Source: a virus | Reading direction: 5' to 3' (one strand) | IMG/VR virus record: IMGVR_UViG_3300010354_000524 | Location: 1 to 26,677 of that record | Length of the DNA stretch: 26,677 bases | Part shown: one piece after another, positions 1 through 26,677 of the stretch | Position numbering within the stretch: the first letter of the stretch is position 1 | Layout: every line of letters begins with the position of its first letter | The notes under the pieces: generated by a model | Told to the model about the DNA's origin: nothing | What the model saw: only the letters and a program-made list of their open reading frames with translations | Database searches by the model: none | Translations under genes and position numbers: made by a program

Positions 1-80
1 AGGGCTCACCAGGGCTCACCAGGGCTCACCGGGGCTCACCAGGGCTCACCAGGGCTCACCGGGGCTCACCGGGGCTCACC
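1..80. repeat. 10-bp tandem array, 8 units
   Basis: Eight head-to-tail copies of RGGGCTCACC, differing only in the first base (A in five units, G in three). The array touches the left edge of the window, so it may be longer. The period is one helical turn. It lies directly upstream of the G/C hairpin array. No function is known; a slippage-prone or protein-binding array are both possible. Confidence 0.95.
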
Positions 81-83
81 ACA

Positions 84-298
84 CCCCCCAGACTGCCACA
101 CCCCCCTTGAGGGGGATGATACCCCCTAATGGTGGGGGACCCCCTCTTTTGGGGGGTTATACCCCTCTCTAGGGGGGCCATACCCCCCCAATGGGGGGTT
201 ACCCCCCCCGCCAGGGGGGGTTCGCCCCTCGCCGGGGGGGGGCCGCGGTCGACCCCCCCTCGGGATTTTTTTTCTGACCCCCCCTCGGGATTTTTTTC
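84..298. repeat. G-run/C-run hairpin array ending in two T-tracts (copy 1)
   Basis: A series of short inverted repeats in which runs of 4-8 C alternate with runs of 4-8 G at roughly 20-bp spacing, often linked by ATAC or TTAC. The block ends with two tandem copies of CCCCCCTCGGGA followed by 7-8 T. The final C-runs can pair with the preceding G-run, so the T-tracts could be rightward terminators. A promoter -35 (TTGACC) follows immediately. A closely similar block lies at 3341-3477. No convincing gene is seen in 1-363. Confidence 0.85.
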
Positions 299-327
299 TT
301 GACCGGACACCTTCGTGCCGATATGCT
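299..327 (+). promoter_or_regulatory. Sigma70-like promoter for the 364 gene
   Basis: TTGACC (299-304), 17-bp spacer, TATGCT (322-327). The leader continues with CAGTCAACCAACCCC, a leader sequence shared with the promoters of the genes at 755, 1406, 1877 and 2234. Confidence 0.7.
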
Positions 328-363
328 TCCCTCAGTCAACCAACCCCACGAGGAAAACTGATC

Positions 364-621
364 ATGCAAGCCACCCGAACCTTCTATGGATGGGAAGTCC
401 GGACCCGTTTCGAGAACCGGAAGACCGTCACGACGATCACTCTCCGCGGTCACGAGGCCGACACTGAGGTCTGCCGGGTGATCACCCGCGGGGATCGTCA
501 CAAGGCCCAGCACCGTCGCATGGTTGCCTTCGCCGAGCACGCCGAGACACGCGTTGGCGGCTTCAACGTCGACCCGATGGTCGTCCACGAGATCGCGATG
601 GGTCGCGGTGCTTTCTGCTAA
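364..621 (+). CDS. Small hypothetical protein (85 aa)
   Basis: I do not recognise this protein. It is a basic 85-aa polypeptide starting MQATRTFYGWEVRTRF and ending GRGAFC, with no signal peptide or membrane segment. The ATG has a GAGG ribosome-binding site about 9 nt upstream. It is preceded by a promoter and followed directly by the first ~119-bp hairpin-promoter module, so it is probably a single-gene transcription unit. Position in the first promoter-rich block suggests an early phage gene, which is inference. Confidence 0.75.
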   Translation: MQATRTFYGWEVRTRFENRKTVTTITLRGHEADTEVCRVITRGDRHKAQHRRMVAFAEHAETRVGGFNVDPMVVHEIAMGRGAFC

Positions 622-738
622 GTGTCCACCACAAGATATTGTGGTCCTGCCCGCGGGGGCCACAAAATCTTGCGATTCTTTGACGATCCTTGACCACCGA
701 GCCTAAGATTCAGCACCGAACGAACGATAACCAACCCC
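620..738 (+). repeat. Intergenic hairpin-promoter module, copy 1
   Basis: First of three near-identical ~119-bp modules. It holds CCACAAGATATTGTGG (629-644), a GC-rich linker, then CCACAAAATCTTGCGA (660-675), then a promoter and a conserved leader. The two 16-mers are each near-palindromes. They are also complementary to each other, so the transcript can fold either as two small hairpins or as one long stem with a ~15-nt loop. The module begins at the stop codon of the 364 gene and ends just before the ribosome-binding site of the 755 gene. It looks like a terminator or insulator fused to a promoter. Confidence 0.9.
680..709 (+). promoter_or_regulatory. Promoter in module copy 1
   Basis: TTGACG (680-685), 18-bp spacer, TAAGAT (704-709). 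The same boxes and spacing occur in module copies 2 and 3. Confidence 0.7.
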
Positions 739-754
739 TTCAGGAGACGAGACG

Positions 755-1273
755 ATGAAACTCACCGCACACAAGATTGGCGAAGGCCGCAAGACCGTGG
801 TGGTGCTGGTCGACGAAAACGGCGTGGAGCACGGCCGCTGCGGCGGTCTTCGAGCAGAGCGAGCCAACTACGCCCTCATCGGCCGCAAGTGGCACACGGT
901 CGGCGAGACCGCCGTAGAGCCCACCGAGGTGGCAGCCAATCAGAAGGTCGAGAGGATCACGGAGTGGGTCTCCGCCGGCCGGGTCGCCCTGAAGGCCGGC
1001 ACCACCAGGGCCGAGTACAACGCTCTCTGCGACCGGCTGAAGGCCGAGGGCCACGCGGATGCCAGCATTATCTCCGGTCGATTCGATCACTACGCGGTCG
1101 GCAGCCCACTCGTAACCGAGGGCGAGGTGGCCTATGGCTCCCCGGTGGTCGTGGCCTACAGGATTCGCGAGTACGCCCCGTGGCTGGTGGGCCTCCGGCA
1201 GTCCAAGGTGTCCCCGAACGCCAAGGGCCGCGTCGGCTACGAGGTCGTCGACGATGTCGTGCAGATTTCCTAA
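755..1273 (+). CDS. Hypothetical protein (172 aa)
   Basis: Unrecognised protein of 172 aa, probably cytosolic. The N-terminal half (KTVVVLVDENGVEHGRCGG) looks like beta-strands. The central region (about 55-110) is charged and probably helical, and the C-terminal part (about 120-172) is again strand-rich. No catalytic motif is visible. The ATG is preceded by CAGGAG and by module copy 1; module copy 2 follows the stop codon immediately. It therefore appears to be an independently transcribed early-type gene. Confidence 0.8.
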   Translation: MKLTAHKIGEGRKTVVVLVDENGVEHGRCGGLRAERANYALIGRKWHTVGETAVEPTEVAANQKVERITEWVSAGRVALKAGTTRAEYNALCDRLKAEGHADASIISGRFDHYAVGSPLVTEGEVAYGSPVVVAYRIREYAPWLVGLRQSKVSPNAKGRVGYEVVDDVVQIS

Positions 1274-1390
1274 GTGTCCACCACAAGATATTGTGGTCTC
1301 GCCCGTGGGGGCCACAAAATCTTGCGGTTTGTTGACGATCCTTGACCACTGAGCCTAAGATTCAGCACCGAACGAACGATAACCAACCCC
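1272..1390 (+). repeat. Intergenic hairpin-promoter module, copy 2
   Basis: Second copy: CCACAAGATATTGTGG at 1281-1296, CCACAAAATCTTGCGG at 1312-1327, 15-nt GC-rich loop between them, then promoter and the AACCAACCCC leader. The two arms pair at 14 of 16 positions. It differs from copy 3 at very few positions and from copy 1 at a handful, all outside the promoter boxes. Confidence 0.9.
1332..1361 (+). promoter_or_regulatory. Promoter in module copy 2
   Basis: TTGACG (1332-1337), 18-bp spacer, TAAGAT (1356-1361), identical in layout to copies 1 and 3. Confidence 0.7.
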
Positions 1391-1405
1391 GAGGAGCCCG
1401 AGACC

Positions 1406-1738
1406 ATGATCAACCACAACGACATCGCCGCCGCCGCTGACGACATCGCCTTCGGCCGCATTGACCGGACCCTCGAAGACCGCACGTACGATGCCCTGGC
1501 GAGGGTGGCGGTCGCGATGGCATCACGCGACACCGAGGCCGTGAAGGCCGCCCACGCTCGCTTGTGGGACGTCGGCAGCCGACTCTGCCGAGACCGCCGT
1601 GGGGAGTCGCTGGCGGCCGTGCTCGAGTTCGAGCATGACGTGGTGTCGTCCAGCCGAGCCCTGGTCCACGCGATCAACTACTTCGCCTGCATCAACGCCC
1701 GGAAGGTCCGGGCTCGCATGACCCCCTTCGCGTCATGA
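1406..1738 (+). CDS. Hypothetical helical protein (110 aa)
   Basis: Unrecognised 110-aa protein with a strongly helical, Ala/Arg/Asp-rich sequence (for example DDIAFGRIDRTLEDRTYDAL and DTEAVKAAHARLWDVGSRL). No signal peptide or membrane segment. The ATG follows a GAGGAG ribosome-binding site that sits right after module copy 2, and module copy 3 begins just past the stop codon. The helical bundle character would suit a small DNA- or protein-binding protein, but nothing specific supports that. Confidence 0.75.
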   Translation: MINHNDIAAAADDIAFGRIDRTLEDRTYDALARVAVAMASRDTEAVKAAHARLWDVGSRLCRDRRGESLAAVLEFEHDVVSSSRALVHAINYFACINARKVRARMTPFAS

Positions 1739-1742
1739 CGCC

Positions 1743-1860
1743 CAAGTGTCCACCACAAGATATTGTGGTCTCGCCCGCGGGGGCCACAAAATCTTGCGGT
1801 TTGTTGACGATCCTTGACCACTGAGCCTAAGATTCAGCACCGAACGAACGATAACCAACC
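1743..1860 (+). repeat. Intergenic hairpin-promoter module, copy 3
   Basis: Third copy: CCACAAGATATTGTGG at 1753-1768, CCACAAAATCTTGCGG at 1784-1799, then TTGACG/TAAGAT and the AACCAACC leader. It starts 4 nt after the stop of the 1406 gene. The gene that follows each module is unrelated to the others, so the module rather than the gene is what is duplicated. Confidence 0.9.
1804..1833 (+). promoter_or_regulatory. Promoter in module copy 3
   Basis: TTGACG (1804-1809), 18-bp spacer, TAAGAT (1828-1833). Confidence 0.7.
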
Positions 1861-1876
1861 CGAGGAGCCCGAAACC

Positions 1877-2173
1877 ATGTCACAACCAGTAGTTGATTCC
1901 GCTGACTTCCTCGCAGCCTTGGCGGAAGAGGTCCACGACGCCCGTCAGACCGGTCTCTCTGGCGTGGCAACAGTGTACGAAGCCATTGCAGCCGCTCTCA
2001 CACGGTACGCCGATGGGTTCAACGGAGGCCGCCCGATTCCCGTTGACGTAGTCCGGGCCGTTACGCTGGGAGTCACGATTTACGCAGGAAAGTTTGTGGC
2101 CAGGGATGTAGAGGATCGGGTCGATACCCTGATCGGGCTCTACCTCACCATGAATATCGGCAGGATCGTTTGA
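1877..2173 (+). CDS. Hypothetical helical protein (98 aa)
   Basis: Unrecognised 98-aa protein, largely helical (DSADFLAALAEEVHDARQTG, then VYEAIAAALTRYADGFNGG), with a moderately hydrophobic C-terminal third but no convincing membrane span. The ATG at 1877 is chosen because it follows GAGGAG and keeps the same distance from module copy 3 as in the other cassettes. An in-frame ATG at 1814 would lie inside the promoter. The TGA stop (2171-2173) is embedded in the -35 box of the next promoter. Confidence 0.75.
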   Translation: MSQPVVDSADFLAALAEEVHDARQTGLSGVATVYEAIAAALTRYADGFNGGRPIPVDVVRAVTLGVTIYAGKFVARDVEDRVDTLIGLYLTMNIGRIV

Positions 2174-2198
2174 CTTCGCGGAATAGCCCGCGTATACT
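2170..2198 (+). promoter_or_regulatory. Promoter overlapping the stop codon of the 1877 gene
   Basis: TTGACT (2170-2175), 17-bp spacer, TATACT (2193-2198), followed by the CAGTCAACCAACCCC leader. The TGA of the -35 box is the stop codon of the upstream gene. The same arrangement recurs at 4022. Confidence 0.75.
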
Positions 2199-2233
2199 TC
2201 GGCAGTCAACCAACCCCACCGGAGACAACGACC

Positions 2234-2899
2234 ATGGACAAGCCCACGAAGACCGCCGCTGTGAAGTGCTCTCGCTGCTACGGCACGGGCAACCACGCTC
2301 GAGGCACATGCTTCCGCTGCGGCGGCCAACGCATCGACCCAACCGCCAAGGGGTGGGCGTTCCCCGCCGACTGGACAGCCGAGCAGATCGCCGACTGGGA
2401 AGCCGAGCGAAACGCCCGTCTCAATGCGGCTGCGGAGAAGAGGGCCGCGAAGCGTCGCCGGGAGGCCGCTGCCAGCCTCCGCCGCCGCGAGGTCGCCGCC
2501 GACATCTCGCTCCCCACCCGGCAGGCCCTCCTGCTCCTAGGCAGTGAGAGGCTCCAACAGTTGCTCGGCACCCCGAACCTGACCGCGGGGCAACTCGGCT
2601 TCGTGCTGACCCTGGCGGCCCGCGAGATCGAGGAGACGATCCACGGCACGCCGACGCTCGATCTCGGCCGGCAGACGATCACCGCGAAAGTGCTGAAGCA
2701 CGACTCCAAGGAGACCGCGTTCGGCACCCGCGAGGTCGTGACCCTGCGTGCCGAGAACGGTGCGATCCTGTGGGGCACATGCCCTAGGACGATGTACCGC
2801 GTGGAGCCAGGCCAGTCGGTCACAGTCACGCTGACCGTGGAGCCCGGCTGGTCAGATGGCTGCTACACGTTCAAGAGGCCGACGCTCAAGGGCGTCTGA
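2234..2899 (+). CDS. Zinc-finger plus OB-like domain protein (221 aa)
   Basis: Three-part protein. Residues 10-33 form a DnaJ-type zinc finger (CSRCYGTG, then CFRCGG; Cys 12, 15, 26, 29). Residues 42-90 are a highly charged helical linker rich in Ala and Arg. Residues 145-220 form a beta-rich domain with the pattern TREVVTLRAENGAILWGTCP, then GQSVTVTLTVEPG and a terminal F-K-RP. From memory, this zinc finger plus C-terminal domain resembles a hypothetical family found in phages and actinobacteria, suspected of nucleic-acid binding; no biochemical role is assigned. The ATG follows CGGAGA. The gene at 3483 is a truncated paralogue. A stable hairpin follows the stop. Confidence 0.85.
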   Translation: MDKPTKTAAVKCSRCYGTGNHARGTCFRCGGQRIDPTAKGWAFPADWTAEQIADWEAERNARLNAAAEKRAAKRRREAAASLRRREVAADISLPTRQALLLLGSERLQQLLGTPNLTAGQLGFVLTLAAREIEETIHGTPTLDLGRQTITAKVLKHDSKETAFGTREVVTLRAENGAILWGTCPRTMYRVEPGQSVTVTLTVEPGWSDGCYTFKRPTLKGV

Positions 2900-2904
2900 G
2901 GCCC

Positions 2905-2940
2905 GTGGAGGGCCGCCTAAGGGGTTGGGCGGCTCTCCAC
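2905..2940 (+). terminator. Hairpin, probable terminator
   Basis: Stem GTGGAG-G-GCCGCC pairing with GGCGGC-T-CTCCAC across a 10-nt loop (12 Watson-Crick pairs plus one G-T). It sits 5 nt after the stop of the 2234 gene. No T-tract follows, so it may be a weak terminator or an RNA-protecting hairpin. Confidence 0.5.
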
Positions 2941-2989
2941 ACCTTCTACCCACAAACACCCCGCAAATCGCCTCACAGGAGCCCACACG

Positions 2990-3352
2990 ATGTATCGAGT
3001 ACGCTTCCACCTTGCAGCCGGTGAACACTACCGCCACTGGCAAGTCCGCGGCCCGTCGGGCACGGTGACCTACCACGAGCCCTCCGAGGTCTCGCTGACC
3101 CTCCGCGGGTGCCGTCTGGTCGTCCGCCCTGGTGCGGCGGCCCGCGTCTACGCTGCCGGTGTCAAAGACGTCTGCGGGTGGATCGAGTGCGAGTCGGTCA
3201 CCGTCACGCCGCCGCTCCTCCCCTTCGGGGCGTCGGTCCGATTCAACCCGATCGAGAGCGTCCACTGGTACGTGGGCTTCGAGGTTGCCGACGGGCTCAG
3301 TGTCGGCGAGTTGATCACGACCGGCCGCGAAGTCATTGCACCCCCCCAATGA
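2990..3352 (+). CDS. Conserved-looking hypothetical protein (120 aa)
   Basis: Unidentified 120-aa beta-rich protein starting MYRVRFHLAAGEHYRHWQVR. It contains WIECESVTVTPP and, near the end, RFNPIESVHWYVG and SVGELITTGREVI. The regular alternation of strands suggests a small beta-barrel or sandwich, probably cytosolic. The ATG follows CACAGGAG with 8-nt spacing. No promoter is visible between the 2905 hairpin and the start, so read-through from the 2170 promoter is likely. Its stop codon lies within the first inverted repeat of the next G/C hairpin array. Confidence 0.8.
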   Translation: MYRVRFHLAAGEHYRHWQVRGPSGTVTYHEPSEVSLTLRGCRLVVRPGAAARVYAAGVKDVCGWIECESVTVTPPLLPFGASVRFNPIESVHWYVGFEVADGLSVGELITTGREVIAPPQ

Positions 3353-3477
3353 GGGGTGATACCCCCCCCAGCGAGGGGGTATACCCCCCACCAGGGGGGG
3401 TCCGTCCCTCGCCGGTGGGGGGGTGGGCTCGACCCCCCCCTCGGGATTTTTTTTGCCCCCCCCTCGGGATTTTTTTT
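3341..3477. repeat. G-run/C-run hairpin array ending in two T-tracts (copy 2)
   Basis: Same architecture as 84-298 but shorter: alternating C-runs and G-runs, then GACCCCCCCCTCGGGA with T8 and a second CCCCCCCCTCGGGA with T7-8, then TTGACC. In copy 1 the TTGACC leads into a promoter. Here it leads straight into the start codon of the 3483 gene, with no visible -10 box or ribosome-binding site. Confidence 0.85.
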
Positions 3478-3482
3478 GACCG

Positions 3483-4025
3483 ATGACTCACCCTGCTTTC
3501 AACGACGGCGTCTGGACCTACCCAACTTCGTGGACTTCGGCGATGATCGAGGCTCACCAGGCTGGCATGCGTCGCCGTCGAGCCGACGTGGCTGCCCGCT
3601 CGGCGGAGACTCGTCGCCGTCGTCGCAGGGGCTGGTCTTTCCCGTGGCAGCATGTGCTCGAGACCGTCATCGACTTTGTGCCGCACTCGAACTCGGCGGG
3701 CTCCTTCCTGAGGCGGGTTCGCCGGCTCGGTGCTAACTGTCCACCGGCGGCCCTGCTTGCTGCTCTGCGGATGGCCAACGATCTCATCGACCTCACGCCT
3801 CGTCCTGGCCGGCAGATGATCCGCGGTGTCGTCGCGAGCCGGAAGACTGTCTGGTCGTCCTGGGGCGAATGCACTCGCGAGGTCTGGACGATCGACACTG
3901 ACCGCGGTGCGAACCTGTACGGCACGGTCCCCCAGTCCATGCTGCACCTCGCCGTCGGTGACCCCGTGGAGTTCCGTGCCGACGTCCAACCGGGCTACTA
4001 CAAATATTGGCGACCGAAGGCTTGA
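3483..4025 (+). CDS. Truncated paralogue of the 2234 zinc-finger/OB-like protein (180 aa)
   Basis: Aligns by eye with the 2234 product from about its residue 40 onwards. GVWTYPTSWTSAMIEAH matches GWAFPADWTAEQIADWE, followed by an Arg-rich linker and a C-terminal domain (TREVWTIDTDRGANLYGTVP, then GDPVEFRADVQPG and YWRP). The N-terminal zinc finger is missing. The ATG is the first start after an in-frame TGA inside the T-tract, and no ribosome-binding site is visible. The start is therefore unsure, and the gene may be a decaying or poorly translated copy. If translated, it would supply the C-terminal domain alone. Confidence 0.7.
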   Translation: MTHPAFNDGVWTYPTSWTSAMIEAHQAGMRRRRADVAARSAETRRRRRRGWSFPWQHVLETVIDFVPHSNSAGSFLRRVRRLGANCPPAALLAALRMANDLIDLTPRPGRQMIRGVVASRKTVWSSWGECTREVWTIDTDRGANLYGTVPQSMLHLAVGDPVEFRADVQPGYYKYWRPKA

Positions 4026-4051
4026 CTTCGGTGCCCATGCCGGCTTATACT
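4022..4051 (+). promoter_or_regulatory. Promoter overlapping the stop codon of the 3483 gene
   Basis: TTGACT (4022-4027), 18-bp spacer, TATACT (4046-4051). The -35 contains the upstream TGA. It is the likely main promoter for the overlapping gene run 4086-6930. Confidence 0.75.
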
Positions 4052-4085
4052 TCCCTGAGTTCGATTACCCCCTGGAGATTTCACA

Positions 4086-4334
4086 ATGACCGTTACTTTC
4101 AAGTGCTACAACGACGACTCGACCAACTCGATCATCTACATCTGCGACGAGATGCCCGAGGTCTTCGGCTCGAACGAAGGTCTGGGGCATCACTGGACTG
4201 ACTTCACAAGCCTCTGCAAGCATGTGGCAAAGAAAGAGTGTGGCCTCCGTGGCTCGCTCCGGTCTCACGCTCGTAGCGAAGACGCCGACGGCGTCGAGGT
4301 TCACACCATCACCATCTCGGAGGTCAAGGAATGA
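4086..4334 (+). CDS. Hypothetical protein (82 aa)
   Basis: Unrecognised 82-aa soluble protein (MTVTFKCYNDDSTNSIIYIC). It opens with a beta-hairpin-like stretch, has a central His/Lys-rich region (SLCKHVAKKECG) and ends in an acidic strand (ITISEVKE). It carries four cysteines but no paired CxxC. A GGAG site precedes the ATG. It is the first gene of a translationally coupled run; its stop overlaps the next start (ATGA). Confidence 0.75.
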   Translation: MTVTFKCYNDDSTNSIIYICDEMPEVFGSNEGLGHHWTDFTSLCKHVAKKECGLRGSLRSHARSEDADGVEVHTITISEVKE

Positions 4335-4570
4335 GCATTCACGAAGAGTATCTGTGGGGCTCCGTTGTGAAGCCCTCGCTGTACCGTGGGATGAAGATCG
4401 TCCCGACGCACAATGGCTGGCATCGCGTCAACATCTACGCCAACGTGTTGAAGAGGGAGCCGAATCGCGACGACGTGTGGGGGCTCTCGATTGTGAAGTC
4501 GTTCGTCGTCCGCGACGTCGACGACCAGTACCTCGATTTTCATCCAACCACCCCACCGGAGATTGACTGA
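4331..4570 (+). CDS. Hypothetical protein (79 aa)
   Basis: Unrecognised 79-aa protein (MSIHEEYLWGSVVKPSLYRG), aromatic and basic, with alternating short strands and no membrane segment. The start overlaps the upstream stop by 4 nt, and GGAGGTCAAGG lies just upstream. The stop shares one base with the ATG of the next gene. Coupled translation with 4086-4334 and 4570-4800 is likely. Confidence 0.72.
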   Translation: MSIHEEYLWGSVVKPSLYRGMKIVPTHNGWHRVNIYANVLKREPNRDDVWGLSIVKSFVVRDVDDQYLDFHPTTPPEID

Positions 4571-4800
4571 TGTTTCACCACGAAGTGATATGCAGCCCAC
4601 GCACAGTGACGGTGTTGATCACCGAAGTGTCCCTGGTGGGCGGCAATGTTTACCGGACCTCCCTCGGCAACGTCTTTGAGTTCCCGCCGTCGACGGTCCA
4701 CGCGACACGCGAGGCCGCGGAGGCTGCGGGAGTGCGAGACCTGTTTGTGATTTCCCACAAGATCAAGGAGTACCTGAAGAATGGGCCACAACTTCTTTGA
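4570..4800 (+). CDS. Hypothetical protein (76 aa)
   Basis: Unrecognised 76-aa protein (MFHHEVICSPRTVTVLITEV). The N-terminal half is predicted beta (TVTVLITEVSLVGGNVYRTS). The C-terminal half is helical (HATREAAEAAGVRDLFVISH). The ATG shares its first base with the upstream stop, and CGGAG lies 8 nt upstream. It overlaps the next small membrane gene by 20 nt. Confidence 0.7.
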   Translation: MFHHEVICSPRTVTVLITEVSLVGGNVYRTSLGNVFEFPPSTVHATREAAEAAGVRDLFVISHKIKEYLKNGPQLL

Positions 4801-4927
4801 CAACGCTTTCATGGTGTTTGTGGTTTTCTGTGCGGCGTCGATGGCAGCGGGGTTCACGGCCATCATCGTCCTGGCTGGAGAGATCGTGGACCGAGACACT
4901 TTCAAAGGAGACGACAATGACCGCTGA
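4781..4927 (+). CDS. Small single-span membrane protein (48 aa)
   Basis: A 48-aa peptide starting MGHNFFDNAFMVFVVFCAAS. It has one hydrophobic span (about residues 9-34, including MAAGFTAIIVLAG) and a charged tail (EIVDRDTFKGDDNDR). AAGGAG precedes the ATG with 9-nt spacing, inside the end of the 4570 gene. Its stop overlaps the start of the 4917 gene. Phages often encode such peptides for membrane or lysis-related roles, but nothing here fixes a function. Confidence 0.6.
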   Translation: MGHNFFDNAFMVFVVFCAASMAAGFTAIIVLAGEIVDRDTFKGDDNDR

Positions 4928-5150
4928 AGAGTTAGCAATCGCCAAGGGTTCGTATCGAGACTTTTTCCGTGCTCACCCAGGCGTCCGCAACCCGAGTGAC
5001 GTGAACAGCAGTGAGAAGTGGCACTTCTTTGCCGACCGCGGCTGGGGTACGCTCTCGCTGATGATCAAGGCTCGCAAGCATCACACGGAAGCCAACGGCT
5101 ATCCGCACCAGTGGATCAAGCCTGAGTACTGGGAGGCCGGCAATGTTTGA
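4917..5150 (+). CDS. Hypothetical protein (77 aa)
   Basis: Unrecognised 77-aa soluble protein (MTAEELAIAKGSYRDFFRAH) with several aromatic residues and His/Lys patches (KARKHHTEANGYPHQWIKPE). I chose ATG 4917 because AAAGGAG lies 6 nt upstream; an upstream in-frame ATG at 4797 would run through the 4781 membrane gene. It overlaps the following zinc-finger gene by 8 nt. Confidence 0.72.
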   Translation: MTAEELAIAKGSYRDFFRAHPGVRNPSDVNSSEKWHFFADRGWGTLSLMIKARKHHTEANGYPHQWIKPEYWEAGNV

Positions 5151-5403
5151 GGGCACCTACCGAGTGGCAGACTACCTCACGGACGGGTCGTTCTGCCGTT
5201 ATTGTGAAGAGAGGCACCCCGCCGAGGCGATGGCTTCGGCGGGGCAGTGCCTCAAGTGTCGCAAGGCTCGCCAGGCCGCGTGGCACCGGGAGAACCGCGA
5301 GGCATGCAACGCGAGGGACCGTGCATGGCGTAAGGCGAACCGGTCGAATGTGACCGCTAGGAATCGAGTGTACCGCAAGAAACAAAGGGAGGCCGTCTCA
5401 TGA
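5143..5403 (+). CDS. Zinc-finger protein with basic tail (86 aa)
   Basis: Starts MFEGTYRVADYLTDG, followed by CRYC and, 17 residues on, CLKC, giving a four-Cys zinc knuckle. The rest is a long Arg/Lys/Ala helix (RKARQAAWHRENREACNARD). This arrangement resembles the Zn-binding half of phage HNH/endonuclease VII-type proteins, but no catalytic His/Asn box is seen. It probably binds nucleic acid. The first 15 residues match the start of the 26149-26358 product (MFPGTYRTPDYLMQG), on the other strand 21 kb away. GGGAGG precedes the ATG. Confidence 0.78.
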   Translation: MFEGTYRVADYLTDGSFCRYCEERHPAEAMASAGQCLKCRKARQAAWHRENREACNARDRAWRKANRSNVTARNRVYRKKQREAVS

Positions 5404-5819
5404 GATGGGTAGTTCGCACGCTGGTCGTGCAAGTGATTCTGTTGTGGTCGTTGGCACTGGGCTACATCTACTACGATATGGCCGCCGGCCACAAGGCGAG
5501 GCTGTTCGCGATCGCGTTCCAGACGATCATGCACCCGCGGGTGAAGTCGCCGGAGACCGACCGGTGGGTGATCGAGGTCGGACGGGCACGGCTGGCGACC
5601 GAACTGTTCGGCAACTGGCTCGAGGCTCATCGGCTCGAGATTGTGAAGGATGGTGTCCTCGGTGCCGAGCGGTACGTGGCGGTCTACGTCCACCCCTGCA
5701 CCAGCGAGGTGTGCGAGTACAACACGATGGTCCGGTGGCAAGTGATGGCGGAGAGATTTCATGTTGACCTCGAGCCCTACTATGGGTACGATATGGCAAC
5801 TCAGGAGACACCCCCATGA
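5400..5819 (+). CDS. Membrane-anchored hypothetical protein (139 aa)
   Basis: Residues 5-27 form an N-terminal membrane span or signal anchor (VRTLVVQVILLWSLALGYIY) after a short basic start. About 110 residues of soluble domain follow, probably extracytoplasmic, with two cysteines in CTSEVC that could form a disulfide or bind metal. I do not recognise the family. AAGGGAGG lies upstream, and both ends overlap neighbours with ATGA junctions, so it is coupled to the zinc-finger and metallopeptidase genes. Confidence 0.75.
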   Translation: MRWVVRTLVVQVILLWSLALGYIYYDMAAGHKARLFAIAFQTIMHPRVKSPETDRWVIEVGRARLATELFGNWLEAHRLEIVKDGVLGAERYVAVYVHPCTSEVCEYNTMVRWQVMAERFHVDLEPYYGYDMATQETPP

Positions 5820-6574
5820 AGGTTGCAATCTACAAGAACGGCGAGCGGTACTGGGCTGCTTCGACGACTCAGCGGACGGTGCCGCTCGCCACGTTTGACA
5901 GTGCATCTGAGGGCTGGGCGTGGCTGCGGTCGACCCCGCAGTCCACGCTCACCGCCCTGGCGAAGGCCCGCCGTGTCCAGCCTGCCTGGCACCACAGTCG
6001 CCGCGGTGGCCCGGCCGGCATGGACCCCGCCGAGTACGCGTACGTGGGTGACGCCACGCTGGCCTTCGCCCGTTCGGTCCAGCCGCATGAGCGTCGGGGC
6101 ATCGCCGCTGCGATGTTTCAAAGCGAGATGGACCTTCGCCTCGTCTTCCCCGACTTCGCCTTCCGCGGCCAAGTGTCCGTGAACGTGCGTCGGTTCAAGT
6201 GCGACGGCGTCTACTGGCCTGACGCGAACGAGATCGGCCTGAAGCGGCAGTGCATCCGCGGCTGCCTGGCACACGAGATTGGCCACTCAGTCCAGGGACG
6301 CATGCTGCGGCACTACGAAGAGGTGCTCGAGATGCCGTTCGCTCTGCGGTGCCGTAGTGACTCCTACTGGGGCAACTGGAGGGAGTGTTTCGCCCGGTCC
6401 TTCGAGTACGTGGTCTACCGACGCCTCGGCGAACTGGGTGTCCGCAACGACTTCCTCGTGACGCTCCCGGACTACCAGTCCAACGCACTCGACCCGGACA
6501 TTCGAGCCCTTCACCCCTGGCCGACCGACCTGGAGTACGATCGCCTGCTCACGCTGTGGAGCGACGTGCTCTAA
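5816..6574 (+). CDS. Zincin-like metallopeptidase (252 aa)
   Basis: Carries the zinc metallopeptidase signature HEIGH at residues 153-157 (LAHEIGHSVQ), with a downstream helix RECFARSFEYVV whose Glu190 is the likely third zinc ligand. That HExxH-then-E(x)FAR(S/A)FE layout is typical of phage- and ICE-associated zincins, including the LPD1-type domains of polyvalent proteins. The first ~75 residues (MKVAIYKNGERYWAAST) look like a small separate beta-rich domain. No signal peptide, so it is likely cytosolic or virion-borne. GGAG precedes the ATG. The substrate is unknown. Confidence 0.82.
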   Translation: MKVAIYKNGERYWAASTTQRTVPLATFDSASEGWAWLRSTPQSTLTALAKARRVQPAWHHSRRGGPAGMDPAEYAYVGDATLAFARSVQPHERRGIAAAMFQSEMDLRLVFPDFAFRGQVSVNVRRFKCDGVYWPDANEIGLKRQCIRGCLAHEIGHSVQGRMLRHYEEVLEMPFALRCRSDSYWGNWRECFARSFEYVVYRRLGELGVRNDFLVTLPDYQSNALDPDIRALHPWPTDLEYDRLLTLWSDVL

Positions 6575-6609
6575 TGGAGTGTGGCAAGGCTGTAGGAAAG
6601 GAGCCCGGC

Positions 6610-6930
6610 ATGCGTGCAGCAATCGTAGCGGCGTCGATCACCCTGACATCCGCGGTGCCTGTGGAGCCCGAGGTCGTGGAGGTCGACAAGAACGTCCTCG
6701 TGGCCGTGCAGGCGTTTGTTTTTCTGACTTCGACAGAAGCGTTTGACGGCAACCGAGCGGGTGTGTATGATGCCATCCAGTCGCTCGGAAAAGACTTCGA
6801 CCGGCTGTACCTCGAGACCCGCGGTCCTATTGGCGACCTGGAGATCGAGGTGCAACCGGGAGTGAACATCAAGGTCCGAGACTACTTTGACCGTGTCACC
6901 AACTTCGCGAATCTCGCGGAGACTACTTGA
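6610..6930 (+). CDS. Small exported protein (106 aa)
   Basis: Starts MRAAIVAASITLTSAVPVEP, a short signal-peptide-like sequence with a possible cleavage near TSA-VP. It continues as a soluble, mixed domain (FDRLYLETRGPIGDLEIEV). I chose ATG 6610 because AAAGGAG lies 6 nt upstream. An alternative ATG at 6574 overlaps the previous stop codon but would bury the signal sequence. The family is unknown; an extracytoplasmic location is inferred. Confidence 0.7.
   Translation: MRAAIVAASITLTSAVPVEPEVVEVDKNVLVAVQAFVFLTSTEAFDGNRAGVYDAIQSLGKDFDRLYLETRGPIGDLEIEVQPGVNIKVRDYFDRVTNFANLAETT
6743..6771 (+). promoter_or_regulatory. Possible intragenic promoter
   Basis: TTGACG (6743-6748), 17-bp spacer, TATGAT (6766-6771), within the 6610 coding sequence and about 170 bp upstream of the 6941 gene. 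Other promoters in this window also lie inside the upstream gene, but chance occurrence cannot be excluded. Confidence 0.3.
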
Positions 6931-6940
6931 GGAGAGGAAG

Positions 6941-7168
6941 ATGCACGTTTGCCCTAGCGTCCCTGTTGGTTCTGACTGCACCGTCTACGTCGTGGCCTGC
7001 GAGTGCGGGCACGAGTGCGGTGTCGACACATGCCAGGGCCGCCGGCTCCGGCATGAGTTTGCCGGCAAGGATTCCGAGAAGCGGGCCAAGAGCCACGCTG
7101 AGTGGGTCGGAGAGATCCTGGCCCGTTATTGCCGTGTCGGGGAAATCAAGTTTGACATCCCCGAATGA
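6941..7168 (+). CDS. Cys-rich small protein (75 aa)
   Basis: A 75-aa protein with a cysteine-rich N terminus (ACECGHECGVDTC), consistent with a small zinc site, followed by a charged helical half (KDSEKRAKSHAEWVGEILAR). I chose ATG 6941 because GGAGAGGA lies directly upstream. The end of this gene contains the promoter of the next one (7152-7179). The third codon positions are strongly G/C, which favours this frame over an overlapping signal-peptide-like frame (6927-7178). Confidence 0.68.
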   Translation: MHVCPSVPVGSDCTVYVVACECGHECGVDTCQGRRLRHEFAGKDSEKRAKSHAEWVGEILARYCRVGEIKFDIPE

Positions 7169-7179
7169 GTTGGTATGAT
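7152..7179 (+). promoter_or_regulatory. Near-consensus promoter
   Basis: TTGACA (7152-7157), 16-bp spacer, TATGAT (7174-7179): the closest match to the E. coli-type consensus in the window. It lies in the last codons of the 6941 gene and probably drives 7206-8853. Confidence 0.75.
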
Positions 7180-7205
7180 TCTGACACACCCCAGGAGACC
7201 TGAAG

Positions 7206-7529
7206 ATGATTTCACGACTTGAACTAGGACCCCGTAGTTTCCTTGAGCAGGGCACGAAGTTTCGTGTCAAGGACGGACCCTATTGGGTCACCGACAGCGG
7301 CGAGCACATTCCCATGCGTGCCCGCGGCGTCATGACTTTCAACTACGCCTTCGTGCGTGGCTCGTGCGTCTTCATTGACGCTGACAGCGACGTTGACGGC
7401 CACGTCATCTTGCACTACAAAGGCAAGAGGACAAATAAACTCATGGCCGGCAAGTTGGTTTGCCGACCATACACCATAGCCGGTCGCGTGACCGGCCGCC
7501 GCCGACGCAAGCCACCAGTGAAGGGGTAA
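7206..7529 (+). CDS. Hypothetical basic protein (107 aa)
   Basis: Unrecognised 107-aa protein (MISRLELGPRSFLEQGTKFR). The body is beta-rich (VMTFNYAFVRGSCVFIDADS). The C terminus is very basic (GRVTGRRRRKPPVKG), which would suit RNA or DNA binding. CAGGAG precedes the ATG, about 27 bp after the strong promoter. Confidence 0.72.
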   Translation: MISRLELGPRSFLEQGTKFRVKDGPYWVTDSGEHIPMRARGVMTFNYAFVRGSCVFIDADSDVDGHVILHYKGKRTNKLMAGKLVCRPYTIAGRVTGRRRRKPPVKG

Positions 7530-7535
7530 ATAACC

Positions 7536-7709
7536 ATGAAGAATCGACTGACTGCCTACATGACCCTCGGGGACGCTGAGTTCTGGGTCGCCCTCAACGT
7601 GGCCGGCGTGGACCGCGTTGAACTTGACGATGCGATGGAGCGTGCCATCGATCAACTTGACGACTTTGAACTCGAGCAGATGATGGGGGGCTTCGATTAT
7701 GACAACTGA
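7536..7709 (+). CDS. Small acidic helical protein (57 aa)
   Basis: A 57-aa peptide (MKNRLTAYMTLGDAEFWVAL) with a strongly acidic, amphipathic C-terminal half (DDAMERAIDQLDDFELEQMM). AAGGGG lies 9 nt upstream, and its end overlaps the next ATG by 11 nt. Function unknown; small acidic phage peptides can act as inhibitors or DNA mimics, which is only a possibility here. Confidence 0.6.
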   Translation: MKNRLTAYMTLGDAEFWVALNVAGVDRVELDDAMERAIDQLDDFELEQMMGGFDYDN

Positions 7710-7815
7710 AGAACTGAAGAGACTGGCCGAGGCGTTGCTGAAGCCGGGGTGCCCCGTCGACGTGACGAAGGTGGCTGCGAAGGTGATCCTAGAACTCTCG
7801 AAGGGAGGCGACTGA
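7699..7815 (+). CDS. Tiny helical peptide gene (38 aa)
   Basis: A 38-aa peptide starting MTTEELKRLAEALLKPG, followed by a second helix (DVTKVAAKVILELSKGGD). It sits between two coupled genes with an 11-nt overlap upstream and a 1-nt gap downstream. Codon use is like its neighbours. No strong ribosome-binding site is seen, so it would depend on translational coupling. Confidence 0.5.
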   Translation: MTTEELKRLAEALLKPGCPVDVTKVAAKVILELSKGGD

Positions 7816-7816
7816 C

Positions 7817-8056
7817 ATGGAGCGAACGGTGACCGTGCGGATGCGTCCGCTGAAGGAGAGTGGCGTGACCGTCTGGGAGTTCGACGGTGAACTCCGCGGA
7901 GGGCTCGCTGCGGGGCTTATAGACACCCCAGGACAGGCGAAAGCCCTCGCCAGCGATGTCTGCGAGCACTACGAGAAGTTTGCCCCAAAGAAGCCCTCCT
8001 ACGCGTTCAGGCAGGACGGCGAGGACTTTGTTGTGGAGGTGACAGGATGCTGCTAG
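7817..8056 (+). CDS. Hypothetical protein (79 aa)
   Basis: Unrecognised 79-aa soluble protein (MERTVTVRMRPLKESGVTVW). It begins with strands, has a central helix (TPGQAKALASDVCEHYEKF) and ends with a strand and two cysteines (VEVTGCC). This beta-beta-alpha-beta pattern suggests a compact fold. AAGGGAGG precedes the ATG, and it overlaps the glycosyltransferase gene by 10 nt. Confidence 0.7.
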   Translation: MERTVTVRMRPLKESGVTVWEFDGELRGGLAAGLIDTPGQAKALASDVCEHYEKFAPKKPSYAFRQDGEDFVVEVTGCC

Positions 8057-8853
8057 ACGTACTTCACCCGATCGACAACGCGGCCCTCGAGGGCTTCAAC
8101 CTATCGTACGCGATGGGTGTCGACCAGGCCCGCAAGGCGACTTGCGAGGTCGGGTTCATTGCGAGGGACTGTGCCGAGAATCTCAGGCGAAACCTGGCGA
8201 TGCTGGAGCGGCTCTCGGAGTACTTCCAGTCGTTCCGCGTCGTCGGCTATGCCAACGATTGCACTGACGGCACGGACGTGCTGCTCGACAAGTGGCGGCC
8301 TGTGTTCGACACGAGGATCGAGTACGCGGTCCTCGAGCGGCCGCCCATCAGTGGCACGAGGTCGCCGGAGCGGACGATAGCCCTGGCTTCCTACAGGAAC
8401 TACGTCCAATCGATGATGGAGGGGGCCACGTACGTGCTCATCCTCGACCCGGACCTGTTGTGCGTCGACGAGGAGCGGCTCATTGCCGGCCTCGGCGAGA
8501 TGTTCTACCACGGCTACGAGGGGCTGGCCGCCCAGCAACTCTGCTTGGTGCCGGAGGTCTGCAAGGACCGGCTCATCAACTACGATGCGTGGGCGTGGAG
8601 GCCGGACTGGACGTGGAAGCAAGATTCCCAGCGTGAGTTGTCTTTCCACCACGACGTGAGGCCAGCGGGGTGCCCTCCGTACTACGTCAACTCGGCGTTC
8701 GGCGGTGCGTGCTGGTATGACGGCAACCTGTACCTCCGCGGTGAGTACGATGGGCACGACGACTGCGAGCATGTCGCGTTTCACAAGAGCATGCCCGACT
8801 ACTACGGTCATGCCGTGTCCCCGAACATGACCGTGCTCGGGTTTATTCAGTGA
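8047..8853 (+). CDS. GT-A type glycosyltransferase-like protein (268 aa)
   Basis: Shows a nucleotide-sugar-binding Rossmann-like start (CEVGFIARDCAENLRRNLAM), an N-D-C-x-D-G-T turn (70-76), then ALASYRNYVQSMM followed by YVLILDPDLL. The DPD at 134-136 is the DxD metal/sugar-nucleotide motif. The overall layout resembles CAP59/GT69-like and family 2 glycosyltransferases. The acceptor is unknown: virion protein, host surface or modified DNA base are possible. It is the last gene of the plus-strand block, about 20 bp from the convergent minus-strand block. Confidence 0.78.
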   Translation: MLLDVLHPIDNAALEGFNLSYAMGVDQARKATCEVGFIARDCAENLRRNLAMLERLSEYFQSFRVVGYANDCTDGTDVLLDKWRPVFDTRIEYAVLERPPISGTRSPERTIALASYRNYVQSMMEGATYVLILDPDLLCVDEERLIAGLGEMFYHGYEGLAAQQLCLVPEVCKDRLINYDAWAWRPDWTWKQDSQRELSFHHDVRPAGCPPYYVNSAFGGACWYDGNLYLRGEYDGHDDCEHVAFHKSMPDYYGHAVSPNMTVLGFIQ

Positions 8854-8874
8854 ACCGCGAGGCGGCGGGGGGGA

Positions 8875-9135
8875 TCACTCCCCCTCGCTGCCATCGCTTT
8901 CGCAGTCTTCTTCGCAGACGTCGCAGCCGCAGTCGCAATCGCAGCCGCAGTCGTGCTCGCAGTCGCAGTCGCAGCACCGGTCGTCTCGCCAGGCTTGCCA
9001 CTCGTCGCGGTCCTCGGTGACGAGGAGAAAATCGTACGGATGCTTCACGGTGTGTCCTACCCCCCAGGTGCTCCCCTTCGTCCCATCGTAGTTGACATAG
9101 AACAGGGTCACGTCGGTCTGTGTGATTTCTGGCAT
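8875..9135 (-). CDS. Protein with Cys-Asp repeat tail (86 aa)
   Basis: Residues 1-50 form a globular-looking domain (MPEITQTDVTLFYVNYDGTK, then HPYDFLLVTEDRDEWQAW). Residues 54-79 are a low-complexity metal-binding-like tail of alternating Cys and acidic residues (CCDCDCEHDCGCDCDCGC), 12 Cys in 26 residues. The ATG at 9135 is preceded by AGGAGGG, so it is preferred over an upstream in-frame start. It is the last gene of the minus-strand block. Metal binding is inferred from composition; a disulfide-rich surface peptide is the alternative. Confidence 0.7.
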   Translation of the reverse strand: MPEITQTDVTLFYVNYDGTKGSTWGVGHTVKHPYDFLLVTEDRDEWQAWRDDRCCDCDCEHDCGCDCDCGCDVCEEDCESDGSEGE

Positions 9136-9164
9136 GTTGTGCCCTCCTACCTTGATTGTAGCGT

Positions 9165-9452
9165 CTACCCGCCCTGGGCTGTCTTCTTCGAGTGGCATGA
9201 GCGGTGAAGAAGTTGCAGATTTTCTAGGGCATCTGTGCCCCCGTCACGCTTGGGGACGATATGGTCGATCTGAGCGTCGCCGGCTTCGGTGCTGACGGGG
9301 CGACCGCACATCCGGCAGATGCCCATGTCGCGTGCGATCACTTGCTTCCGTGTACGAAGCCAAGCGGCCGAGGCGTAGCCCCGCTTCGCAGCAGTTCTAC
9401 GCTCGGCCGACTTTGCCCACGGAGGCTTGAACTGCTCGACACGCTTAGGCAT
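9165..9452 (-). CDS. HNH endonuclease (95 aa)
   Basis: Compact HNH nuclease. CRMC at residues 46-49, AQIDHIVPKRDGG with the DH at 63-64, and ENLQLLHRSCHSKK with Asn78, Cys86 and His87 give the complete catalytic and zinc-binding set. It is a metal-dependent DNA nicking or cleaving enzyme. Phage HNH proteins of this size often assist packaging or are freestanding homing-type enzymes; no terminase lies nearby in this window. ATG 9452 overlaps the end of the upstream gene by 8 nt. A TTG four codons earlier is an alternative start. Confidence 0.88.
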   Translation of the reverse strand: MPKRVEQFKPPWAKSAERRTAAKRGYASAAWLRTRKQVIARDMGICRMCGRPVSTEAGDAQIDHIVPKRDGGTDALENLQLLHRSCHSKKTAQGG

Positions 9453-9801
9453 CGCGAGCAGCAACCGACCACCATGCAGCCAGGTTGTCCCGGTTAGACT
9501 GCCGCTCGAGCCACCACTCGATCAGCATCTTCGCGAGTTCAGTGATCAGCGGGATCAGGATCATGATGAGCAGCGGGTTGCCGTACTCATGCCGGGCTCG
9601 GTCCTTGACCCGAGTGTGCCAGACGTATGCCATGAGTTGCTGGTCGGCTAGTTCGACCGGTGCTTCCTCGACTGCGAGCCTGAGGATGTTCCGCCGCATG
9701 CGACGGCCGAGGATGCGGCCTCGAGTGCCCATCGCCTTCTCGGCACGATCTGCGAACTCGGTGTACTCCGGGCCGGACTCAAACGCAAACTCAGACTTCA
9801 T
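9445..9801 (-). CDS. Hypothetical protein with C-terminal membrane segment (118 aa)
   Basis: Residues 1-70 are soluble and charged (MKSEFAFESGPEYTEFADRA, then GRRMRRNILRLAVEEAP). Residues 74-97 form a hydrophobic segment (NPLLIMILIPLITELAKMLI) followed by a charged tail. I chose ATG 9801 because it overlaps the upstream stop (ATGA) and follows GGGAG. The topology resembles a tail-anchored membrane protein. The family is unknown. It belongs to the 12381-9445 group of membrane and exported proteins. Confidence 0.72.
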   Translation of the reverse strand: MKSEFAFESGPEYTEFADRAEKAMGTRGRILGRRMRRNILRLAVEEAPVELADQQLMAYVWHTRVKDRARHEYGNPLLIMILIPLITELAKMLIEWWLERQSNRDNLAAWWSVAARDA

Positions 9802-10430
9802 CGCCATCTCCCGAAGAGACCACGTCGGACGGTCGACCTCCCGCTGGAGGACGAGGGGCAGTTGCCGCTGGGACAACTGCTACTGCTTGACTTCACCTCG
9901 GGCAGTTCCAGGCTAGGGAGCCCCCAAGCCTTGGCGTCGCCGTACGAATGAGCGTTGTCGTGCAGGGCACTGAGTTCGCTCGACGACAAGCCTTCACCGT
10001 CAAGGCCGTGAGCACGCCGCAGGTGGTCACGTTTGAACGAGTCTGGTGGGTTGGTCCCACGGTTCTCGAAGGTCCACCTGGGGCCGCTCATGCGGATGAC
10101 ACGCGACGTCTCCTCGACTGGCGGGGGTGCCTCTTCGGTCGCCTCGCAGCCATCGCAGCATGACGGTCCCACGTCGCCGCCCTTGCCGCCCTTGCACGAG
10201 CAACTCGACGGGCATCCGCAGTCCAACTTTATCGTCCCGTCGCCAACGTAGCCGCGGCCGCCGCAGCCGCAGTCGCACTCGCCCGAGGGCTTGGGTGCTG
10301 GCGTGTCAGCGACGGCAGTGATGCCGTAGGCACCACCGACCGACGCCGTCGGACGCATGGTGTTGTAGGCGGGGAGAGCGGCGGACACAAGCAAAGCCGC
10401 AGCGAGCGGCAGGGTCGAATGAACGTACAT
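9798..10430 (-). CDS. Exported Cys-rich protein (210 aa)
   Basis: Starts with a signal peptide (MYVHSTLPLAAALLVSAALP), followed by a short linker. Residues 50-95 form a Cys/Gly-rich cluster (ECDCGCGGRGYVGDG, then CGCPSSCSCKGG and CCDGC). After a Pro-rich spacer comes a distinct domain (GPRWTFENRGTNPPDSFKRD, then RRAHGLDGEGLSSSEL), and the C terminus is Ser/Cys-rich. The cysteines suggest disulfides or metal clusters outside the cytoplasm. Its ATG shares one base with the stop of the papain-like peptidase gene, implying coupled expression. Function unknown. Confidence 0.78.
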   Translation of the reverse strand: MYVHSTLPLAAALLVSAALPAYNTMRPTASVGGAYGITAVADTPAPKPSGECDCGCGGRGYVGDGTIKLDCGCPSSCSCKGGKGGDVGPSCCDGCEATEEAPPPVEETSRVIRMSGPRWTFENRGTNPPDSFKRDHLRRAHGLDGEGLSSSELSALHDNAHSYGDAKAWGLPSLELPEVKSSSSSCPSGNCPSSSSGRSTVRRGLFGRWR

Positions 10431-11446
10431 TAGATGTTACCCTCTGCACCGTACGATGGCAGTTTGCCGATAGGCCAGCCGTTGATCGATGCTATAGCGA
10501 TGACTGAGAAACGGTTGATGAGTGATGACTTGGCCCAATAGTAGCCGTTGGGGATCTCGATGTCGGTGCCGAGGATGCGACGGCCACCCGACTGCCACCG
10601 GCTCCCCCACGAGTTCCCGATCAGGACGAGAGGCTCGCCGTACTTCTTTACGATGACGTCGCGAGAGTCGAACCCCCCGATGCACTGGGAGTGCGACCAC
10701 GAGCCTGACTGACTGGCGTACCCGTTCTCGTCGCGAGTCTTCGACCAGCCGAGGCCGGCACAGAAAAAGACACCGCAGTTGGCGGCTGCGAGGAAGTCAC
10801 GGACCTGGTTGGGACCGCTCAACTTCGTTGCCGTACGAACCTGGTGCTCGGTGTAGATTTTCTTCCACGCCGATGGGACCTGGCTCGCTGAGTAGTACTT
10901 GCCGGCGATGGTGCCGCTGTACCGCGTGAGGTCGGGGCCGCCTTCGCTGGTGTAGTCCTTGCGGAGGACGACGCCACTCTGGTTGCACACGACATCGGCG
11001 GCGGCATGGCACTGCCACCCGTCCCCGCGGTGACCGCGGAAGTTGTAGATGGCCTCAGTCGACACCACGCCTTCGCTCACGCCCTTCGCGGGGACTTCTG
11101 GCTTGCCCTCGATCCGCTTGGTGTGCTCGTCAGGCTGGCGGTTGAAAATCTCGTGGCTGAGTGCAAAAAGGCATGCGTTCTTGCAGCCATGGGATACACA
11201 ATCGCCCCGTGTTTGCCCTGGGCCTGGCAGGGCTTCCTTGCCCCAGACCTTCTCGACGACTCTGAAGTTGAGGAGCAACTCGCCCTCGCCGCGGCCCTCG
11301 AAGCCCCAGTCCTTCGCGACGCTTTCACCGTACGGGTCACCGCCGTTGCGGATGATCGAGTTGGTGAACGCCTCATCGGCGGCCGGGGAGTATGTCGCTC
11401 CCACGAAGCCGCGTGAGTACTCGATATACGGATCGAAGTCAGGCAT
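10430..11446 (-). CDS. Papain-fold cysteine peptidase (338 aa)
   Basis: Contains the catalytic layout of the C1 papain family in order: QTRGDCVSHGCKNAC with nucleophile Cys83, SWSHSQCIGGFDSR with His252, and VLIGNSWGSRW with Asn278 in the diagnostic NSWG. The 82-residue N-terminal segment shows no signal peptide, so it may be a propeptide or adaptor. C1 peptidases are uncommon in phages; roles could include maturation of virion proteins, host-surface degradation or lysis. The flanking genes encode membrane and exported proteins, which favours an envelope or virion role. It overlaps the upstream gene by 8 nt. Confidence 0.87.
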   Translation of the reverse strand: MPDFDPYIEYSRGFVGATYSPAADEAFTNSIIRNGGDPYGESVAKDWGFEGRGEGELLLNFRVVEKVWGKEALPGPGQTRGDCVSHGCKNACLFALSHEIFNRQPDEHTKRIEGKPEVPAKGVSEGVVSTEAIYNFRGHRGDGWQCHAAADVVCNQSGVVLRKDYTSEGGPDLTRYSGTIAGKYYSASQVPSAWKKIYTEHQVRTATKLSGPNQVRDFLAAANCGVFFCAGLGWSKTRDENGYASQSGSWSHSQCIGGFDSRDVIVKKYGEPLVLIGNSWGSRWQSGGRRILGTDIEIPNGYYWAKSSLINRFSVIAIASINGWPIGKLPSYGAEGNI

Positions 11447-11882
11447 TCAGAATACTCCATGCGATAGCGTTGCAGACCTCGGCCAACTTGGCACGCACTG
11501 ATCGGTCGAGGGTCTGCACGTCTTCGCCGAGGTTGTCCATGAACGCTTTGTCGATCGCCTTGTCGAGACCAGGCACGGTGCCGACGTCCTTCCGGGAGAT
11601 CGCGAAGCGGAGGGCACTGGCGTGGAACTGAGCGAACGCCGCGGTGTCAGCGAGTTGCGGCTCCGTGCGTTCACCGTCCTCGACAATGATCTCTGCGACC
11701 GCGAGGTAGAAGTCTGCCAGCACTGCCTTCCGCTCATCCTGCACTTCCGGGAGGACCACCGTGATCGCCGGCTTGGGCACCACGGGGGCCACCGGGCCGG
11801 GCACGACGCCGGGCACGTTGAGGTCCAGGAATGCGACTGCGATCAGGAGGACGCCGGCGAGTTGCCGCATGTTGAACGTCAT
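11439..11882 (-). CDS. Membrane-anchored or exported protein (147 aa)
   Basis: N-terminal hydrophobic segment (MRQLAGVLLIAVAFLDLNVP), then a Pro/Val linker (VVPGPVAPVVPKPA), then a helical domain (KAVLADFYLAVAEIIVEDGE, later AKLAEVCNAIAWSIL). The architecture is that of a signal-anchored periplasmic helical protein. AAGGGG precedes the ATG, which overlaps the stop of the upstream membrane gene (TAATG). It lies between a holin-sized membrane protein and the cysteine peptidase, so a shared envelope role is plausible. Confidence 0.73.
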   Translation of the reverse strand: MTFNMRQLAGVLLIAVAFLDLNVPGVVPGPVAPVVPKPAITVVLPEVQDERKAVLADFYLAVAEIIVEDGERTEPQLADTAAFAQFHASALRFAISRKDVGTVPGLDKAIDKAFMDNLGEDVQTLDRSVRAKLAEVCNAIAWSILNA

Positions 11883-12118
11883 TAGAGCCCCTTCTTCACG
11901 ACGGCGATGGCGAGCGTTTCAATGGCCGACTCGATCGCCTTGTCATCTGATTCCAGATACGCCTTCACCTGGCTCAACGACACCGTGGCGTCGATGAGTC
12001 CTGGGTGAGCCTTCGGCACTGATGCCTTCACGGCTGCGAGAGCCTTCGGGATCATTGGCCACACGAGAAGCAGAACGCCGGCAGCGATGGCTGCGAACTT
12101 GATGTAGGTTGGGTCCAT
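11882..12118 (-). CDS. Small membrane protein, holin-sized (78 aa)
   Basis: Hydrophobic span at residues 7-30 (KFAAIAAGVLLLVWPMIPKA), then an amphipathic helical tail (SQVKAYLESDDKAIESAIET). Size and topology resemble class III-like holins, but one span is weak evidence and no family is recognised. It is followed by a signal-anchored protein and the papain-like peptidase, and preceded by a small helical protein. If this is a lysis cassette, the peptidase would be an unusual partner. Confidence 0.7.
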   Translation of the reverse strand: MDPTYIKFAAIAAGVLLLVWPMIPKALAAVKASVPKAHPGLIDATVSLSQVKAYLESDDKAIESAIETLAIAVVKKGL

Positions 12119-12120
12119 GT

Positions 12121-12381
12121 TTACTTGGTCGCCTTTTCGATGAGGGACTTGACACCGTCGACGGTGTAGTTGAAGAGTTCCTGGCCTTCAGGTGTGGCCA
12201 GCACGGACTTGACGAGCGAGACGACCTTGTCGTCAACGTCGTTGTCGCTACGCTTGGCGAGCCACATGACGGCATCGAGGGCAATCAGGGCACGCTTGTG
12301 TGGGTCTTTGTGCTCGGCGAGTTCCTGAGCGTATGCGAGGAGCGGAGCGTATTCAGCCAGCAGGCGGAGTCTCGGAAACAT
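12121..12381 (-). CDS. Small helical protein (86 aa)
   Basis: An 86-aa all-helical protein (MFPRLRLLAEYAPLLAYAQE, then HKRALIALDAVMWLAKRSDN and VVSLVKSVLATPEGQELF). It is moderately hydrophobic but has no clear membrane span. GGAAAGG lies 6 nt upstream of the ATG. It lies 2 bp from the next membrane gene, so it is cotranscribed. Family unknown. Confidence 0.72.
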   Translation of the reverse strand: MFPRLRLLAEYAPLLAYAQELAEHKDPHKRALIALDAVMWLAKRSDNDVDDKVVSLVKSVLATPEGQELFNYTVDGVKSLIEKATK

Positions 12382-12538
12382 CTTGGGCCTTTCCTAGGAA
12401 CTTGAGGTAAGCGGCAGAACACGTCCTGCCAGTCGAGGTCAACTTCCCCCAATGGGAAGGTGGTGGGTCGTCGACGCGGGCTACCAGAGGCAGCGAGTCG
12501 TCGCCGTAAACGAAACCAGTGCTGATATGCTCATCCAT
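12353..12538 (-). CDS. Doubtful small gene (61 aa)
   Basis: An open frame starting MDEHISTGFVYGDDSLPLVA that fills the only larger gap in this part of the minus-strand operon and overlaps the next gene by 29 nt. The composition is plausible, with acidic and Pro-rich stretches. No ribosome-binding site is visible near the ATG; a GGAGGT/ACCTCC hairpin lies 15-31 nt upstream. It may be a real coupled gene or leader sequence. Confidence 0.45.
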   Translation of the reverse strand: MDEHISTGFVYGDDSLPLVARVDDPPPSHWGKLTSTGRTCSAAYLKFLGKAQDVSETPPAG

Positions 12539-12583
12539 GACCGCGTACTACAGGAGGTTCGTGACCTCCGTACATTGTACCCG

Positions 12584-12853
12584 TCAGCCATCGGGCCATG
12601 CCGAGCGGAGACGTTCTTCACGCTCCGAGGGGGTCCAGTTGTGGCGGATCTCGGCACACGCCATCCGGATCTGCTCCGGTGACGGCACGTAAATCGGCGG
12701 GTTCTTGCGGCGTTTGAGCCCAATGGACTCGCACGCCTCGAGGAACTCCGCCTCGTTCATGTCGAGGTCGCTGGCAATCTCGTCATTGAGAACGGCCGGG
12801 TCGTTGTAGAACTTCCGGATGATCGCGGCCTCGCCTTCAGTTACCCAGCCCAT
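12584..12853 (-). CDS. HTH-like small protein, paralogue of 16205 (89 aa)
   Basis: N-terminal two-thirds resemble a helix-turn-helix (EGEAAIIRKFYNDPAVLNDE, then FLEACESIGLKRRKNP). The C terminus carries PSPEQIRMACAEIRHNWTPS followed by EREERL, which matches PSPEEIAERCREIQARW in the 16205-16513 product. I associate this C-terminal motif with small planctomycete and phage proteins, from memory. It likely binds DNA, which is inferred from the fold pattern. GGGAGG precedes the ATG, and it overlaps the methyltransferase gene by 17 nt. Confidence 0.75.
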   Translation of the reverse strand: MGWVTEGEAAIIRKFYNDPAVLNDEIASDLDMNEAEFLEACESIGLKRRKNPPIYVPSPEQIRMACAEIRHNWTPSEREERLRSAWPDG

Positions 12854-13439
12854 CAGGCACCTCCCTCACTGCAAAGAGCCAGCAATGGCCCTGGAGTGCG
12901 GCCGCAGGAATGGGGTGCGACACCCGGTAGACGTTGTAGGCTGGGGGGATTCGCTCGAGCACTTCAGTAAACGTGCCGTGGCACTCGATCAGGTAGCACG
13001 TCACATTGTCGGGATACTCAAGGTCCGACTCACCTCCCTCGATGTCCACCTTCACGAAGTCGCACCACGTGTCGATGCACTTCGGGAGCGTCACGACATC
13101 GACCATGTACCTCTCGGCCACACGACCGTGCCCGAACGGGTGGTCTTCCGACAGGCTCGACTGAGCGATGCCGTCACGCTCGTAGAAGCACTGCCAACCC
13201 TCGGTCGCACCGACGGCTTGCCGAAGGACCCGGATGTTCCTCGCGGATGAGAACCGCGAGGCCAAGCCGGAGACGAGACGCTCGTCTGGCTCGTAGGCGA
13301 CGATGCAGTCGAAGTCGTCTTTCAATAACGCCGACCAGTCGCCCCTGTTTGCACCGACGTCGATCATAGTAGAGCGGTCGGGGCGTGCGAGTTTCCGCAC
13401 CTCCTCGACAAACGGCATCAGCCACGTTTCCTCAATCAT
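12837..13439 (-). CDS. FkbM-family SAM methyltransferase (200 aa)
   Basis: Motif I MIDVGANRGDWSALL (25-39) binds S-adenosylmethionine; the acidic YEPDERL (49-55) follows; FVKVDIEGGESDLE (128-141) is the FkbM-family hallmark. FkbM enzymes usually O-methylate small molecules or sugars. Together with the glycosyltransferase at 8047 it could modify a glycan, but the genes are in different operons. ATG 13439 is chosen over a longer start because AAGGGG is upstream and the overlap with the previous gene is only 8 nt. Confidence 0.87.
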   Translation of the reverse strand: MIEETWLMPFVEEVRKLARPDRSTMIDVGANRGDWSALLKDDFDCIVAYEPDERLVSGLASRFSSARNIRVLRQAVGATEGWQCFYERDGIAQSSLSEDHPFGHGRVAERYMVDVVTLPKCIDTWCDFVKVDIEGGESDLEYPDNVTCYLIECHGTFTEVLERIPPAYNVYRVSHPIPAAALQGHCWLFAVREVPDGLGN

Positions 13440-13845
13440 CGGCGGTGATCCCCTTCTTCTTGGGCTTGATCCAGAAGATTTGCTCACCTCGCTCGTCATC
13501 CCACGCCGACTCGATCAGGTCGGCCGCGGCCAACTTCGACAAGCAGACGCCGAGGAAGGCCGACGACACGTCCTCGACCAGGATGGGGTACGATTCGGCG
13601 AGCATGAACGGCAACCCCGTCTCCTCGTCGACACCGTCGACGTACTCATCGAGGATGGCTTTCATCTGCTCGATCGGCAAGTACTTCTCGAGCGACTCCT
13701 CGTCGACTGCATCCTTGGCGATCGTCAGGCTGACGGCACCGCGGAGAGAGAACAGGAAGAGGTCGACGTCCTCGATGAGCATGATCTCTACGTCCTCGTC
13801 CTCGAAGTCGTCGTCGTCATCGTCCCAGTCTTCGTTCACACCCAT
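13432..13845 (-). CDS. Acidic hypothetical protein (137 aa)
   Basis: Very acidic start (MGVNEDWDDDDDDFEDEDVE), then a helical body (DEESLEKYLPIEQMKAILDE, then SAFLGVCLSKLAAADLIESA) and a basic end (FWIKPKKKGITADD). The family is not recognised. The acidic N terminus could mimic DNA or mediate protein contacts. GGAG lies 8 nt before the ATG, which overlaps the stop of the exonuclease gene, so it may act with that nuclease. That last point is inference from coupling only. Confidence 0.78.
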   Translation of the reverse strand: MGVNEDWDDDDDDFEDEDVEIMLIEDVDLFLFSLRGAVSLTIAKDAVDEESLEKYLPIEQMKAILDEYVDGVDEETGLPFMLAESYPILVEDVSSAFLGVCLSKLAAADLIESAWDDERGEQIFWIKPKKKGITADD

Positions 13846-14660
13846 GATGGGAACTCCATTTCTTCGCGGTCCTGGTCTTCGTCCAAGAAGTTGCCCGTCT
13901 CGCGGGCCTCACGCATCCAGTCGAGGGTGTAGAGGATCTCTTCTCGAGCCTGGTCGGTTCGATACTTCGGGAAGGTGCGAACCTTCGTCTGGAACGGTGG
14001 CACCGTCTGGACGAACACGAACGGCATCTCGCTCGCATCGCCGTGGGGGACGCCGGCCACGCTGGCGGCCATCGTGTACCAGGCTGCCTGCCAGATGTAG
14101 CCGAGGTCGACACACTTCTTCGGCAGGGACTTCCAGTCGGACGACGAGGACTTCAAGTCCCAGATGCCCCACGGAGCCTCGCCGTCGAAGCGAGCCTTGA
14201 GTTGGTGGCCTTCCTCAGTGGTCCACCAGGTTGACCGCTGGCACTGAGTCGTCGACTCAACGATCTCTCGGGCGGACCGGTTCGACATCATGGACTCCTC
14301 CATCCGCATGAACAACTCGTAGTCGTCAACGGAGGACTGCACCATGCCGCGGCTCTCAATGTCGGCGAGCCAGTCGGTGTACGTCTTGCCGCGTCGCTGG
14401 CCGTTGGAGGTGAGAACCTCAGCCGGAGGGATGGCGAGTTGTTGGTCGAACGACAGACCGTCCATGATCCGTCGCTCGACCAACTCGTCGAACTTGCTGC
14501 CGATGACGGTGGCAGCCGAACCCTTGAAGAACCGTATGCCTCGCAGCATGAGACCGTAGGCTTGCGGGCCGTAACGGAACGCCATGTTAGCGGTGGAGCG
14601 GCTGATGTAGCCGTCGTCGCTGTGGTAGACGTCGTTCAGCGTGTCTAGTGTAGTTCTCAT
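13836..14660 (-). CDS. PD-(D/E)XK exonuclease, RecE/DUF3799-like (274 aa)
   Basis: Motifs appear in the order expected for Cas4/RecB/RecE-type nucleases: GSKFDELVERR (54-64), KARFDG (155-160), IWDLKSS (166-172, catalytic D-x-K) and YIWQAAWYTMAA (188-199, the Q-x3-Y motif). It probably resects dsDNA for single-strand annealing recombination; no annealing protein is recognised beside it. AAGGAG precedes the ATG, and a promoter (TTGTTG, 17 bp, TACGAT) lies just upstream, so it may start a sub-operon. It overlaps the acidic protein gene. Confidence 0.85.
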   Translation of the reverse strand: MRTTLDTLNDVYHSDDGYISRSTANMAFRYGPQAYGLMLRGIRFFKGSAATVIGSKFDELVERRIMDGLSFDQQLAIPPAEVLTSNGQRRGKTYTDWLADIESRGMVQSSVDDYELFMRMEESMMSNRSAREIVESTTQCQRSTWWTTEEGHQLKARFDGEAPWGIWDLKSSSSDWKSLPKKCVDLGYIWQAAWYTMAASVAGVPHGDASEMPFVFVQTVPPFQTKVRTFPKYRTDQAREEILYTLDWMREARETGNFLDEDQDREEMEFPSWV

Positions 14661-14686
14661 TGAGGCGGTTCTCCTTGGGTTCCAGG

Positions 14687-14715
14687 ATCGTACCCCAAGG
14701 ATGACGCTTCAACAA
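14687..14715 (-). promoter_or_regulatory. Possible internal leftward promoter
   Basis: On the minus strand TTGTTG (14715-14710), 17-bp spacer, TACGAT (14692-14687), ending 26 bp before the start of the exonuclease gene. It would allow separate expression of 14660-8875. The -35 is imperfect. Confidence 0.45.
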
Positions 14716-14716
14716 A

Positions 14717-14803
14717 CTATTTTTCAGTCGCCGCCGCCGTGGAGACGAAGTAGTAGGCGACGCACAGTTCGATAGCGTAGACAGTCATGACGCACGTGAT
14801 CAT
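14717..14803 (-). CDS. Tiny membrane peptide gene (28 aa)
   Basis: Encodes a 28-aa hydrophobic peptide starting MITCVMTVYAIELCVAYYFV and ending STAAATEK. AAGGTG lies 7 nt upstream of the ATG. It follows the 14832 peptide gene by 28 bp in an otherwise empty ~250-bp interval. A single membrane span is likely. Function unknown. Confidence 0.5.
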   Translation of the reverse strand: MITCVMTVYAIELCVAYYFVSTAAATEK

Positions 14804-14831
14804 CGGTTACACCTTCTGGTTCGTGGGGTAG

Positions 14832-14912
14832 TCAGTCGTCGAAGCAACTCCGACAGCAACGGGTGCAGTAGAGGACGCAAAGGAAGATAAAGAAGAGCGT
14901 GAGGCCGGTCAT
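14832..14912 (-). CDS. Tiny Cys-rich membrane peptide gene (26 aa)
   Basis: Encodes MTGLTLFFIFLCVLYC followed by TRCCRSCFDD: a hydrophobic span and a short tail with four cysteines. GGAG lies 6 nt upstream of the ATG, which overlaps the end of the VRR nuclease gene. The span-plus-Cys-tail layout suggests a membrane-inserted, possibly palmitoylation-like or disulfide-linked peptide. That is speculative. Confidence 0.5.
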   Translation of the reverse strand: MTGLTLFFIFLCVLYCTRCCRSCFDD

Positions 14913-14913
14913 G

Positions 14914-15228
14914 TCAGTCTCCGTGAAGGGCAGCGTTGGTGGGGCAGTTGTCAGACACGAACTCCATCGCCTCCTCGGGCGATCGGACTGTTGCAATCAA
15001 CGCACCGTACCGTCGCATCTGAAGGTGCCGGTGCTCCTGGATCTTGCTGAGGCTCCCAGTGGGAGTCTTGATCTCGAGCCACACGGTGACACCGCCTCGC
15101 ATGACGATGAGATCCGGGACACCGCTGATCGTGAAGCCGCTCGCATGGAACTTGATGCAGAAGCATCCCATGTCCTCGAGGGCTGCGACGATCTTCTTCG
15201 TGAGCAGTGTTTCCGGGTTGGTCGCCAT
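14914..15228 (-). CDS. VRR-NUC domain nuclease (104 aa)
   Basis: Standalone VRR-NUC (PD-(D/E)XK superfamily). GVPDLIVMRGG (36-46) supplies the catalytic Asp39, VWLEIKTPTG (49-58) the E-x-K at 52-54, and SKIQEHRHLQMRRYG the Q-x(n)-Y-like helix. The length is typical for phage VRR-NUC proteins, which cleave branched DNA such as Holliday junctions or flaps. A weak GGTCGG precedes the ATG. It lies beside a second PD-(D/E)XK protein, suggesting a junction-processing module within the replication operon. Confidence 0.9.
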   Translation of the reverse strand: MATNPETLLTKKIVAALEDMGCFCIKFHASGFTISGVPDLIVMRGGVTVWLEIKTPTGSLSKIQEHRHLQMRRYGALIATVRSPEEAMEFVSDNCPTNAALHGD

Positions 15229-15246
15229 GCCGACCAGTGTACCACG

Positions 15247-15732
15247 TCACACAATCCTCCGAGCGATCCGTTCTTTCACCTCGTGCCGCAGTTCGGCGAG
15301 ACGCTGGTTCAGCACACGCATCGCCTCGTAGCGTTCCAGGTCGTCGTCCCCCTCGTCGAAGGCACGGGCGATCGCGTCGGCCAGGAGCCGATCCCGGCAC
15401 TGCTCGCCGAATGGGAGCCCGAGTTTGCAGCACTCCCATGGCAACTCTGTGTGCTGCCCGCGGGACCGGTAGCAGGCCAGGTTCACTTGCTCCGGGGCGG
15501 ACAGCACATGCCAGATGTCGGTCGGCCGGTGTAGCACCGCGAGCGGTATCCACTTGATGGGGCGTACCTGATTCACTTGGTTGCCGCTGGCGGACTTGAT
15601 CTCGACGTACCTGTCGCGGCCGCCGTGGTACATGACCACGTCGCCGGCCGAGGCGTCGGTTGAATACCACGAGCCGTGGACCGCTGCCACGAACCGCTCC
15701 TCGGCGTAGTCGCCGCTGTGTCGGATGCTCAT
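15247..15732 (-). CDS. PD-(D/E)XK nuclease-like protein (161 aa)
   Basis: The N-terminal half has a restriction-endonuclease-like core: a helix with DYAEERFVAAV, then SAGDVVMYHGG (catalytic Asp31) and YVEIKSASGN (E-x-K 44-46), followed by strands (KWIPLAVLHRPTDIWHVL). The C-terminal half is helical and charged (DDDLERYEAMRVLNQRLAEL) and may mediate oligomerisation. This could be a Holliday-junction resolvase-like or archaeo-eukaryotic-type nuclease. GGGAGGAG precedes the ATG, and the start overlaps the upstream stop (ATGA). Confidence 0.72.
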   Translation of the reverse strand: MSIRHSGDYAEERFVAAVHGSWYSTDASAGDVVMYHGGRDRYVEIKSASGNQVNQVRPIKWIPLAVLHRPTDIWHVLSAPEQVNLACYRSRGQHTELPWECCKLGLPFGEQCRDRLLADAIARAFDEGDDDLERYEAMRVLNQRLAELRHEVKERIARRIV

Positions 15733-16205
15733 CGCTCCTCCCTGTAGTAGACGGTGGCCGAGCCTGGGATGTTGTTGCGGCCGTTCGTCAGGCGGATCAT
15801 GCCGCTGTCATAGGTCGAGCGGAACTCGACCAGGTTGCCGTTGGGGAGCACGCCGGCGACCCAGCCCGACCCCTTGTCGACGACTTTGACGTCGCCCCAC
15901 CCCTCGAACTCCACGCGGCCGTCCTGGTGAAACATGATGTACTCATGCTGCCCGTACGCCTTGTAGCGACCGTAGAGCGGAGGGGCTCCGTCGATCAACT
16001 GGTCCATCCCACGAGTCGACAAACGCATCGCCTGGAGGAGCCGGCCGGATGCCATGATCTGGTCGTTGCTCCCACGCTGCATGTCGGCCTCCAACCTCCG
16101 CTCGAGACGCTGGTAGTCTTTCTTGGCGTCGGGAGAGAGGTCGTCGAACGGTGCGAACGTAGGGAACGTGGCGAGTGAGGCGAGGAAAATGATAGCGGCG
16201 TTCAT
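15729..16205 (-). CDS. Exported hypothetical protein (158 aa)
   Basis: Signal peptide MNAAIIFLASLATFPTFAPF, then a helical region (DAKKDYQRLERRLEADMQRG) and a beta-rich C-terminal domain (HEYIMFHQDGRVEFEGWGDV, then VYYREER). It is the only clearly secreted protein within the nuclease/helicase part of the operon. The ATG shares a base with the upstream stop (TGATG). Family unknown; an extracytoplasmic role is inferred from the signal sequence. Confidence 0.73.
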   Translation of the reverse strand: MNAAIIFLASLATFPTFAPFDDLSPDAKKDYQRLERRLEADMQRGSNDQIMASGRLLQAMRLSTRGMDQLIDGAPPLYGRYKAYGQHEYIMFHQDGRVEFEGWGDVKVVDKGSGWVAGVLPNGNLVEFRSTYDSGMIRLTNGRNNIPGSATVYYREER

Positions 16206-16513
16206 CAGCGTGGCTCCATGAAGGTGTGAAGGCGAGGGGCGACACCGGCTCGGTCGTTGCGTTCTTCGTCAGTCCAGCGGGCCTGGATCTCACGGCAACG
16301 CTCGGCGATCTCTTCAGGCGACGGGTCATCGGGGCGGCGGCCAGTGTTGCAGCCCATGCGAGCCGTGGGCAGGCCGAGCCTCTTGGCGGCCGAGCGAGCC
16401 TTGCTGAACGAGCAGGCGAGCCGCTTGCACACTTCGTCGTTGCAGAGCGAGGTGTCCATCCACAGTGCAATCAGGTGGCCGGCGTCGAGTTCGGCCAGGT
16501 TGTTCTTCTTCAT
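16205..16513 (-). CDS. HTH-like small protein, paralogue of 12584 (102 aa)
   Basis: Residues 10-52 resemble a homeodomain-like helix-turn-helix (LIALWMDTSLCNDEVCKRLA, then FSKARSAAKRLGLP). Residues 63-90 carry PSPEEIAERCREIQARWTDE and ERNDR, shared with the 12584-12853 product. Probably a small DNA-binding regulator or accessory protein. AAGGAG lies upstream, and the start overlaps the previous stop (ATGA). Confidence 0.76.
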   Translation of the reverse strand: MKKNNLAELDAGHLIALWMDTSLCNDEVCKRLACSFSKARSAAKRLGLPTARMGCNTGRRPDDPSPEEIAERCREIQARWTDEERNDRAGVAPRLHTFMEPR

Positions 16514-16989
16514 CGGTCAGTCTCCTTGAGGTAACGAGCACATGCTTCGCGGGCTGACGGCGACTTGCCGTTCTCCGCACACCAGGAAATGTAGTCCTTG
16601 CCGCCGGGCAAGTCAAGTACCATCGCTACGGTTTTTCCACGGAACACGCCGTCGCGGAACTTGTAGTCCCCGCCGGTGGGCTCGGGAAGGATCGACGGGT
16701 CGGAGTGCCGCCACGTTGCGAGGCCGCAATCGACGCACTCGCACCGCATGGCATCCACGGGCTTCGAGCCCCACACGAGCACCTTCATGGCACGGTGGGT
16801 GATGTCAAAGAAGTCGAAGTCGCAGCCTGGACACGTGTGGCCTGGGACCTTGACGGCGTCGACGACCGTCGGGTCGGGCAGGATCGGCCGGGTGTCCACG
16901 GGCTTCGGCGGCTTCGGTTCGGCCTTCGTGCGGGCTCGTGATTTCTTGGACCGCTTGTCGTCGACAGGGTCGTGCCACAGTTTCGCCAT
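16510..16989 (-). CDS. Zinc-ribbon protein with ExoX-C-like domain (159 aa)
   Basis: A basic N terminus (DDKRSKKSRARTKAEPKPPK) is followed by a zinc ribbon (TCPGCDFDF at 52-60 and ECVDCG at 84-89). The C-terminal domain (YKFRDGVFRGKTVAMVL, then DYISWCAEN) resembles the ExoX-like C-terminal DNA-binding domain, whose pattern is F-G-K-x-K-G-K-T then Y-hh-W. No exonuclease DEDD domain is present. It probably targets DNA or RNA and may assist the adjacent helicase. ATG 16989 lies 1 nt past the helicase stop, with AAGGAG 10 nt upstream. Confidence 0.72.
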   Translation of the reverse strand: MAKLWHDPVDDKRSKKSRARTKAEPKPPKPVDTRPILPDPTVVDAVKVPGHTCPGCDFDFFDITHRAMKVLVWGSKPVDAMRCECVDCGLATWRHSDPSILPEPTGGDYKFRDGVFRGKTVAMVLDLPGGKDYISWCAENGKSPSAREACARYLKETDR

Positions 16990-16990
16990 C

Positions 16991-18595
16991 TCAGAAGTAC
17001 TCCTTTCCGTTGTGGACCGTCTTCCCGTTCCTGGCCAGCACGAGGTTCGTCTTCGCCCGAGACATCGCCACGTAGGCAATGCGGGCCTCCTCGTCGCGGG
17101 CATCTCGGTGGTCGGGCGTGTTGTACGAGGTGGCCTTTGTGATCAGGGCCGAGGACTCGGTGTTGACGAACACGTTGTCGGCCTCCATGCCCTTCGCACC
17201 GTGGATTGTGGACACTTGGACGCGTGCGAAGGAAGCGTACTCGGCCCCGTACTTCTTCCGGGTGTCGTTCCACCGCTGGAAGCCCGGAGTGTCGTCGAGC
17301 AACTCCTCCCACCGGCCGCCGCGGATAGCCTCGCAGCCACGCTCCGACACGCCAGCCTGCTCGAGCCACTGCGGGTGGATCAGGTCGAGGTGGTCGAAGT
17401 CCCCGTTGGCCCATCGCTTCCTCGAGTCACGCTTCAGCACCTTCCGCTGGGGCATGCTCTCGATCGCTCGCTTGAAGAGGTCGCCCTCGACAGGCTTTCC
17501 GTTGGACAGTTGGTGGATTGCGTAGAAGGCATCGCGGCGGGATTGCAGCGGCGTCTCCTTGCGAGCGTCGGTCCAGGGGATCGAGGCCGCGTCGAGAGCC
17601 TTGATGATCGTCCGCAGCCCCTCGTCGGTGCGGGCCAAGGCGAGGCAGGACCCCTCGAGTTTCGCGAACTCGGGGATGCCCTGTTGGATCGACAGTGCCC
17701 GGCGGACGGTGCCACCCTCGTCGGCAGGGGCCACGTGGTGGTCTACCCAATCGGAGGTGCTGTGGAGAGGCCGGAGAGCACGCTCCCAGACAGCCCGACG
17801 GCACCGCCACGACTTCGGGAGAACAGTCTCTTCGGTCACGCCCTCCCAGTCCCGAAAGAACTTCGGTGACGAGCCGACCCACCCGAAAATACTCTGGTTC
17901 CAGTCCCCGGCCACGATCACCCGCGGGACGCCCTCTTGGAGCCTCTGTTGCACCCGGTAGACCAGGGCCGAGGCATCCTGGGCCTCGTCGACGATCACCA
18001 TCTTCAGGCCGCGTGGTGGCTCCCCATGGGCGAAGGCTTTCTGCCACGTGCCGTCCCGGTTCCAGGTGATGCCGGCGAACTTACCCAGGATGTCGGTGTG
18101 GTCGAGGAGCCCCCCCCGCTGCTTGGCGAGTTCGTACTGCTCGACCACGTAGCCGGCCATCGTCCGCAGACGCTCGCCGACAGGCATGAGGACCTTCTTC
18201 ATCATGTGCCTGAAGGGGACGTTGGCCGACCTCGCAGCCGCCCAGGCACCGATCACGGCGTCGAGCCCCGGCTCCTTCGTCACGAGGCCGACACCGACCT
18301 GCTTGAGCATCAGGTCCCGGATGCCGATCTCGTCGAGCGGGGCGAACGTCTTGTCGGACTGGATCGCCCTCCAAGCCATCGAGTGGGCGGTGCGAAAGTA
18401 TCCCCGACGCTCCAGCCACCAGGCATTGACGCCGAGGTGCGGGGCGGCCCGCTTGCAGAGGATCGCCCTGGCGGCCCTCGTGAACGAGGTCACCGCGATC
18501 TCCTCAGGCCCGAGGCCCGAGGTCGCGATCCGGTCGATGATGGCCGTGGTCTTGCCGGCTCCGGCGTACCCGATGATTCGCTCAATGCGTTGCAT
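16991..18595 (-). CDS. UvrD/Rep-like SF1 DNA helicase (534 aa)
   Basis: All SF1A motifs are visible in order: Walker A GYAGAGKTT (9-17), motif Ia VTSFTRAA (35-42), DEAQD (203-207), motif III GDWNQSIFGW (230-239), motif IV SWRCRR (262-267), motif V STIHGAKGMEAD (near 462-473) and motif VI YVAMSRAKT (near 508-516). It is an ATP-driven 3'-5' translocase, shorter than cellular UvrD (~720 aa) but normal for phage versions. It likely unwinds DNA in replication or recombination with the downstream nucleases. The start overlaps the stop of a 56-aa leader gene (TAATG). Confidence 0.94.
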   Translation of the reverse strand: MQRIERIIGYAGAGKTTAIIDRIATSGLGPEEIAVTSFTRAARAILCKRAAPHLGVNAWWLERRGYFRTAHSMAWRAIQSDKTFAPLDEIGIRDLMLKQVGVGLVTKEPGLDAVIGAWAAARSANVPFRHMMKKVLMPVGERLRTMAGYVVEQYELAKQRGGLLDHTDILGKFAGITWNRDGTWQKAFAHGEPPRGLKMVIVDEAQDASALVYRVQQRLQEGVPRVIVAGDWNQSIFGWVGSSPKFFRDWEGVTEETVLPKSWRCRRAVWERALRPLHSTSDWVDHHVAPADEGGTVRRALSIQQGIPEFAKLEGSCLALARTDEGLRTIIKALDAASIPWTDARKETPLQSRRDAFYAIHQLSNGKPVEGDLFKRAIESMPQRKVLKRDSRKRWANGDFDHLDLIHPQWLEQAGVSERGCEAIRGGRWEELLDDTPGFQRWNDTRKKYGAEYASFARVQVSTIHGAKGMEADNVFVNTESSALITKATSYNTPDHRDARDEEARIAYVAMSRAKTNLVLARNGKTVHNGKEYF

Positions 18596-18765
18596 TAGAA
18601 GGGCACCTCCACATTCTCGAGCCGACGACGCAGTGCGACCAGGTCCGGGGCGGCCTCGTCGACCGGCATCCCGTACTCCTGCATCGACTCGATGTCCTCG
18701 AGCAATGCCGACACGCTCAAGAGCAGCAACCGCAGTTCAGTATCGTCCAGACTGATCGTTTTCAT
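18595..18765 (-). CDS. Small helical protein, first gene of the leftward operon (56 aa)
   Basis: A 56-aa peptide (MKTISLDDTELRLLLLSVSA, then LLEDIESMQEYGMPVDEA), acidic and leucine-rich. CTGGAG lies 8 nt upstream of the ATG, and the stop overlaps the helicase ATG, so helicase translation is likely coupled to it. A promoter lies just upstream (18790-18818). Being first in the operon and next to the repeat-rich control region, it could be a regulatory or helicase-partner peptide; this is inference. Confidence 0.68.
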   Translation of the reverse strand: MKTISLDDTELRLLLLSVSALLEDIESMQEYGMPVDEAAPDLVALRRRLENVEVPF

Positions 18766-18789
18766 GAGAAAGTCTCCAGGGGTTGGCCA

Positions 18790-18818
18790 AGCATACCAAC
18801 GACCGCCCGAGAAGGCAA
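18790..18818 (-). promoter_or_regulatory. Leftward promoter with repeat core in its spacer
   Basis: Minus strand: TTGCCT (18818-18813), 17-bp spacer, TATGCT (18795-18790). The spacer contains GGTCGTTGG (18804-18796), matching the GGTCGTTG core of the tandem repeats on the opposite strand in the same interval. A protein bound to that core would block or modulate this promoter. Confidence 0.65.
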
Positions 18819-18827
18819 GCGGATTTT

Positions 18828-18897
18828 TGTGGTCGTTGTCTCTTATGGATTGTGGTCGTTGTCTCTTATGGATTGTGGTCGTTGTCTATAAGGGAGA
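18828..18897 (+). repeat. Tandem 23-bp repeats (iteron-like)
   Basis: Two exact, directly adjacent 23-bp units (18828-18850, 18851-18873) beginning TGTGGTCGTTGTCT, followed by a third diverged unit (from 18874) that shares the first 14 bases and then reads ATAAGGGAGA. The third unit doubles as the left arm of a 21-bp inverted repeat. Tandem units without spacers and an adjacent A-rich tract fit replication iterons or a multi-site operator. Confidence 0.9.
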
Positions 18898-19035
18898 TCC
18901 GTGGAGGAGAGAAAAAGAAAAAAAATATTTACTGGAGTACATATGGAGTACATATGGAGATTGGTTGGGTCACACGCGAGAGGCACCTCTTTTTACTTTT
19001 CAGTCCTTTCCGGTTCTCCCTTATAGACAACGACC
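18877..19035. repeat. Perfect 21-bp inverted repeat flanking an A/T-rich tract
   Basis: Left arm 18877-18897 (begins GGTCGTTGTCTATAAG) and right arm 19015-19035 are exact reverse complements. Between them lie a purine/A-rich stretch (18903-18930, with AAAAAGAAAAAAAATATTTA) and a tandem direct repeat of GGAGTACATAT (near 18934-18955). The right arm sits about 23 bp before the SNF2-like helicase start and overlaps its likely promoter region. Confidence 0.9.
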
Positions 19036-19057
19036 GGTGACAGGTACACTCGTTCTC

Positions 19058-20389
19058 ATGCCAACACTCTGGAAACACCAACGCCGGCTCGTCGACTGGG
19101 CTCACGCACACCCCCGCTCGTTCTGGGGGGCGGGCATGGGGAGCGGAAAGACCGCGTCGGCCCTGACGCTGGCTCAGGAGTTGAAGGCGACCCTGACGCT
19201 CGTGGGGTGCCCCAAGGCCGTCATCCCGGCCTGGGAGGCCCAGGCTGCCGTCTGGCATCCCAAGGCGAACGTGGTCCGCCTCGACGGCAAGGGGACCGCC
19301 CTGGAGCGTTGCGAGCGTGCCCTCCGGCAGATCGACCGCCGCCGCCAGAACATCCTGGTCGGCAACTACGAGTCGATCTGGCGGATGCCGGCCCTGCTCA
19401 AGATCAACTTCGACCTCCTGGTCTGCGACGAGTGCCACAAACTCAAGGCCCACCGCGGCAAGGCCGCGAAGTTTTTCGCGAAACTCTCCGCGGCCGCCAC
19501 GAAGGTCGTTGGGCTCTCGGGGACGCTCCTCGGCCAGGAGCCGATCGACGCGTTCGGCGTCTACCGAGCCTGCGGGCTTGCCAACCGTTTCCCTCGGACA
19601 CTTGGTGCGTTCCAGCAAAAGTTTTGCGTGATGAATCCGAGGGTTCGCGGATGGGTCATGGGCTACAAGAACCTCGACGAGTTCACCGAGATCATTGCCA
19701 AGGACACCATGCGTATCCGCACCGAGGACGTGATCGATCTCCCCCCGCGGGTCCACACACACCTCCCGGTCGAACTGAGCCACAAGGAAGCCCTGGCCTA
19801 CCAGAACCTCCGCGACGAACTGGTCCACTCCGACGGCACCAAGGCTATCCTGGTTGAGAACAAACTCGTCCTCGTTCTGAGGCTCCTGCAAGCCTGTAGT
19901 GGCCACGTCCGCTGGGATATGTCAGACGCCCCTGAGAAGATCGTCGACGTCCCATCGAAGGCCGCGGCCCTCGCAGACGTCGCTGACGGCATCGACGGCC
20001 CGTTCGTTGTCTTCTACCGCTTCACTGCGGAGTGCGACGACATCAAGGCTGCCCTGAAGGGCAAGAAGGTGGGCGAGTTGTCAGGGAAGTGCAACGACCT
20101 CGCCGCGTTCCAGGGTGGCCTGCTCGACGTGCTGGCGGTGCAGATCGCGGCCGGCGGGACCGGCATCGACCTCACGCGGGCCTCGCACGCCATCTACTAC
20201 TCGGGCTCCCCGAGCCTCACCGACATGGACCAGTCCTACGCCCGTCTCCATCGGCCGGGGGCCGCGGGCACCGTGTTCATCACCCACCTCGTCGCTCGTC
20301 TCCCCTCGAAGCCATCGGTTGACGAACTGCTCTACCGTGGTCTACAATCGAAGGGTGACCTGATCGAATCCATCCTATCGGAGATATGA
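19058..20389 (+). CDS. SNF2-like SF2 DNA helicase (443 aa)
   Basis: Walker A GAGMGSGKT (24-32), DECHKLKAH (124-132), motif III GLSGTLLGQ (152-160), then a helicase C-terminal domain with IAAGGTGIDLTRASHAIYYS and QSYARLHRPG (motifs V and VI). This is a compact phage SNF2 translocase without extra domains. It moves on dsDNA and may displace proteins or remodel forks and junctions. ATG 19058 is chosen because the protein then begins at the expected WKHQRRLVDW segment; the ribosome-binding site is weak. The promoter of the 20391 gene lies in its last codons. Confidence 0.92.
   Translation: MPTLWKHQRRLVDWAHAHPRSFWGAGMGSGKTASALTLAQELKATLTLVGCPKAVIPAWEAQAAVWHPKANVVRLDGKGTALERCERALRQIDRRRQNILVGNYESIWRMPALLKINFDLLVCDECHKLKAHRGKAAKFFAKLSAAATKVVGLSGTLLGQEPIDAFGVYRACGLANRFPRTLGAFQQKFCVMNPRVRGWVMGYKNLDEFTEIIAKDTMRIRTEDVIDLPPRVHTHLPVELSHKEALAYQNLRDELVHSDGTKAILVENKLVLVLRLLQACSGHVRWDMSDAPEKIVDVPSKAAALADVADGIDGPFVVFYRFTAECDDIKAALKGKKVGELSGKCNDLAAFQGGLLDVLAVQIAAGGTGIDLTRASHAIYYSGSPSLTDMDQSYARLHRPGAAGTVFITHLVARLPSKPSVDELLYRGLQSKGDLIESILSEI
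20319..20348 (+). promoter_or_regulatory. Promoter inside the end of the SNF2-like gene
   Basis: TTGACG (20319-20324), 18-bp spacer, TACAAT (20343-20348), about 42 bp before the 20391 start. It fits the genome's pattern of promoters embedded in the preceding gene. Confidence 0.6.
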
Positions 20390-20390
20390 C

Positions 20391-20633
20391 ATGAAGTACG
20401 TATCGAATGTGTACCTGATGGACGGCAAGCCACACGCGAGCGTGACCGCCGTCGAGACCCGCGGCAACATGATCCACCCCGTCTCGAAGACTGACGGCTG
20501 GGTCGAGTACAAGGACCGCGTCTATGACACTGAGTCTGACGCCCGCATCGCAGCGATCAGTCAGATCGACGTGCTCGTGGCCCGCCTGGAAAATCTTCGC
20601 GAGACGCTTGTAAAAAAAGTTATGCAGAAGTGA
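20391..20633 (+). CDS. Hypothetical protein (80 aa)
   Basis: Unrecognised 80-aa protein: beta-strands in the first 45 residues (MKYVSNVYLMDGKPHASVTA, then GWVEYKDRVYDTESDA), then a C-terminal helix (IDVLVARLENLRETLVKKVM) that could form a coiled coil. CGGAG precedes the ATG. It lies between the helicase and a putative ssDNA-binding-like protein, so a replication-associated role is plausible but unproven. Confidence 0.75.
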   Translation: MKYVSNVYLMDGKPHASVTAVETRGNMIHPVSKTDGWVEYKDRVYDTESDARIAAISQIDVLVARLENLRETLVKKVMQK

Positions 20634-20648
20634 GTCCGCTGCTATACT
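20620..20648 (+). promoter_or_regulatory. Possible promoter for the 20698 gene
   Basis: A good -10 box TATACT (20643-20648), with a poor -35 (TTATGC, 20620-20625) at 17 bp. The A/C-rich leader that follows contains CAACCAACAACAACAAC and an A-rich start region, which resembles the CAACCAACC leaders at the left end. Confidence 0.4.
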
Positions 20649-20697
20649 GAGCGAGCCATCTGGCAACCAACAACAACAACTACAAAGAAAGACAAAG

Positions 20698-21471
20698 ATG
20701 TCCACTGCAATCACGACCGTATCCAAGTTTGAGTTCCTCACCCCTGGCTCGCGTGCCGCTAAGATCGTCGCCTCCAACATTGGCGAAGGTCAGGTATACG
20801 AGAGCGACCTCCCTTCGGTCGGCATGCCTGCCGGCGGTTCAACCCAGTGGTCATACGAAGACGCCTCTGGCAACACCGTAAACTGCGAAGCGATCGAGGG
20901 CATCCTTGTCGCCACCGCAGGCCGCGGGGTTCTGTGGCCGTCGACGGAGCCGTCTGGAAGCCGGCCGCTCCTTGTGTCAAACGACATGCGGACTGGCTAC
21001 CTCGTCGGCGACGACTTCGGCGACGTGAATCCCGCGGACCTGGACAAGTACTTGATTGAAGGCAACAAGTACGATTATGCCGCGATCAGCAACAGCCCTG
21101 AGTTCGGGTTTGGGGCTGGAGGCGGTCGAGGCAAGCGTGTCAAAGAGTCGATGGTGCTGGCTGTTCTCCAGGAAGGGGAAGTGCTGCCAGTGCTCGTGAA
21201 GTTGGGTGGCGGATCGCTTGGTGCCTTCACCAGGTTCCGCAAGGGTCTGAAGGTGCTGCCGCATGAGGCGGTAGTGTCGCTGCGGCTCGAGAAGGTTAGC
21301 AACATGGCTGGGCAGAAGTTTAGCCGCGTGAAGCCTTCGCTCGTCGCGACGCTCAGTGAGGCTGAGGGCGAAGTTGTTCGTGCCCTCTACACTGAGCCGC
21401 TGACCCAGATGTTGACTCGGGTGCCTGGCGGTGCGTCTCCCACCGCGGGTGCCGAGGAGGCTCCGTTCTAA
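20698..21471 (+). CDS. Conserved phage protein, possible ssDNA-binding analogue (257 aa)
   Basis: From memory, resembles a widespread phage replication-region family. Shared features are the start GEGQVYESDLPSVGMPAGGS, a strand block (CEAIEGILVATAGRGVLWPS), GKRVKESMVLAVLQEGEVLP, a GSLGAFTRFRKGL segment and VSLRLEKVSNMAGQKFSRVK near the end. That family often has paired cysteines in the middle; here the region (about 128-148) reads NKYDYAAISNSPEFGFGAGG with none. A ssDNA-binding or annealing role is suspected from position only. A strong terminator follows, consistent with high-level monocistronic expression. Confidence 0.78.
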   Translation: MSTAITTVSKFEFLTPGSRAAKIVASNIGEGQVYESDLPSVGMPAGGSTQWSYEDASGNTVNCEAIEGILVATAGRGVLWPSTEPSGSRPLLVSNDMRTGYLVGDDFGDVNPADLDKYLIEGNKYDYAAISNSPEFGFGAGGGRGKRVKESMVLAVLQEGEVLPVLVKLGGGSLGAFTRFRKGLKVLPHEAVVSLRLEKVSNMAGQKFSRVKPSLVATLSEAEGEVVRALYTEPLTQMLTRVPGGASPTAGAEEAPF

Positions 21472-21497
21472 GGGGGTTTGGAACGTCCTTCTCTCTT

Positions 21498-21552
21498 GCC
21501 CCGTCAGTCGCACCCCTCGTCTCCTCTGGTGCGGCTGGCGGGGCTTCTTTTT
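21498..21552 (+). terminator. Strong Rho-independent terminator
   Basis: Long stem with arms GCCCCG-T-CAG-T-CGCACC and GGTGCG-G-CTG-G-CGGGGC (15 Watson-Crick pairs, two T-G mismatches that become U-G pairs in RNA), followed by TTCTTTTT. It lies 26 bp after the stop of the 20698 gene. Confidence 0.9.
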
Positions 21553-21568
21553 GCCTGGAGGGTTTATT

Positions 21569-22054
21569 ATGGGTCGAGTAGTGACATTGCAGCCGTGGGA
21601 ATACGAGCACGCCAGTCAGGTCGGCATCGGGCGGTATACGAGGAACTGGCAGCGTGGCGATGCCGTCCACTACGATCGAAGCAAGATGGAGGACGACCGT
21701 ACGGCACAGTTTGCGGCCGCCGCATGCGAACTCGCGGTCGCGAAGGCGACCAACCGGTACTGGCACGCCCACGTGTGGGACCATCGTGACCACGGGAAGT
21801 ACAAGAATCTGCCAGACGTTGGCGACAACATAGAGGTCCGCCGCTGCCGCACCAGGGACGCCGTTGCTGTCCGCCGCAGCGACGCTGGCAGGGTAGTGTT
21901 CGCCGCCAGGACGGTTGACGACGAGTTCCGCCGCGTCGAGTTGATCGGCTACATCGAGGCCGATAAGGTCATCGAGGGGATGGCCCGTGACGAGAAGTGG
22001 ACCTACGTCCCATTCACCTCTCTAAAACCATTTGACAGCACTGGGGGACGCTGA
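21569..22054 (+). CDS. Conserved-looking phage protein (161 aa)
   Basis: Starts MGRVVTLQPWEYEHASQVGI and continues with RYTRNW, then MEDDRTAQFAAAACELAVAK, NLPDVGDNIEVRRCRTRDAV and VVFAARTVDDEFRRVELIGY. I have the impression of a conserved phage protein, with the E-x-R plus later strand pattern loosely recalling PD-(D/E)XK folds, but catalytic residues are not convincing. TGGAGGG lies 7 nt upstream of the ATG. The promoter of the next gene lies in its last codons. Confidence 0.75.
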   Translation: MGRVVTLQPWEYEHASQVGIGRYTRNWQRGDAVHYDRSKMEDDRTAQFAAAACELAVAKATNRYWHAHVWDHRDHGKYKNLPDVGDNIEVRRCRTRDAVAVRRSDAGRVVFAARTVDDEFRRVELIGYIEADKVIEGMARDEKWTYVPFTSLKPFDSTGGR

Positions 22055-22060
22055 TAGACT
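22032..22060 (+). promoter_or_regulatory. Promoter for the PrimPol operon
   Basis: TTGACA (22032-22037), 17-bp spacer, TAGACT (22055-22060), overlapping the last codons of the 21569 gene and lying 22 bp before the start of the coiled-coil peptide gene. Confidence 0.72.
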
Positions 22061-22081
22061 GCCTTGCGAAAGGAGACCGCT

Positions 22082-22231
22082 ATGACTGAGACGATTGAAA
22101 CCCTGCGACTGCAACTCAGGATGGCCCGCGAGCGTGAGAAGATGGCCCAGGATGCCGCCCGCGTCGCCATTGCTGAGAAGGCCGCCGCGATCGCTGAACT
22201 GGAGAGACTCAAAGAGGAGGCCCGACGATGA
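22082..22231 (+). CDS. Short coiled-coil protein (49 aa)
   Basis: A 49-aa all-helical peptide (MTETIETLRLQLRMAREREK, then VAIAEKAAAIAELERLKEEA) with heptad-like leucine and alanine spacing throughout. AAAGGAG lies 7 nt upstream of the ATG, just after a clear promoter, and its stop overlaps the PrimPol start (ATGA). Coupled expression suggests a PrimPol partner or a leader gene that sets PrimPol translation. Confidence 0.72.
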   Translation: MTETIETLRLQLRMAREREKMAQDAARVAIAEKAAAIAELERLKEEARR

Positions 22232-23853
22232 GAGACTGGCTGTTCAAGGAGGCTGCGAAACTCGCTGCCCGCAATATCCCCGTGGTGGTCGTCCACGGCA
22301 TCACTGACGACAACAAGTGCTCGTGTGGGCGGCCGTCCTGCACCGGCGGCTCCCGCGGGAAGCACCCAGTAGCCCTCGGCTGGCAGGATCACGCCACGAC
22401 CGACGAGGACGAACTGCTTGACCAACTCGACACCGACGCCCCCAGGAACATCGGGATCCTGCTCGGCGACAAGGGTGGCGTGGTCGACATTGAGTTCGAC
22501 GACGCCGAGGGGGCCGAGACGGTCAAGGCTCTCGGCATCGACCGCCACGAGACCCCGACGTACACCTCGGGGAACCGGAGTGTCCACCGGCTCTACCGGT
22601 TCTCTCACAAGTTGCCCGCCAAGGCAGTCGTGAAGTACAAGGGGCTCGAGGTCCGCACGGGCGGTGGCGGCATGTCCGCTCAGTCGATTGTCCCTCCGTC
22701 GGTCCACTACTCAGGCTCGGTCTACGAGTGGGCTCCGGGGCTCTCGATGGAAGACGTCGACCTGATGGAGATCCCGGACGATCTGCTTGCCCTGATCTGC
22801 GAAGGAGATGCCGCTCAGAAGCCCTCAGTGCCCCCTAGAAGGGTCGTTCAGGACGGGGTGGGCGAGGGAGACCGCCACAATGCAATCGTGTCTCTAACGG
22901 CCCGCAAGGCGTTCAGGATGCGAAATCTCCAGAGTGAGTCCGAGTACCAGGACACGCTCGACGAGTTGCTGGCGATCAACCAGGGCCGGTTCAATCCTCC
23001 GCTGCCCGAATCCGAGGTGATCGAGGCGTTCCAGTCGGCCGTGACCTACGCTCGCTCGAAGGCCGAGCCGATCGACCAGGACGACCTGGATGCCGAGGTG
23101 GATGCCTTCAAGGCCGAGGGGTCGAAGGGCGTCTCCGGGCTGGGGCTGGAGCGGAAGTCGGACGGCTGGCACCCCGGCCTCTGGCGGCTCGTCGTGGTCC
23201 ACTCGGAGCCTCCGGTCTACAACCTGATCGTGGCGGTCCCTCAGGGGGACGGCTGGTCGGAGCAGCGTGTCGAGGTCGACCCCGACGCGTTCGAGGTGCC
23301 GAGCAAGGTGGCCCTGGCGATCGAGAAGGCGACGCACCTCGGGGTGGTCATGCCGTCCGAGCCTGGCGAGTGGGCCGTCATGTGGAACGGCAAGAAGGCG
23401 ACGAAGAAAGAGGCGGCGGAGTTGGGCATCAAGGCCCGGCTGAAGGCTCAGAAAGAGGACATGCGTCCGGATCCTGAGACGAGCCGTGACGCGATCGTGG
23501 CGGCCGGCGTGCTCGAGGCCCTGAGCGGGATGGCTGATGCCCCGGTGGGCGTGAAGGCCAGCGAGATTGAGTTGCCGGGCGATCACACGCCGACGTGGAT
23601 CGAGGAGGTCGCCGGCGAGCGTAAACTCGCGGTGGTCTTGACCTCACTGTGGGCCGGCGTGGCAAAGGCCGTTGACAGGCTCACAGACGCCGATAAACGG
23701 CGGTTCCGCCGTCAGGTGGTTGGCTATGCCGGCTGCGACGTCGAGCCCCTCAGGGACCGCTGGGTGCTCCTGACAGAGAAGCACTACGAGGCGATCACGC
23801 TGGTCGCTTTGGGACGCCTGACGAACGGTGGGCGTCTCAACAAGTGGGGGTAA
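22228..23853 (+). CDS. Primase-polymerase (AEP/PrimPol) protein (541 aa)
   Basis: The N-terminal bifunctional primase/polymerase domain (about 1-190) has a Cys cluster CSCGRPSC (31-38), GKHPVALGWQDHAT (45-58), motif I GGVVDIEFDD (83-92, catalytic Asp87 and Glu89), motif II SGNRSVHRLY (114-123, His120) and motif III SAQSIVPPSVHYSG (150-163). A PriCT-like helical part follows (GEGDRHNAIVSLTARKAFRM). The C-terminal ~250 residues are unassigned and contain no Walker A, so unlike many phage PrimPols no helicase is fused; the two separate helicases may serve. It probably primes replication. Terminated by the 23859 hairpin. Confidence 0.92.
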   Translation: MRDWLFKEAAKLAARNIPVVVVHGITDDNKCSCGRPSCTGGSRGKHPVALGWQDHATTDEDELLDQLDTDAPRNIGILLGDKGGVVDIEFDDAEGAETVKALGIDRHETPTYTSGNRSVHRLYRFSHKLPAKAVVKYKGLEVRTGGGGMSAQSIVPPSVHYSGSVYEWAPGLSMEDVDLMEIPDDLLALICEGDAAQKPSVPPRRVVQDGVGEGDRHNAIVSLTARKAFRMRNLQSESEYQDTLDELLAINQGRFNPPLPESEVIEAFQSAVTYARSKAEPIDQDDLDAEVDAFKAEGSKGVSGLGLERKSDGWHPGLWRLVVVHSEPPVYNLIVAVPQGDGWSEQRVEVDPDAFEVPSKVALAIEKATHLGVVMPSEPGEWAVMWNGKKATKKEAAELGIKARLKAQKEDMRPDPETSRDAIVAAGVLEALSGMADAPVGVKASEIELPGDHTPTWIEEVAGERKLAVVLTSLWAGVAKAVDRLTDADKRRFRRQVVGYAGCDVEPLRDRWVLLTEKHYEAITLVALGRLTNGGRLNKWG

Positions 23854-23858
23854 AAAAG

Positions 23859-23890
23859 AGCCCCCCGAGGAGTCCGTTCCTCGGGGGGCT
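23859..23890. terminator. Perfect 13-bp hairpin terminator between convergent genes
   Basis: AGCCCCCCGAGGA (23859-23871), 6-nt loop, TCCTCGGGGGGCT (23878-23890). On the minus strand it is followed by CTTTTTTA, a proper U-tract, so it is best suited to stop leftward transcription of the 24751-23897 gene. It also lies 6 bp after the PrimPol stop and may act in both directions. Confidence 0.9.
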
Positions 23891-23896
23891 GCTGTG

Positions 23897-24751
23897 CTAC
23901 TCGACGATGACTTCGATGCCACGCTCACGGAGTTCGTCGACCTGACGCTGGGCCGCGGCTCCGATGTGACCACGGCCGACGTTGATGCCGTTGAGTGGTC
24001 CCTTCACGATGCCCCTCCGAACGGTTTCCCAGTGCAGGGCTTGGATGAAGCCTTCGAGGTACGGCGTGGCGAACTGGCAGCCCTCGAAGAGGCCGATGGC
24101 CCCGTCTGGCGACTCGATGTTCCGCAGTGAGAACTGGTTGACGCCGTTGCCCTGGTACTTCGAGCATCCACGCATGAAGTACTTCGCCGTCTTTGGCCTC
24201 AACTGAAAGAAGAGGGCCGGAGAGTTGGACGAGTTCGACCGGAGGAGCCGCGGGGCGGCTGGGTCCTTCACGTCCGACAGTCCGAGCGGGCGGAGTTCTT
24301 GGGGCATGAGGTAGGTCAGTTCGCCGCAGCCGTCGAACATGCGGTTGGTGTTAGTTATCATCGGATGGCACGCCGCAAGAATCCACGGCAGTAGCCGGAG
24401 GTCCGACTGGCAGAACATATTCGCACAGTTGACCTCGGGCACGTCAGGTCCAAGGATCACGTCGCCGTTTGCCAGGCGTGGGTACGGTGCCTCACCGATC
24501 TGCACGAGGCAGAAGCCACCGAACCGTGCATTGAAGAAGGATCGGTAGAACGAGTTCGCTTCCTTGCGGATGTACTCACAGTCTTTCATGTTGCCCCAGG
24601 TAGCGGGGTCATCGAAGGCTCCCTCCACGGTGCCTGCGTGGTCCCATAGCCCGATGTACTTCGTGCCCACTGGGAACACAAAGTCTTCGTAGCGTCGCTC
24701 CCAGCCGACCACTGACGCCTGTAGGTACGATCCAGTCCAAATCTGAGCCAT
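23897..24751 (-). CDS. BspA-type leucine-rich-repeat-like protein (284 aa)
   Basis: The body contains repeats with the BspA/DUF285-like pattern M-F-x2-C-x2-L-x3-P: VNCANMFCQSDLRLLPWI, NRMFDGCGELTYLMP and LFEGCQFATPYLEGFIQAL. It ends with the typical closing unit GHIGAAAQRQVDELRERGIE. Residues 1-60 are Trp-rich and different (MAQIWTGSYLQASVVGWERR). Such repeats occur in surface adhesins and phage receptor-binding or tail proteins. A virion or attachment role is inferred; no tail genes lie in the window. GGAAAGGA precedes the ATG, and the terminator follows directly. Confidence 0.72.
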   Translation of the reverse strand: MAQIWTGSYLQASVVGWERRYEDFVFPVGTKYIGLWDHAGTVEGAFDDPATWGNMKDCEYIRKEANSFYRSFFNARFGGFCLVQIGEAPYPRLANGDVILGPDVPEVNCANMFCQSDLRLLPWILAACHPMITNTNRMFDGCGELTYLMPQELRPLGLSDVKDPAAPRLLRSNSSNSPALFFQLRPKTAKYFMRGCSKYQGNGVNQFSLRNIESPDGAIGLFEGCQFATPYLEGFIQALHWETVRRGIVKGPLNGINVGRGHIGAAAQRQVDELRERGIEVIVE

Positions 24752-24765
24752 CGTTCAATCCTTTC

Positions 24766-25029
24766 CTAGTTTTCTTCTTTGAGTCGCTGCTCCAGTAGCC
24801 GGCGAATCTCGGTGAGTTCCCTGATCCTGGCGTCGTTCGCGTCCGCCAGCCGTTCGTATGCTTCACTGATTGAGTGTAGCATATCGCGGTGCCCCTCCAC
24901 CATCGGGATGAGGACGTCGACTCGAGCGAACCAGAGGATCGCCGCCGCCAGAGATAGACCGTAGCCGTACCGTTCGACAGCCGCCAGCACACGCTCGTAG
25001 AGCATCTGGCTCTGTTGTTGTTGAGCCAA
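24766..25029 (-). CDS. Membrane protein with coiled-coil tail (87 aa)
   Basis: Short Gln-rich start (AQQQQSQMLYERV), one membrane span (about 24-41, YGLSLAAAILWFARVDVL), then a long coiled-coil tail (SEAYERLADANDARIREL, then RLLEQRLKEEN). I chose the TTG at 25029 because AAAGGAG lies 6 nt upstream; no good ATG is available. Span plus coiled coil resembles small phage membrane-associated holin-like or XhlA-like proteins. It is 14 bp upstream of the LRR-like gene. Confidence 0.68.
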   Translation of the reverse strand: MAQQQQSQMLYERVLAAVERYGYGLSLAAAILWFARVDVLIPMVEGHRDMLHSISEAYERLADANDARIRELTEIRRLLEQRLKEEN

Positions 25030-25119
25030 CGGTGTCTCCTTTCTAGTAGAATGGGTTTCCGGGGGGCCTCCCCCCCCAGTCTTCATTCTATCTCACAGGA
25101 TCTACCGCCCGCCAGGGTG

Positions 25120-25686
25120 CTACGAAATCTTCGGCGTCCGCGAGTGCGGGGCGTGCATGGCGAGGAGAACTTGCTCGCGGAGGTCTTGGAGAGTGCCGTC
25201 GTTGACGATCACGCGGTCGATCAAGAGAGGATCGATGCCGGCCTCGGAGGCGTGGTGGACGGCTTCACCAACACAGCCGGTGTCATGGTGGGGTCGCACG
25301 ACCTCCCACACGGCACCACCGTTGTCGCGGACCCACCGGGCCTCGTTGTCGAACCGAACATCGGTGACACAGATGGAAGCCCCACGGAGCCGGATGAGCC
25401 TCGTGCGTGCGTCGAGCGACTTGATCCAGACGTCGTCGCCGACGAACGTCCTGCCCCAGTCGGTGCCGATCGATTGCAGGAGTTGCCGCGGGCTCTTGCC
25501 GATGCCGGCGATGGGCTGCTCTTTGCAGCATCGATCCATGAGGTGTTCGACTGGCAAGCCGGTCATTGCCGAGACCATCTCGTAGAGCGGCGTGGCCAGT
25601 TTGCATGGCACGACACCGAACCCCTCGAGGACATCGGCGACTGAGTCTTTCCCTGCACCGGCACGGCCTGCAAGCCCGAAGATCAT
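25120..25686 (-). CDS. Deoxynucleoside monophosphate kinase (188 aa)
   Basis: P-loop start MIFGLAGRAGAGKDSVADVL, then a lid/substrate region (RQLLQSIGTDWGRTFVGDDV) and SICVTDVRFDNEARWVRDNG, the strongly conserved V-x-D-x-R-F-x-N-E segment of the phage T4 gp1-like dNMP kinase family. It ends with a SEAGIDPLLIDRVIVNDG segment typical of the family. It phosphorylates dNMPs to dNDPs to feed phage DNA synthesis. The start overlaps the upstream deaminase stop (ATGA), linking both in one nucleotide-metabolism pair. Confidence 0.92.
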   Translation of the reverse strand: MIFGLAGRAGAGKDSVADVLEGFGVVPCKLATPLYEMVSAMTGLPVEHLMDRCCKEQPIAGIGKSPRQLLQSIGTDWGRTFVGDDVWIKSLDARTRLIRLRGASICVTDVRFDNEARWVRDNGGAVWEVVRPHHDTGCVGEAVHHASEAGIDPLLIDRVIVNDGTLQDLREQVLLAMHAPHSRTPKIS

Positions 25687-26162
25687 AGGTCCAACTCCTC
25701 GCCATTGAAAAGGATCGAGATGCCGATGTTGCGGTGGAAGACGACTTCGACTCCCGCCTCCTCCAGCATAGCGAGTCCACGCCGCACTGTCAAACGCCAC
25801 CTTTCCGGCGTGGCCGCGTAGGTCGCCTCGCACGTGTGGACTGCCGTGATGCCCGAGGAGATGATCGCCCTGGCACAGTCTGGACACGCCGCCCACAGGG
25901 CGTGCATCTCGCAGCCGTCGCAGGACCACCCCTCTTTGGCGGCCCGGTAGATCGCTGCCCGTTCGGCGTGCTCGACGTAGGTCGCCTTGAGCCCTGTCTT
26001 CACCCGCTCGTCCTCGTCCTCGGTGTGGTAGGTGACCGAGTTGAGGGCGATGCCGTACCTGAAGTGCGTCTCGGTATCGACAACGACGGCAGCGTTCTGA
26101 GTGCGGGGGTCGTCGGAAAACCAGGCGATGCTCGCGAGTTGCTGGAGGCTATCCGTTCGCAC
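25683..26162 (-). CDS. dCMP-deaminase-like protein (159 aa)
   Basis: Cytidine/deoxycytidylate deaminase fold. HAERAAIYRAAKEG (65-78) carries the zinc-binding His and catalytic Glu; AACPDCARAIISSG (91-104) carries Cys93 and Cys96. The Pro usually before the first Cys is Ala here. An extra CDGC lies at 81-84. It likely converts dCMP (or a related nucleotide) to dUMP for thymidylate supply. I chose GTG 26162 because GGAGGG lies 9 nt upstream; longer frames read into the neighbouring gene. It is coupled to the kinase gene. Confidence 0.85.
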   Translation of the reverse strand: MRTDSLQQLASIAWFSDDPRTQNAAVVVDTETHFRYGIALNSVTYHTEDEDERVKTGLKATYVEHAERAAIYRAAKEGWSCDGCEMHALWAACPDCARAIISSGITAVHTCEATYAATPERWRLTVRRGLAMLEEAGVEVVFHRNIGISILFNGEELDL

Positions 26163-26358
26163 GGCAGATAGCCCTCCGCTGCGAGCGGTATCTGGCCGAG
26201 CATGAACGGCACGACCCGCGGACCCCGCTCTTGACTCGGGCGTCTCTGGCGAAGTGGCCGACGGGGAGGCGGCAGCCACACTTGGCACACGTCTTTGTCT
26301 CACCTTGCATCAGGTAGTCTGGCGTGCGGTAGGTTCCAGGGAACATCGTGCCGGTCAT
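26149..26358 (-). CDS. Zinc-finger protein, N-terminally related to the 5143 gene (69 aa)
   Basis: MTGT then MFPGTYRTPDYLMQG, matching the first 15 residues of the 5143-5403 product. A four-Cys zinc site follows: CAKCGCRLPVGHFARDAR, then CRSC and a basic tail. The pattern CxxC-x4-P-x3-F-x(n)-G-x(n)-CxxC is that of the zinc-binding half of endonuclease VII-type phage proteins; no catalytic half is present. Probably nucleic-acid binding. GGAGGAG lies 6 nt upstream of the ATG. Confidence 0.78.
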   Translation of the reverse strand: MTGTMFPGTYRTPDYLMQGETKTCAKCGCRLPVGHFARDARVKSGVRGSCRSCSARYRSQRRAICRANG

Positions 26359-26361
26359 GGG

Positions 26362-26625
26362 CTACTCCTCCACCTTGAAGACCTCGGAGATGATCTCTGC
26401 CAACTTGGTGCCGGTGTATGTCACCGACTCCTCGGACAGTGAGCGATGGATCGCGTGGACGACCTCGTGGATGAGGACATCCAACTTTACCTTCGGCGTC
26501 AATCGGTCGTCGACGAGAATCTTTCTCTTCGAGTAGTCGCACCATCCGTTGGCCTTGCCACGCATCTTGCGTGAAAAGCGGATGAGCCACTTCTCGCCGT
26601 TGATGTCGAAGTGGTAGTCCTTCAC
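26362..26625 (-). CDS. HExxH metallopeptidase-like small protein (87 aa)
   Basis: Starts (GTG codon, read as Met) MKDYHFDINGEKWLIRFSRK; contains LIHEVVHAIHRSLSEES, with HEVVH at 53-57 as the zinc motif and Glu65 or Glu66 as a possible third ligand. From memory, similar ~85-aa proteins occur in planctomycetes and phages. Activity is unproven and the domain is minimal. GGAGGA lies 5 nt upstream of the GTG. The same frame stays open to the window edge, so a longer protein cannot be excluded. Confidence 0.75.
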   Translation of the reverse strand: MKDYHFDINGEKWLIRFSRKMRGKANGWCDYSKRKILVDDRLTPKVKLDVLIHEVVHAIHRSLSEESVTYTGTKLAEIISEVFKVEE

Positions 26626-26677
26626 GGCTTCCTCCAGTCGACCCTCGCCATACGCTTCGCACGTGCCCTCCTGGCAC
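26622..26677 (-). CDS. Possible 3' end of an upstream gene (partial)
   Basis: A frame entering from the right edge encodes a basic C terminus (ARRARAKRMARVDWRKP) and stops with a TGA that overlaps the GTG of the 26362 gene (GTGA), the coupling style used across this block. Only 18 codons are visible, so the gene cannot be identified. Confidence 0.35.
   Translation of the reverse strand, partial: ARRARAKRMARVDWRKP

Follow-up and report, generated by a model that had tools for sequence, protein, structure and literature searches.

The window analysed here is a complete virus record of 26,677 bases, in which a non-coding repeat stretch is flanked by a leftward series of genes (a 56-codon ORF and a UvrD-type helicase gene) and a rightward series (an SNF2-type helicase gene, p257 and PrimPol). 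The genes and features concerned are the following.

16991-18595, minus strand: gene for a UvrD-type SF1 helicase, which in relatives follows the element directly
18598-18765, minus strand: 56-codon ORF upstream of UvrD, without family match
18790-18818, minus strand: sigma-70-like promoter TTGCCT-17-TATGCT, fitting the leftward operon
18797-18804, minus strand: copy of the core word GGTCGTTG, in the promoter spacer of the 56-codon ORF/UvrD operon
18827-18849, plus strand: iteron-like direct repeat 1, TTGTGGTCGTTGTCTCTTATGGA, 23 bp
18850-18872, plus strand: iteron-like direct repeat 2, identical to repeat 1
18873-18895, plus strand: iteron-like direct repeat 3, 87% identical
18877-18922, plus strand: left arm of a long inverted repeat, first 21 bp perfect
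18915-18944, no strand: A-rich tract, candidate unwinding element, least stable 30 bp of the contig
18990-19035, minus strand: right arm of the long inverted repeat, outer 21 bp (19015-19035) perfect
19058-20389, plus strand: gene for an SNF2-type SF2 helicase, first gene of the inverted block
20698-21471, plus strand: p257, a conserved protein of unknown function (phrog_23155)
22228-23853, plus strand: PrimPol (Prim-Pol, PriCT_1 and C-terminal winged-helix-like domain), candidate initiator

An earlier note on this DNA had placed helicase genes on both sides of the segment 18766-19057, as is the case (SNF2 from 19058 on the plus strand, UvrD from 18595 on the minus strand behind the 56-codon ORF), and its description of two exact 23-bp tandem repeats (18827-18849 and 18850-18872) with a diverged third, of a perfect 21-bp inverted pair, GGTCGTTGTCTATAAGGGAGA (18877-18897 and 19015-19035, gap of 117 bp), and of an A-rich stretch proved accurate. 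The inverted arms reach 46 nt at 83% complementarity, and the A-rich tract is the contig's least stable window at 30, 40, 60 and 100 bp. The repeats are real and far above chance, with 26 inverted and 50 direct 8-mer pairs in the 300-bp region versus about 0.8 of each in 500 dinucleotide shuffles (maxima of 10 and 7, respectively). The core word GGTCGTTG has five copies in the segment, at 18797 (minus), 18831, 18854 and 18877 (plus) and 19028 (minus), and seven more scattered through the remaining contig, while the 20-mer of the inverted pair has no third site in the contig at up to three mismatches (0 expected, 100 shuffles). Thus, tandem repeats within the size range typical of iteron origins (about 17-23 bp) adjoin a potential A+T-rich unwinding region, three copies of 23 bp lying next to the least stable DNA. 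A perfect 21-bp inverted repeat with a 117-bp gap, whose arms are similar over 46 nt, could also delimit a small mobile element or an invertible promoter. We regard this as very improbable, since it is present as a single copy in the contig, its exact 20-mer was found in no other viral contig, the window proteins scanned include none recognisable as a recombinase, and the outer word also occurs in tandem outside the arms. Promoters of a T7-like single-subunit RNA polymerase were considered on account of a similar core, CTATAAGGGAGA, and rejected, as the 20-mer occurs only twice, in copies facing each other, and scanning of the window proteins revealed no polymerase of this type. Additionally, an 11-bp tandem repeat, TGGAGTACATA, at 18933-18960 creates two GGAG-5-ATG starts, whose frames of 27 and 28 codons stop just before SNF2 and might encode leader peptides.

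The window has no DNA-level relatives among phage records, and a search for RNA families and tRNAs returned none. The p257 alignment comprises 58 viral loci and one contig that belongs to a Planctomycetia MAG, for which reason the virus is probably a phage with a Planctomycete host, a likely though unproven assignment. All 52 loci that contain SNF2, p257, PrimPol and UvrD carry them in this order on one strand, and an HTH_17-like protein, of which the window has no clear homologue, directly precedes SNF2 in 58 of 59 relatives. In several loci (L032, L038, L051, L074 and L097), insertions of HNH endonuclease-like frames lie beside PrimPol, between it and p257, and the UvrD proteins of L049, L053 and L084 match only from about residue 230, after a sequence that resembles an intein end. 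In the window, UvrD and its followers are opposite in strand to SNF2-p257-PrimPol. The dCMP deaminase and dNMP kinase genes are codirectional with UvrD, and the SNF2-PrimPol block is therefore taken to be the inverted part. Since this block is inverted relative to all 52 relatives, the divergent helicase layout is peculiar to the window contig; further scans for relatives found the same arrangement in no other contig. The other block edge, near 23,850, shares no 11-mer that would point to an inverted repeat able to mediate the inversion. Such an inversion would have placed SNF2, rather than PrimPol, across the window element from UvrD.

In the relatives, the PrimPol-UvrD junction contains direct and inverted copies of a short word up to the UvrD start, which in many loci surround a hairpin (AAGTCNTTG..CAAGGACTT). 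The layout is a direct word, a spacer or hairpin, inverted words, a direct word and the UvrD start. The element occupies one place per locus, always this junction, where inverted 8-mer pairs average 4.3 versus 0.8 in random stretches and 0.9-1.9 upstream of other genes; exact repeats are few in the elements of L045, L061 and L069. The 280 bp before UvrD hold the locus's least stable 60 bp in 14 of 35 loci (0.7 expected), and in all 35 the element ranks sixth or better in instability among about 50 blocks. The window has a matching layout upstream of UvrD and, read toward this gene, presents a direct word (19035), 117 nt, three inverted words (18896-18831), a direct word (18804) and the start codon. 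The words vary among phages (TTTGTGGTCC in L083, TTTGCGGTCC in L029, GTGGACGG in L036, GAAACGTGG in L043), and TTTGTGGTC is common to those of the window and L083. Because the relatives' conserved hairpin (AAGTC..GACTT) was not found in the window, its copy is equated with their element only by position, layout and the TTTGTGGTC shared with L083; the proposed homology rests on position and layout. Downstream of UvrD, L045 also contains repeated AACTTCTGGTCA..TGACCAGAAGTT hairpins (12650-12860).

The genes that accompany the element differ in how closely they follow it. Among 36 non-redundant loci in six element groups (L060 and L084 left out), the nearest neighbour by any part of PrimPol was in the same element group in 36 of 36 cases, a count that is not blind, as the groups had been drawn by eye from the element sequences beforehand. 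The two halves of UvrD gave 34/36 and 33/34, whereas SNF2 and p257 gave 11/36 and 9/36, with about 6 in shuffles. In five pairs of loci (L035/L032, L037/L050, L054/L051, L039/L040 and L048/L043), SNF2 and p257 are near-identical and PrimPol, element and UvrD look unrelated; L035 and L032, for example, share 98% of SNF2 and 99% of p257 but only 24-36% of PrimPol. Likewise, L060 belongs to group A by its element and has a PrimPol end of type A, while the relatives of its SNF2 lie in another group. On these sequence comparisons, the element type tracks PrimPol and UvrD, not SNF2 or p257, and the cassette is one that is swapped between near-identical neighbourhoods. Groups B, E and F have similar UvrD proteins (about 0.7) and distinct PrimPols and elements, which makes PrimPol the tighter partner of the element. 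Against an origin function, linkage alone would predict that an element between PrimPol and UvrD travels with both; it does not predict that the same kind of element is retained in every cassette.

Words that act as sites for a phage regulator, controlling the UvrD operon and in the window also the SNF2 operon, possibly by looping, could likewise produce such arrays. In agreement with an operator region, one word lies in the spacer of the TTGCCT-17-TATGCT promoter, which might also account for the switch-like character suggested in the earlier note. A minus-strand stretch that matches the repeat word over 13 bp (2222-2234) directly precedes the ATG of a different gene (2234-2899), which has a strong promoter, and a 23-bp spacing is compatible with operator arrays. 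Sigma-70-like sites of this kind number 8 in the contig versus 0.6 expected. Strong ones at 299-364, 690-758 and 2170-2234 precede a common leader (AACCAACCCC) and the start of a gene, and the leader of the promoter at 18790 (minus) is similar to theirs. For SNF2, consensus scans revealed no canonical sigma-70 promoter, and no Shine-Dalgarno sequence was read near its ATG. In the relatives, by contrast, the element lies within a codirectional gene series, in which visual inspection of the stretches read revealed no promoter. Moreover, the word follows PrimPol and UvrD and not the HTH protein preceding SNF2, so that an operator word would have to coevolve with one of the former. Maintained complementarity in the hairpins also speaks against operators: in group D, both partners have changed in 7 of 20 hairpin pairs among five related sequences (four close relatives and one more distant; none of 500 shuffles gave this), which is suggestive of kept pairing and, given this relatedness, is not to be read as a probability. 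Paired changes in group A lend weaker support. Overall, we consider control by a regulator possible but less likely than an origin.

Complementarity could alternatively be maintained at the RNA level, if the inverted copies in the PrimPol-UvrD mRNA folded into alternative hairpins that mask or free the ribosome-binding site of UvrD. In group A, the word copy before UvrD can pair with an inverted copy that lies upstream of it (90% of cells paired), and in several relatives the last copy overlaps the ribosome-binding site or start region of UvrD. However, the two strands have almost the same summed predicted folding energy (-1664 and -1599 kcal/mol), and the sense strand has only a small excess of G-U pairs (193 vs 162). 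Furthermore, the window element lies upstream of the leftward promoter, and most of it would therefore be outside the leftward mRNA. An RNA leader thus appears improbable. The folding of the words in sense versus antisense was also tried as a discriminator between RNA and DNA and was dropped as not discriminating.

For a role in replication, PrimPol itself is informative. The window protein contains an archaeo-eukaryotic PrimPol domain (Pfam Prim-Pol, E 4.9e-19), as does the replication protein of pRN1-type origins, and its AlphaFold2 model (pLDDT 83.6) is closest to the solved structure of ORF904 of pRN1 (3m1m, Z 13.1; 1rni, Z 12.8), followed by phage NrS-1 PrimPol (Z 9) and RSF1010 RepB' (Z 6.7). 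The C-terminal domain (375-541), modelled alone (pLDDT 82), matches mostly winged-helix folds at Z 4-5.5, values too low to name a relative, and may in this respect also resemble pRN1. Pfam yielded no helicase family for the PrimPol of the window or for those of two relatives, and no SF3 chain is among the fold matches listed for the model, in which region 300-415 is barely covered. The origin of pRN1 is a stem-loop of about 100 bp that lies downstream of orf904 and whose structure, unlike its sequence, is conserved; it is needed for replication and functional when relocated, and a comparable stem-loop has been reported for phage BIP-1 (PMC4234260). The earlier note had seen no resemblance to a standard annotated phage origin, a statement that this likeness to the stem-loop origin of a PrimPol plasmid qualifies (PMC4234260). 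As in pRN1 and BIP-1, a structured element conserved in structure and not in sequence lies beside the PrimPol gene, and the relatives have a large stem-loop of this kind downstream of a replication gene. Unlike in these systems, the words are repeated in both orientations, the window adds tandem 23-bp copies, UvrD and SNF2 helicases are encoded beside the element, and no SF3 helicase domain is seen in PrimPol, with the above limit on region 300-415. A further difference from pRN1 is the place of the window's inverted arms, which, following the block inversion, are found before SNF2 and 5 kb away from the stop codon of PrimPol.

Other origins share parts of this architecture. In the oriV of RSF1010 (IncQ), iterons and an AT-rich region are accompanied by inverted ssi sites, at which RepB' primes. 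The window likewise has, within a short distance, tandem iterons, an A-rich tract and inverted repeats that face each other, together with a PrimPol that matches RepB' more weakly in structure. This likeness concerns layout. Only three iterons, of 23 bp, are present here, and no RepC- or RepA-like gene was recognised among the proteins scanned. The iterons of phage lambda are located within the O gene, and no O-like protein was recognised here; as in the lambda ori, with its O-protein iterons, and in iteron plasmids, the repeats adjoin an A+T-rich candidate opening region (PMC5043065). In PLE satellites, a RepA_N initiator and an iteron origin, consisting of three semi-palindromic repeats of about 30 bp with experimentally demonstrated function, covary and are swapped as a module (PMC8263062). 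Analogously, the candidate initiator PrimPol varies in step with its cis element and is exchanged together with it, although the initiator is of a different type.

As the element matches both the pRN1 and the PLE patterns, a replication origin is the best explanation, and we favour, with moderate confidence, the segment as the phage's replication-origin element and a candidate site for its own PrimPol. The origin-like character asserted in the earlier note gained support from the comparison, the relatives having at the same position a single-copy, structure-conserved element of low stability that is exchanged with PrimPol and UvrD. The cumulative GC skew proposed as a check gave no support, with extrema away from the element in the window and in four relatives (G004 and G005 among them). 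This is weak evidence, because the relatives' genes are nearly codirectional. The absent skew signal, the promoter overlap, the missing AAGTC..GACTT hairpin in the window, the scarcity of exact repeats in L045, L061 and L069 and, in several relatives, the overlap with the UvrD ribosome-binding site nevertheless count against an origin. If the segment is an origin, PrimPol could bind its own word copies via the C-terminal winged-helix-like domain, upon which the A-rich tract would open, PrimPol would synthesise primers on strands that are exposed or form hairpins, and the bubble might be extended by UvrD, SNF2 or a host helicase. More tentatively, and with slightly less than even confidence, we propose that PrimPol, origin and UvrD form an exchangeable replication-specificity cassette, comparable to plasmid incompatibility groups, in which the architecture stays constant and the word diversifies with PrimPol, and which the inversion rebuilt in the window lineage into a divergent, iteron-bearing origin.

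PrimPol genes occur in phages but, to our knowledge, origins that depend on a phage PrimPol are known in few instances, and what is known of pRN1 and of the counterpart proposed in a phage comes from very few cases. The family of approximately 50 loci, in six element groups, includes cases in which PrimPol and cis element were naturally exchanged against near-identical backgrounds. If this is confirmed, the loci would offer ready matched and mismatched pairs for testing origin recognition by PrimPol and would suggest that selection diversifies phage origins, as in PLE satellites.

Other parts of the window are also rich in repeats. Short tandem arrays with GC-rich palindromes (10-bp AGGGCTCACC units, CCCCC..GGGGG hairpins and CCCCCTCGGGATTTTTTTT units) at 1-304 and 3341-3478 are an alternative candidate place for a structured cis element. 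In the intergenic stretches 620-700 and 1275-1350, passing frames encode nearly the same residues (CPPQDIVV..GATKSC..LTILDH), and the two therefore look like copies of one intergenic module.
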